Source: Chitinophagales bacterium (GTDB lineage: Bacteria; Bacteroidota; Bacteroidia; Chitinophagales; CAIODY01). From it: DNA of 64,000 nucleotides. The translations under genes and the position numbers were made by a program. This document shows positions 1 through 64,000 of this stretch, in pieces. The notes under the pieces are model-generated. The model was given only the letters and a program-made list of their open reading frames with translations. It was not told the DNA's origin and searched no databases. Positions within the stretch are counted from its first letter, which is position 1; each line of letters begins with the position of its first letter. The stretch is from the NCBI GenBank assembly GCA_947452995.1, contig CANGEV010000001.1, positions 248,001 to 312,000 on the forward strand, read 5' to 3'.

Positions 1-192
1 CAAACAGTCATTAAAAAATGCACCCCACATATCACTGAAATTCACTCTAAAGGTGAGAGCGTTTTAGCGCGTCAGTTTTATCTAATTCATTTGACGGATT
101 GGGTGAGTTTCTATCTTTCACAAGAAAGAAACTACGATTGTGTAGAAGTAAAAGTTATTGATTGGTTAAAAGCAGAATTGGCAAAAGCCTAA
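1..192 (+). CDS. Bifunctional phosphoglucose/phosphomannose isomerase, C-terminal end (partial)
   Basis: An open frame enters from the left edge and stops with TAA at 190-192, giving the last 63 residues of a protein. The segment IHSKGESVLARQFYLIHLTD followed by WVSFYLSQ and a final VIDWLKAEL helix is the conserved ending of the SIS-domain phosphoglucose/phosphomannose isomerase family, where it reads roughly G-x-S-x-L-A-R-x(3)-L-I...V-S-x-Y-L-A. These enzymes interconvert fructose-6-P with glucose-6-P or mannose-6-P in the cytoplasm. Its stop overlaps the stop of the convergent murF gene by four bases. The call rests on a short C-terminal signature only; the catalytic part is outside the window. 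Confidence 0.72.
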   Translation, partial: QTVIKKCTPHITEIHSKGESVLARQFYLIHLTDWVSFYLSQERNYDCVEVKVIDWLKAELAKA

Positions 193-1478
193 TCAAATAA
201 TTTCTCAAGAGCCATGCCTCGAGATGCTTTCGCTAGAAGAAATGCATGTTGAGGCATTTCTTTTTGTAGATGTTCATTGGCAAGGTCTGTAGTCGCAAAC
301 CATTTACCAAAGACAGTTTCCTTGAATTTATAAAAACTCGCTCCGATAAATATTGCTTGATCAAACTGAAGTTTTTTTACTAATTCAATGATTAGTTGAT
401 GTTCACGATCAGCATAGAGCCCTAGTTCGAACATATCCCCAAGCACGACAATCTTAGGCTTGGCAGGCATTTTAGCAAAGCTTTCTATTGCTCCTGCCAT
501 ACTACTCGGATTGGCATTATAGCAATCCATCAATAATTGATTGGTATGCCATTGCTTCCACTGAGATCGATTGTTTGCTGGCACGTAGGATTCAATACCA
601 CGCTTCACTTCATGACTATTCAATCCGAAATAAAATCCAATTTTTGCAGCAGCTAATATATTAGGCAGATTATAATCTCCTGCTAAATTCGAACTCGCGT
701 AAAATACTTCCGGTTGCGAGAAAGCCACTTCTATTAAAGGGAAATGAGATTGAATAGTGGCATTGCATTCAACCGAATTACCACCATACGTAAACCGTTC
801 AATACCTTCCGAAGCATCCATCAGATCCTTATCCGCTGCATTCACAAAGCACTTCGCATTTTTAGCACGCAAGAATTCATACAATTCAGCATTAGCAATT
901 TTCACTTGTTCGATGCTACCAAATCCTTCCAAATGATCTTTACCATTATTGGTAATAATCCCATAATCAGGCTCTACGATGGCAGCTAATTCAGCGGTTT
1001 CAAAGAGATGATTTGCACCTATTTCAATAACTGCAATCTCCGTATCTAAGGGCATTTGAAGAATCGTCAGTGGAACACCGATATGATTATTCAAATTGCC
1101 ATTCGTTGCATGCACCTTAAACTTTTGCGATAAGACGGAGCGTATCAGTTCTTTCGAAGTTGTTTTACCATTGCTACCTCCTACGGCTAGAAAAGGAATC
1201 GTAAAGGTAGAACGATGATGATTCGCCAATGCTTGCAACATACGAAGTGTATCAGGAACTAAAATACAACGTTCGTGCACCACTGCATCTTCGCGATCAA
1301 CTACAACCCATGCTGCACCTGCGTCGATAGCTTGCTGTGCAAAATCATTCGCATCGAATTTTTCGCCACGCAAGGCTAAAAACATCCATCCATCCTTAAT
1401 CTGACGCGTATCCGTTGTAAGCCCTTCTGAGCTTTTCCATAGTGCATACAATTCAGGGATAGATGGATATTTCGACAT
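189..1478 (-). CDS. murF: UDP-N-acetylmuramoyl-tripeptide--D-alanyl-D-alanine ligase MurF
   Basis: MurF adds D-Ala-D-Ala to UDP-MurNAc-tripeptide, the last cytoplasmic step of peptidoglycan precursor synthesis. The 429-residue protein has the family layout: an N-terminal UDP-binding domain (TDTRQIKDGWMFLAL, with AAWVVVD), a central ATPase domain with the Mur-ligase P-loop GGSNGKTTSKELI and NGNLNNHIGVPLT, the EIGANH motif, and a C-terminal domain beginning near MDCYNANPSSM with VLGDMFELG. Length is normal for the family. It lies four bases downstream of fabD on the same strand, so the two are probably cotranscribed. There is no sign of truncation. Confidence 0.96.
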   Translation of the reverse strand: MSKYPSIPELYALWKSSEGLTTDTRQIKDGWMFLALRGEKFDANDFAQQAIDAGAAWVVVDREDAVVHERCILVPDTLRMLQALANHHRSTFTIPFLAVGGSNGKTTSKELIRSVLSQKFKVHATNGNLNNHIGVPLTILQMPLDTEIAVIEIGANHLFETAELAAIVEPDYGIITNNGKDHLEGFGSIEQVKIANAELYEFLRAKNAKCFVNAADKDLMDASEGIERFTYGGNSVECNATIQSHFPLIEVAFSQPEVFYASSNLAGDYNLPNILAAAKIGFYFGLNSHEVKRGIESYVPANNRSQWKQWHTNQLLMDCYNANPSSMAGAIESFAKMPAKPKIVVLGDMFELGLYADREHQLIIELVKKLQFDQAIFIGASFYKFKETVFGKWFATTDLANEHLQKEMPQHAFLLAKASRGMALEKLFD

Positions 1479-1482
1479 ACTA

Positions 1483-2358
1483 TTAGTTTACACCGCTGAC
1501 AACAGCAGTCTTTTCAATTTTTACAATCAAGCCTTGCAATACTTTACCCGGACCGATTTCAACAAAATTTGTTGCTCCGTCAGCAATCATCGCTTGAACA
1601 GATTGAGTCCATTTTACAGGAGCTGTCAATTGGGCTATTAAATTTTGCTTGATTGTTGCTGCATCGCGAACACCGCTAGCACAAACATTTTGATAGATCG
1701 CACATACAGGCTCACGGAATGAGGTGCTTTCAATGGCAGCTTGCAATTCTTGACGAGCCGGTTCCATCATAGGAGAATGGAAGGCGCCACCAACAGGCAA
1801 CAATAAAGCGCGTTTTGCACCGGCCGCTTTTAAACTTTCGCAAGCTGTGGTTACGGCAGCAAGTTCTCCGGAAATCACAACCTGACCGGGACAATTATAA
1901 TTTGCAGCCACTACAACACCAGGTGTTTCCGCACAAATTTTTTCAATGATATCATCTGCTAAATTCAATACTGCAGCCATGGTAGATGGAGTAATCTCAC
2001 ATGCTTTTTGCATCGCATTCGCACGAGCGGCTACTAAACGCAAGGCATCAGCAAAATCCAAACAATCAGCCGCAACAAGGGCAGAAAACTCACCGAGTGA
2101 ATGACCGGCTACCATATCTGGTTTAAACTCAGCCATCGTCTTAGCCAAGGCAACAGACAATATAAAAATTGCTGGCTGTGTCACATTCGTTTGCTTTAAT
2201 TCTTCTTCCGTTCCGTTGAACATGATATCCGTGATACGAAAACCTAAAATTTCATTAGCTTGTTCGAAGATGGCTTTAGCCGTTTCATTGCTTTCATAAA
2301 GCGCTTTACCCATTCCTGGGAATTGCGAGCCCTGACCAGGGAATACGTATGCATTCAT
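1483..2358 (-). CDS. fabD: Malonyl-CoA:acyl-carrier-protein transacylase FabD
   Basis: FabD loads malonyl groups onto acyl carrier protein for fatty acid synthesis. The 291-residue protein opens with the family signature YVFPGQGSQFPGMG, carries the nucleophile motif GHSLGEFSAL (catalytic Ser) and the later catalytic His in GAFHSPMM. The ATG at 2356-2358 (MNAYVFPG) is preferred over an upstream in-frame TTG at 2379, because the conserved N-terminus of the family starts right there. It is the first gene of a probable fabD-murF pair, and its upstream region is shared with the divergent tRNA-Leu promoter. Confidence 0.96.
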   Translation of the reverse strand: MNAYVFPGQGSQFPGMGKALYESNETAKAIFEQANEILGFRITDIMFNGTEEELKQTNVTQPAIFILSVALAKTMAEFKPDMVAGHSLGEFSALVAADCLDFADALRLVAARANAMQKACEITPSTMAAVLNLADDIIEKICAETPGVVVAANYNCPGQVVISGELAAVTTACESLKAAGAKRALLLPVGGAFHSPMMEPARQELQAAIESTSFREPVCAIYQNVCASGVRDAATIKQNLIAQLTAPVKWTQSVQAMIADGATNFVEIGPGKVLQGLIVKIEKTAVVSGVN

Positions 2359-2408
2359 TATTTGTAATTTTTTATGCAAGCTCCGATGGAGGTTGCGTTC
2401 AAATTTCT

Positions 2409-2416
2409 TATCTTTG
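2409..2416 (+). promoter_or_regulatory. Putative -7 element (TATCTTTG) for tRNA-Leu
   Basis: TATCTTTG followed by C matches the Bacteroidota -7 consensus TAnnTTTG exactly. It lies about 60 bases ahead of the tRNA and points toward it. No well-spaced -33 TTTG was found; a TTG at 2393-2395 is only 13 bases upstream. The consensus is established knowledge, the assignment is inference. Confidence 0.5.
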
Positions 2417-2478
2417 CAAAACTAATCAAATCAGTGCAAAAGACATTTGTTTTAAACAGTGGCTTTTCCACAGTGAAT

Positions 2479-2562
2479 GCCCAGGTGGCGAAACTGGCAG
2501 ACGCACTACCTTGAGGTGGTAGCGCCCGAAAGGGTGTACGAGTTCAAATCTCGTCTTGGGCA
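2479..2562 (+). tRNA. tRNA-Leu (anticodon GAG)
   Basis: The acceptor strands gcccagg (2479-2485) and cttgggc (2555-2561) pair over seven positions with one G-U. The D-arm holds ggcgaaactggcagacgc. The anticodon stem ctacc/ggtag encloses the loop ttgaggt, giving anticodon GAG at 2513-2515, which reads CUC leucine codons. A long variable arm (gcgcccgaaagggtgt) makes this a class II tRNA, as expected for Leu. The T-arm contains gttcaaatc. The discriminator base is A and CCA is not encoded. A terminator hairpin follows directly. Confidence 0.95.
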
Positions 2563-2564
2563 CA

Positions 2565-2591
2565 AAGGTCTTCTTCGGAAGGCCTTTTTTT
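2565..2591 (+). terminator. Rho-independent terminator after tRNA-Leu
   Basis: Stem aaggtctt (2565-2572) pairs with aaggcctt (2579-2586) with one G-U wobble, around the loop cttcgg, and runs into seven T residues at 2585-2591. It lies three bases after the tRNA and only 21 bases before the GH97 start codon. Confidence 0.8.
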
Positions 2592-2612
2592 ATTGCATTA
2601 TTTGTATTTTTA

Positions 2613-5204
2613 ATGATGCGCCTAAACTTCGTTTTACTATTGCTTTTGTTTTGCGGTTTTTCAACATGCTTTGCGTATGATATAAGCTCTCCACAAGGCA
2701 AACTGAAACTGGATATTAATCCTAGTATGATGACAGCGGGCGTACATTTTAGTATTCAATTTCAATCGCAAACTGTATTTACTAACGCGAGCACTTTTTT
2801 AATTGATTTGAACGGCCGTTTTGATCAAAACTTCGCTTATCAAAAATGTAGTGCCTTTGAAACAGTGAACGACTCATGGAAAGACCCTTTGAGTGGAGAA
2901 TCAATCACAAACATTTATACTAAAAAAGAGTATTTCTTTACACTCAAAGACAGCCTCAATAGTGCTAGTCAATGTGTGATCGAATTTCGCGTTTTTGAAA
3001 ATGCAGTCGCCTATCGTTTTAAAGTATTCAGCTATCGCGATGCATATCAAGGAGACAAAAGCTATTTCCCCTATCAAGCGCAAGACTCAGCCTGGTGGAT
3101 GCCCACAGATTGCTTTGCCTTTGAAGGTTTGTATCAGCATAGTCTAACGAATACCCTCCATAAAGCGATGTTGATTCCATTCCTCGGACATCGTGCAGAC
3201 AGCTTATGGTATTCCATTTATGAAGCAGCCTTATTAAATTACCCTTTATTCGATTTAGTAAAAAACTCATCTCATCAATTAGAGACCGTGCTCCGTTACG
3301 AAGCGGTCGACTCACCACTGATTGCCAAACACTTTTTTCAATCGCCATGGCGTGTGATTAGCATAGGTAATACCGCCGCTGATATTGCCAATTCTAAAAT
3401 AGTTGCGAACCTGAATGAGCCTTGTAAAATCAAAAACACATCTTGGATTAAGCCAATTAAATTCAATGGAATTTGGTGGGAAATGCATGAAGGAATATTA
3501 ACCTGGCAAGAAGGTAAATATCACGGAGCAACTACAAATCGTAGTATAAATTATATTCGCTGGGCACATGATCATCATTTAGACGCTACACTTACGGAGG
3601 GATGGAATAAAGGATGGAACAACTACGGCTCCGACAAAAAATCCGTGCAACAATTTAATACACCGGCCTCCGACTTCGATTGGGAAGACATTTTAAAATT
3701 CGCTGCAAATAACAAGATCAATTGGATTGCACACCATGAAACGCAAGCCGATTATAAGATGTATGATAGCATCGCAGAAACACTTTTTAAAGACCTTCAT
3801 CTTAAAGGAGTGCATTACCTCAAAACAGGTTATGCTGGCGTAGGCATGCAATATGGTCAGACGCAAATTGAGCACTTTCAAAAAATCGTAGAATTAGCTG
3901 CTAAATATGAAATCTGCCTGGATGTGCATGAAAGTATTATGCCTAGCGGCATTGAACGCACTTGGCCCAATTTGCTTACACAAGAAGCAGGAAGAGGGAA
4001 TGAATGGAATGCAACGTACGAAGGCCTTCCACCTTACTATGCCACCCTATTACCATTTACAAGAAACATGCTTGGTGCTTTCGATTATACACCTGGTATT
4101 TTGAACCTAAGCAACAACTCCAATCATTCTAAAAGAGGCTTCACTACCCTTTCTCATGAGCTAGCCTTGAATATTGTTCTTTACAGTCCTATGCGCATGA
4201 TGGCACAAGATATTTTCACTTACAGTGAATACAGAAAAGACTTTAATGATGCGAGCAATTTCATGGCTGAAATCCCTTCCGTTTGGCAAGAGCGAAAAGT
4301 AATCGCAGCTCGTCCGGGAGATTATGTTGCAACACGTGCCTTACAAGTTGAAAACAAAGATAGTACGTGGTATATAGGAGCTATTGCCGATGAAAAGAGC
4401 TATCAATTAAAGGTTCCGCTTACTTTTTTACAAACAGAACAAAATTATGTTGCCACCATTTACTGTGACAACCGCATGACGAATTGGAATACACGACCGA
4501 GAGAATTTAGCAAATTCAACATAGCCATTACTCGATTAGACACCTTGACTTTAAGCCTCGCAAAGGCTGGAGGTGCCGCAGTTAAAATTGTCAAGCGTAG
4601 CGTTTATGACAAACAAAAAACAAACGATGAGGCACCAATTATGGAGATTGGATTATGGCATAGAATGAATCACATTTTTAATCAAATGTTTCAACAACAA
4701 AACACTTTTGGAGCTGCCTATAGAAAAGAAACTGGAGCAACCGTGCAATATTATTCAATGTACGACAGTACCTATCAGGCAGATGGAATCACTGCGCTCA
4801 CTGATGGCAAAATATCTTTTTATGATTTTAAAAACTCAGCCTGGCAAGGCTTTTATAATAATGACCTAGATGTGCTAGTCAGCCTACCTCGTAAAGAGAA
4901 ATTAAACCAAGTGATGATCCACTGTTTGGCATCACCTGATGACTGGATTTATTTTCCTAGAAAGATCTCAGTAATTGTTTTGGATGCTAAAATGCAAGTG
5001 GTAAAATCGTTCATTCATGAATACAATGAACTTCCAAAAGAAGCGAATGGATCGCGAAAAATTGAAGAACTTGAAATAAATTTAGAAGGAATTGAAGGCA
5101 GTTTTATAAAAGTTAAGGCCTATAATCCTGGTCCTTGTCCTGCCGATGGCAAAGGGGCAGGCAACCCTTCTTGGATATTCTGTGATGAAATCCTTTGGCG
5201 TTAA
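2613..5204 (+). CDS. Glycoside hydrolase family 97 (SusB-like alpha-glucosidase), secreted
   Basis: A 863-residue secreted or periplasmic enzyme likely to cleave alpha-glucosidic bonds in starch-type oligosaccharides. A signal peptide (hydrophobic VLLLLLFCGFSTCFA) is followed by the GH97 N-terminal beta-sandwich, and a barrel from about residue 280 (FNGIWWEMHEG). The stretch around 374-440 has HHETQAD, LKTGYAG and DVHESIMPSG, then TQEAGRGNEW near 455-465. The LK[TS]GY[AV]G motif and the HE and EAGRGxE glutamates resemble inverting SusB rather than the retaining GH97 subgroup, which has an Asp nucleophile. From about residue 700 a beta-rich tail (ALTDGKISFYDF, WQGFYNNDLDVLVSLP) looks like an F5/8-type C domain. 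The start MMRLN at 2613/2616 is chosen because the longer frame runs back through the tRNA terminator. No own promoter is evident. Confidence 0.9.
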   Translation: MMRLNFVLLLLLFCGFSTCFAYDISSPQGKLKLDINPSMMTAGVHFSIQFQSQTVFTNASTFLIDLNGRFDQNFAYQKCSAFETVNDSWKDPLSGESITNIYTKKEYFFTLKDSLNSASQCVIEFRVFENAVAYRFKVFSYRDAYQGDKSYFPYQAQDSAWWMPTDCFAFEGLYQHSLTNTLHKAMLIPFLGHRADSLWYSIYEAALLNYPLFDLVKNSSHQLETVLRYEAVDSPLIAKHFFQSPWRVISIGNTAADIANSKIVANLNEPCKIKNTSWIKPIKFNGIWWEMHEGILTWQEGKYHGATTNRSINYIRWAHDHHLDATLTEGWNKGWNNYGSDKKSVQQFNTPASDFDWEDILKFAANNKINWIAHHETQADYKMYDSIAETLFKDLHLKGVHYLKTGYAGVGMQYGQTQIEHFQKIVELAAKYEICLDVHESIMPSGIERTWPNLLTQEAGRGNEWNATYEGLPPYYATLLPFTRNMLGAFDYTPGILNLSNNSNHSKRGFTTLSHELALNIVLYSPMRMMAQDIFTYSEYRKDFNDASNFMAEIPSVWQERKVIAARPGDYVATRALQVENKDSTWYIGAIADEKSYQLKVPLTFLQTEQNYVATIYCDNRMTNWNTRPREFSKFNIAITRLDTLTLSLAKAGGAAVKIVKRSVYDKQKTNDEAPIMEIGLWHRMNHIFNQMFQQQNTFGAAYRKETGATVQYYSMYDSTYQADGITALTDGKISFYDFKNSAWQGFYNNDLDVLVSLPRKEKLNQVMIHCLASPDDWIYFPRKISVIVLDAKMQVVKSFIHEYNELPKEANGSRKIEELEINLEGIEGSFIKVKAYNPGPCPADGKGAGNPSWIFCDEILWR

Positions 5205-5226
5205 GGCGAAAGAAATAGTACCTTTG
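5194..5226 (+). promoter_or_regulatory. Putative fmt promoter: TTTG-N21-TACCTTTG
   Basis: TTTG at 5194-5197 and TACCTTTG at 5219-5226 are 21 bases apart, fitting the Bacteroidota sigma-A promoter (-33 TTTG, -7 TAnnTTTG). The -33 box lies inside the end of the GH97 gene. The fmt ATG is only five bases after the -7 box, so the mRNA would have almost no leader. Confidence 0.6.
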
Positions 5227-5231
5227 CACAT

Positions 5232-6140
5232 ATGTTAAAGATTGTACTTTTTGGCACACCCGATTTTCCTATTCCTGCCTTCGAAGCGGTTTATAATGCC
5301 GGCTTCGACATAAAAGCAGTGGTTACGGCTCCCGACAAACCTGCAGGTCGTGGTATGCAATTACAATCCTCAGCTGTGAAGCAATGGGCTGTCGAACATA
5401 ATTTGAATGTCCTTCAACCCGCCAAATTAAAAGACCCTGATTTTATAGCAAGATTACGCGATTTAGAAGCTGATTTATTTATTGTAATTGCTTTTCGTAT
5501 GCTACCTGAAATAGTTTGGCAGATGCCGCGTATAGGCACTTTCAATCTACATGCGTCTCTCCTACCGGCCTATAGAGGTGCAGCGCCTATTCAGTGGGCG
5601 ATTCGCAATGGCGAAAAAGAAACAGGTGTTACTACTTTTTTCTTGAAACACGAGATTGATACCGGAGATTGGATTATGCAAGAGCGCGTTGCCATTGGAG
5701 AAGATATGACCGGTGGTGAATTGCACGATGTTTTACAAGCTTTAGGTGCTGCTGTGGTATTGAAGAGTGTAATGGCTATTGATGAAAACAAGCATACTAC
5801 AACTCCCCAAAATGGCGAAATAAAGCATGCTCCGAAATTACAGAAACAGGATGCATGTATTAATTGGAATCAATCAACACAAGCTGCCTACAACCAATAT
5901 AGAGCCTTTATTCCATTTCCAGGATCATTCATGATGCTTAATGGAAAAGTACTTAAAATCCATGCTGCAAAACCTATCCATGAGGCGCATACTATGGAGC
6001 CAGGGAGTTATTCTACGGATCAAAAATCATTTTTGAAAGTAGCTACCGAAGACGGGTTTATAAATCTTTTTGAGGTACAACCAGAAGGCAAAAAGCGCAT
6101 GCCGATAGCCGACTTCTTGCGCGGCAATAGCATTCAATAA
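5232..6140 (+). CDS. fmt: Methionyl-tRNA formyltransferase
   Basis: Fmt formylates the amino group of initiator Met-tRNA using 10-formyl-tetrahydrofolate. The 302-residue protein starts with VLFGTPDFPIPAFEAV. The formyltransferase signature FNLHASLLPAYRGAAPIQW holds the catalytic Asn and His, and the catalytic Asp is in HEIDTGDWI. The C-terminal tRNA-binding OB-like domain includes INWNQSTQAAYNQYRAF and FPGSFMML. Length and order match the family. It converges on a lipoprotein gene with a three-base gap. Confidence 0.97.
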   Translation: MLKIVLFGTPDFPIPAFEAVYNAGFDIKAVVTAPDKPAGRGMQLQSSAVKQWAVEHNLNVLQPAKLKDPDFIARLRDLEADLFIVIAFRMLPEIVWQMPRIGTFNLHASLLPAYRGAAPIQWAIRNGEKETGVTTFFLKHEIDTGDWIMQERVAIGEDMTGGELHDVLQALGAAVVLKSVMAIDENKHTTTPQNGEIKHAPKLQKQDACINWNQSTQAAYNQYRAFIPFPGSFMMLNGKVLKIHAAKPIHEAHTMEPGSYSTDQKSFLKVATEDGFINLFEVQPEGKKRMPIADFLRGNSIQ

Positions 6141-6143
6141 AAA

Positions 6144-6557
6144 TTATTTCGTGGGTGTTTCTTCTTGCCAGATAATGACGGCTGTTTGCGAACTCCGATC
6201 AAAATCAGGACAGCGGCCATCGCCTTTACCGGTGAAGCCTCCGTCCGGTGAACAAATCTTTTTGCCGAACTCGTCATATAAAGGATTCAACTGATCACAA
6301 CAATCTGACGGAATATAGTACACGTCCATATACTGATACCGATATTTTAAGATCATTTTCTTGCCGGTTCTATATGGAGGCTGTGCTTTCAAAAACTCTA
6401 TTTGACTTTGTACCCAAGCAGGCACAGTATAAACATACTCTTCTCTAGGAGGATCCATTTCTTCTTCATGGGCATGCTTTGTAGCAAACCAATGCATACG
6501 GCAAGCGCCTAATAAAGTACTGCTCAAAAGCAGTAAATAGACTAAAAACTTCTTCAT
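6144..6557 (-). CDS. Small lipoprotein with CCD / PDGGFTGKGDGRCPDF motifs (DUF6970-like)
   Basis: A 137-residue predicted lipoprotein of unknown function. The signal sequence ends in the lipobox LLGAC (Cys near residue 19). The mature part has WVQSQIEFLKAQP, YRYQYMDVYYIPSDCCDQ, LYDEFGKKICSPDGG and FTGKGDGRCPDF. I recognise this arrangement from small Bacteroidota lipoproteins, probably DUF6970; the family number is from memory. Paired cysteines and Asp/Gly-rich turns suggest a disulfide-bonded or metal-binding surface, but no activity can be named. Its ATG overlaps the stop of the arginase-like gene (TAATG), so it is the last gene of the mazG operon. Confidence 0.75.
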   Translation of the reverse strand: MKKFLVYLLLLSSTLLGACRMHWFATKHAHEEEMDPPREEYVYTVPAWVQSQIEFLKAQPPYRTGKKMILKYRYQYMDVYYIPSDCCDQLNPLYDEFGKKICSPDGGFTGKGDGRCPDFDRSSQTAVIIWQEETPTK

Positions 6558-7732
6558 TACATTAATTCTAAACCTTTTAAAAAGCGCTCCGGAAGCTCAT
6601 TGCGCGTAGCCATCAAATAATCTTGATAAGAACATGGAATTAATTTATGGCGCTCACTACCTGGCAGTTTCGCCTTAATCCACCAACGACTACTTTTTCT
6701 ACTTTTCATGAACTGCATCTGTTCGCCCGTATCTTCCATCATCAAATGATATAGTATAAAATCATTTTCATTGATGATTGGATAATCTGCTACACGATGT
6801 AAGACACCGTCGATGAAGTACCAAATCATTTGGGCCGCTAATTGTGCAGTGGTATTACGAAGATCTAAATGCGGATTTATTTCATAAATCCCAAAAGAAC
6901 TCACCCGATCACTCATACCGGCATAGCGTGCCATTGCACAAATCTCATCTCCGAAAAAGCCATTCGGCGAAGCGTTTCCATTACCAGGTGCTTCACTCGC
7001 TCTTACTGCTGAAATATCGATAGTTACCAAATCTGCATCCCGAACATGCGGTTCCATTTCTTTCCAATCCTCTTGTAATGCGCCGAGGCGTGTCGCATCG
7101 AATTTTAACTGCCCTAATACTTTCATTAGGTTATAATCTAACAAATACGACTGATAGCCTAAAAGCTGAAAATGTTTTAGGTAGTTTGGTTTATGCGTGA
7201 TTACATTCGACAAAAAGGTATTGGATAAAATATCGTCTTGTAAAAAGCTTAGATCCAAACGTGCATCCACATGAACATAATGAATATCTTGTTCTAATTC
7301 TTGATAGCCCATGAAATGTCCATAGGCGCAGTCATTTGAACCACCTACTACAACCGGAATCATACCCAATTTCAATAGAATACTGCAAACTTTTGCTAAA
7401 CCAAAATAAGTATCCTTCGGAGTCGCACCTGCTTTGATTTCACCCATGTCGATAATTTTGGTAAAATCATTGAACGCAGATAACTGATAGAATTCTTGCT
7501 TAACTTTTTGTGGCGCATCCGCTGTTCCGTGATTATTCACCACATTGCGCTGTTCACTTACGCCAATTATCGCGATACGTGTTGCTTCGATATTGGGTAA
7601 TTCTTGCCCATCAAAATACTGAATATTTGCGCCCATTAAATAGGGGTTCAAGGCGTGATTTGCTTCGATGGTAGCAGAATCTACAGGACTTAAAAAATCA
7701 TTTAAAAGTGTTAGGTCGTTTGATGCAGACAT
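6557..7732 (-). CDS. Arginase/agmatinase-superfamily protein with altered metal ligands
   Basis: A 391-residue member of the ureohydrolase fold, of a type common in Bacteroidota. The fold is visible in IAIIGVSEQRN, VVVGGSNDCAYG, VHVDARLDL and DLVTIDISAVRASEAPG. In canonical enzymes these sites are GGxH, DAHxD and SxDxD, which supply two Mn ligand sets. Here the first His is Asn (GGSND), the second His is Arg (DARLD), and the last Asp is Ser (DIS). An intact binuclear Mn centre is therefore unlikely. The C-terminal part (RTGRWW-like SRWWIKAKLPGSERHKLIPCSY, EIPERF-like ELPERFLKG) is shared with Bacteroidota relatives. It may be a non-catalytic or repurposed homolog. It sits 12 bases after mazG. 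Confidence 0.8.
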   Translation of the reverse strand: MSASNDLTLLNDFLSPVDSATIEANHALNPYLMGANIQYFDGQELPNIEATRIAIIGVSEQRNVVNNHGTADAPQKVKQEFYQLSAFNDFTKIIDMGEIKAGATPKDTYFGLAKVCSILLKLGMIPVVVGGSNDCAYGHFMGYQELEQDIHYVHVDARLDLSFLQDDILSNTFLSNVITHKPNYLKHFQLLGYQSYLLDYNLMKVLGQLKFDATRLGALQEDWKEMEPHVRDADLVTIDISAVRASEAPGNGNASPNGFFGDEICAMARYAGMSDRVSSFGIYEINPHLDLRNTTAQLAAQMIWYFIDGVLHRVADYPIINENDFILYHLMMEDTGEQMQFMKSRKSSRWWIKAKLPGSERHKLIPCSYQDYLMATRNELPERFLKGLELM

Positions 7733-7744
7733 TATAAACTTTCT

Positions 7745-8530
7745 TTACTTGTTTTCTGTTAATTTAATACGATTCCAAAGGGCGTCTTTTTCCATTAAGC
7801 TCATGGCAGAAAAATCGTTTCCTTCCGAAGCCGCTATTTCTTCCATTCCCTTAAAGCGACGCAAAAACTTCTGATTCGTCTTTTCTAAGGCTGTTTCAGG
7901 GTCGATGTTTTTAAAACGAGCATAGTTCACGAGTGCAAAAAGCAAGTCCCCAAATTCCGCTTCGGCAGCATCTTTATCTCCTGCAGCTAAGGCTTCCTTA
8001 AATTCATTTTCTTCCTCCTTCACCTTCTCCCAAACTTGCGCTGCGGTATCCCATTCAAACCCTACTTGCTTTGATTTTTCTTGCATGCGTAAAGCCTTCA
8101 CCATAGCAGGCAGTCCTTTAGGAACGCCGGCTAATACCGATTTATTCCCTTCCTTCAATTTCAACTGTTCCCAGTTACGCTTAACCTCCTCTTCATTCTC
8201 TACATTCACATCGCCATACACATGCGGATGACGAAAAATCAATTTCTCGCAAACTGCTTCAATGACGTCACCAATATCAAACCGACCTTCTTCCGAAGCA
8301 ATTTTAGCATAAAAAACTAGATGCAGCATTAAATCGCCAAGTTCCTTCTTTAAATCGGTCCAATCTTCTTGTAAAATCGCATCGCCAAGTTCATACATTT
8401 CTTCAATCGTTAAGGTACGCAAGGTATGAATCGTCTGCTTTCGATCCCACGGGCATTTCTCGCGCAAATCATCCATAATTTGCACTAAACGATAGAAGGA
8501 CTTTTTTTCGTTGGTATTTACGGCATCCAT
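7745..8530 (-). CDS. mazG: Nucleoside triphosphate pyrophosphohydrolase MazG
   Basis: MazG hydrolyses NTPs or dNTPs to NMP and PPi, cleaning aberrant nucleotides. The 261-residue protein has two MazG domains. The N-terminal one has CPWDRKQTIHTLR, IEEMYELGDAI and LKKELGDLMLHLVFYA. The C-terminal one has VGFEWDTAAQVWEKVKEEENEF and EAEFGDLLFALVNYARF. The ExxE...ExxD Mg-binding pattern is present in both. Length equals the bacterial family norm. It starts with ATG at 8528-8530, is divergent from the T9SS plug gene, and is first in a three-gene operon. Confidence 0.95.
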   Translation of the reverse strand: MDAVNTNEKKSFYRLVQIMDDLREKCPWDRKQTIHTLRTLTIEEMYELGDAILQEDWTDLKKELGDLMLHLVFYAKIASEEGRFDIGDVIEAVCEKLIFRHPHVYGDVNVENEEEVKRNWEQLKLKEGNKSVLAGVPKGLPAMVKALRMQEKSKQVGFEWDTAAQVWEKVKEEENEFKEALAAGDKDAAEAEFGDLLFALVNYARFKNIDPETALEKTNQKFLRRFKGMEEIAASEGNDFSAMSLMEKDALWNRIKLTENK

Positions 8531-8585
8531 AGTTTAAAAATACAACCATTCGACAAGATTCGTATGCAAATCGTATCTTCGTTAT

Positions 8586-9836
8586 ATGCGTCTAAGCTTG
8601 ATAATCTGTTTTTTTATACTATCCTATTCGCTTTTTGCAGAGGAATCTATTTGGAAAGATCGTATTTATGATCCTAAAATAAAGACGATAAAGTGCACAC
8701 AAGCAGGTTTAGATGCGTCATTAGCGATTACAACCTTAAACACCGGAGTACCAATCGATCTTGAATTCGACGACCTTGGCACTGATACGCGTGCCTTACG
8801 TTATAACCTAATTCCTTGTAATTGGGATTGGACAAGTGCAAGCTTAAATGCCTATGATTGCATTGATGGATTCGCTGAAAACTCCATCAACAATTATCAA
8901 CGTTCATTTAATACCGAAACACCATACACCCATTATACCATTAGCTTTCCTAACGAGCAATGCAAATTTAAAAAGAGTGGTAATTATATCATTCAAATCA
9001 AAGATTTCGACAATGGTAATGTATTACTAACAAAACGACTACTGGTAGTAGATGCACAAGCTGCAGTGGTCGCGCAGTGTATACGACCAAGAAATAATAG
9101 CTTGCTTAAAACACATCAAGAGATCGACTTTACCGTGAATGCAGGTGGCGTAAATATGGCGAATCCAATGGAAGACATCAAAGTAGTTATCCTGCAAAAT
9201 CAAATTTGGGCCAACGCCATAGCAAATATCCAGCCTATTTATTTTAACGATAATATTTTAAAATACAATTGCGATGTAGATGCTGTATTCCCAGCGGGAA
9301 AAGAGTTCAGACGAATAGATATTCGAACAATTCGCTTTGCTGGAATGGGCGTGCAACGAAATGACAATACCACCACACCGGCAAATGTCTATATTCAAAC
9401 AGACCCTTGTAGAGCGAACATGAATTATGTCTTTAATAAAGACTATAATGGGGAGTTTTATATTGAAAAGCAAGAAACAAACAATCCTGCTACCGAAGCA
9501 GATTACGTCTTAGCTCATTTTCATTACGCCTCTGAACAATTAAATGATGCGAAACTATTTTGGTGTGGACAAGCGTCCCAATATGATTTAAGCAAAGACT
9601 TTCAATTCACCTACAACCCTGCTACAAAGGGCTACGACCTTGATTTATTTTTAAAGAATGGCTATTATGAGTATCTCATCGGCACTGCAGGCGGTGATGG
9701 CCGACTTGATTTTGCTACAGCAGAAGGTAACTGGTACGAAGCTGAAAACGAATACACGATTCTGGTGTATTATCGTTCTTTTTCTGGAAGATATGACCAA
9801 TTAATTGGCGTGAATAATTTTCACTCCATGCGTTAA
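8586..9836 (+). CDS. Type IX secretion system plug protein (DUF5103)
   Basis: A 416-residue exported protein with a clear signal peptide (MRLSLIICFFILSYSLFAEE). The body IYDPKIKTIKCTQAG, YNLIPCNWDWTSASL, FNTETPYTHYTISFPNE and NYIIQIKD is the hallmark of the DUF5103 family, known as the T9SS plug that seals the SprA translocon on its periplasmic side. The later half shows DFTVNAGGVNMANP, RRIDIRTIRFAG, DYVLAHFHY and ILVYYRS, as in family members. It supports the T9SS cargo genes elsewhere in the window. A -7-like TATCTTCG lies at 8574-8581. Its stop overlaps the stop end of the convergent adenosyltransferase gene by four bases. Confidence 0.88.
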   Translation: MRLSLIICFFILSYSLFAEESIWKDRIYDPKIKTIKCTQAGLDASLAITTLNTGVPIDLEFDDLGTDTRALRYNLIPCNWDWTSASLNAYDCIDGFAENSINNYQRSFNTETPYTHYTISFPNEQCKFKKSGNYIIQIKDFDNGNVLLTKRLLVVDAQAAVVAQCIRPRNNSLLKTHQEIDFTVNAGGVNMANPMEDIKVVILQNQIWANAIANIQPIYFNDNILKYNCDVDAVFPAGKEFRRIDIRTIRFAGMGVQRNDNTTTPANVYIQTDPCRANMNYVFNKDYNGEFYIEKQETNNPATEADYVLAHFHYASEQLNDAKLFWCGQASQYDLSKDFQFTYNPATKGYDLDLFLKNGYYEYLIGTAGGDGRLDFATAEGNWYEAENEYTILVYYRSFSGRYDQLIGVNNFHSMR

Positions 9837-10384
9837 TCCATGCGTGGAATCCACTTTACTTCCGCATGTCCTGTAAGATAAAGCGCAAAACGGCCTAGTG
9901 TAAAGAAATAGTCTGACAAACGGTTGATATAACGTATTATTATTTCTTCGACAGGGCTTACTTCATTTAAGTTCGTGATCAAACGCTCTGCACGACGACA
10001 GACACACCGTGTGATATGTGCTTGTGCTCCTGCAGGACTACCTCCTGGCAATATAAAATGCGTCATCTGCGGAAGCAAATCTGTCATGCGATCAATCTCT
10101 TCCTCTAACAATTGCACATCCGTTTCATGCAGCTGAGGCAATTTCATTTTAGATGCTTCCGGATCTGCTGCTAGCAGAGAGCCCATGGTAAACAATCTAT
10201 CTTGAATGGATTGTAAAGTCTTACGCGTATTTTCATCTTGTATCCACTCAATCAAAAGGCCAATATGAGAATTCAGCTCATCCACAGTCCCGTATGTCTC
10301 GATACGCAGATGATGTTTTGGCACGCGTGTACCGCCGATCAATTGCGTGGTCCCAGTATCTCCTTTTTTTGTATAGATTTTCAT
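9833..10384 (-). CDS. ATP:cob(I)alamin adenosyltransferase, PduO type
   Basis: A 183-residue enzyme that transfers the adenosyl group of ATP to cob(I)alamin, making coenzyme B12. The N-terminal ATP-binding motif TKKGDTGTTQLIGG, the YGTVDELNSHIGLL segment, and the C-terminal CRRAERLI and YINRLSDYFFTLGR motifs are those of PduO-type enzymes (a trimeric helical bundle). It lies five bases downstream of gapA on the same strand and so is probably cotranscribed. No B12 riboswitch is visible upstream. Length is normal. Confidence 0.94.
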   Translation of the reverse strand: MKIYTKKGDTGTTQLIGGTRVPKHHLRIETYGTVDELNSHIGLLIEWIQDENTRKTLQSIQDRLFTMGSLLAADPEASKMKLPQLHETDVQLLEEEIDRMTDLLPQMTHFILPGGSPAGAQAHITRCVCRRAERLITNLNEVSPVEEIIIRYINRLSDYFFTLGRFALYLTGHAEVKWIPRMD

Positions 10385-10389
10385 TTTGC

Positions 10390-11385
10390 TTATTTTAAAC
10401 TGAACATTTTTTCTAATAGATCTGCAATCCTCGAACTATACCCCATTTCATTATCATACCATCCTACAATCTTCACAAAATTACCCTCGAGCACCATTGT
10501 AGAGGGTGCGTCGAAAATACAAGAATGCGAATTACCGATTATATCTCCAGAAACCAAAAGCTCTTCGGAATACTGCAAGTACGGCTTCAAGTTACTTTCT
10601 GCAGCCTTTTTGAATGCAGCATTCACCTCCTCCACACTTACATTTTTCTTTAACACTGCCGTAAAATCAGTTAATGAACCCGTAATAACTGGTACACGAA
10701 CACTGTTGCCTGTAATCTTACCTTTCATACTTGGCATTACTTCAGCCACCGCTTTAGCAGCACCTGTCGTGGTAGGAATAATATTCACAGAAGCGGCTCT
10801 TGCTCGACGTAAATCACTATGTGGCGCATCCACCAGACGTTGATCTGCCGTCATAGCATGTACCGTACTCATAAAGCCATGTTCCAAACCGAAATTTTCT
10901 TCCAACACTTTCACCATCGGTGCTAAACAATTCGTCGTGCAAGATGCATTCGAAATAATTAAGTCGTCGGCCTTTAATTCATACTCATTTACCCCAAGTA
11001 CTATTGTTTTAACTCCTCCACTAGCAGGCGCAGAAATCAACACTTTCTTTGCACCAGCAGTAATATGTTGTTGTGCATCTTCTTTTTTTGTAAAATGCCC
11101 TGTAGACTCTAATACAACGTCAATATTCAATTCTTTCCAAGGCAATTGATTAGGATTTTTCTCATGCACCACACGAATGGAATGTCCATTAATAATTAGG
11201 TGTGAATCATCAAAGTGAACCATGCCATCAAAAGCATGTTGTGCAGAATCATATTTAAATAAGTGCGCGAGCGTTCGCGTATCTGTTAAATCATTAATTG
11301 CTACCACTGTAATGTCCGACTTTTTTAAAATCGAACGAAGGGATAAGCGACCTATTCTTCCGAATCCATTAATTGCAACACGCAT
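10390..11385 (-). CDS. gapA: Glyceraldehyde-3-phosphate dehydrogenase, type I
   Basis: A 331-residue glycolytic enzyme oxidising glyceraldehyde-3-P to 1,3-bisphosphoglycerate. It shows the NAD-binding start VAINGFGRIGRL, the catalytic Cys in SNASCTTNCLAP, the phosphate-binding HAMTADQRLVD, RRARAASVNIIPTTTGAAKA and the C-terminal WYDNEMGYSSR. Everything is complete. A -7 element lies 20 bases upstream of the ATG, and a trxB terminator separates it from the preceding gene, so it heads its own two-gene unit with the adenosyltransferase. Confidence 0.97.
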   Translation of the reverse strand: MRVAINGFGRIGRLSLRSILKKSDITVVAINDLTDTRTLAHLFKYDSAQHAFDGMVHFDDSHLIINGHSIRVVHEKNPNQLPWKELNIDVVLESTGHFTKKEDAQQHITAGAKKVLISAPASGGVKTIVLGVNEYELKADDLIISNASCTTNCLAPMVKVLEENFGLEHGFMSTVHAMTADQRLVDAPHSDLRRARAASVNIIPTTTGAAKAVAEVMPSMKGKITGNSVRVPVITGSLTDFTAVLKKNVSVEEVNAAFKKAAESNLKPYLQYSEELLVSGDIIGNSHSCIFDAPSTMVLEGNFVKIVGWYDNEMGYSSRIADLLEKMFSLK

Positions 11386-11404
11386 AAAAAGAAATTTAGT
11401 CTAA

Positions 11405-11412
11405 CAAAGTTA
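11405..11412 (-). promoter_or_regulatory. Putative -7 element (TAACTTTG) for gapA
   Basis: On the minus strand the octamer TAACTTTG is an exact match to TAnnTTTG and lies 19 bases before the gapA ATG. I found no TTTG at the expected distance further upstream, so only the -7 half is supported. Confidence 0.5.
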
Positions 11413-11425
11413 ATATACTACAAAT

Positions 11426-11457
11426 AAAAAGCGCAGAAAGTATTACTCCTGCGCTTT
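11426..11457 (-). terminator. Rho-independent terminator after trxB
   Basis: Read on the minus strand, aaagcgcag (11457-11449) pairs perfectly over nine bases with ctgcgcttt (11436-11428) around a 12-base loop, followed by a short T run. It lies between the trxB stop and the gapA promoter, separating the two units. Confidence 0.8.
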
Positions 11458-11477
11458 AACATTCTGTAAAGCAAATT

Positions 11478-12407
11478 TTACAAATTATGATGAGTGATAT
11501 AACGTTCTGCATCTAATGCAGCCATACAACCAGAACCCGCAGAGGTAACTGCTTGGCGGTAATTTTTATCTTGTACATCACCTGCAGCAAAGATACCCGG
11601 CACATTTGTCATGGATGTTCCCGGCTTCGTTAAAATATATCCTGTTTCATCCATATCAATAAAACCTTTGAATAATTCAGAGCTAGGTTGATGACCGATA
11701 GCGACGAAGAATCCTTTTACAGGCACTTCTGTTAATTCTCCACTTACACGATTTTTAACACGGATGGCTTCTACTCCTTTTTCACCTAGGATATCGTCTG
11801 TCTCACTATTCCACATCACAGTGATATTAGGAGCCGTAAGTACACGTTCTTGCATAACCTTAGAGGCGCGCATTTTATCGCTACGCACTAACATGGTGAC
11901 GTGAGAACAAAGTTTAGCTAGGTACAAGGCTTCTTCACAAGCGGTATCACCAGCACCTACAATTGCTACGTCCATTCCTTTGTAGAAAAATCCGTCGCAA
12001 ACGGCACATGCAGAAACACCGTAACCGTTCAAACGTTGCTCTGAAGGCAATCCTAACCATTTTGCTTTCGCACCTGTACAAATCAAAACAGTAGCAGCTT
12101 CAAGTTGATGACCATCTTCTGTTTCCACAATATGATACGGATTTCCAGGAGTTACTTTCGTGATAATGGCATAACGGATATCAGTTCCCATACGTTCAGC
12201 CTGCTTACGAAAATCTTCCATCATTTCTGGTCCCATGATTCCTTTCGGATAGCCTGGATAATTCTCTACTTCCGTTGTTTGCATCAACTGTCCGCCTTGT
12301 TCCAAACCAGTATATAAAACGGGCTTTAAGCCAGCACGTGAAGCATAAATTGCAGCGGTATAACCTGCTGGTCCTGACCCAATAATTAAGCACTTAACTT
12401 TTTCCAT
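11478..12407 (-). CDS. trxB: Thioredoxin-disulfide reductase
   Basis: A 309-residue flavoenzyme that reduces thioredoxin with NADPH. The FAD motif CLIIGSGPAGYTAAIYASRAG starts the protein, the redox disulfide is CAVC (in ACAVCDGFF), the NADPH-binding motif is VAIVGAGDTACEEALYL, and the C-terminal FAD motif is GIFAAGDVQD. The ATG at 12405-12407 (MEKVKC) is preferred to a TTG two codons upstream. A near-consensus -7 (TTACTTTG) lies about 20 bases before it. It is divergent from the PKD cargo gene. Confidence 0.97.
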   Translation of the reverse strand: MEKVKCLIIGSGPAGYTAAIYASRAGLKPVLYTGLEQGGQLMQTTEVENYPGYPKGIMGPEMMEDFRKQAERMGTDIRYAIITKVTPGNPYHIVETEDGHQLEAATVLICTGAKAKWLGLPSEQRLNGYGVSACAVCDGFFYKGMDVAIVGAGDTACEEALYLAKLCSHVTMLVRSDKMRASKVMQERVLTAPNITVMWNSETDDILGEKGVEAIRVKNRVSGELTEVPVKGFFVAIGHQPSSELFKGFIDMDETGYILTKPGTSMTNVPGIFAAGDVQDKNYRQAVTSAGSGCMAALDAERYITHHNL

Positions 12408-12568
12408 TTTCAAATAAATTTAGTTTTGCAAAGTAACAAGATTCAAAGAATAACGACAATAACAAAAGTAACATGGAATGGTTTCAATTGTTAATAAGTG
12501 CTCAAATTGGTGGGTAACTCACTATAAAACACACTTTAAACTGATTAAATTTGTTGAAAGACGAAAAT

Positions 12569-13588
12569 ATGACGCCAAGACGCCTCATAAGCACCCTACT
12601 ACTTTTAGTTTTTGGATATTTTGCAAATGCACAAGGCGCTTGTAATGCTTTCTTCATTTATAATATGCAAGGAACAAATACTGTTCAGTTTTTCAATACA
12701 TCAAGCACTGGTTTGTCATGTTCTTGGGATTTTGGGGATGGCCAAACGGACAATAATTATTCCCCTGCCCCGCATTGGTACCAATCTACAGGCACTTATA
12801 TAGTTTGTGTGACAGTTAGCGACTCAAGTTGTTCCGCAACTTATTGTGATACCATTCAGATACTACAGACCCCTTGTACGGCTCATTACATTTTTTATCC
12901 AAACGGGAATGTAGTGCATGTCGAAAATCAATCAACCCCTTTGTACCCTACTTATGGGAGCGTTTGGAGTTATGGCGATGGGACGACGGATACCAGCACT
13001 TTTCCTGCTTCGCATCTTTACACCAACCCTGGCACTTATGTCGTTTGCTTAACCATTCACGATTCGGCCTGTATTAGCACGCAGTGCGATACCATTGTCG
13101 TAACGATGGATTCTTGCCACGCATCTTTTAATCTACTTCAAACAGATAATCATTTTATCTTTTTAAATACCTCTATTAAACCAAGGGATGCGTTTTGTTT
13201 TTGGGAATTTGGAGATGGTCATAGTAGTTCCAATTGCGACTCCGTTAGGCATGTCTATACCAACACAGGCGACTATTTAGTCTGTCTAACTGTGTATGAT
13301 TCATTATGCCAAAATACATTTTGCGATTCGGTACATATTGGACTTATCAATGGAATCATCGCTGAAAGCTTTAAAAACAACCTAGCATACCCTAATCCAC
13401 TACAGAATACAATTTATTTCAAGGAACCAGTAAAAAATTATCAACTACAATCTATCAACGGTCAAGTATTAAAAAAAGGTAACGAAGCGAAAGAAATAAA
13501 GATCACAGATTTACCTAATGGCCTTTATTTACTCGAATATCAAACCATGACAGGACTTTGGCTTCATCAAACTATGATAAAGGAATAA
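12569..13588 (+). CDS. Secreted PKD-domain protein with type A T9SS sorting domain
   Basis: A 339-residue cell-surface or secreted protein. After a signal peptide (LISTLLLLVFGYFANAQ) come three PKD-like domains of about 83 residues. Each has a core W-[DES]-[FY]-G-D-G (CSWDFGDGQ, WSYGDGTTD, CFWEFGDGH) and ends in YCDTIQI or equivalents. Each also carries paired cysteines, suggesting a disulfide per domain. The C-terminus (AYPNPLQNTIYF, LQSINGQVLKKG, ITDLPNGLYLLEY) is a typical type A T9SS sorting domain, so the protein should cross the outer membrane by T9SS and be anchored or released. The ATG at 12569 is preferred to a TTG at 12551. Ligand unknown. Confidence 0.85.
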   Translation: MTPRRLISTLLLLVFGYFANAQGACNAFFIYNMQGTNTVQFFNTSSTGLSCSWDFGDGQTDNNYSPAPHWYQSTGTYIVCVTVSDSSCSATYCDTIQILQTPCTAHYIFYPNGNVVHVENQSTPLYPTYGSVWSYGDGTTDTSTFPASHLYTNPGTYVVCLTIHDSACISTQCDTIVVTMDSCHASFNLLQTDNHFIFLNTSIKPRDAFCFWEFGDGHSSSNCDSVRHVYTNTGDYLVCLTVYDSLCQNTFCDSVHIGLINGIIAESFKNNLAYPNPLQNTIYFKEPVKNYQLQSINGQVLKKGNEAKEIKITDLPNGLYLLEYQTMTGLWLHQTMIKE

Positions 13589-13651
13589 GGTTGATAATGA
13601 CCAAATTTTAAAACAAAACGAACAATATCCACAAAAGCTAATTTTAATCAT

Positions 13652-13682
13652 TTTGTTAACTCCGATTAGAATTTTAACTTTG
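13652..13682 (+). promoter_or_regulatory. Putative sdh operon promoter: TTTG-N19-TAACTTTG
   Basis: TTTG at 13652-13655 and TAACTTTG at 13675-13682 are separated by 19 bases, the optimal Bacteroidota spacing, and the sdh cytochrome start codon follows 34 bases later. This is the best-formed promoter seen in the window. Confidence 0.68.
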
Positions 13683-13716
13683 GGCGCCTTTCTAAAAAAA
13701 TAACCAATAGAATCAT

Positions 13717-14421
13717 ATGAACTTTAGTCAGATTTTCACGTCTTCCATAGGTAAGAAGATTGTAATGGGCGTAACGGGAATTTTTCTTGTTTCGTTCTTG
13801 ATGGTACATGCTGGAATTAACGCATGTATGTTTGCTAACGACGGTGGCGACCTATTCAATCGTGCAGCCCATTTTATGGGAAGCAATTGGCTTATCCGCA
13901 CCATGGAGATTATTTTATTTGCAGGATTGCTTGCTCACATCTTCCAAGGTTTGGCGCTTACGCTGGACCATAAAACCCATCGTCCTGTGAAATACGCAGT
14001 AAATCCAGGTAACGAAACATCTAAATGGTACAGCCGCAGCATGGGATTGTTAGGAACACTTTTGTTAATGTTCTTAATCATTCACTTGTATCACTTCTGG
14101 ACACCTTCACGCTTAGGCGGTAGTTTTGGAGTGCAACCATTAGCAGAAAAATGGGTTTCTAGCGGTGAAATGGTGCACGACTTATACGCTGAGATGCAAG
14201 AAGAATTCAGCGAACTTTGGGTAGTAATTGTGTATGTGTTAGCAATGGGTTCATTGGCTTACCACTTGTTACACGGCTTCCAAAGTGCATTCCGTACATT
14301 AGGATTATCGCATAAAAAATACACGCCTACTATTGAAAAGTTAGGGGTAGCGTTTTCAATCTTGGTGCCAGCTTTATTTGCTGCAATGCCTGTTTACATT
14401 TATTTATTCCACAAAAATTAA
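13717..14421 (+). CDS. sdhC: Succinate dehydrogenase cytochrome b subunit (b558 type)
   Basis: A 234-residue integral membrane subunit that binds haem and anchors the SdhAB catalytic dimer. It shows five hydrophobic spans (about 17-35, 62-85, 108-128, 168-190, 205-230), as in the diheme B-type cytochrome b558 of Bacteroidota. Candidate haem ligands are His in MVHAGINACM, GLLAHIFQGLAL, IIHLYHFW and AYHLLHGFQSAF. The protein begins MNFSQIFTSSIGKKIVMGVTG, as in this family. It is first in the operon, followed by sdhA after 35 bases. Confidence 0.94.
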   Translation: MNFSQIFTSSIGKKIVMGVTGIFLVSFLMVHAGINACMFANDGGDLFNRAAHFMGSNWLIRTMEIILFAGLLAHIFQGLALTLDHKTHRPVKYAVNPGNETSKWYSRSMGLLGTLLLMFLIIHLYHFWTPSRLGGSFGVQPLAEKWVSSGEMVHDLYAEMQEEFSELWVVIVYVLAMGSLAYHLLHGFQSAFRTLGLSHKKYTPTIEKLGVAFSILVPALFAAMPVYIYLFHKN

Positions 14422-14456
14422 TTCACGTACTTCAACCGTACTCAAAATAATTGACC

Positions 14457-16439
14457 ATGATGAATTTAGATGCTAAAATTCCAGCGGGTTCCTTAGAGAA
14501 CAAATGGACAGACTATAAAGGTCATTGCAAACTAGTAAACCCTGCAAACAAGCGCTCTTTAGAAGTAATTGTTGTTGGTACAGGTTTGGCAGGTGCTTCT
14601 GCAGCTGCTTCACTAGGGGAATTAGGTTATAAAGTTAAAGCGTTCTGCTTCCAAGATTCTGCTCGTCGTGCGCACTCTATTGCAGCACAAGGCGGTATCA
14701 ATGCAGCGAAAAACTATCAAAACGACGGTGACTCTGTTTTCCGTTTGTTCTACGATACTATTAAAGGTGGTGACTATCGTGCACGTGAAGCGAACGTACA
14801 TCGTTTGGCTGAAGTGAGCACAAACATCATCGATCAATGTGTTGCACAAGGCGTACCTTTCGCACGCGATTACGGCGGGCTTTTAGCTAACCGCTCTTTC
14901 GGTGGAACGCAAGTAAAGCGTACTTTCTATGCTGCTGGTCAAACTGGTCAGCAATTATTATTAGGTGCTTATTCTGCGTTGAATCGTCAAGTAGCACTTG
15001 GTAAGGTGGAAATGTTCGAACGTCACGAGATGTTGGATGTGGTAATGATTGACGGAAAAGCACGTGGTATTATTGCACGTAACCTCGTAACAGGTGAATT
15101 AGAGCGTCATTTTGGACATGCAGTACTTTTATGTACAGGTGGCTATGGTAACGTATTTTATCTTTCTACTAATGCAATGGGTTCTAACGTAACTGCTGCA
15201 TGGAAAGCACATAAGAAAGGAGCTGGATTCGGTAATCCATGCTTCACGCAGATTCACCCTACCTGTATTCCAGTAAGTGGTGATCACCAAAGTAAGTTAA
15301 CCTTGATGTCTGAATCATTACGTAATGATGGACGTATTTGGGTGCCGAAAAAACAAAATGATACACGTAAGCCAAACGAAATTCCAGAAGAAGAACGCGA
15401 TTATTATTTGGAGCGTCGCTACCCTGCTTTCGGTAACCTCGTTCCGCGTGACGTAGCTTCTCGTGCTGCGAAAGAACGTTGTGATGCAGGTTATGGCGTT
15501 GGTACTACAAAACAAGCAGTATATCTAGATTTCCGCTTCAACCTCATTAATAAATATGGTCGTGCGGAAGCAAATAAATTAGGCATTCAAAATCCTGATG
15601 AAGCAACCTTGATTAATTTGGGTAAGGAAGTGGTGAAAGAAGAATATGGTAACTTGTTCGACATGTACCAAAAAATCACCAACGAAAATCCTTACGAAGT
15701 TCCGATGCGTATTTACCCAGCCGTTCACTATACAATGGGTGGCTTATGGGTAGATTATGAGTTGATGACAAGCATCCCTGGTTTATATGCTTTAGGGGAG
15801 TGTAACTTCTCTGATCATGGCGCTAACCGTTTAGGAGCGTCTGCCTTGATGCAAGGTTTGGCGGACGGATATTTCGTTATACCTTATACTATTGGAAACT
15901 ATCTTGCTGATGAAATCCGTACGAAGTCGATCCCTACTGATCACCCAGCATTCGTAGAGGCAGAAAAGCAAGTAGCTGATCGTCTTGGAAAATTACATGG
16001 CATCAAAGGTAATCGTAGTGTAGAAAGCTTCCACAAAGAGCTTGGTAAGATTATGTGGGAGAAATGCGGTATGGCACGTAACGAAAAAGGTTTGAAAGAA
16101 GCAATCGAAGAGATTAAAAAACTTCGTGCTTCCTTCTGGAGCGATGTATTCATTCCTGGTGAAATCAACGAATTCAATCCTGAATTAGATAAAGCAAATC
16201 GTGTTGCCGACTTCTTAGAATTAGGCGAATTAATGTGTGTTGATGCATTAAACCGTGAGGAAAGCTGTGGTGGCCACTTCCGTGAAGAACACCAAACAGA
16301 AGAAGGTGAAGCAAAACGTGATGACGATAAATATGGTTACGTTTCTGTATGGGAAATGAATGGTGATTGCAATTGGAATTTACATAAAGAAGACTTGAAA
16401 TACGAAATCGTAAAACCAAGTCAACGTTCTTACAAATAA
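14457..16439 (+). CDS. sdhA: Succinate dehydrogenase/fumarate reductase flavoprotein subunit
   Basis: The 660-residue FAD subunit oxidises succinate to fumarate at the membrane. The dinucleotide fold is [21 protein letters not shown]. The covalent-flavin region [18 protein letters not shown] carries the His expected to bind FAD. Active-site motifs include [46 protein letters not shown] and [13 protein letters not shown]. The start ATG at 14457 is chosen over a TTG at 14451. The stop codon overlaps the start of an inserted glycosyltransferase gene by one base, so translational coupling continues into that gene rather than directly into sdhB. Confidence 0.97.
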
Positions 16440-17329
16440 TGAAGGTTAGCGGCTTCACCATCATTCGTAATGGGGTAAAATATGATTATCCTTTTATTGA
16501 ATCGATGCGTTCCTTACTTCCACTTGTTGATGAATTAGTGGTTGCTGTAGGAAAGAGTGAAGACGAAACCTTGCAAATGGTTCGTACCATCGGCGACCCC
16601 AAGATAAAAATTGTGGAGACCATTTGGGACGAACAACTACGCGAAGGCGGTCGAGTGCTCGCGGCGGAAACTGATAAGGCGAAAGCTGCGGTTTCACCCG
16701 ATAGCGATTGGTTGATTTATCTTCAAACAGATGAACTCCTCCACGAGCAATACTACCCTGCCATCCGTCAAGCAATGGAAAAGTATAAGTCAGACCTATC
16801 AGTCGAGGGCTTATTATTGCATTATCGCCATTTTTATGGCAGTTATGCTTATGTTGCTGATGGCATTCGCTGGTACGACAAAGAAGTGCGCATCATTCGC
16901 AATGATGCAAACATACGTTCTTACAAAGACGCACAAGGCTTTCGGATTAACGATCGTAAGCTACGTGTAAAGCTCATTCCGGCTTTTATCTTCCACTATG
17001 GTTGGGTAAAGAATCCGGTAGATATGTTTCATAAGCATACCGATATGGGAAAATGGTGGCGTAGTGATACAGAACAAACGGCGTATGAAAACGGCAATAC
17101 CCATTTGCACAAAGGCAAAGCCTATCAGTATGAACAAATCGACTCAGTAGCTAAGTTTACTGAAAGCCATCCGCAAGTAATGCAAGAACGCATTCAAAAA
17201 GCAGATTGGCAAGTAGAATTAGATACTAAGGTGAAACATTTCAAAAACCTAAAACAAAGGGTCTTCTACCATTTTAAAAAGAAATTTGGATGGCGACCTG
17301 GAGAATACAAAAACTATAAACAGATTTAA
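16439..17329 (+). CDS. Glycosyltransferase family 2-like protein inside the sdh operon
   Basis: A 296-residue cytoplasmic protein with a GT-A-like start: [19 protein letters not shown], then [18 protein letters not shown], and [13 protein letters not shown], where the QTDE stands at the usual DxD metal-nucleotide position. A later His/Arg-rich part has [20 protein letters not shown] and VRIIRN. It has no membrane span. It starts on the last base of the sdhA stop (TAATG) and ends 11 bases before sdhB, so it is transcribed and probably translated with succinate dehydrogenase. Nothing in it suggests a respiratory role. Donor and acceptor sugars cannot be predicted. Confidence 0.8.
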
Positions 17330-17340
17330 AATCGAAGGAT

Positions 17341-18108
17341 ATGGAACATCAAAATTTAAATTTGACCTTGAAAGTATGGCGTCAAAAAAATGCATCTGAC
17401 GCTGGTCATTTTGAAACTTACCCTGTCAGCGGTATCAGTACTGAAATGTCATTCTTAGAGATGATGGACGTATTGAACGAAAAACTCATTGCTGAGAAAA
17501 AAGAACCTATCGCTTTCGATCACGACTGTCGTGAGGGTATTTGCGGTATGTGTTCGATGCACATCAACGGTCGTGCACATGGTCCTTGGAAAGGAACTAC
17601 TACCTGTCAATTACATATGCGTGCTTTTAATGATGGCGATACGATTACTGTAGAACCATGGCGTGCATCTGCATTCCCTGTCTTAAAAGATCTTGTTGTT
17701 GATCGTAGCTCTTTTGACCGTATTCAACGTGCTGGCGGTTATGTATCTGTTAATACAGGTAATGCAAAAGATGCAAACAATATCCCTGTTGCAAAAGAAA
17801 ATGCTGACTTAGCGTTTGCAGCGGCAGCATGTATTGGTTGTGGTGCTTGCGTTGCAGCTTGTAAAAATGCAAGTGCTATGCTTTTCGTTTCGGCGAAAGT
17901 TTCTCAATATGCTTTATTACCGCAAGGGCAGCCTGAACGTACTACACGTGCACTAAATATGGTGGCTCAAATGGATAAAGAAGGTTTCGGTAGCTGTACT
18001 AATACAGGTGCTTGTGAAGCGGAATGTCCGAAGGAAATTTCAGTAATGAATATTGCTCGTTTAAATCGCGAATTTATGAACGCGGGATTCATGTCTAACG
18101 AAGGATAA
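17341..18108 (+). CDS. sdhB: Succinate dehydrogenase/fumarate reductase iron-sulfur subunit
   Basis: The 255-residue electron-transfer subunit carries the [2Fe-2S] ligands in CREGICGMC with a distal Cys in TTTCQLHM, the [4Fe-4S] motif [13 protein letters not shown], and the [3Fe-4S] region [15 protein letters not shown]. These pass electrons from FAD in SdhA to the quinone site near SdhC. It is last in the operon and is followed by a strong terminator. Confidence 0.97.
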
Positions 18109-18130
18109 TACAATAATCATCGTATAAAAA

Positions 18131-18156
18131 GGCTTCTCAATTGAGAAGCCTTTTTT
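18131..18156 (+). terminator. Rho-independent terminator of the sdh operon
   Basis: The perfect palindrome ggcttctcaattgagaagcc (18131-18150) is followed by six T residues, with A residues on the other side. It can therefore also serve the convergent caspase-like gene, which ends at 18164. Confidence 0.9.
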
Positions 18157-18163
18157 GTTGTAT

Positions 18164-19027
18164 CTACCAGCTAAATTTCGTTTTTCCAACAAAGGACAAA
18201 TCATACGAAATTGGTCCTTTCTTCCCTGTCTCTTGCATTCGATAATACTCCGTGTAGTTTCCTGATTCGTCAAGGGCTGCTATCGAAACGCGTTCGAATC
18301 TAGGATCATTATGCGAAACGTAGACCATCATTTCATCGTTGGCGGGCAGAGGGGAACTAATATCTATTGACTGGTTCAAATCATTGCAAATACGAAGATA
18401 AGCATCCCCAATAGTACCCGCATTTCGTAAATAGATGGTATCACCCTCTTCTGTTGTCATAGTATCCATTTGCATTGAATAGAGCATATCATTGAGGAAG
18501 GAAAGAATCTGATCATTCCAATTGACCGCAATTACGGCAGCTGCGCCATTTCGAATAAATGGGTTCGCATAATTAATAACGCGATTTTGCGCTAAGTTTT
18601 CAGAGACAGGTGTAAGATCGGCGGCAGAGCTTCCGGCGCTACCGCAAGTATGCAAGAAAAATACTAATGCATTTTGTTTGAGCTTCATCTCACGATACAC
18701 TTGATCGGAAGTGATTATTTGTCCATTCGGCAATAAAAATCCACCATAAGAACCATCAAACAAAACACCATGTCCGGAATAAATTAGCAAATCCGCATCA
18801 GCAGCTTGGCGTTTAATTTCTTGCCAATTCGTGTTAGGAGAAGCGAAATATGTAACGGAGACGCCTTCATCATATAATAGTTGTTTCACTTGCAATAATT
18901 CCTTTTCAAATTGCATCTTACTGGCGCCCAACTTAGCACCCAGTATTAAAACGGCTTTTGAAGGCGATGCGAATAAGGAATTAAAAGATAATGCTAGCAG
19001 AAGAATGAAAACAAATAGGTATTTCAT
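18164..19027 (-). CDS. Secreted caspase-like (CHAT/C14-type) protein
   Basis: A 287-residue exported protein with signal peptide YLFVFILLLALSFNSLFA. The fold begins with KAVLILGAKLG. A His motif LLIYSGHGVLF is followed by GGFLLPNGQIITSDQV, and a Cys motif VFFLHTCGSAGSSA. The SGHG and hydrophobic-x-x-C-x-S/A-G pair is the catalytic dyad pattern of caspase-fold (clan CD) peptidases, including CHAT domains. Later AAVIAVNWNDQ fits the 'G-A-x-A-V-I-x-x-x-W' strand of CHAT proteins. There is no PKD or sorting domain, so a periplasmic location is likely. Substrate unknown. It is convergent with sdhB and divergent from the GT25-like gene. Confidence 0.75.
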   Translation of the reverse strand: MKYLFVFILLLALSFNSLFASPSKAVLILGAKLGASKMQFEKELLQVKQLLYDEGVSVTYFASPNTNWQEIKRQAADADLLIYSGHGVLFDGSYGGFLLPNGQIITSDQVYREMKLKQNALVFFLHTCGSAGSSAADLTPVSENLAQNRVINYANPFIRNGAAAVIAVNWNDQILSFLNDMLYSMQMDTMTTEEGDTIYLRNAGTIGDAYLRICNDLNQSIDISSPLPANDEMMVYVSHNDPRFERVSIAALDESGNYTEYYRMQETGKKGPISYDLSFVGKTKFSW

Positions 19028-19104
19028 AACAATGCGGTTTGTTGGTATGTACGAATGAACTTTAAAAAAGTTTCTGTATTGAAAAGAAGCGCTAACTTTA
19101 ACCT

Positions 19105-19857
19105 ATGCAAAATTTGTGGAACGATATTGATGTAAGAGTAGTTCATCCCCGAAAAGGATATGAGTTGCAGGAGCAGCATATTAATGCTTTGATGCACGAA
19201 CACCACATTCCATTCGAATTTCAATTAAAAGGAGATCAGGAGGAACTTACACCTGAAATTTTGCAGCACTATTTTGTTCCAAATATTAATTACTCAAAAG
19301 GTAGTTTATCATGTACGCTCAAGCATTTGCAGATTTATGAAGCATTTATCGAAAGCCCTAAATCCTATTTATTGGTATTTGAGAACGATATCTTTCTGCA
19401 TAAAGACTTTACAAACGCATTAAAACGAATCATCCATGAAATAAAAACAAGAGGATTATCCAAGTTTCTTGTTTCATTAGAAAATTCCTGCATGCGATTT
19501 CCTTCCTATTGGCAAACAAAACACAAACAATTACTGTATAAAGCGAAAGATGGTCGTGCAGCAGGCGCCTATTTAATTGATAAAGAAGCTGCGGTGGCGA
19601 TGATACAATATTTGCATAATAGCAAGTGTGCAACAAATATAGATTGGTGGCATAATCAAATAGCAAAACAAAAATTAATTTCCATTTATTGGGCTCACCC
19701 AACCATAGCGGAACAAGGATCACATAATGGAAGGCTTTCTGGAGAAATTTCATCCCATAAGCACTCTTGGAAACGTCAATTTATTTGGCAAACACATAAA
19801 TTCTTCCGAACCTATATTAAACGACTCATTAACGAATCGCGTATCCTTCCAAGTTAA
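19105..19857 (+). CDS. Glycosyltransferase family 25-like protein
   Basis: A 250-residue cytoplasmic protein. The segment SKGSLSCTLKHLQIYEAFIES followed by YLLVFENDIFLHKDF matches the GT25 pattern, where 'G-x-x-x-C-x-x-S-H' precedes the acidic 'E-[ND]-D' motif. GAYLIDKEAA corresponds to the family's 'G-x-x-x-Y-x-[IV]-x(3)-A-A'. GT25 enzymes modify LPS or other glycans. A TAACTTTA box at 19093-19100 resembles a -7 element just upstream. The next gene, a T9SS cargo, starts 20 bases after its stop, so cotranscription is possible. Confidence 0.72.
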   Translation: MQNLWNDIDVRVVHPRKGYELQEQHINALMHEHHIPFEFQLKGDQEELTPEILQHYFVPNINYSKGSLSCTLKHLQIYEAFIESPKSYLLVFENDIFLHKDFTNALKRIIHEIKTRGLSKFLVSLENSCMRFPSYWQTKHKQLLYKAKDGRAAGAYLIDKEAAVAMIQYLHNSKCATNIDWWHNQIAKQKLISIYWAHPTIAEQGSHNGRLSGEISSHKHSWKRQFIWQTHKFFRTYIKRLINESRILPS

Positions 19858-19876
19858 AAATTCGTTACATTCGTAT

Positions 19877-22588
19877 ATGCGTTTTTTCGTACGAATTTTA
19901 TTGCTTTGTCTTAGCATTTTCGCTTCATTCCAAGTAGCATATGCTACGCACAATAGGGCTGGAGAAATCACGTATTGTCATATTTCCGGCAATACCTATT
20001 CCGCCACAGTAACTACCTATACCAGGGACATTCCAGGTGGAACGATCACCCATTCACTCTATCTATTTTGGGGCGATGGCGATTCCTCCATTGTCGTAAA
20101 ATCTGATTCTACTAGAATTTGCGACTCCATCACCATGAATCATTATTATGGAACGCATACTTATTCAGGCACAGGAACCTATACCCTTAGTATTACCAAC
20201 CCGAATCGTGTAGCTGATGTCTGCAATATTGTCAACTCCGTAAATATCCCTTTCAGTATCAGTTCTACGATTTATATGCCCGATCCGCAATTCTATGGTT
20301 TCAATTGTAGCGCTGCATTTTATAATAGTCCGGTCGTTTATGCCCAAGCGAATAAACCTCTAATATATAATGCAAATGGTAATGATCCCGATGGTGATTC
20401 ACTATCCTACCGATTGGTTGCTCCGTATTATGATAGAGGGCAGCAGATGAGCGTTCCGGGTACATATACCTTTCCGAGTGGATTAAGTATCAACCCTACT
20501 AATGGGGAGATTAATTGGCCGAATCCTGTAGGCTGTTTTTTTAATTGTGGCGTTTTCAATATAGCCTATGAGGTACGCGAATGGCGTAAGGATGCCTATG
20601 GCAAGGCGAAGCTAGTCGGCATTGTGCTTCGAGATATGCAAATAATTGTCTCCTGTATTCCGAACGACCCGCCTCAAATTACACCTATCAATGAAATTTG
20701 TATTTGGGCAGGGACAACTAAATCGATTGTTTTTACCGCGACAGATCCAAATTTTAATCAATATATCGTTTTAAGTGCAAACGGGATTCCATTTACCAAT
20801 CAAGTGAGCAACCCTGCAAGCTTTTTCTGCATACCTAAAAAATCAAATACAGGTGGTTTATTTGTATGGAGTCCGACTTGTGCTGATTTGAAAGCTTTCC
20901 CTTATCAGATTGTCATTCATGCGATCGATTCTGCTGCTGGTACGGGCAATTGTGGCGATCAAAATGGTATGACTGATCTTACGGTAAAAGTAAAGGTTAT
21001 TCCACCTCCACCTACCAATCTTACGGCTACACAAACAGGTAATTCTATCACCGTTTCTTGGAAAAACCCATACCTATGTGGTTCGATTAACAAATTCCGT
21101 TCCTTTAGTTTGTGGCGTAAAACAGGGTGTGATAATACGATTCTAGATTCGTGCCAACAAGGCATGCAAGGCTTGGGCTATACACAAATAGCCTCGAATT
21201 TAACTACCTATTCTTATATCGACTTAAATGTGCAACGTGGTCAAACCTATACGTACCGTGTGCAAGGTGAGTTCAATGATGTTTCGCCAGGAGGTTATGC
21301 GTATAATAAATTCTCTGGTCATCCGAGCGACCCTGTTTGTATTTCACTGAAGCTCGATAAACCCGTATTAATAAACGCTAGCGTCGTAAAAACGGATGCT
21401 ACAAGAGGAACGATTTTCGTACGTTGGATTCGTCCGCAAGTACCCGATTTTGATACGCTATTGAATCCGCCGCCCTATATTTTTAATGTTTATCACGGTC
21501 CAACTAACGGCAGCACAAATACCTTGATTAAAACCATTAGCTTCAATAACTACCACAGTATAAATCAAAATACGGATACCTCTTATGTTGATACAGCACT
21601 TCAAACAGCTATAAATCCGTACTCTTACGCAGTTCAATTAAAAACACAGGGCGGGATAATTGATTTAGGGAAATCGGATGCCGCATCAAGTCCGTGGTTG
21701 ATAGCCTCCCCTTCTAATAAAACATTGACTTTAAAAGTAGTTGCACAAACAGTTTGGATCAACGATTCGATCCGAATTTATAAAAAGAATGCACTTACGG
21801 GTATTTTTGATTCCATCACGACTGTTGCGGGTACTATTTATACTGACGCTAATTTAGTGAATGGGCAATCCTATTGTTATAAGGTTAAGACCGTAGGACA
21901 TTTCAGTGCACCGAGAATGCCAGCCGTTACGTTCAACTTTTCACAAGAATTATGTGCTATTCCTCACGACACGATAGCGCCTTGCGCTCCTACCTTGACG
22001 GTTGCAAATGCCTGTTCGGAGAATAATGCGGGTATCGACGACGAGTATAATCATTTGAACTGGACCATGTCGAGCAACGCTTGTAATAAGGATGTGGTTG
22101 GGTATTATGTTTATTATGCGGAAAATAATGGTGCACCGTTACAGGTAGTTGATACAGTGAAACCAGCTTCAGCCTTAAGTTTCAAGCACAATTTTCAAAA
22201 TGCCGTATCTGGTTGTTACGCTGTTACTGCCTATGATTCAGCGTATAACGTGAGTCCGTTATCGAATATAGTTTGTATGGACAATTGTGCCAACTATACC
22301 TTACCGAACGTATTTACGCCGAATGGTGATGGTCATAATGATGTCTATCATCCGTTTCTACCGTATTCATTTATTGATCATGTAGAAATGAATATATACA
22401 ATAAATGGGGCGGCTTAATTTTCGAAACACAGGATCCAATGATCAACTGGGACGGTACCGACCAGAAGTCGGGGAAAGCGATGCAAACGGGTACTTATTA
22501 TTATAAGTGTCGTGTATTTGAAATTCAGGAAGGAGGCGTTGTGGAGCGAAAGAAGCCTTTGAGTGGCTATATTGAGCTTGTACGTTAG
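19877..22588 (+). CDS. Large secreted protein with fibronectin III-like domains and type B T9SS sorting domain
   Basis: A 903-residue exported protein. The start MRFFVRILLLCLSIFASFQVA at 19877 is chosen because the longer frame begins inside the upstream gene and lacks a signal peptide. After THNRAGEITY comes a PKD-like region (LFWGDGDSS), a cadherin-like part with YNANGNDPDGDSLSYRL, a further Ig-like part, then fibronectin III-like segments (PPPTNLTATQTGNSITVSW; QTYTYRVQGEF; GQSYCYKVKTVG). The C-terminus NVFTPNGDGHNDVYHP, IYNKWGGLIFET, WDGTDQKSG and MQTGTYYYKC is the gliding-motility-associated type B sorting domain. It has no PorP/SprF gene next to it, unlike the giant protein. Function: surface adhesion or carbohydrate contact, by inference. 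Confidence 0.88.
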   Translation: MRFFVRILLLCLSIFASFQVAYATHNRAGEITYCHISGNTYSATVTTYTRDIPGGTITHSLYLFWGDGDSSIVVKSDSTRICDSITMNHYYGTHTYSGTGTYTLSITNPNRVADVCNIVNSVNIPFSISSTIYMPDPQFYGFNCSAAFYNSPVVYAQANKPLIYNANGNDPDGDSLSYRLVAPYYDRGQQMSVPGTYTFPSGLSINPTNGEINWPNPVGCFFNCGVFNIAYEVREWRKDAYGKAKLVGIVLRDMQIIVSCIPNDPPQITPINEICIWAGTTKSIVFTATDPNFNQYIVLSANGIPFTNQVSNPASFFCIPKKSNTGGLFVWSPTCADLKAFPYQIVIHAIDSAAGTGNCGDQNGMTDLTVKVKVIPPPPTNLTATQTGNSITVSWKNPYLCGSINKFRSFSLWRKTGCDNTILDSCQQGMQGLGYTQIASNLTTYSYIDLNVQRGQTYTYRVQGEFNDVSPGGYAYNKFSGHPSDPVCISLKLDKPVLINASVVKTDATRGTIFVRWIRPQVPDFDTLLNPPPYIFNVYHGPTNGSTNTLIKTISFNNYHSINQNTDTSYVDTALQTAINPYSYAVQLKTQGGIIDLGKSDAASSPWLIASPSNKTLTLKVVAQTVWINDSIRIYKKNALTGIFDSITTVAGTIYTDANLVNGQSYCYKVKTVGHFSAPRMPAVTFNFSQELCAIPHDTIAPCAPTLTVANACSENNAGIDDEYNHLNWTMSSNACNKDVVGYYVYYAENNGAPLQVVDTVKPASALSFKHNFQNAVSGCYAVTAYDSAYNVSPLSNIVCMDNCANYTLPNVFTPNGDGHNDVYHPFLPYSFIDHVEMNIYNKWGGLIFETQDPMINWDGTDQKSGKAMQTGTYYYKCRVFEIQEGGVVERKKPLSGYIELVR

Positions 22589-23289
22589 GCCGGCAACAAA
22601 TCCATCAATTCACGCAAAGAATTAATCTCGTGCGTCACATCCACCTCTACGGGATGTTGGTTGGTATTAAATAAAATCCGATCCATCCCAACTTGCTTGG
22701 CTCCGAACATATCGGCGTGGGGATTGTCTCCGATCATAATAGATTCGGACAAGCTTGCATTCGCCGTTTGCAAGGCAAGATGAAAAATTTCCGGATGCGG
22801 TTTGTTCGTTTGCGCAAGTTCACTAGTGATTATATGCGTGAAGTAATCGCGGATTCCAGCTCTTTCTAGTTTATCGATTTGAACTTTTGTAAAGCCATTG
22901 GTTATAAGATGCAACTGATAATTACGTTCTTTTAAAATATGCAAAACCTCAGCGGCTCCGTCAAATAAGTTGGTTTGCAAGGGAAGGTCGTTCAGATAAT
23001 TTTCAGCAATGGCGTTAGCCAAATTAATATCTGGTTTTCCAAAATGCGTTAAGGTTTGCAAGAAGCGACCGATACGTAATTCGATACGTGTAATTTCGCC
23101 GCGCTCAAATTCACCCCACATACGGTGGTTGATTGGATGATATACATCCAAAAAAGATTCTACATTGGGAATACCTAATTCCCGCAAACCCATCGACACA
23201 AAGAGATGTGCTAATGTTGCACGGGAATTAGTTTCGAAATCCCAGATCGTATGGTCGAGATCAAAAAACAAATGCTGATAACGGCGCAT
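22585..23289 (-). CDS. YjjG-family noncanonical pyrimidine nucleotidase (HAD hydrolase)
   Basis: A 234-residue HAD-superfamily phosphatase. Motif I is FFDLDHTIWDF (nucleophile Asp), motif II LITNGFTKVQ, motif III the Lys in QTNKPHPEIF, and motif IV MIGDNPHADMFGAKQVG. The IWDFETNSRATL start and the overall length match YjjG/YfnB nucleotidases, which remove phosphate from noncanonical pyrimidine nucleotides. It is the last gene of a dnaX-slyD-yjjG series, with 12 bases between it and slyD, and its stop overlaps that of the convergent type B cargo gene by four bases. Confidence 0.9.
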   Translation of the reverse strand: MRRYQHLFFDLDHTIWDFETNSRATLAHLFVSMGLRELGIPNVESFLDVYHPINHRMWGEFERGEITRIELRIGRFLQTLTHFGKPDINLANAIAENYLNDLPLQTNLFDGAAEVLHILKERNYQLHLITNGFTKVQIDKLERAGIRDYFTHIITSELAQTNKPHPEIFHLALQTANASLSESIMIGDNPHADMFGAKQVGMDRILFNTNQHPVEVDVTHEINSLRELMDLLPA

Positions 23290-23301
23290 ACGTCTAATTA
23301 A

Positions 23302-23805
23302 TTAATGGTCGTGACCGCCCATGTGAACGTGACCGTGTTCTAATTCTTGCTCAGTAGCAGGACGAACTTCGATTACCGTACCAGAGAAATGTAATGTTTT
23401 ACCAGCCATCGGGTGATTCAAATCTACGTGTACATTTTCATTATCAAAATGCGTGATTACGGCGCGGTAACGATTACCTTGATTATCACTTAACGGAATT
23501 GCGTTACCAACAAAGATTAAATCTTGAGCGATCGTTCCGTCTTCGTTAGCGAACATATTGATATCTAAAGCTACTAAAGCGTTCGGGTCTGTAACACCAT
23601 ATCCTTCTTCAGGAGTTAAAGTGAAAGAGAAGCTTTCGCCCGCTGTTAGACCGCTAAGCGCTTCTTCGAATTTAGGCAAGACATTCCCATGTCCCATTAA
23701 AAACCCGAAAGGAGCTTCGGCAGAAGCTTCGTCAGCGATTGGGCCTTCAAGCTCAGTGCGCAATTGGTAGCTCAATACTACCACATGATTAGGTGCAGAT
23801 TGCAT
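23302..23805 (-). CDS. slyD: FKBP-type peptidyl-prolyl isomerase, SlyD type
   Basis: A 167-residue cytoplasmic folding enzyme and chaperone. The FKBP part VVVLSYQLRTELEG...GHGNVLPKFEEALSGL is interrupted by the insert-in-flap region typical of SlyD (FTLTPEEGYGVTDP, then the IF domain). It closes with VDLNHPMAGKTLHFSG. The tail HGHVHMGGHDH is a short His-rich metal-binding end, as in nickel-binding SlyD. The ATG at 23805 (MQSAPNHVV) is preferred; a longer frame would overlap dnaX. It lies 26 bases after dnaX. Confidence 0.93.
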   Translation of the reverse strand: MQSAPNHVVVLSYQLRTELEGPIADEASAEAPFGFLMGHGNVLPKFEEALSGLTAGESFSFTLTPEEGYGVTDPNALVALDINMFANEDGTIAQDLIFVGNAIPLSDNQGNRYRAVITHFDNENVHVDLNHPMAGKTLHFSGTVIEVRPATEQELEHGHVHMGGHDH

Positions 23806-23831
23806 TTTATTTGATTTAATTGTTGAAAGAT

Positions 23832-25463
23832 TTACCAATCTACATCCAAATTCAAGATTTTGGTGAAGTTGACGAGATCGGGATATTTTTTTGATAAGAC
23901 ATCAAAGCGTTGAGCAGGCGTATAAGGCTTACCATTATTTAAATTTGTGTTATTCGGTTCTTCTGAAGCTGCAGGGATTGCATTGGCAACTACGCCATTA
24001 TTTGCAGGTTCCTTTGATTCAGCTGGAGCACTCGCCTGTTGTTTCATTTGCTCCAATTGCTCTTTTGCTTGCTTTTGTAATTGCTCCCTGCTTAGTAAGC
24101 CCTTCAAGGAAGGAGAAGGAGTATTAGAAGCAGAATGAGTAGGAGAAGGAGAAGCAGAATGAGTTGAGGCTACAGAATGAGTAGGAGAAGCAGAATGAGT
24201 TGAGGCTACAGAAGGAGTTTGAGATGCAGAAGGAGTTGATGTTACAGAAGGAGTAGCAGTAGGAGAAACAGAAGTAGTACTAGAAGGAGTTGGAGAGACA
24301 GAAGGAGAAACTGAAACTACATCATCTTGCTCATTTTTTTTTTTGTCCAAGGAAACAGCGCCTTGGAGTGCAGAATTTAAATAACACAAGCGAATGAGTG
24401 TCATCTCCGTATGAAGGCGTTTATTCTTCGCCATGCGGTATTGCTGATCTGCTTCGTTAATTAAATTGAGCGCACTCAATAAAAACTGACTTGGCGTTGA
24501 TTGCGCTTGTTGCAAGTACTTACGTTTCACATTTTCGCTCGCTTCCAACATTTGGATGGTGTTAGGATATTTTGCAACCAAAATATTTCTAAAGTGCTCC
24601 CCTAGTCCATTCATTAAGGTATCGCCCTCAAATCCTTTCAAGATAATCGCTTGAATGGTTTGCATGACGGTAGCCACATCTTCCGCGAGCATTGCATCGG
24701 TGAGTGTGAAATAAAAATCCGCGTCAAGGATATTCAGTTGATCTAAAACGGCTGCAAGTTCTATATTTCCATTACAAAAGCTAGCCATTTTATCAAATAG
24801 GCTGAGTGCATCCCGCAAGCCGCCATCTGCTTTTTGGGCGATAAGATGAAGAGAATCTTCATCGGCTTGTATCCCCCTATCAGAAACGATTTTTTTCAAC
24901 TGTCCTACGATCGCATCCATTGGAATACGATGAAAGTCGAATACCTGACAACGACTTAAAATTGTTGGTAGAATTTTATGACGTTCGGTTGTAGCCAAGA
25001 TAAAGATTGCATAGGATGGTGGCTCTTCTAAAGTCTTCAAAAAAGCATTGAAGGCTTGAGAGCTCAACATATGAACCTCATCAATAATATAAACTTTAAA
25101 CTGCCCGCCTTGTGGTGGAATTCGCACCTGTTCAATCAGCTGACGAATATCGTCAACGCTGTTATTACTAGCAGCATCCAACTCATAAATATTAAAAGAA
25201 GTGGATTGATTGAATGAAACGCAACTAGGGCATGTCTCACATGCTTCATTTGTTTCGGTAGGACTTTGACAGTTAATTATTTTAGCAAGGATACGCGCGC
25301 AGGTTGTTTTACCTACCCCACGTGGTCCGCAAAAAAGAAAAGCATGAGCGAGTTGATGTTGCTTAAGAGCATTCAACAAGGTGACAGTAATGTGCTCTTG
25401 CCCCACCACGTCAGAGAAACGGGCCGGACGATACTTCCGCGCTGATACTACATACTGTTCCAT
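23832..25463 (-). CDS. dnaX: DNA polymerase III subunit gamma/tau
   Basis: The clamp-loader ATPase of replication. The 543-residue product starts MEQYVVSARKYRPARF; a longer frame back to 25616 has no family similarity. It has the Walker A FCGPRGVGKTTCARILAK, a four-Cys zinc module (CQSPTETNEACETCPSC), the Walker B YIIDEVHML, the SRC sensor in ILSRCQVF, and a domain III helical collar ending near residue 373. There follow Lys codons in an A11 tract, a Ser/Thr/Pro/His-rich repeat linker (about 385-460), a helical part (LLSREQLQKQAKEQLEQ), and a short tail ending LNLDVDW. The A11 tract probably programs a short gamma form (see the separate site). It is first in a dnaX-slyD-yjjG series. Confidence 0.95.
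   Translation of the reverse strand: MEQYVVSARKYRPARFSDVVGQEHITVTLLNALKQHQLAHAFLFCGPRGVGKTTCARILAKIINCQSPTETNEACETCPSCVSFNQSTSFNIYELDAASNNSVDDIRQLIEQVRIPPQGGQFKVYIIDEVHMLSSQAFNAFLKTLEEPPSYAIFILATTERHKILPTILSRCQVFDFHRIPMDAIVGQLKKIVSDRGIQADEDSLHLIAQKADGGLRDALSLFDKMASFCNGNIELAAVLDQLNILDADFYFTLTDAMLAEDVATVMQTIQAIILKGFEGDTLMNGLGEHFRNILVAKYPNTIQMLEASENVKRKYLQQAQSTPSQFLLSALNLINEADQQYRMAKNKRLHTEMTLIRLCYLNSALQGAVSLDKKKNEQDDVVSVSPSVSPTPSSTTSVSPTATPSVTSTPSASQTPSVASTHSASPTHSVASTHSASPSPTHSASNTPSPSLKGLLSREQLQKQAKEQLEQMKQQASAPAESKEPANNGVVANAIPAASEEPNNTNLNNGKPYTPAQRFDVLSKKYPDLVNFTKILNLDVDW
24127..24318 (-). repeat. Low-complexity minisatellite in the dnaX linker
   Basis: The plus strand here is almost all purine. 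It contains degenerate tandem units, the clearest being a 36-bp unit starting at 24151 and again at 24187. The encoded linker is built from S, T, P, H, A and V in motifs such as SASPTHSVAST and SVSPTATPS. The frame is kept, as expected for repeat units of multiples of three. The flanking dnaX sequence has no such bias. Confidence 0.85.
24334..24367 (-). promoter_or_regulatory. Predicted dnaX slippage site: hairpin plus A11 tract
   Basis: On the coding (minus) strand a perfect 7-bp hairpin TCCAAGG/CCTTGGA with loop CGCTGTTT (24367-24346) is followed after one base by eleven A residues (24344-24334), read GAC AAA AAA AAA AAT GAG. One extra A, or a -1 shift, gives AAA AAA AAA AAA TGA, an immediate stop. 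One missing A gives ATG AGC AAG ATG ATG TAG. Both yield a protein that ends just after the clamp-loader core (377 residues in the first case). Known precedents are the ribosomal shift at A AAA AAG in E. coli dnaX and the transcriptional slippage at A9 in Thermus dnaX. Confidence 0.7.
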
Positions 25464-25543
25464 AAAGGTCTGTTGCGAAATTAATAAAAAGACAGGCTTT
25501 ATACGATTTTTTACTTCCTTTTTTTCACGTAACTTTACAAAAG

Positions 25544-26287
25544 ATGAGAAAAGCCTTTCTACTTCTATTAATAAGCTTATTAACGAGCTATACCCTATTG
25601 GCATCTTATCAGCCAAAATGGAAGAATGGCCATTATAATCGCTGGATGGGGCTCAGAATTGGTTATAGTCATTTAATGGCGCAACCAGATCATTTCCCGG
25701 AATATCATTCCAAAATGAATCCTAATCCTCCCCTTTCCCTTATCAAAACGAAATCCTATCAAATAGGATTTGACATTTTTACGCAAAGCATTTTAGTGCC
25801 GGAGACGCATTTATTTTGCTCTTGGGGTATCGGCTGGTCGTTTAATCATTTACGCGTTAAACCTGACCTCGTATTGTCAACAGATAGCAGCAATGGGACT
25901 TTAATCATTCAACAAGCTAATACAGCTTACGCAAGAAGCATTTTAAACTCCAACTATATATATTTCCCCGTTCGCGTCATTTACTACCCTTGGAAAAGTG
26001 GCAAGAAAATGAACTGGTCGATTTCTGGAGGTATGGAATTTCAGTATAGTCTCTTTTCATGGCAAACACTCCGAAGAATTGGAGAAGTTACGAAGTTAAG
26101 ATACGATGCAAATAATTTTAATATGCAGGACAAGCAAGTGGCAGTGAACGTTCGATTTGCCTTACGAAGAATTGCCTTTTATGCGGATTACGGATTAATT
26201 CCACTTTTTAATCCAAGCCAACAGATGTATCATTATATGCCGGAGTACAATACGATTCACTTTGGAATCTGTTTTAACGGTTTTTAG
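25544..26287 (+). CDS. Predicted outer-membrane beta-barrel protein
   Basis: A 247-residue protein of unknown function. The signal peptide is MRKAFLLLLISLLTSYTLLAS. The rest alternates hydrophobic and polar residues with many aromatic ends of strands (MGLRIGYSHL, YQIGFDIFTQ, FCSWGIGWSFNHL, YIYFPVRVIYYPW, WSISGGMEFQYSL, VNVRFALRRIAFYADYGLIP) and ends in IHFGICFNGF, a C-terminal strand with terminal Phe. This suggests a small barrel of about eight to ten strands. A TAACTTTA box at 25530-25537 resembles a -7 element. It diverges from dnaX and its stop overlaps that of the convergent DUF6089 gene by four bases. Confidence 0.7.
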   Translation: MRKAFLLLLISLLTSYTLLASYQPKWKNGHYNRWMGLRIGYSHLMAQPDHFPEYHSKMNPNPPLSLIKTKSYQIGFDIFTQSILVPETHLFCSWGIGWSFNHLRVKPDLVLSTDSSNGTLIIQQANTAYARSILNSNYIYFPVRVIYYPWKSGKKMNWSISGGMEFQYSLFSWQTLRRIGEVTKLRYDANNFNMQDKQVAVNVRFALRRIAFYADYGLIPLFNPSQQMYHYMPEYNTIHFGICFNGF

Positions 26288-27207
26288 AAGGATTTGCAAC
26301 CGCCTACATCGTTGAAGCGATGACGTTCACTTCGGCAATCATACAAGAAACAATAACTCAATGAAAGTTGTGCGATGCAATAGGCGTCCTTGAACTGCGG
26401 ATTTCCTCTTTGATATGACTTTTTACTTTCAGGATTATTTCCACCATAGCCTGAGAATGAGGCAGCAACGGCATTAGCACCAACTTCAGTACGGAGTACA
26501 TTTGCGTCGGGGTAACGGGTGCTCACATCATCAATATAGTCGGTAAACGTTTTACGAAAGCCAATTTCCGCACCTATGACAATAGGACGTATAGGCACAA
26601 ACTTAATTCCAATGCCGAAAGGAATGGCTATCTGTGTTAATTTATATGGCTTTTGATTAGGGTTAGAAGATGTTCCTTGCCCTTCTGTTCGTAAGGATTG
26701 TAAATCACCGTATTGATTAGAAGGTTGAAACTTAAATCCTGCTATACCTGCAAAAACATAGGCCGACCAATTGAAATTTTGACAAACGGAAAATTCAGGG
26801 AAATGAGATTCAACTACGAGCGATAATTCTTGTAGCGGCGAGGAGAAAGAAAGATTTCTGTAACGGAGCGAAGATTTATTATTTGCATCACTAGCCGACA
26901 AAGTTCCTTTCATGTATGATAATCTATATGCCCAATAACGAGTATGCTGATAACGTAAAAAACCTCCAATAGCTTGATGCATATTAACCAACTGAAAAAA
27001 ACTTTTTGATAGGTCGCCATTATAATGACTTTCGCCATAGTTAATACCAAGTTCCCAAGAAGAATAGACGGTACCGATGCGAGCTGTTTGTATCAACGTT
27101 GATTTATCGCGCTTGCTCCATTTCAACAATTTCTTCCAAGGTTGAGCTTGGGCTTGTTGAACAAAAATGCTAAAAATGAAAAGGAGTATTAGACTACGTT
27201 TTTTCAT
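26284..27207 (-). CDS. DUF6089-family outer-membrane protein
   Basis: A 307-residue exported protein. After the signal peptide (LILLFIFSIFVQQAQAQ) the motifs SSWELGINYGESHYNGDLSK, GGFLRYQHTRYWAYRLSYMKG, YRNLSFSSPLQELSLVVE, YVFAGIAGFKFQPS, LRTEGQGTSS, IPFGIGIKF, EIGFRKTFTDYIDDVSTRYPD and a final QRGNPQFKDAYCIAQLSLSY follow the Bacteroidota DUF6089 pattern of a membrane beta-barrel with conserved TEGQG and TDYLDDVS loops. The biological role of the family is not known to me. It starts 62 bases from the divergent methyltransferase gene. Confidence 0.82.
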   Translation of the reverse strand: MKKRSLILLFIFSIFVQQAQAQPWKKLLKWSKRDKSTLIQTARIGTVYSSWELGINYGESHYNGDLSKSFFQLVNMHQAIGGFLRYQHTRYWAYRLSYMKGTLSASDANNKSSLRYRNLSFSSPLQELSLVVESHFPEFSVCQNFNWSAYVFAGIAGFKFQPSNQYGDLQSLRTEGQGTSSNPNQKPYKLTQIAIPFGIGIKFVPIRPIVIGAEIGFRKTFTDYIDDVSTRYPDANVLRTEVGANAVAASFSGYGGNNPESKKSYQRGNPQFKDAYCIAQLSLSYCFLYDCRSERHRFNDVGGCKSF

Positions 27208-27246
27208 ATTCTAAATATAGCGAAAATTCAGGACAGATATCACAAG

Positions 27247-27254
27247 TAGCTTTG
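27247..27254 (+). promoter_or_regulatory. Putative -7 element (TAGCTTTG) for the methyltransferase gene
   Basis: TAGCTTTG matches TAnnTTTG and lies 15 bases before the ATG at 27270. It overlaps an in-frame TTG at 27252, which argues for the ATG as the true start. Confidence 0.5.
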
Positions 27255-27269
27255 TATCTTAGCAGTCAG

Positions 27270-28070
27270 ATGTCGACTCTTGGAAAGAAATTATTTCAGG
27301 TTAAAGAATTCTTGCTTTTTCAACTAAAAGCAGGTACGAAACACAGTGTACATTCCCCTTTTGTATTTGAACTTTGCGAACGCGTTTTTGAGGATGCTAG
27401 AAGCTTTCATGGATTTTTAGAAATAGCAGCATTGCGCAAGCAACGAAGTGCAGAAACAGGCAAAGTTAAAATTATTGAGTTAGGCGCCGGCTCCAAACAT
27501 AATATAGACAAGGAACGTAGCGTAGGCGATCTCGTAAAGCATGTGGCTATTCCGGAGAAATACGGAAAAGTATTATTTAAGCTAGTCGATGTATTGCAGC
27601 CATGTAGTATATTAGAAATGGGGACAAGTATTGGATTTAGTGGCTTGTATCTCCATAAGGCAAAGCCATCCGCGCCAATGATCAGCTTAGAAGGGAATCC
27701 TTTCGTTGCGCATATTGCCAAGCAGCACTTTGATCAGCTTGATGCTAACACTATTACGATTAACGTTGGTGATTTTAGTGCTACTCTAGGTGAAAGTTTA
27801 GAAAGTCTAAAAAATGTTGGACTAGCCTTTATTGATGGGAATCATACCTATGCAGCCACAATAGAATATTTTGAAAAAATCCTGCCCTATACGGATGAAC
27901 ATTCCTGCATAATTTTTCATGATATCCATTGGAGCGAAGGCATGAGAAGGGCTTGGGATGAAATAAGCGGTGATTCACGCGTAGTATTTAGTATTGATCT
28001 ATTTGAGATGGGGCTAATCTTTTTCAACAAAGGAGTCCCTAAGCAACATTTTCTATTAAAAGTAAAATAA
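27270..28070 (+). CDS. Class I SAM-dependent methyltransferase
   Basis: A 266-residue cytoplasmic enzyme with the Rossmann-type motif I SILEMGTSIGFSGLYLHKA, an acidic end of strand 2 in MISLEGNPFVAHIAKQHF, and GLAFIDGNHTYAATIEYF plus CIIFHDIHWSEGMRRAWDEI, the pattern of O-methyltransferase-like enzymes that handle small molecules or sugars. The N-terminal extension (HSVHSPFVFELCERVF) is common in Bacteroidota members. Substrate unknown. It starts at ATG 27270 and is followed after five bases by a GT-C-like gene, probably in one operon. Confidence 0.82.
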   Translation: MSTLGKKLFQVKEFLLFQLKAGTKHSVHSPFVFELCERVFEDARSFHGFLEIAALRKQRSAETGKVKIIELGAGSKHNIDKERSVGDLVKHVAIPEKYGKVLFKLVDVLQPCSILEMGTSIGFSGLYLHKAKPSAPMISLEGNPFVAHIAKQHFDQLDANTITINVGDFSATLGESLESLKNVGLAFIDGNHTYAATIEYFEKILPYTDEHSCIIFHDIHWSEGMRRAWDEISGDSRVVFSIDLFEMGLIFFNKGVPKQHFLLKVK

Positions 28071-28075
28071 GTAGC

Positions 28076-29224
28076 ATGAGAAAAACAATCTTGAGTTTGC
28101 TCGCGATGATGGCATTTTCGATGATAAGCATTGCATATATTCCTAAAAGCAGTGGGGCATGGTGGAGTATCGTAGCACTTATAATTTGGAGTATCACATA
28201 TTTTTTACTGCTTCATGAGAGCAACAAATTAAATAGTGAAACAGAATCTGAACGAAACAAAAATATTCGCTATATAATTTATGGAGGAATAATAATGCGA
28301 ATGCTATTACTTTTCGCTCTTCCAAAATGGGCTAGTGATTTATATCGTATTTTATGGGACGCCAAAGTACAAGCAATAGGCTATAACCCCTATTCTGTTA
28401 CTCCGAAAGAGCTCATGGACCGAGGTTTAAATACCTTTTCAAATGCAGGAAATATCTATCATCAACTGCGAGATGTTCACGCCTATTCTACAAATGGCCC
28501 ATTATATGAATGGCTAGCATTTCTATCCATAAAATTATCACTTGGGAAGGATTGGGTGATGACTAGTATTTTCCGATTGATTATTATAATGTTGGATATA
28601 CTCAGTATTTTAAGTTTATTAAAATGGCAACAACAAAATAAAATAAGCACCCGTTCCTTATTACATTATTTATTTAACCCATTTATCTTATTAAGTATTG
28701 CACTATATGCTCCGTCATGGACTTTAGCCTTCGCGTTATTAATTTTTGCCTTTCAATTACATCAACAAAACAGAATGTTACGCAGTGGAATCGTCTATGT
28801 ACTGACTTTAGCTGCTAGTCCGCTTGCAATTATTGCCTTACCTATTCTTTTTATAAAATCAAGTCGTAAGACGACCATAAAAACGATTTTAGTAGTTGGC
28901 ATTTTAGCGATTTCAATTTATTTACCGTATTTCCGTACCGGAGACGTACGTCATAATATAATCGCAGAGTGGATGCATGATTTATTGTTCTATCCAGGAG
29001 GTGGTGTATTACAAGGTTTTTCGTTTATTAACTCGCTCTACCCTACCATAGCTTTGATTCTTGCAATTTTAGGCTGGAAGTGTATTTATATTCGAACACT
29101 CGTTATTAAACGCAAGGAGCGTATCGAAGTAATTGCATTAAGCACCTTGGAAAACACTTTAAAATGGGCCATAATACTTCCTGGAGCGCTTGTGATAGCG
29201 TGGTTTCTAGAAGTACTCGTTTAA
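28076..29224 (+). CDS. Polytopic GT-C-like glycosyltransferase (GT87/DUF2029-like)
   Basis: A 382-residue membrane protein with about nine to ten hydrophobic spans. After the second span is KWASDLYRILWDAKVQAIGYNPYSV, an extracytoplasmic loop like the 'D-x-Y-R-Y-x-W-D-G-x-[LV]-x(3)-G-x-N-P-Y' loop of polyprenol-phosphate-sugar-dependent GT-C enzymes; the Asp-Leu-Tyr-Arg is the likely catalytic part. A later loop has YSTNGPLYEWLAF. It would transfer a mannose-like sugar on the periplasmic side. It lies five bases after the methyltransferase gene and almost touches the convergent PorP/SprF gene (one base between stops). Confidence 0.75.
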   Translation: MRKTILSLLAMMAFSMISIAYIPKSSGAWWSIVALIIWSITYFLLLHESNKLNSETESERNKNIRYIIYGGIIMRMLLLFALPKWASDLYRILWDAKVQAIGYNPYSVTPKELMDRGLNTFSNAGNIYHQLRDVHAYSTNGPLYEWLAFLSIKLSLGKDWVMTSIFRLIIIMLDILSILSLLKWQQQNKISTRSLLHYLFNPFILLSIALYAPSWTLAFALLIFAFQLHQQNRMLRSGIVYVLTLAASPLAIIALPILFIKSSRKTTIKTILVVGILAISIYLPYFRTGDVRHNIIAEWMHDLLFYPGGGVLQGFSFINSLYPTIALILAILGWKCIYIRTLVIKRKERIEVIALSTLENTLKWAIILPGALVIAWFLEVLV

Positions 29225-29225
29225 A

Positions 29226-30473
29226 TTACTGGAACATCGGAGGGCACTTTACCCGACTCTTTTTCAACTTATTTTTTGCGAACCAACGTGCTAATTCATT
29301 ATGCTTGTTTTTAAGCAACCATAAACTGATAGTGTTTGAAACCGAGCGTTGATTATAATAGTTTACATTAACTTTTGATAGAATTCGTGAGTAGATAATA
29401 CTTAGTTCGTAGGTGCCAGGTGTTTTGGCTAGCATATTTCCTAGCGTGATATCATAACTAAAACCAACTTTTAGATAGTCAACACCAGTCCTACTTCCAT
29501 TCTGCGAAACACTTGTGGGGAATTGCGCACCTGCAGTAAGCACAAGGCTATTGATATTTCCAGTTGACTTATGAAACGTTGTTTTATCCCAAACACCACC
29601 ATAGAAATAAGTATAGGAACTTCCCATAAATCCGGAAGAACCTATACTTTTTTGAAGATAGTTAAATCCAATTTGCATTAAATTGAACGGCCCTTGTGTT
29701 GTGTAAAAAAGTCCAGGGGCAATGATATCTTTATTTAAAAAATTAGATCGTTTAGAGAAGGCTGCAATAGGAATATTAGAATTAATAGTCAATGTTTTTT
29801 TGATAGGTAATTTTGCATACATATCAATCATACTTTGATCGGTACTAGCTACGTGGCACCAAGAATAACCTATAGTGTTTTGCGTGATTTTACCTCGTTT
29901 TCGACCCAGGTCTAATCTTAATGCTCCACCAATAGAAGCGTCAATTCCATGAATCGGTTGATATACGGAACTCAATGAATTCGAGTAACTAGACGTAGCT
30001 GTGATAACACCTAAAATAGGATCTAATTGATCGCGAAAAGTAAAATTATTGATATTCACTGATTGATTGAAATATCCCCACTTCATACCCATTTGAAAAT
30101 AACTATATTTTTCTCTACCCTTTGTTTTAACGTAATTTAGTGCAATCCGATATGCGCCCACAAAATTAAAAATCTGTGTTGTTAAGTTTCCATGACCTTC
30201 CATATCAAACGTTTGCATTTCAACACCCATATTCCAAGGACTTCCATTTAGATTCATATCCATAGAAGCTCCTGTCGAAAGAAATTTGTCTGGAGCGTTG
30301 TACCACAAATGTTGCCCGATAGCAGCAATACGTAAATCTCCATTCATTCCCGCATAGGCAGGATTTACACTCACGAGATGATTAAAAAATTGCGAATAAG
30401 AAGGATCTTGCGCATTTGCATTGAAATGCAAAAGAAAAAGTACCGCACTAAGTAAACGAATAAATATTTTCAT
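29226..30473 (-). CDS. PorP/SprF-family type IX secretion membrane protein
   Basis: A 415-residue outer-membrane barrel of the PorP/SprF family. The signal peptide FIRLLSAVLFLLHFNANAQ is followed by the family start DPSYSQFFNHLVSVNPAYAGMNGDLRIAAIGQHLWYN, then strand-rich sequence with LSTGASMDMNL, FNFVGAYRIALNY, FRDQLDPILG, GLFYTTQGPF and YLKVGFSYDIT. In Flavobacterium, SprF is needed for secretion of SprB, the gliding adhesin with a type B sorting domain. Here the ATG overlaps the stop of the giant gene (TAATG), so it is the dedicated partner of that protein. A lysine- and proline-rich tail (KKSRVKCPPMFQ) extends past the last strand. Confidence 0.93.
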   Translation of the reverse strand: MKIFIRLLSAVLFLLHFNANAQDPSYSQFFNHLVSVNPAYAGMNGDLRIAAIGQHLWYNAPDKFLSTGASMDMNLNGSPWNMGVEMQTFDMEGHGNLTTQIFNFVGAYRIALNYVKTKGREKYSYFQMGMKWGYFNQSVNINNFTFRDQLDPILGVITATSSYSNSLSSVYQPIHGIDASIGGALRLDLGRKRGKITQNTIGYSWCHVASTDQSMIDMYAKLPIKKTLTINSNIPIAAFSKRSNFLNKDIIAPGLFYTTQGPFNLMQIGFNYLQKSIGSSGFMGSSYTYFYGGVWDKTTFHKSTGNINSLVLTAGAQFPTSVSQNGSRTGVDYLKVGFSYDITLGNMLAKTPGTYELSIIYSRILSKVNVNYYNQRSVSNTISLWLLKNKHNELARWFAKNKLKKSRVKCPPMFQ

Positions 30474-33400
30474 TATCTCAATATTGTTATGGTCCCAATT
30501 TGACGAGGACGTTTATTGTAAATATCATTTCCTTTCCATGGTGTTCCGTCTTCAAATTTCGCTTCAATATACCAGGTATAAACATCCTGTGGAACTATTT
30601 TATCACCATTTAAAACATTACCATTCCACGCTTCATTTGGCGAACCATTTTTGTCTAAAGAAGTACTTTCAAACAATAAGCCACCCCAGGTATCATAAAT
30701 CCAGATATGATATTCTGAAAGTCCGGTACCGACAGGTAAGAATACTTTATTAATAGGATCATCTGAATTAGGCGTAAAGGCATCTGGAACGTATAGTCCT
30801 TTATCGAAGCTTGTAAATACATTTACTGCAAAAGTATCTGTACAACCGTCTCCATTCATAGCAACTAAAAGCACCTTATGATAACCAATCGTATGGAAAT
30901 AATGAGTAGGGTTGGTATCTGTACTTGTTTCTCCGTCATCAAAAATCCACTGATAGGTATTAGCTCCCATGGATTGATTAAAGAAATCAACTTGTGTATT
31001 AGGAGCAGCACTATTTACATTACTATAGGTAAACATTGCTGTTGGGTGTGAATAAACCGTGATATAAGTATTTTTGAAGCTAGAATCAGGGCATGCTCGA
31101 TTTGGTCCTGTAACAGTTAATGCGACATCATAAACACCAGGCAACAAGAATGTATAAGGGTTAGATGCTGCATTCCCAACAAGTTGATTATTGACATACC
31201 AATAATATTGTATTGCGTCTGTTGAAGTACTTTGCAAGGTAGCATTCAAAGGTGCGCAGCCTGTAAGTGGCATTACAAAGAAATCAGCAACTGGTTGAGG
31301 CGATACCACAAAATTCTTTACAAAAGTATCTGCGCATCCAAAACCGTTGGCAGCAATTAATTGAATCGGATAAGTGCCCGTAGCATTAAATGTAAAGACA
31401 GGATTAGGAATACTACTTTGTTGTGTATTATTATTCCAAGTCCAATTATAAGTATTTGCTCCACTTGAAGTGTTGGTAGAGGTAATCGTTACGGGAGGCG
31501 CAGTACATGCGAAAGGCAAGGACAAATTGAAGCCAGCTGTAGGAGATGGCAATACCGTGACACTAAAATTCGTAGTAGCTTGACAGCCATAGAAGTTAGT
31601 GCTGGTATAAGTAATTTGATAAACACCACTATTCGTATAAACGTGAGAAGGTGTTGAGAAAACACTTTGCGTTGCATCCCCAAAATCCCATAGATACGAA
31701 TTTACATTAAGCGAACTATTCGTAGTTGAAATATTTAACGGAGCGCAACCATTTAATGGCGACAAGGAGACATTATTAATTGGTGCAGCACGAACAAAGA
31801 GTATTAAAGAATCAACAGAAATACAACCATTCGCATTAGCATAATGATAGAACATCGTATCGGAACCAACTCCAGCTGTTTGCGGATTAAAGCTATTTCC
31901 AATCACACCTGTGCCCGTACCACTAAATACGCCTCCTGCAGGTGTTGCTGTTAAAAGCAAGGAATTCGCATTTGCACATAGATTAACGGAAGCAGGAGGA
32001 TAAATTTGAACATTTGCAGCAGGGATAACATTAATACTAATACTGATATTATTAGAACATGAATTAGGATTCGGAGCCGGGATTGTATAAGTAATTGTTT
32101 GCACCCCAGGTCCGGCAATATTTGGATAAAATAAATTACCCACTACCCCATTACCAGTAAAGGTTCCACCAGCAGGCACTCCACTTAAAATTAACGGTGC
32201 ACCATTCTGACAAATGGTAGTCGGAATTGGATTAATGGTGATATTAGATAAGGTATCAACATAAATTGTATCGTGCGCTATTGACGTGCAACCATTTACT
32301 TGAGTTAGGCTGTATGTGAGAACATAAGGTCCACCAATACCTGCAATAACAGGATTAAATGTATTCCCCCCAACAACCCCAATACCAGAGAAGGTTCCAC
32401 CGACCGGATTACCGAAAAGGTTTACTATACCACCGTTAAAACATACTGTATCAGGTAGTGTATTTATAGTTATCACTGGCACTGATAATACAGAAATTGT
32501 TTTTGAAACAAAAGACGTACAACCATTAGGATCGGAGTAGGTATAAGTAATGGTATGTACACCGACACCTGCGGTAGCAGGATTAAAGGTAGCTCCAGTG
32601 ACACCATTACCCGTGAACACCCCACCAGCAGGAGTAGCTACCAAAGCAATACTATTAGCATTGATACAGATAGTTGCAGGAGGATTCGTAAAGTTGATAA
32701 CAGGTATTGCGTTCACCACCATATTTGTTTGCACATAATTTGTACAACCATTTGCACCTGTTGTGGTATAGGTTATGATATGCGTTCCAACACCTGCAAG
32801 ATTTGGGCTAAATTGATTTCCTACCATCCCCACTCCATTGAATACGCCACCAACAGGAGTACCAACTAAAGTTACTGCAGGATGATTCAAACATAAAGGA
32901 GAAGGAGTTGGTAAAATATTTACAACAGGGATTGTATCAATAATTATTTGTTGCGTATCAAAGGCTGCACAGCCAGTCAGTGGATTAGTGTAAGTATATG
33001 TGATAGTGTAAGGCCCTCCCACCCCAGCGATTGCAGGCACAAAATTATTTCCTTGCACACCATTACCAGTGAATACACCACCACTAGGGTTAGCTGTCAA
33101 TGCAACATTAGCAGCATTCACACAATAAGAGCTCACCAATGGATTAAACGTTACGATTGGTAATGGATTTATGGTAATCGTTTTATTTATTGTATTGGAA
33201 CATCCATTTGCATCGGTATATGCATAGGTAATTGTATAGTTTCCGATAGCCAATCCAGAAGGATCAAACGTATTATTCACTACACCTGTACCAGAGAAAA
33301 TACCACCAGTAGGATTTGCATTTAAAGGTATAGGGTTTGCATTGGTACAAATACTATTAGGGACATTGACAAAACTTAATACCGGAAGTGGATTAACTAC

Positions 33401-36400
33401 GATAGTTGCATTATCTGTATTTACACAACCGTGCAAGTCAGTATAAGAATACGTTATAACTGTATTACCAGCTCCAGCAATCGAAGGGTTAAAGGTATTT
33501 GTTACAACACCAACACCTGAGAAAACGCCTCCGAAAGGATTACCACCTAAAGTAATTGGTGATGCGTTAATACAAATAGCGGTAGGAGGAATCACTAATG
33601 AAACAGCAGGCGTTTGATAAACACTCACAGTATCAGAGACAGTAACCGAACAACCAAATGCATTTGTATAGGTATAGTAAATAGTATATGGACCGCCCAC
33701 GCCCGCAGTAGCAGGTACAAACGTATTTCCAACAACACCAGTACCTGTAAATGATCCACCGCTAGGAATGGCCGTTAAAGGCACAGCAGGGGCACTGTAA
33801 CAATAAGGACCTAATATTGGATTCATAGTAACAATCGGTGTAGGCTGAACTGTTATTGATTTTGAAATTGAATTGGTACAGCCATTAGGATCCGTATAAG
33901 TATAGGTAAAAGTATGAGGTCCTACACCAGCAAATGCTGGGTTAAATGTATTTGCAACTATACCCGTACCAGAGAATAAACCACCGACAGGACTTCCTGA
34001 CAAGGAAAGTGGTGTGGCAGCCACACAAATCGTTGCAGGTATTGCGGCGATCGTAACGGTAGGTTTATTTACAACGTTAATCTGTACCGATGTAGTGTTA
34101 GTACATGCGCCAAGAGCAGTGGTAGAAGTATAAGTATACGTTATAGTATATGGACCTCCGACTCCTGCAATAGCAGGGTCGAAATTATTCCCGATTACTC
34201 CAAGTCCAGAGAAAGTACCGCCTGAAGGTGAAGCGGTTAATGGTACAAGCCCTCCATTAATACAAACTTGACTTGGGATTGGATTAATTGCTAATGCAGG
34301 AAGTGGATCAACACTAATTGAAGTTGTAGCAGTATTGGTACAGCCGGAAGGACTCGTATAGGTATAGGTAATGATGTAAGGACCTCCATTACCTGCTGTA
34401 GAAGGGATAAAGTTATTACCAACAACACCTTGACCTGTGAAAGTACCTCCACCTGGATTTCCTACTAATGGAATATTCGTCCCATTCACACAGATCCGTG
34501 AAGGAATTGCATTAATTGAAACAACAGGCGTTGCGTTTACGGTCACAGGGATTGTGATTGAATCGATACAACCTGTTATTGCGGACGTTGCAATCAATTG
34601 AACATTATAAGAAGAAGCACTTGTATAGGTATGATTTACGGAAGCGAAATTAGAACTTGTGCCATCTCCAAAATCCCAACTAAGCGCTGAGATACCAACT
34701 GCAGTACCTGCAGCATTCGTTGCACTACTTGTATTGGTAAACGTGATTGGATTTCCTAAACAGGCCGGAGAACTAATTACATTAAACGATACAAGTGGAC
34801 GAGGATGAATATTATACGTAACATACGCAGTATCATTGCCACAACCATCTGTTGCGTAGAAGGTATCTACATAAACACCAGGTGTAGATATTATCTGCGA
34901 ATAATTTTTTACCGGAGCAACATTACCATTTTGGAAATGCCAATACCACGAAGTTGCACCTTGTGAAGCACCGACATAAGTTAATAATGCTGGAGCACAT
35001 GCATTCATCAAATTAACATTTGCAAGCGCATGCACTTGATTTGGTAATACCACCAAACTATCCATTTTATTATCTGTACCACATTTATTACTTGCAAATA
35101 AGGTTACATAGAAAGTATCGGCTTTATTAATAGTGCTATACGTATGAAGAGATGGCGTTGCTACATTACTTGTAGTACCGTCGCCAAAATTCCAAGTATA
35201 CGCATTATTCGTACCTAATGAGTTATTAATAAATTGCGTATTCAAAGGCGAACAACCTAGGTTAGGCGCAATAACAAAATTGACATGTGGACGATCTAAT
35301 ATTGTTAAGGTATCATACGCAACTCTAGAGCCACAGAAATTAGTTGCTGTAAGGGTTATATAATAACTCGTATCTCCATGAAAGCCCACATTATATGATT
35401 GAGCTAGTGGCTGAATAGGAGAATTAGTTGGGAAGCTTCCATTACCAAGGTCCCACATGAAATTAGTGGTGTAATAAGCAGAGGTATCGGTTAAATTTTG
35501 GAAGCTAATAAGTGCTGGTCCACAAGAAGAATCGCCAACAATGTGAAGCTTCGTAGATGGAGAATCCACGACTAATAATTTAGTGATGGAACTGTCCTTA
35601 CAACCAAACAAACTTGTAACAACAAATTTCACATTGAAAGAATCCTGCTTGGAATAAAAATGTGTTGGTGCGAAAGCTGTTGAAACAGCAGATTGATCAC
35701 CGAAGTCCCATACATACGTATTTCCATTGATTGCTCCGTTTGTGAACGTAACTAATGAATTAACACAATTCAAGAAATTGACAGAAATAAACGGCTTCGG
35801 AAGTGGCTGTACAGTTACATTGTAAGTAGAAAAAACCCCAGGACATACCCCTGCAAAAGGCGTTACATTGAAATTAACAATTACAGGGAAATTCGTAGGG
35901 TTTACAATTGCTTGAGAAGGAATAGTATCTGTATTACCAATCGCGACAGGAACATTCGCTCCGTTACCGGCAGCTATCCAAGTAAAGGTTGCTCCCGGAG
36001 TAGTACTTAATAAGGCCACTGCATTAAATGCTTGATTCGAACACAAATTCGTATCAGGCAAAGAGAACGTCAAAGTAGCGATTGGCTGTACATTGATATT
36101 TACAAGAACAGGTGCTCCATCACAAACAATTCCTCCGTTAGAAAAATGTGGTGTTATGGTATATTGTAATGTTTGAATCACCGCACTTGCATTAGTCAAT
36201 TGCTGTGTAATGCTAGATCCCGTTCCATTAGAGGCACCACTCACAACAGCAGGTGCCAAAACTGTCCATGAATAATAGGTATTCGGTACCGTAGTCGTTA
36301 GACTAATCGCAGTTGTAGCATTACTACAAATAGTGGTATCCGTATAAACAGGAATCACATCCGGAGTTGGATTCACTGTAATGATGGTGGTGTTTACAGG

Positions 36401-39400
36401 ACCATTACAATTCGCCGCACCATTTGTTGTTGCAAATGCGTTAAAAACGATATCATGTGGAATCGTATCCGTATTTATGAAATTAGCGGATGCAACAGGT
36501 ATTGAATCGCTGTTTCCAGTAATAGGGAAGCTTCCAATGATAATGGAATCATACGCAATCATCGACCAAGTATAACTTACATTTGGCGTAGTAGAACTTA
36601 AATGAATGGCGCTATTCAAACTATTATTACAAATGTATTGATGCGTTAAATCAAAATTGGTAATCGGCGAAGGATTAACGGCAATCATTAAAGTCTGCAC
36701 CGGTCCTTGACACAATTCAGCGTTCGGAATAATTGAATATACTACTGTATCCACAAGAGCTGTTGGATTGCTTATAACATGACTAGGAATCGTGTCCGTT
36801 GCGCCACTCAATAAATAACCTGTCAAGGAATTGTGTAATACGTTGCCTGTCCATTGATACGTTGTATTTGCCAAAGAAGAAACAAAACTATCTTGGACTG
36901 TTGCTGTAGCGGAGCAGATGGTCTGCATCGCTAAAAGAGAAATAACAGGTAATGGCTTGATGTCGAATAGGAAGGAATCCACAAAACCTATACAGCCATT
37001 AAGAGAAGGTGTAATTAGATAGTATAAGGAATCATGTGCAGTGGTATTATTGACAATCGACATGGATGGTAAATTACCAACACCATTTAACAACATATTC
37101 GAAGAAGACCCTTGGTAATGCGAACTCAAATTCCAGGTATAAGTAGATCCAACTGGGTTAGAGGCAAAATTGACAAGCGCTGTAGGAACGGCACTACAAT
37201 TGACTTGCACGAGAGGTGTAGTAGTAATTGAAGGCAATGGCTTAATGTAGATAGAGTCGTAGAAATTCGGACCAATACAGCCATTCAAGTTAGCATACGC
37301 TTCTAATTGAACACTCAACAAATTCTTTGTTGTATTAATTAAATGCATTGCAGGAATAGTATTAATACCGTTGCTGCTAACACCAGATAATCCTGCAGGA
37401 ATATTTTGCGCATTCCAAGCAAAGATACAATTTGGTGTAGTGGATGATAATATAATTGCTTGGGTCGTATCATCCGAACAAATCCATTGTTTGCTAGGCG
37501 TAAAACTAACTATCGGAGAAGGTGCTACCGTTATTAAATAACGGAATGGGAATCCAGGACATGTCTTTCCGCCCATTGTGAACGTTGGAATCACACTATA
37601 CGAAACCGTATCATAATTTACACTGCTGTTCAGCAATTGCTGATTAATCAATGCTCCTACTCCACTTGTTTGACCACTAATATTTAAACCAGGATTAGCA
37701 GTCCATGTATAAATGGTTCCAGGAATATTAGAGCTCAACTGAATATTACAATTCGTATTATAACAAATCGTATCTGCGCTAATGATACCCGATAAAACAG
37801 GATTCGGATTAATCGTAATTTTAAACGTATCTACTGCACCAGGGCAAGTAGCGCCTACCGTAGTTTGAACTTGCGTTACATAATTTACGGTTAAAGGAAC
37901 TGTCGAATTATTAATGAAGGTTTGTGAAGGAATAACATTCGTACCACTCAAAACTAATCCCGCAGCAGAAATACCACTCGGCACAATTGCGTTCCAAGAG
38001 AAACTCACATTCGGTGAAGCTGAACTAATAAGTACTGAAGGACTCGGAGCTCCTGAACAAATGAATGTGTCGTTATTGGAGAATTGTATTTGCGGAGCAG
38101 GGTTCACATATATTGCGGTTTGCAATGGAATTCCTGCGCAACCGTTTAGAGTCCCTGTAACCGTATAAATCAAGGTATCAGCAATCACACCATTATTATG
38201 AATCGACTGAGAGGCAATAGTAGAATTAGTAGAGCTTACAGTATAGTTAGACAAAGAATTTTGCAATACACTCGACTGCCAGTTAAAGCTAGTGCCTATA
38301 GTAGGATTTGCACTAACACTTAATGCGCTGGCTAATGAGTCAGAGCAAATTGTTTGTGAGCCAGAAATAGTTAATACAGGAAGTGGCTTCACATAAATCG
38401 TATAGAAAGCAGGCGACAAAGAAGGACATCCATTTAATGTCGCATTAACCGCATAAACCACGCTATCTAAATAATAGGTTCCATTTTTAACCGTATTATT
38501 TAAGAGCGTCATTGCTAGTAAATTACCAACCCCGCTATTCGTAGCACCACTTACCGTATTTATGGTAGAAATACTCCAACTGAAAGTAGATCCTGAAGGA
38601 ATACTTATCCAATTGACAGGGGTAGAATTAGTCCCGCTACAGATTGAATCATGCGTTGACAATAAAGACACCACAGGTATCGGATTCACAGTGATAGTGT
38701 ACGTTGCATTATTACCAGTACAAGCTCCAATGGAAGCATTCGCTTGGTAAGTAATCGTTAATGGCGTTAAGGAATTATTCGTTAATGTTTGTGCAGAAAT
38801 TGTATTAGTACCGGCACCAATTGCACCATTAATGCCAAATGGTACAGTCGCCGTCCATGCATAAGTTACACCAGCAGTTGTTGAGTTTAACGTAACTAGA
38901 CTGCTTGTTTGTTGCGAACAAATAGTCTGATTTGGAATACTGAAAGTTACTATAGGACTAGGCTGTATATAGATACGTTGCGTAACAGGGCTTCCAACGC
39001 ATGAGAATCCTGACAAGACAACAGTTGGAGTAATGGTATAATCCACATATTGCATGGTTGCTGTAGTATTTGTCAAGACTTGAGAAATTACAGCGCCATT
39101 ACCATTTGAGTAACCACTAATACCAGCAGAACCGATTGCAGTAAAGGTGTAACTTGTATTAGACAAATTACTAGAAATATTAATCACAGCAGAGGTTCCT
39201 GAACAGATTGTAGCACTAGCTGGTGTTATTGTTAAAGTAGGAATTGGGTTAACAATTACTGTTGCCGTGTATGAAGTGCCATTGCATGAGGTACCATTTG
39301 CTGTAGAGGCTATTACACTATACGTAATCGTTTTAGGCGAAGTGGTATTATTAACAAAAACCTGAGAAGGTATCGTATTTCCAACGCCAGAAAGCACCAG

Positions 39401-42400
39401 TCCTGTTGATTGAATACCAACAGGCACACTGACAGTCCAATTAAATTGCGTATTAGGTGTCGAAGAACTTACACTAACAGATGCCGAGCTCGACCCACTG
39501 CAAATCGTTTGCGTTGGAATACTAAAGCTTACTACCGGTGAAGGATTTACTGTAATATTGATTGGAACGATAATCCCTACACAACCTAAATAACTTGGCG
39601 TTACTGAATACGTTAATACACCAGCGTTTGCCAAAGTATTATTCAATAACATTGATGGAATTGGATTAGACGTTCCTAAAGTTGTATATCCTGAAATACC
39701 AACTGATACCGAACTTGCATTCCAAGAATAAGTAGTACCTGCAATTGTCGTACTTATAGGTAAAGCGGCGAAAGATGTCCCTGAGCAAATCGTTGTATCA
39801 AGCGGTAAGGTGATATTCGGTAAAGGAGTAACTTTTATTGCGTACAACTTTTTAGGGCCATCACATCCATTCAAGCTTGGTGTAATTTCAAATACAACTG
39901 AATCCAAATGATTCGTTGTATTGCTTAATGTCATAGCCGGAAGACTTCCTGTTCCGGAAGCAGCAGCTCCACCAATTGCGCCTGCACTTAAAAGATTCCA
40001 AGTATAGCTAGTCGCAGAAGGTGTGCTTGTGAAATTAACTACCGAAGAACTTGCTCCGCTACAAATAGTTTGCTTGAGAATGGCATTGGTAATTTGTGGC
40101 AAAGGTTTCACAGCAATGGTATAGGTAGCTGTTGGACCGGTACAAGCTAATACGCTTGCTGTAGCTACATAATTTACATTCGTAGTCGAAGTATTATTAT
40201 TAATCAAAATTTGCGCACCAATTGTACCTGTACCAGAAAGTACGGCTCCGTTAATACCGGCCGGCGGAGTACATGTCCAAGCAAAGCTTACGTTTGCAGT
40301 TGTACTTGTTAAATTTACCGTTTGTGAAGGTGAACCAGAACATATCGATTGATTCGCTAGGCTAAAATTAGTTACAGGCGCTGGTGCAATTTGAATATTC
40401 TGTGTGATCGGGGCGCTATTACAACTAATACCATTCGACAAGGTATGTCCAACAATTGTGTAGGTAACAACTTGCGGAGTATTCGTCGTATTCACCAAAG
40501 TTTGATTGATCAGTGAACCTCCAGAAGCAGAAGCACCAGTTACACCTGAAGGCGAATTTACTGTCCAAGTATAGGTCGTTCCAGTAACATTTGAATTTAG
40601 TTGAATCGACGTATTAGCACCCGAACAAATAGTAGTCGCAAGCGGTGTTGCGGTAATACTTATCGGAGGATTAACCGTTACACTGTAATTAGCTGTAGAT
40701 CCAGGACAAGTTACAGAACCTGCTAAGGCTGCGCCCACATTAAAGTTTAATACAACAGGAGCATTGGTATTATTCGTAAAGGTTTGAGAAGGAATAGAAG
40801 CATTTCCAGTAGTAACCAAACCAAGACCACTTATGGAAGCTGGATAGCTAATATTCCAAGTAAAATTAACAGGACTAGAAGTAGAAGTTATATTAACTAA
40901 ATTAGTCGCGGTACCACTACAAATAACTTGATTTGGTAAACTAAATAAGATGTTCGGCGCAGGATTAACATAGATGGTATACGTTACACTAGAGCCCACA
41001 CAAGCATTAGCAGTAGGTGTTATGGTATAGGTAACACTTTGTTGTATGGATGAATTATTTACTAAAGTTTGGACAGGAATAAATGCTGAAGTGCCACTTG
41101 CAGTAAATCCGGAAACGGAGGCTGCACTTGGAACGGCAGTCCAGCTATACGTAGTGCCACTTGCCAAATTAGAAACGAAATTAACTTGTTGGGAAGCCGT
41201 ATTCGAACAAATGGTCTGATCTGCAGGTAATGTAATAACAGGAATAGGATTAACTATTTGCGTGAATACCATTGGACTTCCTACGCAACCTAAATAGCTA
41301 GGTATAGCTGTTTGTGAAACAGTGGCAATTGTATTACCCGGATTAACCAATACTTGTGCAGGAATAATACCTACTCCACTTGCAGGTGTATAGGCTAGCC
41401 CATTCGCGCTAGTTAATGTCCAACTAACAGTCGAACTGGCAGGAATTGCTGTTAAATTAATTGCATTTGTACTAGAGCCACTGCAAAGTGATTGACTCGC
41501 ACTTGCATTCGTTATTTGCGGGATTGGCTTTACATTTAATATATATGTTTTTGCTGGTCCTGTACATCCTAACACATGGGCATAGGCGGTATAGACAACA
41601 TTATTAACTGTCGCAGAAGTATTAATTAGTGTTTGCGCAGGAATTACTGAAGTACCGGAAACAGAATACCCTGAAACGCCTATTGATGAGGCGGTCCAAG
41701 TAAACAAGCTATCGGGAGTAGTTGACGAAAGAGAAACTGCGTTACTTTGCATACCAGAACAAAGTGAATCATTGGCCAAACTAAAATTCACAATCGGACT
41801 AGGGACCACATACAAGTCAATGGACAAGTTATTACCTGGACAAGTAACACCATTGAATGTTGCATTGGATGTTACATTATAAGTAACATACTGTAAAAGA
41901 TTAGATGCATTCGTTAAGCTTTGCGCAATCGTACTACCACTACTATTGGAATAACCAGTAACGGCACCAGATGTTACACAAGTCCAAGCATAAATTGTAG
42001 GACTCACCGTTGAATACAAATAAACACTAGAAGTCATCCCATTACAGATTGTATCAGCGAGTGCGCTTGCTGTAATTGTTGGAATAGGATTAACTTGAAC
42101 AATTGATGTACTTGGTGGACCACTACATATTAATCCATTATCATTTAAAGAAGCTATCGTTGTATAGGTTGCATTTTTAGGGCTATTGCTACTATTTACA
42201 AATAACTGTGGAGGAATAATTGCTGCACCAGACATTACAACTCCGGAATTACTTATACCTGCTGCAAGATTCAAATTCCAAGCATAAGTAACACCTGTAA
42301 CATTCGAATTGAAGGAGATTGTATTCGAAGATGTGTTAGAGCAAATAACTTGCGAAGTTGGAGAAACAATTACATTCGGAGTTGGTTCAACATAAAGGGT

Positions 42401-45400
42401 ATGCGTAATAGGAGTTCCTAAACAACCATTCGCAGATGGAGTTATGACGTATTGTACATTTTGCAAAACGTTGGACGTATTAACGATCGACTGAGAAGGT
42501 ATAGTAGCCGTATTATTATTAGGAACATATCCACTCAAGCTTATGGATGAACCAGTAGCAACCCAACTATAAGAAGTAACAATTGGACTTGGCAAATTAG
42601 ACGTAGCTGTATAAGAAATTGTATTTGCCCCTGAACAAACTTTTTGCGATGGTGTAACACTAATTACGGGAAGAGGATTTACATAATAGACATAATTTTT
42701 CGGAGGACCAGAACATCCATTCAAAGAAGGAATGATACTGATTACAACACTATCTACATGATTCGTTAAATTATTAAAAGTAAAGATTGGCAAATTGCCA
42801 GTTCCGCTAGTAGGAATAATATTAGTTACACTACCTGACGAGATTACGTTCCAAGTATAGGTTGCTCCAGAAGGATTGGATAACAAGCTAACTGGCGTCG
42901 TTGCAACTCCGCTACAAGCATTTTGCGTCAACACAGTATTCGTTATTACAGGCAATGGTTTCACCACTACTACAGCAGTATCGCTATTCGTACAACCCGT
43001 TACTGCAGTACCAACAACAGTATAGGTAGTTGTGGCATTAGGAGATACAACAGGATTAGCAATGGAAATATTACTTAAGCCGGTTGAAGGACTCCACAAA
43101 TAAGAAGTTGCACCACTTGCATTTATCGAAGCTGAACTTCCTTGACAAATAATAGCATGTGTGGCTTGAACAGATGGTGGTGCAATCACATGCGCAACAA
43201 TCGTATCAGTCGCAACACAATTCAATGTGCCAATAGAATAAACTATATTACAATTTCCAACACCAGGTGTATTTAATGGATTGAATATATTACTTATAAC
43301 TCCCATCCCACTCCATGTTCCTGTAAGAGGAGAAACAGGAGATAGATTTACACTAGCTCCGTTTGCACAAATTGTAAAATCAGCACCTGCATTTGGAATC
43401 GTTAAAGGTACCGTGGTAATTTGCATGGTGTCATAGCCCGTACATAAAGTAGTTGGATTCGTATATGAATAAACAAGTGTACTTGTGCCAATACCACTTG
43501 GCGTAAACACACCCGCACCATTCACCGTTCCGGCAGCTCCTGTCCCACTCCACGATCCGCCACTTGGTGTGGCGCCTAAAATAGTATAGTTGATTAACGA
43601 ATTACAAATTAATAAATCAGGACCCGCACTCACAACAGGCAAAGGATTTACCATTACACTTACTGTTGCAGTTTTACTACAATTAGTACTTGTATTCAGC
43701 CCTATGACCGTGTAGTTTGTATTTGTAATTGGTGAAGCCGATACAACGTTACTTGTTGTAGTATTTAAGCCTGCTGTAGGACTCCAAGTATAAGTATTCG
43801 CTCCACTGGCAGTTAAGCCAACAGATCCACCCGCACAGATTGTTGCAGTGCTCGGTGTAATAGTTATTGTTGGCAACGGATTAACAGTAACGATTGAAGT
43901 CGCACTCGCACTACAATTCGTTGCGCTATTTGTGCCTGTAACAATATAAGTAGTAGTCGCAGTAGGATTTGCATTAACAGTAGCACCTGAGATAGGAGAA
44001 AGGCCTGTTGTAGGTGTCCAGGTATAGGTATTAGCACCGCTAGCACTTAATGTAGCCGAAGAACCAATACAAATCTGTGGACTATTTACAACAATTACTG
44101 GGGCAGGATTAACTGTTACAATGGCCGTTGCGGTAGAACTACATCCAGTCGAGGTATTTGTCCCTTGAATGCTATATGTGGTAGTAGTACTTGGTGAAGC
44201 TTGAACAGGGAATGAAGTGGTTTGATTCAGACCAGTAGAAGGGCTCCATGTGAAGGTCAAATTAGTGGTAGGAGACGGTGTTAAAATTGCGGCAGTTGAA
44301 GAACCATTACAATAGCTCGCATTATTGACAGTAAAAACTGGAACAGGCTTAAAACTAACTACTGCAGTATCACTTTTACTACAACCATTAATTGAAGTAC
44401 CAGTTACGGTATAGGTGGTTGCAATTGTTGGAGTGGCAACCACAGTAGCTCCATTTGATGTATTTAATCCTGTATTTGGCGTCCAACTATATGAGTTGGC
44501 ACCCGATGCTGTTAAAGTAGCACTTGTTCCAGGACAAACCGATATCCCATTGGCAATCACGTTTGGTATCGCGTTAACCGTAACCACTGCAAGTGCTGTA
44601 TCTGTACAACCAGTGCTCGTATTCGTTCCTGTAACAATATAGGTAGTAGTAACAGTAGGGTTAGCATTGACGCTAGCGTTTATAGTAGAGTTTAACCCAG
44701 TGCTAGGCGTCCATACATACGTATTGGCACCAGAAGCATTCAACATTAAACTAGAGCCCGCGCAAATACTTCCACTATTCACTGTAACTGTTGGTGGTGT
44801 ATTAACAGTTACAATCGCATTTACTGAACTCGAACAATTGGTGGTTAAATTTGTCCCAACCACTGTATAGGTTGTAGTTATTGATGGATTAGCTAAAACT
44901 GAAACACCATTCGTTTGATTTAAACCTGCTGCAGGACTCCAAACATAACTCATATTAGCGCTCACGCTAGCGGTTAATGTTGGATAATTAGTTGATCCGC
45001 TACAATAAGAAGCATTATTTACAGTAAAGCTAGGATTGGTATTTACGGTTACTGTAATCTGCTTGGTCGCAATACAACCTTGTGCCGAAGTGCCTGTAAT
45101 AGTGTATACTGTTGTAATAGAAGGTGAAGCAATAACTGTTGCAGCATTCGTAACATTAAGTCCTGTTGAAGGTGTCCACGCATAGGAGTTTGCACCACTT
45201 GCAGTTATAGAAACTGAACCACCCGGACAAATAGATGCATTATTTGCATTAATGGTCGGAGGTGCATTCACAATAACATTTGCATAAGCAGTATCACTAC
45301 AACCATTCGCATCTGTTCCTGTCACCAAATAGGTTGTACTGGTAGCAGGACTTGCGGTAACATTATTTCCCGTGCTAGGACTTAAATTACTTGTAGGAGT

Positions 45401-48400
45401 CCAAGAGTAATTAGTGGCTCCGCTTGCGATAAGGTTAATATTTCCACCTGCACAAAAACTTCCACTATTAACGGTAACGTTTGGAGGTGTATTAAGAGTA
45501 ACAACAGCAGTTTGTGTACTAGAGCAACCATTAGCGTTTGTACCAACAACGGTATAGGTCGTAGTCGCACTTGGGAAGGCCTGAACCGAAGTTCCACTAG
45601 AAGCTGTTAAGGTAGATGTAGGCGACCAATTATAGGTAACGCCAGTAGCAACCGAAGCAGTGAGCGTCGCATAGGTAGCAGAACCATTGCAATAGCTTGC
45701 ATTCGGAACTGTGAATACTGGAAATACATTCATTGTAACGATAGCATTAGTTGATTTACTACAGCCATTAGAGGCTGTTCCAAGCACCGTATAGGTAGAA
45801 GTTATCGTAGGGGTTGCAAGTACCGTAGCACCAGTTGTTGTATTAAGATTTGTGGCAGGTGTCCATGTATAGGTATTTGCACCTGATGCTGTTAAAGTTG
45901 CAGTTGCTCCCGGACAAATAGTAGCGTTATTTACCGTTACATTCGGCAAAGGTAATACCGTCACGTTCGCTGTTGCAGTAGCAGTACATCCTGCAGCTGA
46001 AGTCCCTGTAACATTATAACTCGTAGTTGTTGTAGGATTTGCAGTTACTGTATTACCGGTTGTTGCAGAAAGTCCAGTTGAAGGCGACCATGTATATGTA
46101 TTTGCTCCTGTTGCTGTGAGCACTCCTGAAGCATTCTGGCAAATACTTAAATTATTGACACTAACAGTAGGCAAAGGCAAAACAGTTAATACAACGTTCG
46201 TACTTCCTTTACAACCATTTGCGTTCACACCTACAACAGTATAGGTTGTGGTTGTAGATGGATTCGCGTTTACACTTGCTCCCGTATTTTGCGTTAATCC
46301 CGTTGAAGGACTCCAAGTATAGGTCATCCCTGTAGATGGCGTAGCACTGAGGGTTGCAGCCGTTCCCAAACATGTTGTTTGCGCAGATGAAGAAACGACA
46401 GGTAATGGATTTACAGTAACGGTAATAGTTTGGCTTTTGCTACAACCGGTAACAGTATTTGTTCCTACAACTGTATAGATGGTAGTAGTTGTTGGATGCG
46501 CATAAATAGCTGCGCTCGTTGTTCCACTCAAACCTGTTGCCGGCGACCAAATATAGGTATTCGCACCGCTTGCGGTAAGTAAGGTACTATCTCCGGCGCA
46601 GATAGCGGTTGAACCAAGAATGCTAATCGTTGGAAGTGGATTCACCGTTAAAACACTGGTATCTTTATTTATACAGCCATTCGCATCGGTACCAGTAACA
46701 ATATAGCTTGTAGTAGTGGAAGGATTCGCAGAAATACTACTACCTGTTGTGGTTACTAAACCTGTTGAAGGCGACCATACATATGTATTCGCTCCCGTTA
46801 CCGTAAGAGTAGTAGAGCCGCCTGCACAAATAGTTGGGTTATTCGAAACAATCGTTGGCAATGCGTTTACAGTTACCACAACAGATTGTGTGGCATTACA
46901 AGAAGTGGTAGCGTTTGTACCTGTAACTTGATAGGTAGTTGTGACAGAAGGAGAGGCTGTAACAGAAGTTCCCGTACTTGCACTTAATCCTGTTGTCGGA
47001 GTCCAAGCATAAGTCAAGGTACTAGAAGAAGCTGTAAGTGTTCCTGAATTACCCTTACAAATCGAAATTGGTGGAACATTAAATACAGGCAAGGTATTCA
47101 CCGTAACGATATAAGTTGCTGTTTTGGAACAGCCGGTTGAAGTATTCGTACCAGTGACAGTATAGGTGGTTGTAACCGTAGGTTTCGCAACAACAATGCT
47201 TCCAGTACTAGCAGCTAAACCATTTGCAGCAGTCCATGTATAGGTATTGGCACCACTCGCGGTAAGCGTTGTACTATCTCCTAAACAGATGGTATTATTA
47301 CCGCTAATTGTTACGCTTGGCAAAGGCACTACTGTTGCTACAACAGAGGCAGTATTCGTACAGCCCGTTCCCGTATTAGTTCCAGTAACAGTATAGCTCG
47401 TTGTTACCGTTGAATTAACAATCGCATTATTTGAATTTAAAGGTCCAGTAATGGAAGGTGCTGCCGTCCAAATATATGTATTCGCACCCGTAACAGAAAT
47501 AGTTCCGCTACTACCGTTGCAGATGGTCGCCCCAATAGGAATTAAAACCGGAAGTGGACTAACTGTAACGACTTGTGTATCGCGCCCTACACAACCATTT
47601 GAATTAGTACCAACAACTACATAGCTTGTGGTTAGTGTGGGATTAGCGGTAACCGTTGCGTTGGTAGTTGAACTTAATGCAGAATTTGGTGACCACACAT
47701 ACGAATTTGCGCCACTAGCAGTCAATGTTGCAGAGGCTCCTATACAAATATTTCCATTCGCAGGTGATGGTGTTATGTTAACGGTAGGTAATGGATTCAC
47801 AGACACTACTACATTCTGCGTGGCGGAACAACCAGTAGCAGTATTCATTCCATTGAGTGTGTAGGTGGTGGTTACACTTGGAGAGGCAATCACACTCGCA
47901 CCTACAGAAGTATTTAGCCCAGTGCTAGGGCTCCAACTATACACATTCGCACCACTTGCATTTAAAGTTACATTACTGCCATAACAGAAATTCGCATTAC
48001 CCGAGAACAAGGTAGGTAATGGATTTACTACAATAACGGCATGAGCAGTATCTTGACATTGATTTAAATCTGTTCCTGTAACAATATAGGTTGTTGTAGT
48101 ACTTGGTGTGGCAACAACGATAGGAGAAGAACCCGAAGAAAGCGTTGCAAATGGTGACCAAGTATATGTATTTGCTCCTAATGCTGTCAATGACATACTA
48201 CTACCTGCACACAAACTTCCTGAATTTACCTTAACATTTGGTAATGGTTTAACAACAATTATTGCATGCGCTGTATCAGAGCAACTGGTAGCTCCATTTG
48301 TACCTGTAACAATATAAGTAGTATTTGCTGTTGGAAATACCACAACACTATTGCCAATATTCGAACTGATCGTGCTTGCAGGCGACCAAGAATAACTACT

Positions 48401-51370
48401 TGCTCCAAAAGCATTTAATGTAACCGAATCTCCAACACATAAAATACTATTAGAAGGACTTACAGAAACCACCGGAATTGGAACAACTGTAACGACAACA
48501 TTCTGGGTATTACTACATTTTGTAAACGTATCTAATCCACTTACTATATATGTAGTGGTTGACACAGGACTTGCTACCACTGGATTACCGCTTGCACTAG
48601 ACAAAGTTGCGGTCGGAGACCATGTATAAACACTTGCTCCTGAGGCGAGTAATGTAGCGTTACTTCCTAAGCAGATCGTTGGTGATGCAACATTAATAAC
48701 TGGTAAAGGTTTGATATTAACGATTACTGTATCTTTGCCAATACAAGCATTTGCGTCAACAATATTAATAATATAAGAACCACTCGAGGTTGTATTAACT
48801 GGAGTAGTTAAGGAATTAGGATTTGTTAAATTAGCAGCTGGAGTCCAGACGATTCCATACGGGCTAGTTCCTGTCAAAACCTGAGCAGATAATACCAAAC
48901 TTTTATTTTGACATATTTGAGTATCCTTACCCGCGAGTACTTTGACAGGAGGGTACATTGTAAACGAGGTGCTTGCATTGGCGCTACCACACTCGTTTGC
49001 AACAGTCAAATTGATTGAATGTGTTGTGGAACCTATGAACTGTATTGGACCAGGACTAGCAGAATTAGATGTTGCAGGAACACCAACATTAAATACCCAA
49101 GAATATGAAACAGCATTTTCACCACAATTTAGAACTGTAGCATTTGGGACAATGAATTGAGATGCGCTACAAACATTAGGATTCGTAGGAAGGCTTACTT
49201 GAGGCTTATCCTTCACTGTAATTGTATCGCGTTTGACAAATGTTCCACACTTATTGGAGGCAAGTAGTAAAAGCACATATCGTCCTGGACTTACAAAATT
49301 AAATGACGGAGCGACAGAAGTGCTATCTGTGGAATTAGTAAAGCTGAAATTAGATCCAACCGCACATGGAGGGTTGCTTAAATATTGAATGCGCCATTTA
49401 TATTGAATAGGCTGACAATTGGAAGAAGGCCCTGTATTGTTTTGAATATTTACCGCCAAAGGAGCACATCCTTTTTTAATGGAAGGAATAAAAGATGGAA
49501 TTGGCTGAGGGACAACACAAATCACTCTTAAGGCTGTATCGTTTTGAAAACAGGCATTTCGCGTTATCAAACGAACAGTAAATGTACCTGGCTGATTAAA
49601 TTGACATGTAATAGCATTGGAACCTGAAATCGCTGAATAAAACCCATAAACACCACTTATCAATGATACACCCAAACTAGGACTAACATTCCAAAAAGCA
49701 TTGAAGGTGCTAGAACACACAGAGCCAAATCCTGAAGCAGAGGGTGTGATAATTTGCCCAGCTATGGTGGTACTTGTAAACGTAATTGAAGACCCCACAC
49801 AGATCAAAGTATCCGAAGCTTTGAACGCTGCCTGCGGTGCTTCATTGATATAAATAGGGGTAACAGATGACTGACTAATTCCACAAGGATTTCTTGCGAT
49901 AAGTGTTATTTTAAAAGAATTAGCAAACAAATCAGAAGTGGTACCACATGAACTTTTTAAAAAGTGATAATTGAAAAAAGTTTGCACAACACCATTCACG
50001 ATAGTTTGCGTTATAGAAAAGTTGGCTCCAGTAGGTGGTGCTGCAGGAGGAGCCCAGCTAATAGTCGGAATCCCACCTGCAATATTGCTTGATCCATCAT
50101 TCACATAAAAATCATAAACAGTACCCGGAGGATTGGTCCCCATTCCAGAAAGCGGAAAAGTGAAATAACTCGAATTTGGATAACAGCCAGAGGTGTTACC
50201 TGGATTAGCAATACCAACACTTGGATTTGAACCATTAAAAAATGTATCCTTAACTATGGTAGTACAACCTGCAGCATTAGAAGTTGTCAAGGTTACAATG
50301 AAATTACCCATAGTAGAGTAATTATGCGAAATAATATCACCATATTGAGGAACGGGATTCACAACATTAGAGTTCCCATCGCCCCAATTAATTGAAAAAT
50401 TGGAAACGCCCGCAGGTGGGGTTAAATTGTAAATATCTAGTTGGTAATTAGCAGAAGAACCAGCTTGCAAACAATTATCTTGAAGTGGCATAAGAATTGC
50501 ACTCGGTGCTTCCCAAACAGTGATTGGTGCAGTAAAAACAGATGTACAACCTGCAGCATTTGTGATCGTTAATGTAATGTTATAAGTTTGATTACCTGCC
50601 CCAGCTGCTACGCTAAAAACATGACTTGGATTGGTACTTGTTTTTGTGGGTGTTCCATCTCCAAAATTCCAACTATAAGTTAAGCCTGTACCAATAGATG
50701 TATTCGTAAAACTAACATTTGTCCCAGAGCAAATAGGACTTGCAGGAGAATATGTGAAAGACGCGGTTGGCTTATTGGAAGTAGTGACTGACACTGAAGT
50801 TGTATCAGCACAACCACTACTACTAGCTATAACTTGATACGTTGTATTGGCTGATGGACTTGCAGTGACAGACGCTGAAGAATTTGAAGACAAACCAGTC
50901 GACGGACTCCATGCATAGATAGGATTAGAAAAACCGCTTGTAACAGAAGCATTGAAATTAACAGATCCTCCAGGTAGGCACACTACTCCACTAGTTGGAT
51001 TAACCTTTACATCAAATACTTTAAAATAAATCGTAACACTTTCCGTACCATTTCCCGGTCCACAATTATCTGTAACCACAAATGAATCAATGGAATTAAA
51101 GGGCGAACCAAATGAATTATTGATATTAATATTAATAGTATTATTAGATGAAGCAGACAAAATTCCCCAATTATAATTACTATTATTAGTAGAGGCCGTT
51201 AATTGCACCGTATTATAACGACAAACTAAAAATGGATTTACACGTGTACTTACTACACTCCCTCCATTCAATGTAATGGTAAAAGGACAAGCCGCCTTCA
51301 ATTCAGAATTGAAAGCGATTATCATTTGTAAAAAACCAAAAACAAATAAAATTTTGTAAAATATCTTCAT
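30473..51370 (-). CDS. Giant (6,965-aa) SprB-like surface adhesin with hierarchical domain arrays and type B T9SS sorting domain
   Basis: A single intact frame of 20.9 kb, about 700 kDa. An exported start (FYKILFVFGFLQMIIAF) leads into about seven Ig/PKD domains (to 48947). Then come 26 Ig-like domains of about 77 residues (42950-48946; core ASGANTYTWSPSTGL), 25 PKD-like domains of about 95 residues (35798-42949; core CSG...YTW...NGCxG), five PKD domains (34526-35797; WDFGD, WDLGN, WNFGD, WHFQN, WDFGD), 12 Gly-rich domains of about 76 residues (31781-34525; GGTFSGxGV), four PKD-like domains, and a type B sorting domain (YVPDAFTPNSDDPINKVF, IYDTWGGLLF). Nearly every array domain has two Cys, so a disulfide ladder is likely. 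SprB of Flavobacterium is a comparable-size gliding adhesin; the role here is inferred from that and from the coupled PorP/SprF gene. The ATG at 51370 is preferred to a TTG one codon upstream. Confidence 0.92.
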   Translation of the reverse strand: MKIFYKILFVFGFLQMIIAFNSELKAACPFTITLNGGSVVSTRVNPFLVCRYNTVQLTASTNNSNYNWGILSASSNNTINININNSFGSPFNSIDSFVVTDNCGPGNGTESVTIYFKVFDVKVNPTSGVVCLPGGSVNFNASVTSGFSNPIYAWSPSTGLSSNSSASVTASPSANTTYQVIASSSGCADTTSVSVTTSNKPTASFTYSPASPICSGTNVSFTNTSIGTGLTYSWNFGDGTPTKTSTNPSHVFSVAAGAGNQTYNITLTITNAAGCTSVFTAPITVWEAPSAILMPLQDNCLQAGSSANYQLDIYNLTPPAGVSNFSINWGDGNSNVVNPVPQYGDIISHNYSTMGNFIVTLTTSNAAGCTTIVKDTFFNGSNPSVGIANPGNTSGCYPNSSYFTFPLSGMGTNPPGTVYDFYVNDGSSNIAGGIPTISWAPPAAPPTGANFSITQTIVNGVVQTFFNYHFLKSSCGTTSDLFANSFKITLIARNPCGISQSSVTPIYINEAPQAAFKASDTLICVGSSITFTSTTIAGQIITPSASGFGSVCSSTFNAFWNVSPSLGVSLISGVYGFYSAISGSNAITCQFNQPGTFTVRLITRNACFQNDTALRVICVVPQPIPSFIPSIKKGCAPLAVNIQNNTGPSSNCQPIQYKWRIQYLSNPPCAVGSNFSFTNSTDSTSVAPSFNFVSPGRYVLLLLASNKCGTFVKRDTITVKDKPQVSLPTNPNVCSASQFIVPNATVLNCGENAVSYSWVFNVGVPATSNSASPGPIQFIGSTTHSINLTVANECGSANASTSFTMYPPVKVLAGKDTQICQNKSLVLSAQVLTGTSPYGIVWTPAANLTNPNSLTTPVNTTSSGSYIINIVDANACIGKDTVIVNIKPLPVINVASPTICLGSNATLLASGASVYTWSPTATLSSASGNPVVASPVSTTTYIVSGLDTFTKCSNTQNVVVTVVPIPVVSVSPSNSILCVGDSVTLNAFGASSYSWSPASTISSNIGNSVVVFPTANTTYIVTGTNGATSCSDTAHAIIVVKPLPNVKVNSGSLCAGSSMSLTALGANTYTWSPFATLSSGSSPIVVATPSTTTTYIVTGTDLNQCQDTAHAVIVVNPLPTLFSGNANFCYGSNVTLNASGANVYSWSPSTGLNTSVGASVIASPSVTTTYTLNGMNTATGCSATQNVVVSVNPLPTVNITPSPANGNICIGASATLTASGANSYVWSPNSALSSTTNATVTANPTLTTSYVVVGTNSNGCVGRDTQVVTVSPLPVLIPIGATICNGSSGTISVTGANTYIWTAAPSITGPLNSNNAIVNSTVTTSYTVTGTNTGTGCTNTASVVATVVPLPSVTISGNNTICLGDSTTLTASGANTYTWTAANGLAASTGSIVVAKPTVTTTYTVTGTNTSTGCSKTATYIVTVNTLPVFNVPPISICKGNSGTLTASSSTLTYAWTPTTGLSASTGTSVTASPSVTTTYQVTGTNATTSCNATQSVVVTVNALPTIVSNNPTICAGGSTTLTVTGANTYVWSPSTGLVTTTGSSISANPSTTTSYIVTGTDANGCINKDTSVLTVNPLPTISILGSTAICAGDSTLLTASGANTYIWSPATGLSGTTSAAIYAHPTTTTIYTVVGTNTVTGCSKSQTITVTVNPLPVVSSSAQTTCLGTAATLSATPSTGMTYTWSPSTGLTQNTGASVNANPSTTTTYTVVGVNANGCKGSTNVVLTVLPLPTVSVNNLSICQNASGVLTATGANTYTWSPSTGLSATTGNTVTANPTTTTSYNVTGTSAAGCTATATANVTVLPLPNVTVNNATICPGATATLTASGANTYTWTPATNLNTTTGATVLATPTITSTYTVLGTASNGCSKSTNAIVTMNVFPVFTVPNASYCNGSATYATLTASVATGVTYNWSPTSTLTASSGTSVQAFPSATTTYTVVGTNANGCSSTQTAVVTLNTPPNVTVNSGSFCAGGNINLIASGATNYSWTPTSNLSPSTGNNVTASPATSTTYLVTGTDANGCSDTAYANVIVNAPPTINANNASICPGGSVSITASGANSYAWTPSTGLNVTNAATVIASPSITTVYTITGTSAQGCIATKQITVTVNTNPSFTVNNASYCSGSTNYPTLTASVSANMSYVWSPAAGLNQTNGVSVLANPSITTTYTVVGTNLTTNCSSSVNAIVTVNTPPTVTVNSGSICAGSSLMLNASGANTYVWTPSTGLNSTINASVNANPTVTTTYIVTGTNTSTGCTDTALAVVTVNAIPNVIANGISVCPGTSATLTASGANSYSWTPNTGLNTSNGATVVATPTIATTYTVTGTSINGCSKSDTAVVSFKPVPVFTVNNASYCNGSSTAAILTPSPTTNLTFTWSPSTGLNQTTSFPVQASPSTTTTYSIQGTNTSTGCSSTATAIVTVNPAPVIVVNSPQICIGSSATLSASGANTYTWTPTTGLSPISGATVNANPTATTTYIVTGTNSATNCSASATSIVTVNPLPTITITPSTATICAGGSVGLTASGANTYTWSPTAGLNTTTSNVVSASPITNTNYTVIGLNTSTNCSKTATVSVMVNPLPVVSAGPDLLICNSLINYTILGATPSGGSWSGTGAAGTVNGAGVFTPSGIGTSTLVYSYTNPTTLCTGYDTMQITTVPLTIPNAGADFTICANGASVNLSPVSPLTGTWSGMGVISNIFNPLNTPGVGNCNIVYSIGTLNCVATDTIVAHVIAPPSVQATHAIICQGSSASINASGATSYLWSPSTGLSNISIANPVVSPNATTTYTVVGTAVTGCTNSDTAVVVVKPLPVITNTVLTQNACSGVATTPVSLLSNPSGATYTWNVISSGSVTNIIPTSGTGNLPIFTFNNLTNHVDSVVISIIPSLNGCSGPPKNYVYYVNPLPVISVTPSQKVCSGANTISYTATSNLPSPIVTSYSWVATGSSISLSGYVPNNNTATIPSQSIVNTSNVLQNVQYVITPSANGCLGTPITHTLYVEPTPNVIVSPTSQVICSNTSSNTISFNSNVTGVTYAWNLNLAAGISNSGVVMSGAAIIPPQLFVNSSNSPKNATYTTIASLNDNGLICSGPPSTSIVQVNPIPTITASALADTICNGMTSSVYLYSTVSPTIYAWTCVTSGAVTGYSNSSGSTIAQSLTNASNLLQYVTYNVTSNATFNGVTCPGNNLSIDLYVVPSPIVNFSLANDSLCSGMQSNAVSLSSTTPDSLFTWTASSIGVSGYSVSGTSVIPAQTLINTSATVNNVVYTAYAHVLGCTGPAKTYILNVKPIPQITNASASQSLCSGSSTNAINLTAIPASSTVSWTLTSANGLAYTPASGVGIIPAQVLVNPGNTIATVSQTAIPSYLGCVGSPMVFTQIVNPIPVITLPADQTICSNTASQQVNFVSNLASGTTYSWTAVPSAASVSGFTASGTSAFIPVQTLVNNSSIQQSVTYTITPTANACVGSSVTYTIYVNPAPNILFSLPNQVICSGTATNLVNITSTSSPVNFTWNISYPASISGLGLVTTGNASIPSQTFTNNTNAPVVLNFNVGAALAGSVTCPGSTANYSVTVNPPISITATPLATTICSGANTSIQLNSNVTGTTYTWTVNSPSGVTGASASGGSLINQTLVNTTNTPQVVTYTIVGHTLSNGISCNSAPITQNIQIAPAPVTNFSLANQSICSGSPSQTVNLTSTTANVSFAWTCTPPAGINGAVLSGTGTIGAQILINNNTSTTNVNYVATASVLACTGPTATYTIAVKPLPQITNAILKQTICSGASSSVVNFTSTPSATSYTWNLLSAGAIGGAAASGTGSLPAMTLSNTTNHLDSVVFEITPSLNGCDGPKKLYAIKVTPLPNITLPLDTTICSGTSFAALPISTTIAGTTYSWNASSVSVGISGYTTLGTSNPIPSMLLNNTLANAGVLTYSVTPSYLGCVGIIVPINITVNPSPVVSFSIPTQTICSGSSSASVSVSSSTPNTQFNWTVSVPVGIQSTGLVLSGVGNTIPSQVFVNNTTSPKTITYSVIASTANGTSCNGTSYTATVIVNPIPTLTITPASATICSGTSAVINISSNLSNTSYTFTAIGSAGISGYSNGNGAVISQVLTNTTATMQYVDYTITPTVVLSGFSCVGSPVTQRIYIQPSPIVTFSIPNQTICSQQTSSLVTLNSTTAGVTYAWTATVPFGINGAIGAGTNTISAQTLTNNSLTPLTITYQANASIGACTGNNATYTITVNPIPVVSLLSTHDSICSGTNSTPVNWISIPSGSTFSWSISTINTVSGATNSGVGNLLAMTLLNNTVKNGTYYLDSVVYAVNATLNGCPSLSPAFYTIYVKPLPVLTISGSQTICSDSLASALSVSANPTIGTSFNWQSSVLQNSLSNYTVSSTNSTIASQSIHNNGVIADTLIYTVTGTLNGCAGIPLQTAIYVNPAPQIQFSNNDTFICSGAPSPSVLISSASPNVSFSWNAIVPSGISAAGLVLSGTNVIPSQTFINNSTVPLTVNYVTQVQTTVGATCPGAVDTFKITINPNPVLSGIISADTICYNTNCNIQLSSNIPGTIYTWTANPGLNISGQTSGVGALINQQLLNSSVNYDTVSYSVIPTFTMGGKTCPGFPFRYLITVAPSPIVSFTPSKQWICSDDTTQAIILSSTTPNCIFAWNAQNIPAGLSGVSSNGINTIPAMHLINTTKNLLSVQLEAYANLNGCIGPNFYDSIYIKPLPSITTTPLVQVNCSAVPTALVNFASNPVGSTYTWNLSSHYQGSSSNMLLNGVGNLPSMSIVNNTTAHDSLYYLITPSLNGCIGFVDSFLFDIKPLPVISLLAMQTICSATATVQDSFVSSLANTTYQWTGNVLHNSLTGYLLSGATDTIPSHVISNPTALVDTVVYSIIPNAELCQGPVQTLMIAVNPSPITNFDLTHQYICNNSLNSAIHLSSTTPNVSYTWSMIAYDSIIIGSFPITGNSDSIPVASANFINTDTIPHDIVFNAFATTNGAANCNGPVNTTIITVNPTPDVIPVYTDTTICSNATTAISLTTTVPNTYYSWTVLAPAVVSGASNGTGSSITQQLTNASAVIQTLQYTITPHFSNGGIVCDGAPVLVNINVQPIATLTFSLPDTNLCSNQAFNAVALLSTTPGATFTWIAAGNGANVPVAIGNTDTIPSQAIVNPTNFPVIVNFNVTPFAGVCPGVFSTYNVTVQPLPKPFISVNFLNCVNSLVTFTNGAINGNTYVWDFGDQSAVSTAFAPTHFYSKQDSFNVKFVVTSLFGCKDSSITKLLVVDSPSTKLHIVGDSSCGPALISFQNLTDTSAYYTTNFMWDLGNGSFPTNSPIQPLAQSYNVGFHGDTSYYITLTATNFCGSRVAYDTLTILDRPHVNFVIAPNLGCSPLNTQFINNSLGTNNAYTWNFGDGTTSNVATPSLHTYSTINKADTFYVTLFASNKCGTDNKMDSLVVLPNQVHALANVNLMNACAPALLTYVGASQGATSWYWHFQNGNVAPVKNYSQIISTPGVYVDTFYATDGCGNDTAYVTYNIHPRPLVSFNVISSPACLGNPITFTNTSSATNAAGTAVGISALSWDFGDGTSSNFASVNHTYTSASSYNVQLIATSAITGCIDSITIPVTVNATPVVSINAIPSRICVNGTNIPLVGNPGGGTFTGQGVVGNNFIPSTAGNGGPYIITYTYTSPSGCTNTATTSISVDPLPALAINPIPSQVCINGGLVPLTASPSGGTFSGLGVIGNNFDPAIAGVGGPYTITYTYTSTTALGACTNTTSVQINVVNKPTVTIAAIPATICVAATPLSLSGSPVGGLFSGTGIVANTFNPAFAGVGPHTFTYTYTDPNGCTNSISKSITVQPTPIVTMNPILGPYCYSAPAVPLTAIPSGGSFTGTGVVGNTFVPATAGVGGPYTIYYTYTNAFGCSVTVSDTVSVYQTPAVSLVIPPTAICINASPITLGGNPFGGVFSGVGVVTNTFNPSIAGAGNTVITYSYTDLHGCVNTDNATIVVNPLPVLSFVNVPNSICTNANPIPLNANPTGGIFSGTGVVNNTFDPSGLAIGNYTITYAYTDANGCSNTINKTITINPLPIVTFNPLVSSYCVNAANVALTANPSGGVFTGNGVQGNNFVPAIAGVGGPYTITYTYTNPLTGCAAFDTQQIIIDTIPVVNILPTPSPLCLNHPAVTLVGTPVGGVFNGVGMVGNQFSPNLAGVGTHIITYTTTGANGCTNYVQTNMVVNAIPVINFTNPPATICINANSIALVATPAGGVFTGNGVTGATFNPATAGVGVHTITYTYSDPNGCTSFVSKTISVLSVPVITINTLPDTVCFNGGIVNLFGNPVGGTFSGIGVVGGNTFNPVIAGIGGPYVLTYSLTQVNGCTSIAHDTIYVDTLSNITINPIPTTICQNGAPLILSGVPAGGTFTGNGVVGNLFYPNIAGPGVQTITYTIPAPNPNSCSNNISISINVIPAANVQIYPPASVNLCANANSLLLTATPAGGVFSGTGTGVIGNSFNPQTAGVGSDTMFYHYANANGCISVDSLILFVRAAPINNVSLSPLNGCAPLNISTTNSSLNVNSYLWDFGDATQSVFSTPSHVYTNSGVYQITYTSTNFYGCQATTNFSVTVLPSPTAGFNLSLPFACTAPPVTITSTNTSSGANTYNWTWNNNTQQSSIPNPVFTFNATGTYPIQLIAANGFGCADTFVKNFVVSPQPVADFFVMPLTGCAPLNATLQSTSTDAIQYYWYVNNQLVGNAASNPYTFLLPGVYDVALTVTGPNRACPDSSFKNTYITVYSHPTAMFTYSNVNSAAPNTQVDFFNQSMGANTYQWIFDDGETSTDTNPTHYFHTIGYHKVLLVAMNGDGCTDTFAVNVFTSFDKGLYVPDAFTPNSDDPINKVFLPVGTGLSEYHIWIYDTWGGLLFESTSLDKNGSPNEAWNGNVLNGDKIVPQDVYTWYIEAKFEDGTPWKGNDIYNKRPRQIGTITILR
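31781..34525 (-). repeat. Array 3: 12 tandem Gly-rich domains (about 76 aa each)
   Basis: Twelve units of 75-79 residues, 2745 bases in total. Each has a Cys near the start (ICVNG, VCINGG, ICINA), the core P-x-G-G-x-F-[STN]-G-x-G-[VI], N-x-F-x-P, ITYTYT and a second Cys in NGCTN. They end in NPLP-like linkers. I see no clear higher-order period. Two similar units also occur inside array 1 (GATPSGGSWSGTGAAG; VSPLTGTWSGMGV, around 43200-43630), linking the two families. Confidence 0.9.
35798..42949 (-). repeat. Array 2: 25 PKD-like domains as five copies of a five-domain cassette
   Basis: Boundaries were set at each NP[IL]P-type linker. Cassettes on the minus strand run 42949-41519 (477 aa), 41518-40097 (474), 40096-38675 (474), 38674-37232 (481) and 37231-35798 (478). 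In each, A starts ITN/SI/VV and has LNGC or LGC with DSVV-like text. B has IPSQ and NGC/GCVG. C has a longer insert before its second Cys (NDNGLICSG, GSVTCPG, NGTSCNG, VGATCPG, NGAANCNG). D has FNGVTCPG, SNGISC, LSGFSC, MGGKTC, SNGGIVC. E starts V[NTS]F[ST] or LTFS and ends [AL]xxCxG. The period is about 1.43 kb. Confidence 0.85.
42950..48946 (-). repeat. Array 1: 26 Ig-like domains of about 77 aa
   Basis: The units run VKVLAGKDTQIC at the start to KPLP at the end, 1999 residues in total. Twenty-four follow the plan x-V-x-x-x-IC-x-G-x-S-x-x-L-x-A-S-G-A-N-x-Y-x-W-[ST]-P-x-[ST]-G-L...TTTY-x-V-x-G-T...GC...V-T-V-N-P-L-P. Two near the C-terminal end are of the Gly-rich type found in array 3. Repeats 8-22 (counted from the N-terminus) form a higher-order array, given separately. 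Confidence 0.9.
43871..47317 (-). repeat. Five tandem copies of a three-domain cassette within array 1
   Basis: Fifteen consecutive domains fall into five triplets of 687, 687, 687, 693 and 693 bases, starting at 47317, 46630, 45943, 45256 and 44563. Within each triplet, domain 1 tends to end with GCSK[ST] (four of five). Domain 2 lacks the SGANTY core and has a longer variant (SSSTLTYAW, TPSTGMTYTW, SVATGVTYNW, SVSANMSYVW, SPTTNLTFTW). Domain 3 returns to the standard core. Copies 3-5 also share first-strand text, for example FTVxNASYC in domain 2. Confidence 0.83.
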
Positions 51371-51399
51371 CAAGAAAATTTTGACCTAAAAAATAGACA

Positions 51400-51431
51400 T
51401 AAATATACAAAAAATGTTAACAACCTGCAAA
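51400..51431 (-). promoter_or_regulatory. Candidate promoter of the giant-protein operon
   Basis: On the minus strand TTTG (51431-51428), 20 bases, then TATATTTA (51407-51400) fits the Bacteroidota promoter with one mismatch in the -7 box. The ATG follows 29 bases later. The rest of the gap up to 51545 is AT-rich. It holds a duplicated decamer (attgcaagta twice near 51452-51471) but nothing else I can name. Confidence 0.4.
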
Positions 51432-51545
51432 CAGAAAACAGCAATCTGATTGCAAGTAATTGCAAGTAAAAAGGAGTGGAAAACATGCCATTAAAACAAA
51501 TCAAGGCAACTTTCAAAACTCCCTTCCGTCTCACCGACCACCAAT

Positions 51546-51580
51546 AAAAAAATCCCCTTCATATCACTATGAAAGGGATT
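51546..51580 (-). terminator. Terminator of the type A cargo gene 51605-52861
   Basis: Read on the minus strand, aatccc-t-ttcata pairs with tatgaa-g-gggatt around a four-base loop, with one internal mismatch, and runs into a seven-T tract (A residues 51546-51552 on the plus strand). It starts 24 bases after the stop codon. Confidence 0.85.
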
Positions 51581-51604
51581 CTTACCAAACCGAAATTAAT
51601 CAAA

Positions 51605-52861
51605 CTATTCCTTTACCAAACGCTGTGTCGCGTTATTATATTTTACAAAGTAGATTCCACTGTTCCAAGCAGCACAATCAATCACCACATTCAACTCGCC
51701 GTGCATTACCGCATGGTACTGAACACGTCCTAAAGCATCTATCACGTATACATCGCCCATAAGACCTTTCTCCGCACTTACTTTAAACTGATCATTTGCT
51801 AAAGTTGGCATCACTTGCATCGCATTCGCTGAAGCAATTTCAGAAACACCTGTCGAACCACTTCCGCCTCCGTTACCACCGTTTCCTCCGTTACCACCTA
51901 ATGTTACGTTGAAAGATAAAAAGCTCAACAAATCATTATCAGAAGCCACGTTCACTAAATCAACACCAGCCAAATTCGAAGGTACTGTAGCAGTATTAAA
52001 TTTACCATAATCAAATGCCGCTAATAAATCCGGATTGAAACCTTGCATGAAATTCGAACTAGGATCAGGACTTAAATTCGCATCCAAAACATGACTGTTT
52101 GCAAAAACGGTATTATAAGTATACGCTTTATCCAAATCACTCATACACGCAAAACCAATCTGCATCTGCGCTGGGAAATCAGCACGATTCTCACGATGGA
52201 TCACATTCCAAGTACCTCCCGGCACGCGACTCATCAAAATAACCGCATTGCCAATACGTGCAATACGCAATTCTAAAGTAGTACCAGCGCCTAGTGTCTG
52301 ACACATATTACTTACCCCATTCACGGTATTGTTCACCATGATGTGCGTTCCAGCACCTGGGTTACAAGGACCAAAATTATCACCATATCCAGCCATGATG
52401 CTGATATAGTTTTCATGACCAGCACTCCATCCACTCGCTCCGTTAGTAAAGCTCTTTGGCATACGCAACATCAAACCACCTAAAGAATAATGCGAATTAG
52501 CATTGATTCCTGATGTACCGTTGGCGCCGCTGAACGTTACAAGCGTAGTGAAAACAAAATCTCCTGTTACTTGCTGAAAATAGAAAGGTGCCATATAATC
52601 GTTATACCACATTGAAGTACTTGGCTTCAAGGCCAATTTACCTGCAACAGTCGTATTCGCATCGGCCAATTTCAAATGACTAACACCCCATCCCTCGACA
52701 TTCCCAATTTCTTTCCAATTGTTAGAAATAGTAGAGCCTGTTCCAAACTCATCGTCGATACTCTGACCAACAGCGATCGGACCAGCACTCATCATGCCTG
52801 CAATTAATAAAGGAGTAACAACTTTCGAAGTTGAAGCTAAAAAGGTAGATAATGTTTTCAT
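51605..52861 (-). CDS. Secreted concanavalin-like (DUF1349-type) protein with type A T9SS sorting domain
   Basis: A 418-residue exported protein. The ATG at 52861 starts a signal region (STSKVVTPLLIAGMMSAGPIAVG); the longer frame adds no signal. The body DDEFGTGSTISNNWKEI, LALKPSTSMWYNDYMAPFYFQQVTGDFVFTTLV, LGGLMLRMP, NYISIMAGYG, LELRIARIGNAVILMSR and MQIGFACMSD resembles laminin-G/concanavalin-like lectin folds of the DUF1349 sort, which bind or act on carbohydrates. A Gly/Asn linker (GGNGGNGGNGGG) leads to a type A sorting domain (VMPTLANDQFKV, VYVIDALGRVQYH, WNSGIYFVKY). It stands alone with its own terminator. Substrate unknown. Confidence 0.8.
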   Translation of the reverse strand: MKTLSTFLASTSKVVTPLLIAGMMSAGPIAVGQSIDDEFGTGSTISNNWKEIGNVEGWGVSHLKLADANTTVAGKLALKPSTSMWYNDYMAPFYFQQVTGDFVFTTLVTFSGANGTSGINANSHYSLGGLMLRMPKSFTNGASGWSAGHENYISIMAGYGDNFGPCNPGAGTHIMVNNTVNGVSNMCQTLGAGTTLELRIARIGNAVILMSRVPGGTWNVIHRENRADFPAQMQIGFACMSDLDKAYTYNTVFANSHVLDANLSPDPSSNFMQGFNPDLLAAFDYGKFNTATVPSNLAGVDLVNVASDNDLLSFLSFNVTLGGNGGNGGNGGGSGSTGVSEIASANAMQVMPTLANDQFKVSAEKGLMGDVYVIDALGRVQYHAVMHGELNVVIDCAAWNSGIYFVKYNNATQRLVKE

Positions 52862-52954
52862 GATGGTTTGGTTTTGATTGTTATCGATTGTGATACAAAC
52901 ATAGCCCATCGCAAGGCCCCAAACTATCCGTATAAACGTGTAAAATGATGCGTA

Positions 52955-53488
52955 CTATTCTCTATATAGGTCTACGAGTCCTTCAGGAAGGACTACCGTA
53001 ATTCTACGTAGTTTATCGTCCACATCCGGAACGGTATCTGGGTGAATCGGCAATAAAACGCCCTTCACTTCACCCGAGTTAAATTCTATCAAATCCTGTC
53101 CTGGTAAGGCTTTCACGTCGCTCACCTTACCATGCACAAAGCCATTTTCTTCCACTACGGCATACCCTACCCACTTAGGCGCCAAGGCCTCTTCGTCTAT
53201 CTCTACGCAAGCACTACTTACAAATACTTTTAACCCTTGTTTCTGGCGTGCTTCCTCTCGCGTGGCAATCTCCTCCAAACTCACCAAAACCTCGTCCTCA
53301 CGGGTATCGCGCCACTCTTTCACAAAAAATGGTAATGCGCCCTGTTCCTCCTTTCCTATCATAAGGGAGGTAATCGCCTTCTTTTTATAAAGGACGCCGT
53401 CGTTGAGGTGTACGTAAAACGAACCACTCAATTTGTGGGCGCCTCCCACCTTTCCAACTTCGATATACGTTATTTTTTTGGCAGCCAT
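52955..53488 (-). CDS. rimM: 16S rRNA processing protein RimM
   Basis: A 177-residue 30S assembly factor that works with ribosomal protein S19 on the head of the small subunit. The N-terminal RimM domain has YIEVGKVGGAHKLSGSFYVHL and VLVSLEEIATREEARQKQG. The C-terminal PRC-barrel part has WVGYAVVEENGFVHGKVSDV, DLIEFNSGEVKGVLLPIHPD and RITVVLPEGLVDLY. Spacing to rpsP is 72 bases and includes a terminator-like hairpin, so expression may be partly uncoupled from S16. Confidence 0.94.
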   Translation of the reverse strand: MAAKKITYIEVGKVGGAHKLSGSFYVHLNDGVLYKKKAITSLMIGKEEQGALPFFVKEWRDTREDEVLVSLEEIATREEARQKQGLKVFVSSACVEIDEEALAPKWVGYAVVEENGFVHGKVSDVKALPGQDLIEFNSGEVKGVLLPIHPDTVPDVDDKLRRITVVLPEGLVDLYRE

Positions 53489-53510
53489 ATCCGTGCTATT
53501 TATTTAATAG

Positions 53511-53540
53511 AAAAAGGCGGTAGAATATCCACCGCCTTTT
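53511..53540 (-). terminator. Terminator-like hairpin between rpsP and rimM
   Basis: A perfect 10-bp stem, aaaaggcggt (53512-53521) with accgcctttt (53531-53540) around a nine-base loop. On the minus strand it lies 20 bases after the rpsP stop and is followed by five T. It may end most rpsP transcripts while allowing some read-through into rimM. Confidence 0.75.
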
Positions 53541-53560
53541 CTTTATCAATTCTTAAAAAT

Positions 53561-54049
53561 TTATTCTGCTGCTGGAGCTTCTTCAGCTGCTGGAGCTTCA
53601 GGAGCAGCCTCTTCAGCAACTGGTGCTGGAGCTGGCTTCGCTACTGGAGTCTTAGCTGCACGCTGTGCATCAGCCAATTTAGCTTGGTGAGCATCACGCT
53701 TCATAGCTGTCTTTGCATTTGCAGCTTCCATGAAGGTATTCCACTTCACTTCTACTTGATCTGCAGGAACTACGCCTTTAGTAACACCACGCAATAAGTG
53801 ACGTTTGTACAATACACCGGTGTATGACAAAATACGCTCAGCTGTATCGGTAGGCTGCGCACCATTGTTCAACCACTCAACCGCGCGATCAACATTAATG
53901 TCGATTGTTGCAGGAACAGTTACAGGATTGTAAGATCCTAATTTCTCAATAAACTTACCATCACGAGGACTGCGACTATCCGCAACTACTACATGATAGA
54001 ATGGGCGTTTTTTTCTTCCGAAGCGCTGTAAGCGAATTTTTACTGGCAT
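53561..54049 (-). CDS. rpsP: 30S ribosomal protein S16 with long acidic-alanine tail
   Basis: A 162-residue ribosomal protein. The conserved S16 core is [39 protein letters not shown] and [18 protein letters not shown]. After about residue 105 it has a Bacteroidota-type extension, ending in a Pro/Ala/Glu-rich tail ([16 protein letters not shown]) that is likely disordered. E. coli S16 has only 82 residues. A good promoter lies upstream. Confidence 0.96.
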
Positions 54050-54094
54050 AAATAAGTCGAATTATTTGTTTGCGAAGTGTTCACAAATGGAGTG

Positions 54095-54126
54095 CAAAAG
54101 TAAGCTACTTTTTCAACATCTCCAAA
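54095..54126 (-). promoter_or_regulatory. Putative rpsP promoter: TTTG-N20-TACTTTTG
   Basis: On the minus strand TTTG (54126-54123) and TACTTTTG (54102-54095) are 20 bases apart, matching the Bacteroidota consensus. The rpsP ATG lies 45 bases downstream, leaving a short leader with no structure I can recognise. Confidence 0.6.
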
Positions 54127-54153
54127 TTTTTACACGAATCTTTTTCATTTTTT

Positions 54154-55677
54154 TTAACGTAAACCTTTCCTTTTCTCCCACGCAGCACTGCCTATCCCCG
54201 CTTCAACACGCATTTCAGAATTACTACTAGCTGATTTCGAAGTATTTACATTGTTTTCAAAACTCATTCCGCCAAGCAAAGCCGCAACAAGCGCCTCTCC
54301 CTCATCCTCCACCTTCAATTGCTCCGGCTTAAAATACTTTCCGATAAAACCAGTATCTATAGCCCCTCTTCTAAAGGCCTCGTGCTGCATCACCCACTTC
54401 CCGAAAGCCAGGGTGGTCTGAATGCCATTCACCTTATATTCATCGATCGCACGAATCATTCTATCCATGGCCATCTCACGCGTAGGCGCATGAACGATCA
54501 ACTTCGCAATCATCGGGTCATAGTAAATAGGAATAGCCATCCCTTCCTCATACGCATCATCTACACGTACCCCCGTCCCTTGCGGCTTGCGGTACATAGT
54601 CAATGTCCCAATATCTGGCAAGAAGTTATTCATCGGATCCTCCGCACAAACACGCAACTCAATCGCATGACCGTTCATGTGAAGATCTAACTGACTGTAG
54701 CTAAGCTTCTCATTCTGAGCAACTTTTATCTGCTCCGCCACCAAATCTTTCCCCACAATAATCTCCGTCACCGGATGCTCTACCTGCAAACGGGTATTCA
54801 TCTCTAAAAAGTAAAAATTCAGCTTTTCATCCACCAAAAACTCTACCGTACCCGCGCCGCTATAGTTACAAGCCAAAGCTACACGCACCGCACATTCCCC
54901 CATCGCCTGACGCACTGCTGGCGTCAAACAAGCCGAAGGCGCCTCTTCTACCAACTTCTGATGACGGCGTTGAATACTACATTCCCTTTCAAATAAATAA
55001 ACCGCATTGCCGTGCTTATCAGCCATCACCTGGATCTCAATATGACGAGGCGCCGCAATGTATTTCTCAATAAAGACACTCGCATCCCCAAAAGCACTCT
55101 TCGCCTCGCTCTGCGCCATTTCAATCTGCTCTTGCAAATCTTTCGCCTCGTTCACCACACGCATACCCTTTCCGCCACCCCCAGCACTCGCCTTGATCAA
55201 AATCGGATAACCGATCGCGTTCGCAATGCTCGTAGCCTCTTCCAACGATTGTATCGCCTTCTCTGTTCCGGGCACCAAAGGGATATTGTGTTTCTTCGCC
55301 GTCTCTTTCGCTGCTATCTTGCTGCCCATCTGACGGATGCTTTCTGCAGAAGGACCAATAAATACCAAGCCCGCAGCTTCTACCGCAGCAGAAAAATCAG
55401 CATTCTCACTCAAGAAGCCATACCCAGGGTGAATCGCATCCGCACCTAATTCTTTCGCCACAGCGATGATTTTATCCCCAAGCAAATACGATTGATTGCT
55501 CGGCGGATCACCGATACAAACCGCTTCGTCCGCATAACGCGTATGCAAAGCCGTTCTGTCTGCCGTAGAATAGACAGCGACCGTTTTAATACCCATCTCT
55601 TTCGCCGTGCGCATCACTCGAATAGCGATTTCGCCACGGTTGGCAATCAAAATCTTATTAATCTTTCTAAATTCCAT
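54154..55677 (-). CDS. accC: Biotin carboxylase (acetyl/propionyl-CoA carboxylase subunit)
   Basis: A 507-residue ATP-grasp enzyme that carboxylates biotin on a carrier protein. It opens with INKILIANRGEIAIRVMRTAKEMG. It has HPGYGFLSENADFS, the Gly-rich ATP loop KASAGGGGKGMR, ECSIQRRHQKLVEEAP, FLEMNTRLQVEHPVTE and GHAIELRVCAEDP. The core is standard to about residue 450. A further 50 residues or so (Asn/Ser-rich, then AAWEKRKGLR) have no biotin-attachment motif, so the carrier is encoded elsewhere. Whether it serves acetyl-CoA or another acyl-CoA carboxylase cannot be told. The next gene on the plus strand is an HMG-CoA lyase-like enzyme, a pairing also seen in leucine breakdown. Confidence 0.92.
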   Translation of the reverse strand: MEFRKINKILIANRGEIAIRVMRTAKEMGIKTVAVYSTADRTALHTRYADEAVCIGDPPSNQSYLLGDKIIAVAKELGADAIHPGYGFLSENADFSAAVEAAGLVFIGPSAESIRQMGSKIAAKETAKKHNIPLVPGTEKAIQSLEEATSIANAIGYPILIKASAGGGGKGMRVVNEAKDLQEQIEMAQSEAKSAFGDASVFIEKYIAAPRHIEIQVMADKHGNAVYLFERECSIQRRHQKLVEEAPSACLTPAVRQAMGECAVRVALACNYSGAGTVEFLVDEKLNFYFLEMNTRLQVEHPVTEIIVGKDLVAEQIKVAQNEKLSYSQLDLHMNGHAIELRVCAEDPMNNFLPDIGTLTMYRKPQGTGVRVDDAYEEGMAIPIYYDPMIAKLIVHAPTREMAMDRMIRAIDEYKVNGIQTTLAFGKWVMQHEAFRRGAIDTGFIGKYFKPEQLKVEDEGEALVAALLGGMSFENNVNTSKSASSNSEMRVEAGIGSAAWEKRKGLR

Positions 55678-55729
55678 TTCTGTACAATTGGACTGCTAAA
55701 ATACAAAAGCAAACGCAATCCTTTTGTAC

Positions 55730-55737
55730 TAACTTTG
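55730..55737 (+). promoter_or_regulatory. Putative -7 element (TAACTTTG) directly before the HMG-CoA lyase-like gene
   Basis: TAACTTTG followed by C is an exact TAnnTTTG match and lies four bases before the ATG at 55742. Transcription would start at or just before the start codon, giving a nearly leaderless mRNA, as also proposed for fmt. No clear -33 box. Confidence 0.5.
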
Positions 55738-55741
55738 CAAA

Positions 55742-56590
55742 ATGATTAAACTCGTTGAATGTCCGCGCGACGCGATGCAAGGATGGAATACACACATTCC
55801 TACCGAACAAAAAGTGGCCTACCTTTCGCAGTTACTAAAGGTGGGTTTCGATACCCTCGACTTCGGAAGTTTTGTCTCCCCAAAGGCGATTCCACAGTTG
55901 GCGGATACTGCTGAAGTATTGGCGGAGCTGCCGGAAGCCGAAAAAACCAAGCTCTTAGCTATCGTAGCAAACATACGCGGCGTTGAAAATGCTTGCCAAT
56001 ATGAACGCATCGAATACGTAGGTTTTCCGTTTAGTATCAGTCCGACTTTCCAGCTACGTAATACCAATTCTACGATGGAACAGTCCTTGGATACCGTCAA
56101 GCAGCTGCAAGCGCTTTGTATCAAAAACAATAAAAAAGCAGTGGTCTATATTTCAATGGGCTTCGGCAATCCCTATGGCGACGCTTATTCTCCGGAATTA
56201 GCCGCAGAATGGGTGGATAAAATGAGTAGCCTAGACATCCCTGTAGTAGCCCTTTCCGATACAATTGGCTGTTCGACACCGGAGAATATCGATTATCTTT
56301 TCCGCACCTTGATACCTGCCTTTCCAAAGATGGAGATTGGCGCGCACTTACATACGACACCGCATACCTGGGAAGAAAAAGTAGCAGCAGCCTATTCAGC
56401 CGGCTGTCGTCGTTTTGATGGCGCCTTGAAAGGTATCGGTGGATGCCCGATGGCTGCAGATGTGCTTACGGGCAATATGCCGACAGAACGGATGATCAGC
56501 TATTTTCAGGATCAAAAGATTGCATTAGGCTTGAACGAAGAAGCGCTACAAGCAGCTATGCGAATGGCACAAGAGATCTTTGCACATTAA
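55742..56590 (+). CDS. Hydroxymethylglutaryl-CoA lyase-like enzyme (HMGL domain)
   Basis: A 282-residue TIM-barrel enzyme of the HMGL/DRE-TIM family. The N-terminal metal and substrate motif is LVECPRDAMQGW, a variant of ExGPRDGLQ. Next are FGSFVSPKAIPQLADT, VALSDTIGCSTPENI, the His-x-His metal ligands in IGAHLHTTPHTW, and the Cys-containing loop GIGGCPMAADVLTGNMPTE. HMG-CoA lyase splits HMG-CoA into acetoacetate and acetyl-CoA in leucine catabolism; this fits, although ECPRDA instead of the usual motif leaves some doubt. It is divergent from accC and upstream of pssA by 52 bases. Confidence 0.85.
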   Translation: MIKLVECPRDAMQGWNTHIPTEQKVAYLSQLLKVGFDTLDFGSFVSPKAIPQLADTAEVLAELPEAEKTKLLAIVANIRGVENACQYERIEYVGFPFSISPTFQLRNTNSTMEQSLDTVKQLQALCIKNNKKAVVYISMGFGNPYGDAYSPELAAEWVDKMSSLDIPVVALSDTIGCSTPENIDYLFRTLIPAFPKMEIGAHLHTTPHTWEEKVAAAYSAGCRRFDGALKGIGGCPMAADVLTGNMPTERMISYFQDQKIALGLNEEALQAAMRMAQEIFAH

Positions 56591-56642
56591 TTGTGGAAAG
56601 AAGAGTTCGAAAACAACGGAAAAAGAACGTAATTTCGCCACA

Positions 56643-57398
56643 ATGAAAATGAGCTGGACCCAACGTATTATTCAACAAATCCCTAATCTAATCACGATGG
56701 GGAATTTGTTTTGTGGCGTATACGCGATTATCCTACTTTTTGGAGAAAAGATACATCTAGCTTGCTTACTCGTTTTCGTAGCCGCCCTCCTCGATTTCTT
56801 AGATGGCTTCGCGGCCAAACTACTCAACGCAAAATCGCCGATGGGCGGACAGTTAGATTCCTTAGCGGATGTCGTTACGTTCGGAGTTGTACCCGGGTTG
56901 ATGATGTATCAATTATTGGCCTATGCGTATCAATTGAAAGATAATGCCATTGGCACTAGTAATGCTTGGTTTGCCATCGCCTTATTATTACCGATAGCGG
57001 GTGCTTGGCGCCTAGCCAGATACAACATTTCAACACCTCCTGCGGATGGTCGTTTTTATGGACTACCCATTCCAATGATGGGCTTAACAGTAGCATGTCT
57101 ACCAATGACCTTGTTCATGAATAACCCGGTAATCAACGAATGGATTTTACGCCCTTGGATTTTAAATCTTATCATTATTGCCCTTGCTTGGTTGATGACG
57201 TCTAAAATACCTATGATGAATTTGAAGCCAGTAAAATGGACAATTGCAGGTAATGAAATCCGTTTATTGCTGATTGTCTTATCCATTGCTGCAACATTCT
57301 TATTAAAATATGCGGCAGGACCGATTATCCTTGTATTATACATCGGATTATCGGCGCTTCAGAACAAACCTACATTAGAAGAAAACAATACGAATTAA
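56643..57398 (+). CDS. pssA: CDP-diacylglycerol--serine O-phosphatidyltransferase
   Basis: A 251-residue integral membrane enzyme making phosphatidylserine, the precursor of phosphatidylethanolamine. The CDP-alcohol phosphotransferase motif D-G-x(2)-A-[RK]-x(8)-G-x(3)-D-x(3)-D appears as DGFAAKLLNAKSPMGGQLDSLAD. About seven hydrophobic spans follow the IPNLITMGNLFCGVYAI start. The ATG at 56643 is preferred; an earlier frame start lies inside the previous gene. A TAATTTCG box at 56630-56637 may be a -7 element. It is followed after one base by purS, so pssA-purS-rsmI look like one operon. Confidence 0.93.
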   Translation: MKMSWTQRIIQQIPNLITMGNLFCGVYAIILLFGEKIHLACLLVFVAALLDFLDGFAAKLLNAKSPMGGQLDSLADVVTFGVVPGLMMYQLLAYAYQLKDNAIGTSNAWFAIALLLPIAGAWRLARYNISTPPADGRFYGLPIPMMGLTVACLPMTLFMNNPVINEWILRPWILNLIIIALAWLMTSKIPMMNLKPVKWTIAGNEIRLLLIVLSIAATFLLKYAAGPIILVLYIGLSALQNKPTLEENNTN

Positions 57399-57399
57399 T

Positions 57400-57657
57400 A
57401 TGAAATTTATCGCCGACATCAAAGTAATGCCTTTGAAAGAGTTGTTAGACCCACAAGGTAAAGCCGTTTTGAATGGCTTGAAGAACATGAACTTTACCAA
57501 TGTGAAGAATGTGCGTATCGGTAAACATATCCAATTAGAAATCGATGCTAAAGATGCACAAGAGGCAAATGCAAAGACGCAAGCAGCTTGTAAGCAACTT
57601 TTGGCGAATCCAGTAATGGAATACTTCGAATTCACGCTTTCAGGAGCAGGAATCTAA
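57400..57657 (+). CDS. purS: Phosphoribosylformylglycinamidine synthase subunit PurS
   Basis: An 85-residue subunit that bridges PurL and PurQ in the fourth step of purine synthesis. The pattern IADIKVMPLKELLDPQGKAVLNGL, VKNVRIGKHIQLEI and a C-terminal ANPVMEYFEFTL is that of PurS. PurQ and PurL are not in the window. It is tightly packed between pssA and rsmI. Confidence 0.94.
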   Translation: MKFIADIKVMPLKELLDPQGKAVLNGLKNMNFTNVKNVRIGKHIQLEIDAKDAQEANAKTQAACKQLLANPVMEYFEFTLSGAGI

Positions 57658-57660
57658 AAA

Positions 57661-58338
57661 ATGGAGCCGGCAACGCTTTATATCGTTCCAACGCCTATCG
57701 GCAACTTGGAGGATATCACCTTGCGCGCCTTAAAGGTGCTGAAGGAAGTCGACACCATTCTATGTGAAGACACGCGCACTAGCTCCTATTTATTGAAGCA
57801 TTACGAAATCACGCGCCCGCTACAGGCCTATCACCAACACAACGAACATAAGGTTACGCAGCAGTTGGTCGAGCGTTTGTCGGCAGGAGAAAAAATGGCG
57901 ATGATTAGTGATGCGGGCACACCGGGTATTTCCGATGCTGCTTTTTTATTAATCCGTGCCTGCCATGTGGCGGGTGTTAAAGTAGTTTGCCTCCCTGGCG
58001 CTACTGCACTGATCCCCGCATTAGTTGCTACAGGATTTCCCACCGACCGATTTACCTTTGAAGGCTTTTTGCCGCATAAGAAAGGAAGACAAACACGCAT
58101 TAAAGCAATCAGCCAATCTGATTGCAGCGTAGTGATGTATGAAAGTCCGCACCGCCTGGTAAAGCTCATTGATGAGTTTATCGAATTCGCTGGTCCGGAA
58201 CGCATCGCTGCCGTGAGCCGTGAGCTCACCAAGCATTTTGAAGAAAACAAACGCGGCCCCCTAACGGAGCTCAAAGTCTATTACGAAAATCACCCCCCAA
58301 AAGGAGAGATCGTATTTATTTTAATGGGAGAAAAGTAA
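57661..58338 (+). CDS. rsmI: 16S rRNA (cytidine(1402)-2'-O)-methyltransferase RsmI
   Basis: A 225-residue enzyme that 2'-O-methylates C1402 in the decoding centre. It has the tetrapyrrole-methylase fold with YIVPTPIGNLEDITLRAL, CEDTRTSSYLLKHY, MISDAGTPGISDAAFLL, CLPGATALIPALVATGFP and FEGFLPHKKGRQTR. The C-terminal part is slightly short compared with E. coli RsmI (286 residues) but usual for Bacteroidota. It starts three bases after purS. Past its stop is a 560-base repeat region. Confidence 0.95.
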   Translation: MEPATLYIVPTPIGNLEDITLRALKVLKEVDTILCEDTRTSSYLLKHYEITRPLQAYHQHNEHKVTQQLVERLSAGEKMAMISDAGTPGISDAAFLLIRACHVAGVKVVCLPGATALIPALVATGFPTDRFTFEGFLPHKKGRQTRIKAISQSDCSVVMYESPHRLVKLIDEFIEFAGPERIAAVSRELTKHFEENKRGPLTELKVYYENHPPKGEIVFILMGEK

Positions 58339-58436
58339 GTGGTGAATGATAAAAAGGGAAAAGGGAATTATTCACTATTCACTATTCACTCCCGATTGTA
58401 TCGGAATCACCCTTCACCATTAACCCTAACCCGCTC

Positions 58437-58457
58437 CGATTCGTGTCTCACGAATCG
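58437..58457. repeat. Short perfect inverted repeat
   Basis: cgattcgtg, three-base loop tct, cacgaatcg: a 9-bp perfect stem. A related but broken form (cgtgtctcacgaaacc) recurs at about 62685-62700, also just before the cggagttcgatta motif. Confidence 0.8.
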
Positions 58458-58470
58458 CACTAAATTAAAA

Positions 58471-58860
58471 ATCGGAGTTCGATTAGCTTTTAAATTGCTG
58501 TGGGAAGACTCAAAGCAAAAAAGAAATCCTTTGCTAAATAAAAACTTCGAGTCTTTAGCCCTTCGTGTCTTCGAACACTTCTTCAACTAATAATCGGAGT
58601 TCGATTAGCTTTTAAATTGCTGTGGGAAGACTCAAAGCAAAAAAGGAATCCTTTGCTAAATAAAAACTTCGAGTCTTTCGCCCTTTGTGTCTTCGAACAC
58701 TTCTTCAACTAATAATCGGAGTTCGATTAGCTTTTAAATTGCTGTGGGAAGACTCAAAGCAAAAAAGGAATCCTTTGCTAAATAAAAACTTATTGTCTTT
58801 CCGCCTTCGCGCCTTCGAACACTACTTCAAATAAAAATCGGAGTTCAATTACTTTCGGAA
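58471..58860. repeat. 122-bp tandem repeat, three copies plus a partial fourth
   Basis: Units start with atcggagttcgatta at 58471, 58593 and 58715, and a partial unit with one change (atcggagttcaatta) starts at 58837. Copies differ by a few bases. Inside each unit are nested inverted repeats: aagactc...gagtctt outside (unit 3 changed to ttgtctt), and agcaaa...tttgct with ggaatcc between. The same boundary sequence recurs at 62423 and 62712. Confidence 0.92.
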
Positions 58861-58902
58861 CCAAACCCCAATTCTTAATTCCTAATTCATAATTGCGAAA
58901 GG

Positions 58903-60930
58903 TTAGTTCTCAATTACAAATTTCCTCACCTCACTAAACCCTTCTTTCACATTACTCATCTTCACCCAATACATACCGGCATCGAGAGGTAGGTCAATAT
59001 TAATCTTACCCGTGCTATTGTCTTCATTTTGTGCATACAACAATTTGCCATCGAGCGACCTAATCTCAACTTGCATTTGCTTACATGTCGTGCAATTATT
59101 TTCCAAGATAAATCGACCCGTATTTGGATTTGGATAGATACTCATTTCGAAATTATGGGTAACCTCTAATGCCGTTGGTGTCGCCGTTTCGTCATTCACA
59201 TTTTCGGTTGTAGTGACAGTTGTTCCGATTGCTTCGCCAGATAGTTTGCAATTGCCTTTATAAATTTTCAACGTCGCTGTACTATCGCAACCTTTATAAT
59301 TGGTAAAGTGACGAACATAAGTACCTGGCATATTCCAAGTATAGGTCATCCCGTTCCACATATACGTTTGTGCCTGACAGAGCGTAACAGTTGTTAAGCT
59401 ACTAGAATTGTTATACAATAAGCGAAGACGTACGGTGCTATCGCAGCCGTAGCGGTTCCTTAGATGAATAAAGTAGGTGCCGCTTTGTTTATAATAAACC
59501 CCTTGATACAATAGGCTATCGCCTTGGCAGATATAATTGGTTTGAACGAAATACGAACTTGGGCGTGTTAATACATTCAGGGTGACAACGCTATCACAAC
59601 CATAGCGATTTAATAGAATGACAGTATGTACGCCATTTGCTTTATAGTATTTACCATAATATTGTACGCTATCATTCGGACAGCGATAGATGGTTACTTT
59701 AGAATAGGTCTTACTCCGTTTTACTAATGTAAGTTGAATTACAGAATCACAGGCGCTATACCCTTGTAAGGTTACTTTATAGATTCCTGCCGCCGTAAAT
59801 GTTTGGCCACCATATACTAAATTAGAGCCAACACATACAGGTAATGTAACATACGTTATCGGAATAGCGGCACGATATAATGCACGCAAACGAACGGTGC
59901 TATCACATCCTGTTGCACTCGTATAATGGAAATAATAGGTGCCTGCGGTACTGATCGTTTGACCATTGAAGACAAAACTTTTTCCTTTACAGAAATACTG
60001 TGTGATAACGGTATAGTACAATGGATAAACATTTAGGTTGAGGATGTCTATTGAATCACAACCGCGATGGCTTGTGAGGTGTACGGTGTCTGCGCCTGTA
60101 CGGGAATAGTATTGTCCGTTCCATAAGGTACTATCTCTGCGGCATAGGTTCAATGAGGTAGTATGTGTCACCGTGCAAGGCTGACCGCTTTGATACAAAG
60201 CTGTAATCTCCGCTGACGTAAGTGCACGGTTCCAAATACCGATGTCGTCTATATCACCATAAAATGTGTTGCCGTAAGGGTCGGATCCAACATACAATTT
60301 CGATGTTCCTGAACCAATAATATTTTCAGTAAAAGCCCCATAGTTATTTGAAGAAGCCAGCTGTCCGTCCAAATATAAATTATATGTAGTGTTAGCTATA
60401 TCCCGCGAATAAATAGCTTGATGCCAATTCCCATCACTAATAGCGATAGATGATTGAGTACCATAATTATAAACCCCTGAAGACACGGCTCTTAATAAAC
60501 CCATAGGCCCATCGCCCAAATACCAAACTGTGGCATTAGAATTATATGAACCATAGTAAAGGATTGGTAAATTTGTGCTTACTCCAAAATTAGCCGTCGT
60601 CCGAAACCAAACAGATACAGTGAAGGAAGAAATTCCAAAATTTGCTATCTGTTGAGAATTATTCATTGCTAAATAAATTCCATTTAATACATGAGGACTA
60701 CTGTATGTATAACTATGATTCGAAATACCATTCCTATCTATCCCTAATGGTAAGGGCCATAAGGAATTATTTAGCTGCGCATTATTCCCATTCCCGCTCT
60801 CATCATTCGAATTACCATTAAAGGGCCACCATCCTACAAGACCTGAATTAGGAACATAACTTGGCAATGTTTGCGCCTCAGCAAATTTGATTAATGATAG
60901 ACATAAAAAAAAATACAATATTTTTTTCAT
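58903..60930 (-). CDS. LamG-domain surface protein with six GCDS repeats and type A T9SS sorting domain
   Basis: A 675-residue exported protein. Signal peptide ILYFFLCLSLIKFAEAQ; LamG/concanavalin-like domain (about 25-250) with LVGWWPFNGNSNDESGNGNN, FTVSVWFRT, YNLYLDGQLASSNNYG and FYGDIDDIGIWNRAL. From about residue 255 six repeats of about 51 residues follow, each with a first Cys, an aromatic-G-x-x-Y segment and the closing [GA]CDS (RGCDSIDIL, TGCDSTVRL, SACDSVIQL, YGCDSVVTL, YGCDSTVRL, KGCDSTATL). The Cys pairs suggest one disulfide per repeat. The C-terminus (IYPNPNTGRFILEN, IRSLDGKLLY, LDAGMYWVKM) is a type A sorting domain. It is cotranscribed with a shorter paralog five bases upstream. 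Confidence 0.88.
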   Translation of the reverse strand: MKKILYFFLCLSLIKFAEAQTLPSYVPNSGLVGWWPFNGNSNDESGNGNNAQLNNSLWPLPLGIDRNGISNHSYTYSSPHVLNGIYLAMNNSQQIANFGISSFTVSVWFRTTANFGVSTNLPILYYGSYNSNATVWYLGDGPMGLLRAVSSGVYNYGTQSSIAISDGNWHQAIYSRDIANTTYNLYLDGQLASSNNYGAFTENIIGSGTSKLYVGSDPYGNTFYGDIDDIGIWNRALTSAEITALYQSGQPCTVTHTTSLNLCRRDSTLWNGQYYSRTGADTVHLTSHRGCDSIDILNLNVYPLYYTVITQYFCKGKSFVFNGQTISTAGTYYFHYTSATGCDSTVRLRALYRAAIPITYVTLPVCVGSNLVYGGQTFTAAGIYKVTLQGYSACDSVIQLTLVKRSKTYSKVTIYRCPNDSVQYYGKYYKANGVHTVILLNRYGCDSVVTLNVLTRPSSYFVQTNYICQGDSLLYQGVYYKQSGTYFIHLRNRYGCDSTVRLRLLYNNSSSLTTVTLCQAQTYMWNGMTYTWNMPGTYVRHFTNYKGCDSTATLKIYKGNCKLSGEAIGTTVTTTENVNDETATPTALEVTHNFEMSIYPNPNTGRFILENNCTTCKQMQVEIRSLDGKLLYAQNEDNSTGKINIDLPLDAGMYWVKMSNVKEGFSEVRKFVIEN

Positions 60931-60935
60931 ATTAC

Positions 60936-61916
60936 TTATTTAATAAATTTTATTGTGGTATTCATACATTTCATAAGATATAAGCCTGAAACTAAATGAT
61001 TCAAATTAATTGTATTATTGCCTTGTTCTAATAAACCATTCTTAATCAAACAACCATCGCTACTATAAATGCTGTATGAACAAGGAATTTCTATATTAAA
61101 TAAATTAAGTTTATCATCAGAAACAGTATACTTAAATCCCGAATTGTTTGAAAGTAATTCTGCATTTGTTAATCCTGAGTACAAGGCTAAAATTTCTTTG
61201 TCAGATAAAACGCGATGCCAAATACCAATATCGTCAATATCACCATAAAATGGGTTTCCATAAGGGTTCGCACCAACATATATTTGAGAATTACCCGAAC
61301 CTATAATATTCTCAATAAATGCTCCATAATTATTAGTCGATAGCTTGACACCATCTAAATAAATACGATACTCATTCATAGCAACATCACGCAACCAAAC
61401 TGCATTATGCCAAGATGTGTCAGCAACTGTATTTGAACTAGCAACAACATAGTTATAAGTACCACTTGTTACACCTGTAAGCATACTATTTACATATGCA
61501 CCTAAATACCAACTGGTGTTTATTGAACCATTTGCCCCAAAATATAACATTGGCAAATTGGTACTTACGCCAAAATTTGCTGCAGTACGGAACCATACAG
61601 AAATTGTATATGAATTAGTGCCAAAATTCGCAACACTTGCTGGATTGGAAATATACAAATAAACCCCATTTAAAACATGAGGCGAGCTAAATGTGTATGC
61701 ACTATTTGCTATGTTATTTCTGTCCATTGCCAATGGAAACGGATAACCTGTGTTAGAAAGTAATGCATGATTCCCATTCCCACTTTCATCATTGGCATTG
61801 CCATTAAACGGCCACCAGCCTACAAGGCCGTTGACTGGTACGTATGAAGGCACTTGCGCCAAGGCACTACTTACTAGGCTTAGCAATAAAAAAGCAAAGA
61901 ATAAAATTCGTTTCAT
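60936..61916 (-). CDS. LamG-domain surface protein, short paralog with type A-like sorting domain
   Basis: A 326-residue exported protein. ATG at 61916 (MKRILFFAFLLLSLVSSALAQ) is preferred to a frame start 13 codons earlier. Residues 22-250 parallel the next gene almost motif by motif (LVGWWPFNGNANDESGNGNH, YTISVWFRT, EYRIYLDGVKLSTNNYG, FYGDIDDIGIWHRVL), showing a tandem duplication. Here the LamG domain is followed directly by a C-terminal domain (YSIYSSDGCLIKNGLL, NTINLNHLVSGLYLMK) of the type A kind, with no GCDS repeats. It is divergent from the small XRE regulator, which may control the pair. Confidence 0.85.
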   Translation of the reverse strand: MKRILFFAFLLLSLVSSALAQVPSYVPVNGLVGWWPFNGNANDESGNGNHALLSNTGYPFPLAMDRNNIANSAYTFSSPHVLNGVYLYISNPASVANFGTNSYTISVWFRTAANFGVSTNLPMLYFGANGSINTSWYLGAYVNSMLTGVTSGTYNYVVASSNTVADTSWHNAVWLRDVAMNEYRIYLDGVKLSTNNYGAFIENIIGSGNSQIYVGANPYGNPFYGDIDDIGIWHRVLSDKEILALYSGLTNAELLSNNSGFKYTVSDDKLNLFNIEIPCSYSIYSSDGCLIKNGLLEQGNNTINLNHLVSGLYLMKCMNTTIKFIK

Positions 61917-62028
61917 TTTTAATTTTTTGATTGTTACAAATTTAACTATAGGCATTTATGCCTATCTATAAATCATATTATACATTATTCCATTTGAGAA
62001 TTATTTATAACCAATCCGAAGCTTTTAT

Positions 62029-62036
62029 TAATTTTG
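62029..62036 (+). promoter_or_regulatory. Putative -7 element (TAATTTTG) for the XRE regulator
   Basis: TAATTTTG fits TAnnTTTG and lies 14 bases before the ATG at 62051. No -33 box at proper spacing was seen. Confidence 0.45.
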
Positions 62037-62050
62037 GTAGAATCAGCAAC

Positions 62051-62278
62051 ATGGAATTAGCCTCCTCTTTAATCGGTCAGAAAATCAAAAAATTGCGTGA
62101 GTTGAAAAACTTCACCCAAGCACATATGGCCACTGAACTCGGGATTACACAAAGTGCTTATTCTAAAATCGAACAAGGTGACACAGACATCACCTATGCT
62201 AAAATGTCGAAAATCGCCGAAGTACTAGGTATCTCGCCAGAAGAGATCGCCGCCTTCAACGCAAGATTACGTATCTAA
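62051..62278 (+). CDS. Small XRE-family helix-turn-helix regulator
   Basis: A 75-residue DNA-binding protein consisting of a single Cro/C1-type HTH domain: IGQKIKKLRELKNFTQAHMATELG, ITQSAYSKIEQGDTDITYAKMSKIAEVLGI. The ATG at 62051 (MELASS) is chosen over one 31 codons upstream that precedes the likely promoter. There is no toxin partner next to it. It is divergent from the LamG pair. Its last 22 bases are duplicated 240 bases downstream with the adjoining non-coding element. Confidence 0.88.
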   Translation: MELASSLIGQKIKKLRELKNFTQAHMATELGITQSAYSKIEQGDTDITYAKMSKIAEVLGISPEEIAAFNARLRI

Positions 62279-62640
62279 TGAAATCTGATAAAATTAAAAT
62301 ATCACCCTGCCCTGCAGCAGGGTTTAAAATCATGTCCTGAAAATTTATTTCTATTAGCATGCCGCCCTGCTATTCAGCAGGGCTTTATTACGATTGGTGA
62401 TTCGAAAAGCACTAAATTAAAAATCGGAGTTCGATTAGCTTATGAATTGCTGTTCATAGAGATTCCGAACGCAGTGAGGAATCTGTTCGTTGCAAATCAA
62501 CGCAAGATTACGTATCTAATGAAATCTGATAAAATTAAAATATCACCCCGCCATGCGGCAGGGTTTGAAATTTTGTCCCTGCATTTATTTCTATTAGCAA
62601 GCCGCCCTGCTAGCCAGCAGGGCTTTATTTGAAAATAAAA
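62257..62640. repeat. Duplicated REP-like hairpin doublet
   Basis: Two copies of a roughly 125-bp element start at 62257 and 62498. Each begins with the final codons of the XRE gene, then a conserved AT-rich stretch and two palindromes about 60 bases apart. Copy 1: ccctgc/gcaggg at 62305-62322 and ccctgct/agcaggg at 62365-62382. Copy 2: ccgc/gcgg at 62548-62558 within 62546-62563, and ccctgct/agcaggg at 62605-62622. The text atttatttctattagca is the same before the second palindrome of both copies. No gene is supported in this stretch, up to 62762. Confidence 0.88.
62460..62484. repeat. Inverted repeat AGATTCC...GGAATCT
   Basis: A 7-bp stem agattcc (62460-62466) and ggaatct (62478-62484) around gaacgcagtga. 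It lies between the two hairpin-doublet copies. From memory, similar 'attccgaacgnagtgaggaatct' strings are scattered in many Bacteroidota genomes; this was not checked. Confidence 0.6.
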
Positions 62641-62762
62641 AATGTATAACGAATAATTAATAATTGGGGACACCGCCCCGTTGCGTGTCTCACGAAACCC
62701 ACTAAATAATAATCGGAGTTCGATTATTCATTTATTCATTATTCATTCCTACATTATTCATT

Positions 62763-62797
62763 AAAAAAGGCCTCGCAATTTGCGAGGCCTTTTTTTA
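62763..62797 (-). terminator. Bidirectional terminator of the rpmB-rpmG-DUF4295 operon
   Basis: The sequence aaaaaaggcctcgca, loop att, tgcgaggcctttttt is a 15-bp perfect inverted repeat with A and T tracts at its ends, and it follows the DUF4295 stop codon by a few bases on the minus strand. It can act in both directions. Confidence 0.92.
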
Positions 62798-62799
62798 AC

Positions 62800-62967
62800 T
62801 TATCCTTTTAAGTGATCAGCTAGGTTGTCTTTGTGAACCATAGCTTCTTTGAACACATAAGCACCAGACTTAGGTGAACGTTCACACTTGATAACTTTAG
62901 TGTAGGCCTTGGCATTCGGATCAATCGAACCTTTGGCCTTAATTGCGGTTTTTGCTTGCTTAGCCAT
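62800..62967 (-). CDS. DUF4295-family small basic protein
   Basis: A 55-residue protein missed by length filters. It reads MAKQAKTAIKAKGSIDPNAK and ends SPKSGAYVFKEAMVHKDNL. It is Lys-rich, and the core [KR]SPK[ST]GAYxFKExMVHKD is the Bacteroidota DUF4295 signature. In that phylum it is encoded right after rpmB and rpmG, as here (eight bases after rpmG). A ribosome-associated role is likely from its context and charge but not proven. Confidence 0.9.
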   Translation of the reverse strand: MAKQAKTAIKAKGSIDPNAKAYTKVIKCERSPKSGAYVFKEAMVHKDNLADHLKG

Positions 62968-62975
62968 ACTACTGT

Positions 62976-63158
62976 TTATTTAATTTCTTTATGAATGGTG
63001 TACTTACGCAAGATTGCATTGAATTTACGCAATTCAATACGCTCAGGGTTATTTTTCTTGTTCTTAGTGGTGATGTAACGGCTTGTACCCGCTGCTCCAC
63101 TTGACTTATGTTCGCTGCATTCTAAGATAACTTGAACGCGATTTCCTTTCTTTGCCAT
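62976..63158 (-). CDS. rpmG: 50S ribosomal protein L33
   Basis: A 60-residue ribosomal protein: [43 protein letters not shown] and a final YTIHKEIK. It keeps one Cys near residue 14 but lacks the second pair of the zinc-ribbon form, so it is the zinc-independent type. It is 20 bases after rpmB. Confidence 0.95.
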
Positions 63159-63178
63159 AATCGTGTATAGATTTTAGA

Positions 63179-63412
63179 TTAGCGCATTTCCTTTTCTTGA
63201 ATTTCCTTCAAGTACTGGTAAATACCTTTTTTGTTAATGTTACGGATAGCTGCTGCAGATACGCGCAATTCGATCCATTGATTGAATTCAGGAACGAAGA
63301 ACTTCTTGCGTTGCAAATTCGGCAAGAAACGACGCTTCGTCTTGATATTGGAGTGCGACACATTGTGTCCATACATTGGTCGCTTTCCGGTTAAGTCACA
63401 TACTCGTGCCAT
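63179..63412 (-). CDS. rpmB: 50S ribosomal protein L28
   Basis: A 77-residue ribosomal protein: [41 protein letters not shown] and [20 protein letters not shown]. The ATG at 63412 gives the conserved N-terminus; a longer frame to 63487 would add a non-homologous leader. It is first in a three-gene ribosomal operon. Confidence 0.96.
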
Positions 63413-63543
63413 GATACTTAAAGGCTTTATTTTATTATCGGGAGCGCAAATATCCAAAATTCTTCTCTTAAAAACAAACTTTTTCACTTTTATTTTAAAA
63501 TAAAGCGAAAATCTTTAATTTCAAGAAGCTAAACACTGGTACT

Positions 63544-64000
63544 ATGCGCCTTTCTACTCGACAAAAATACGCATTTTTAGTCACTTCTTCCCTACTCACG
63601 GCGCTTTTAATTTTTTTAAGCAATACCTTCCTTTCCCTTCCACCTCTCGGAAAAGTACTCGACCCCTTCCACGGCCTACTCCAACAAGCTGAAAACACCC
63701 ATTCTCCCAATCAATCCCCTCTCTTACATTTCCCGCAGCTGCAAGATAGCGCCACCGTCCTCTTCGACGCACAACGTCATCCGCATATCCTAGCACAAAT
63801 CGATCACGACGCCTATTTCCTACAAGGCTATCTCACCGCCCAAGATCGCCTTTGGCAAATGGATATTCAAACACGCGCCGCCGCCGGCAGAATCTCTGAA
63901 ATCCTCGGACCGAAAACGCTCGAATTCGACCGCAAACAGCGCCGCAAAGGCATCGCAAACGCCGCCCGCAATAGCCTCGCTCTCGTACTCTCTGACAGTA
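63544..64000 (+). CDS. Penicillin acylase-family N-terminal hydrolase (5' part)
   Basis: The frame starts with ATG at 63544 and runs off the window, giving 152 residues. An N-terminal membrane anchor or signal (FLVTSSLLTALLIFLSN) is followed by ATVLFDAQRHPHILAQIDHDAYFLQGYLTAQDRLWQMDIQTRAAAGRISEI-type sequence. The motif A-x-[DE]-R-[LM]-[FW]-Q-M-[DE]...R-x-x-x-x-G-x-[LI]-[AS]-E is diagnostic of the penicillin amidase/acylase (Ntn-hydrolase) alpha subunit. The catalytic Ser after the spacer peptide would lie beyond 64000. Codon use is more C-rich than the neighbours. Natural substrates of such enzymes are often acyl-homoserine lactones or peptides, but this cannot be told. Confidence 0.85.
   Translation, partial: MRLSTRQKYAFLVTSSLLTALLIFLSNTFLSLPPLGKVLDPFHGLLQQAENTHSPNQSPLLHFPQLQDSATVLFDAQRHPHILAQIDHDAYFLQGYLTAQDRLWQMDIQTRAAAGRISEILGPKTLEFDRKQRRKGIANAARNSLALVLSDS

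Follow-up and report, generated by a model that had tools for sequence, protein, structure and literature searches.

The tandem array that follows rsmI in the window (the whole 64,000-nt stretch of DNA analysed here) probably arose as units multiplied locally in tandem within a palindromic repeat of intergenic DNA that has two parts, a hairpin D followed by a hairpin A, and that would belong to a BIME- or MITE-like family; the gain and loss of units through recombination or slippage at A is what we infer. Among the genomes searched, this family has so far been seen only in the array's own genome. The array itself is confirmed as real, since Tandem Repeats Finder (TRF) places it at 58466-58855 with a period of 122, 3.2 copies, 93% matches, 0% indels and a score of 668, and a direct-repeat search returned three overlapping 145-nt copies at spacings of 122 and 122, the second and third being 97% and 90% identical to the first. 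The three-copy, 122-bp tandem element that an earlier note had read after rsmI is thereby upheld, as is its position between convergent genes: rsmI (TP_methylase, PF00590) ends at 58338, with the array starting 128 bp downstream, and the convergent gene, which encodes a Por secretion tail besides its LamG-type domain, has its 3' end at 58903, about 50 bp beyond the array. That the array is non-coding also stands, as no gene fits it and the sole listed open reading frame (ORF) of at least 80 aa touching it (58339-58590, 83 aa, GTG start) spans the gap behind rsmI and reaches into unit 1. The array and its borders comprise the following parts:

58439-58455, + strand: D hairpin (ATTCGTG-TCT-CACGAAT), left border of the array, a repeat common to the genus (sequence reading and exact-core counts)
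58470-58485, + strand: A palindrome, copy 1 (AATCGGAGTTCGATTA; genome-wide A counts)
58488-58586, + strand: B module, copy 1, an imperfect palindrome of 99 nt (R1 profile, 93.6 bits)
58592-58607, + strand: A palindrome, copy 2 (A motif search and sequence reading)
58610-58708, + strand: B module, copy 2 (R1 profile, 93.8 bits)
58714-58729, + strand: A palindrome, copy 3 (A motif search and sequence reading)
58732-58830, + strand: B module, copy 3, chimeric (R1 profile, 89.2 bits)
58836-58873, + strand: A palindrome, copy 4 (58836-58851, one mismatch), plus an apparent decayed right half of that hairpin; closes the array on the right

Read in order, the D hairpin is followed by three A-B pairs and by a decayed A hairpin that ends at about 58873, and each unit of 122 bp is a composite of the 16-nt palindrome A, the 99-nt module B and the joins between them. 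B can be described as an imperfect palindrome of about 100 nt, because its own profile (R1, a sequence-only profile built from 16 copies) matches the opposite strand of 13 of the 17 full copies in the genome (18.7-33 bits). The nested inverted repeats noted earlier are hence present, though imperfect, and ungapped repeat extension within 58200-59100 gave no inverted pairs. The 'partial fourth' unit, by contrast, amounts only to the fourth A palindrome and the apparent decayed right half, the latter a by-eye reading against C25:4474 and C13:39261. Unit 3 is a chimera of unit 2 and a copy on another contig: in the alignment of B copy 3, its left half is 100% identical to unit 2, and its right half (alignment columns 63-109) is 100% identical to the copy at C14:56010 (C14b2) as against 80% to units 1 and 2. 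The number of units is that of a 36-contig draft assembly in which two contigs (C32 and C15) end in another repeat array.

The earlier note had proposed a search for further genomic copies and had named their absence as speaking against the element; many were found. With one unit as query, BLASTN against the own genome, whose 36 contigs total 2.54 Mb, gave 22 matches at E<=0.001, and R1 gave 36 at E<=0.1, namely 17 full B copies (at least 58 bits), 6 fragments and 13 opposite-strand matches, where 16 of the 17 full copies were part of the model and score by construction, the copy at C11:58145 being the one outside it. The full copies are spread over 11 places, all of them outside ORFs of at least 90 aa. 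The A palindrome occurs in 17 exact and 4 one-mismatch copies, and with up to two mismatches in 28 altogether, compared with 1 for a control pattern. Across the genome, D-A elements are occupied by zero, one, two or three units, three being the state of the window. D, A-left and A-right without any B stand at C13:39231-39276, one B each is found in the elements at C14:49885 and C4:151779, and the element at C14:55857-56128 holds two, the first of which has diverged and is preceded by a decayed A. There is also a tandem of four B copies without A (C3:36833-37244).

The surroundings of 14 repeat clusters were examined, namely the 11 B places plus three others that hold A or fragments, a subset of all A copies and fragments; every one of the 14 is intergenic with respect to ORFs of at least 90 aa. 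Seven are in convergent, 5 in unidirectional and 2 in divergent gaps, the figures for the 11 B places being 5, 4 and 2; we make no claim of convergent enrichment, the window offering just 13 comparison gaps, 2 of them convergent. Several clusters are mosaics that also contain module C, i.e. TGTC-tagged CCCTGC hairpins (23 genome matches at up to one mismatch, control 0), and module E (ATTCCGAACGCAGTGAGGAATCT), which we take to resemble CGTC-type REPs. One further cluster, and the interval that joins most of it to the array, are found in the window itself:

62303-62726, + strand: second repeat cluster, in the order C1-C2-A-truncated B-E-C1-C2-D-A (pattern scan and sequence)
58335-62724, no strand: interval holding the array, two LamG genes, an HTH gene and most of the second repeat cluster (628 bp in the same-genus genome G002)

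Module E stands at 62462-62484 within this second cluster. Beyond it, at 62763-62795, a perfect 16-bp inverted repeat with a terminal T run is kept in the close relative and, unlike the array, looks like a terminator. Elsewhere in the window, degenerate tandem repeats of 18/36/72 bp and of the GAAGGAG type occupy 24109-24307 (TRF).

Searched with two units as query, 59 relatives, two same-genus and three same-family genomes among them, gave nothing at E<=0.001, and R1 had no match at E<=0.01 in the same-genus genomes G001 and G002. R1 gave three weak matches in two of the three same-family genomes; two of these (G005) read as octamer-ladder palindromes, which are discussed below, and one (G003) is mainly a single arm. 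A at up to two substitutions was absent from the 61 relatives' loci examined (189 kb), and a strict B-junction pattern had 0 matches in a broad collection of genome contigs from which the own genome was possibly left out. The own genome has 11 exact copies of the D core and G002 has 14, with 1 in G001 and none in 17 other relatives (reversed control 0). It follows from these D counts and from the R1 result in G001 and G002 that D extends across the genus and that B is at full strength in the own genome only, among genomes of which each stands for one species, so that 'only' refers to differences between species and not to strains within one.

At the syntenic site of G002, whose RsmI is 99% identical, the flanks correspond to window positions 56610-58334 (84%) and 62725-63596 (93%), and the array is absent, 628 bp standing in place of the 4,390 bp seen here. 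These 628 bp hold oppositely oriented D hairpins as well as other repeated sequence. The interval 58335-62724, which is edged by repeat clusters and in which one of the two LamG genes has a Por tail above the cut-off, is likely an insertion hot spot.

From our point of view, the array could have come about as follows. One 122-bp unit comprises the left half of A plus one B module. Each B in the array is flanked by directly repeated A copies, so that slippage or recombination between adjacent A copies would lead to the gain or loss of exactly one unit; single-stranded hairpins might take part in these events. Recombination with dispersed copies could further swap pieces between loci. Both unit gain or loss via A and exchange between loci are suggested by the occupancy series and the chimera. 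The array would then have no dedicated gene-regulatory job and would stand at gene ends because insertions are tolerated there. Among the points against amplification are that the series of zero to three units compares paralogous sites of one genome and not strains, and that the direct repeat of A beside B could be a target duplication, i.e. a trace of transposition. Taken together, such a series and a chimeric unit concisely illustrate, within a single genome, the steps by which such arrays may expand and trade segments.

Beyond the own genome, the weak R1 matches in the order include palindromes whose arms consist of tandem octamers (AAGRCRCN ... CTTNGYGY) and whose loops are unrelated. Judged by sequence, B seems to be a diverged relative of this broader octamer-ladder class, which extends over six phyla. 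In four other genomes of the order, six R1 matches reach E<=1e-4, four of which (G131 and G108) read as ladder palindromes, while two (G095 and G062) look unrelated. R1 scores 19-29 bits on the relatives' ladder palindromes, and the B copies of the own genome have no exact match (0) to the ladder pattern, which is present in 9 of 198 genomes of the order, not in the own genome, and has a control count of 0. A stricter pattern with more fixed letters found 34 loci in the broad collection of genome contigs, from 21 genomes by their titles, among them Acidobacteriota (Holophagaceae), Chloroflexota (Thermoflexus), Pseudomonadota (Azospirillum), Verrucomicrobiota (Verrucomicrobiales), Bacteroidota (Saprospiraceae) and, as a sixth phylum by title, Planctomycetes UBA4800. 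Ladder palindromes were recorded at loci L105-L138 and in G131, G108, G181 and other genomes.

In 35 such elements the ends remain complementary outside the patterned part. All 35 pair at the sixth outer position (28 A-T and 7 G-C), against a shuffle mean of 23.8; the fifth, seventh and eighth positions pair in 33, 15 and 21 elements, with shuffle means of 27.9, 10.3 and 14.8. These counts overstate the evidence, since elements of one genome are not independent. At positions 9 and 10 pairing stays within what the shuffles give by chance, the right side is almost invariant at positions 1-4, and an inner octamer position is without covariation. In the eight G131 copies the arms are 95% alike, a value inflated by the search pattern, as against 61% for whole loops (53% shuffled) and 51% for inner loops (48% shuffled). 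With 14 of the 35 palindromes overlapping a mechanically called ORF of at least 100 aa, 8 at an edge and 13 between ORFs, the class is not cleanly intergenic. A literature text search with eleven ladder strings found no relevant paper.

The earlier note had interpreted the array as a structured RNA or as a bidirectional barrier to transcription or mRNA decay at convergent gene ends, which we regard as very unlikely. The nested palindromes, the convergent setting here and at 4 of the 10 other B places, and the + strand RNA fold of the array in full (z -2.32, matched by 1 of 100 shuffles) would agree with such a role; single units, however, fold barely better than shuffles (z -0.8 on the + and -1.75 on the - strand), and the array on the - strand reaches z -1.61, with 7 of 100 shuffles as good. 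Neither the array nor 12 loci with ladder or repeat elements gave an Rfam match, for the array at the gathering score. Among 16 B copies the palindrome pairs in 86.7% of 256 cells (29-50% when slid by 1-3 columns; 87.5% in the outer helix of the B ends), yet shuffling among copies averages 85.5% and is as high in 27 of 500 cases, and no clear arm covariation is seen, both sides having changed in 1 of 16 pairs with a score reached by 35 of 500 shuffles. Folds, Rfam and covariation give weak support for an RNA gene, which was set aside on these grounds, though they do not prove its absence. A barrier fares no better, as no terminator-like site was found by pattern in 58300-58950, where shuffles average 0.6, as 6 of the 11 B places are non-convergent and as the array is missing in G002. 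Folding as single-stranded DNA gives z -2.85 for window positions 58680-58760 (B-right, A, B-left) and z -4.49 for the full A hairpin of the C14 locus, each beating all 200 shuffles, and z -5.21 for the composite D-A string. At the window's B-B junctions the A palindrome sits in the loop of the hairpin formed by the B ends, and at the C3 junctions, which lack A, two B ends form a short-loop hairpin (z -3.67). The evidence favours a DNA repeat over an RNA gene, which leaves the earlier interpretation partly supported; triplicated non-coding intergenic units need not be RNA genes. A DNA repeat could also spread as a non-autonomous element, with B, or A and B together, moved in trans, for instance by the genome's own IS200/IS605-type Y1 transposase, and A serving as target or end. 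We consider this unlikely, if less so than an RNA or barrier role. B copies are dispersed in the genome, and the complementary B ends provide the terminal inverted repeats of a MITE, though the shuffled mean given above is nearly as high as the observed pairing. A flanks B as a direct repeat in the window and at C14a, C14b2 and C4, which slippage may also explain, and C32:14122-14595 holds a Y1 transposase gene whose frame is open and in which an HUH-like motif can be read by eye. On the other hand, neither of the two Y1_Tnp family genes of the genome (on C32 and C6) is flanked by A, B or D in the stretches examined, and many copies share the same D-A context or stand in tandem, where recombination fits better than independent insertion. 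As a mover of A and B, the C32 gene was set aside, module C-type TGTC hairpins flanking it instead; near the C6 gene there is one A-like match with 3 errors. A phage, plasmid or viral origin was likewise dismissed: the array has no match in plasmid and phage collections, A plus GC (18 nt, exact) and the ladder pattern each have 0 matches in viral contigs, and one ladder element has 0 in plasmids.

The octamer-ladder class raises two further possibilities. Tentatively, B may be a lineage-specific descendant of this widespread, poorly described class (AAGRCRCN / CTTNGYGY) with its complementary, co-varying ends, the class being a hairpin, mobile or prone to recombination, that takes up or tolerates any loop and expands anew and independently in each lineage, and the array, with A lodged in the B-B hairpin loop, representing one stage of expansion. 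The other is that the repeated octamers are putative sites for a nucleoid or global regulator protein, for which the array would act as a multivalent binding platform. The B arms do resemble the ladder class, and in Geobacter metallireducens tandem octamers that are paired on opposite strands, at variable distances, have been read as 'predicted global regulator binding sites' (classes 1 and 2), for which Aklujkar et al. suggested IHF/HU binding, as given in the available part of PMC2700814. Those sites share the ladder architecture, with 8-nt (class 2: 8-9) tandem repeats on opposite strands, and the class 2 consensus TCTCCGTS[Y] resembles, by eye, the CTTCGTGT octamer (PMC2700814, in the same part); multicopy palindromic and direct-repeat sequences are also reported for G. 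bemidjiensis in the accessible text of PMC2996986. However, the Geobacter sites differ in sequence, their reading is itself a hypothesis, and B, whose arms are strongly diverged and which stands in tandem with A, has 0 exact matches to the ladder pattern in the own genome. As such, a binding platform appears highly improbable. The ladder class is a more interesting lead than the array and deserves a separate study; the same arms with unrelated loops across phyla would raise the testable question of what keeps the arms alike.

Independent of the array, the two transposase genes deserve mention. The C32 gene (IS200/IS605; L036 1381-1857, - strand) has TGTC-tagged hairpins on both sides, in flanks at about 1060-1400 and 1930-2212. 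Upstream are five ACCCTGCC...GGCAGGGT copies at a spacing of 58-59 bp, downstream three CCCCATTGG-type hairpins at a spacing of 121 bp and, by eye, a fourth hairpin. CGTC repeats, often with TGTC, are apparently without a dedicated transposase according to the available part of Di Nocera et al. (2013; PMC3733652), a statement to which this gene could be an exception. A general partnership of TGTC hairpins and Y1 transposases was rejected: in a check of 30 loci of the 58 genomes with matches (stems of 7 or more, flanks of up to 1.5 kb each, some cut by contig ends), TGTC stands beside a hairpin at the own-genome locus only and in 0 of the 29 relatives' loci, one of which has AGTC. The second Y1_Tnp protein, on C6 (L037 1408-1860, + strand), is a weak match (30 bits) in which no HUH motif was seen, and is probably decayed or domesticated. 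The same TGTC-hairpin repeats occur at the end of C32 and at C15:57463-57620, i.e. at both contig ends; the two contigs may adjoin, and such arrays may break the assembly.

In literature word searches, which covered titles and abstract openings among the matches listed, no description of this repeat family was met. Among known systems, ERIC is one of the RU elements of enterobacteria. RU elements resemble the present family as intergenic small mobile sequences of 103-168 bp that have been compared with MITEs, and belong to other hosts, the comparison being one by description from the available part of PMC2759123. The BrickBuilt MITE of Porphyromonas gingivalis is likewise an intergenic, multi-copy element of Bacteroidota (19 copies in one strain) and, like the array, has tandem repeats inside an element with inverted-repeat ends; its repeat unit is 23 nt, compared with the 122-nt composite unit here, again by description (PMC4596501, as far as accessible). 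The likeness to REPs and BIMEs lies in short intergenic hairpins, often at gene ends, clustered and mosaic, and the D, A and C modules resemble REP units (cf. the accessible part of PMC3733652), with the D and A hairpins forming small units in the 14 intergenic clusters. In the stretches examined around the two Y1_Tnp genes, no RAYT transposase of their own, flanked by the same repeat, was found for A, B and D, and B, with about 100 nt, exceeds the 20-40 bp of a REP. By eye, no GTAG or CGTC (TGTC) tag stands beside the A, B and D stems, so these modules are not classed among the tagged REPs; module C alone carries TGTC, as many CGTC repeats do in the same part of PMC3733652. Overall, the array is real yet fairly ordinary, an intergenic palindromic repeat of a kind known in many bacteria.
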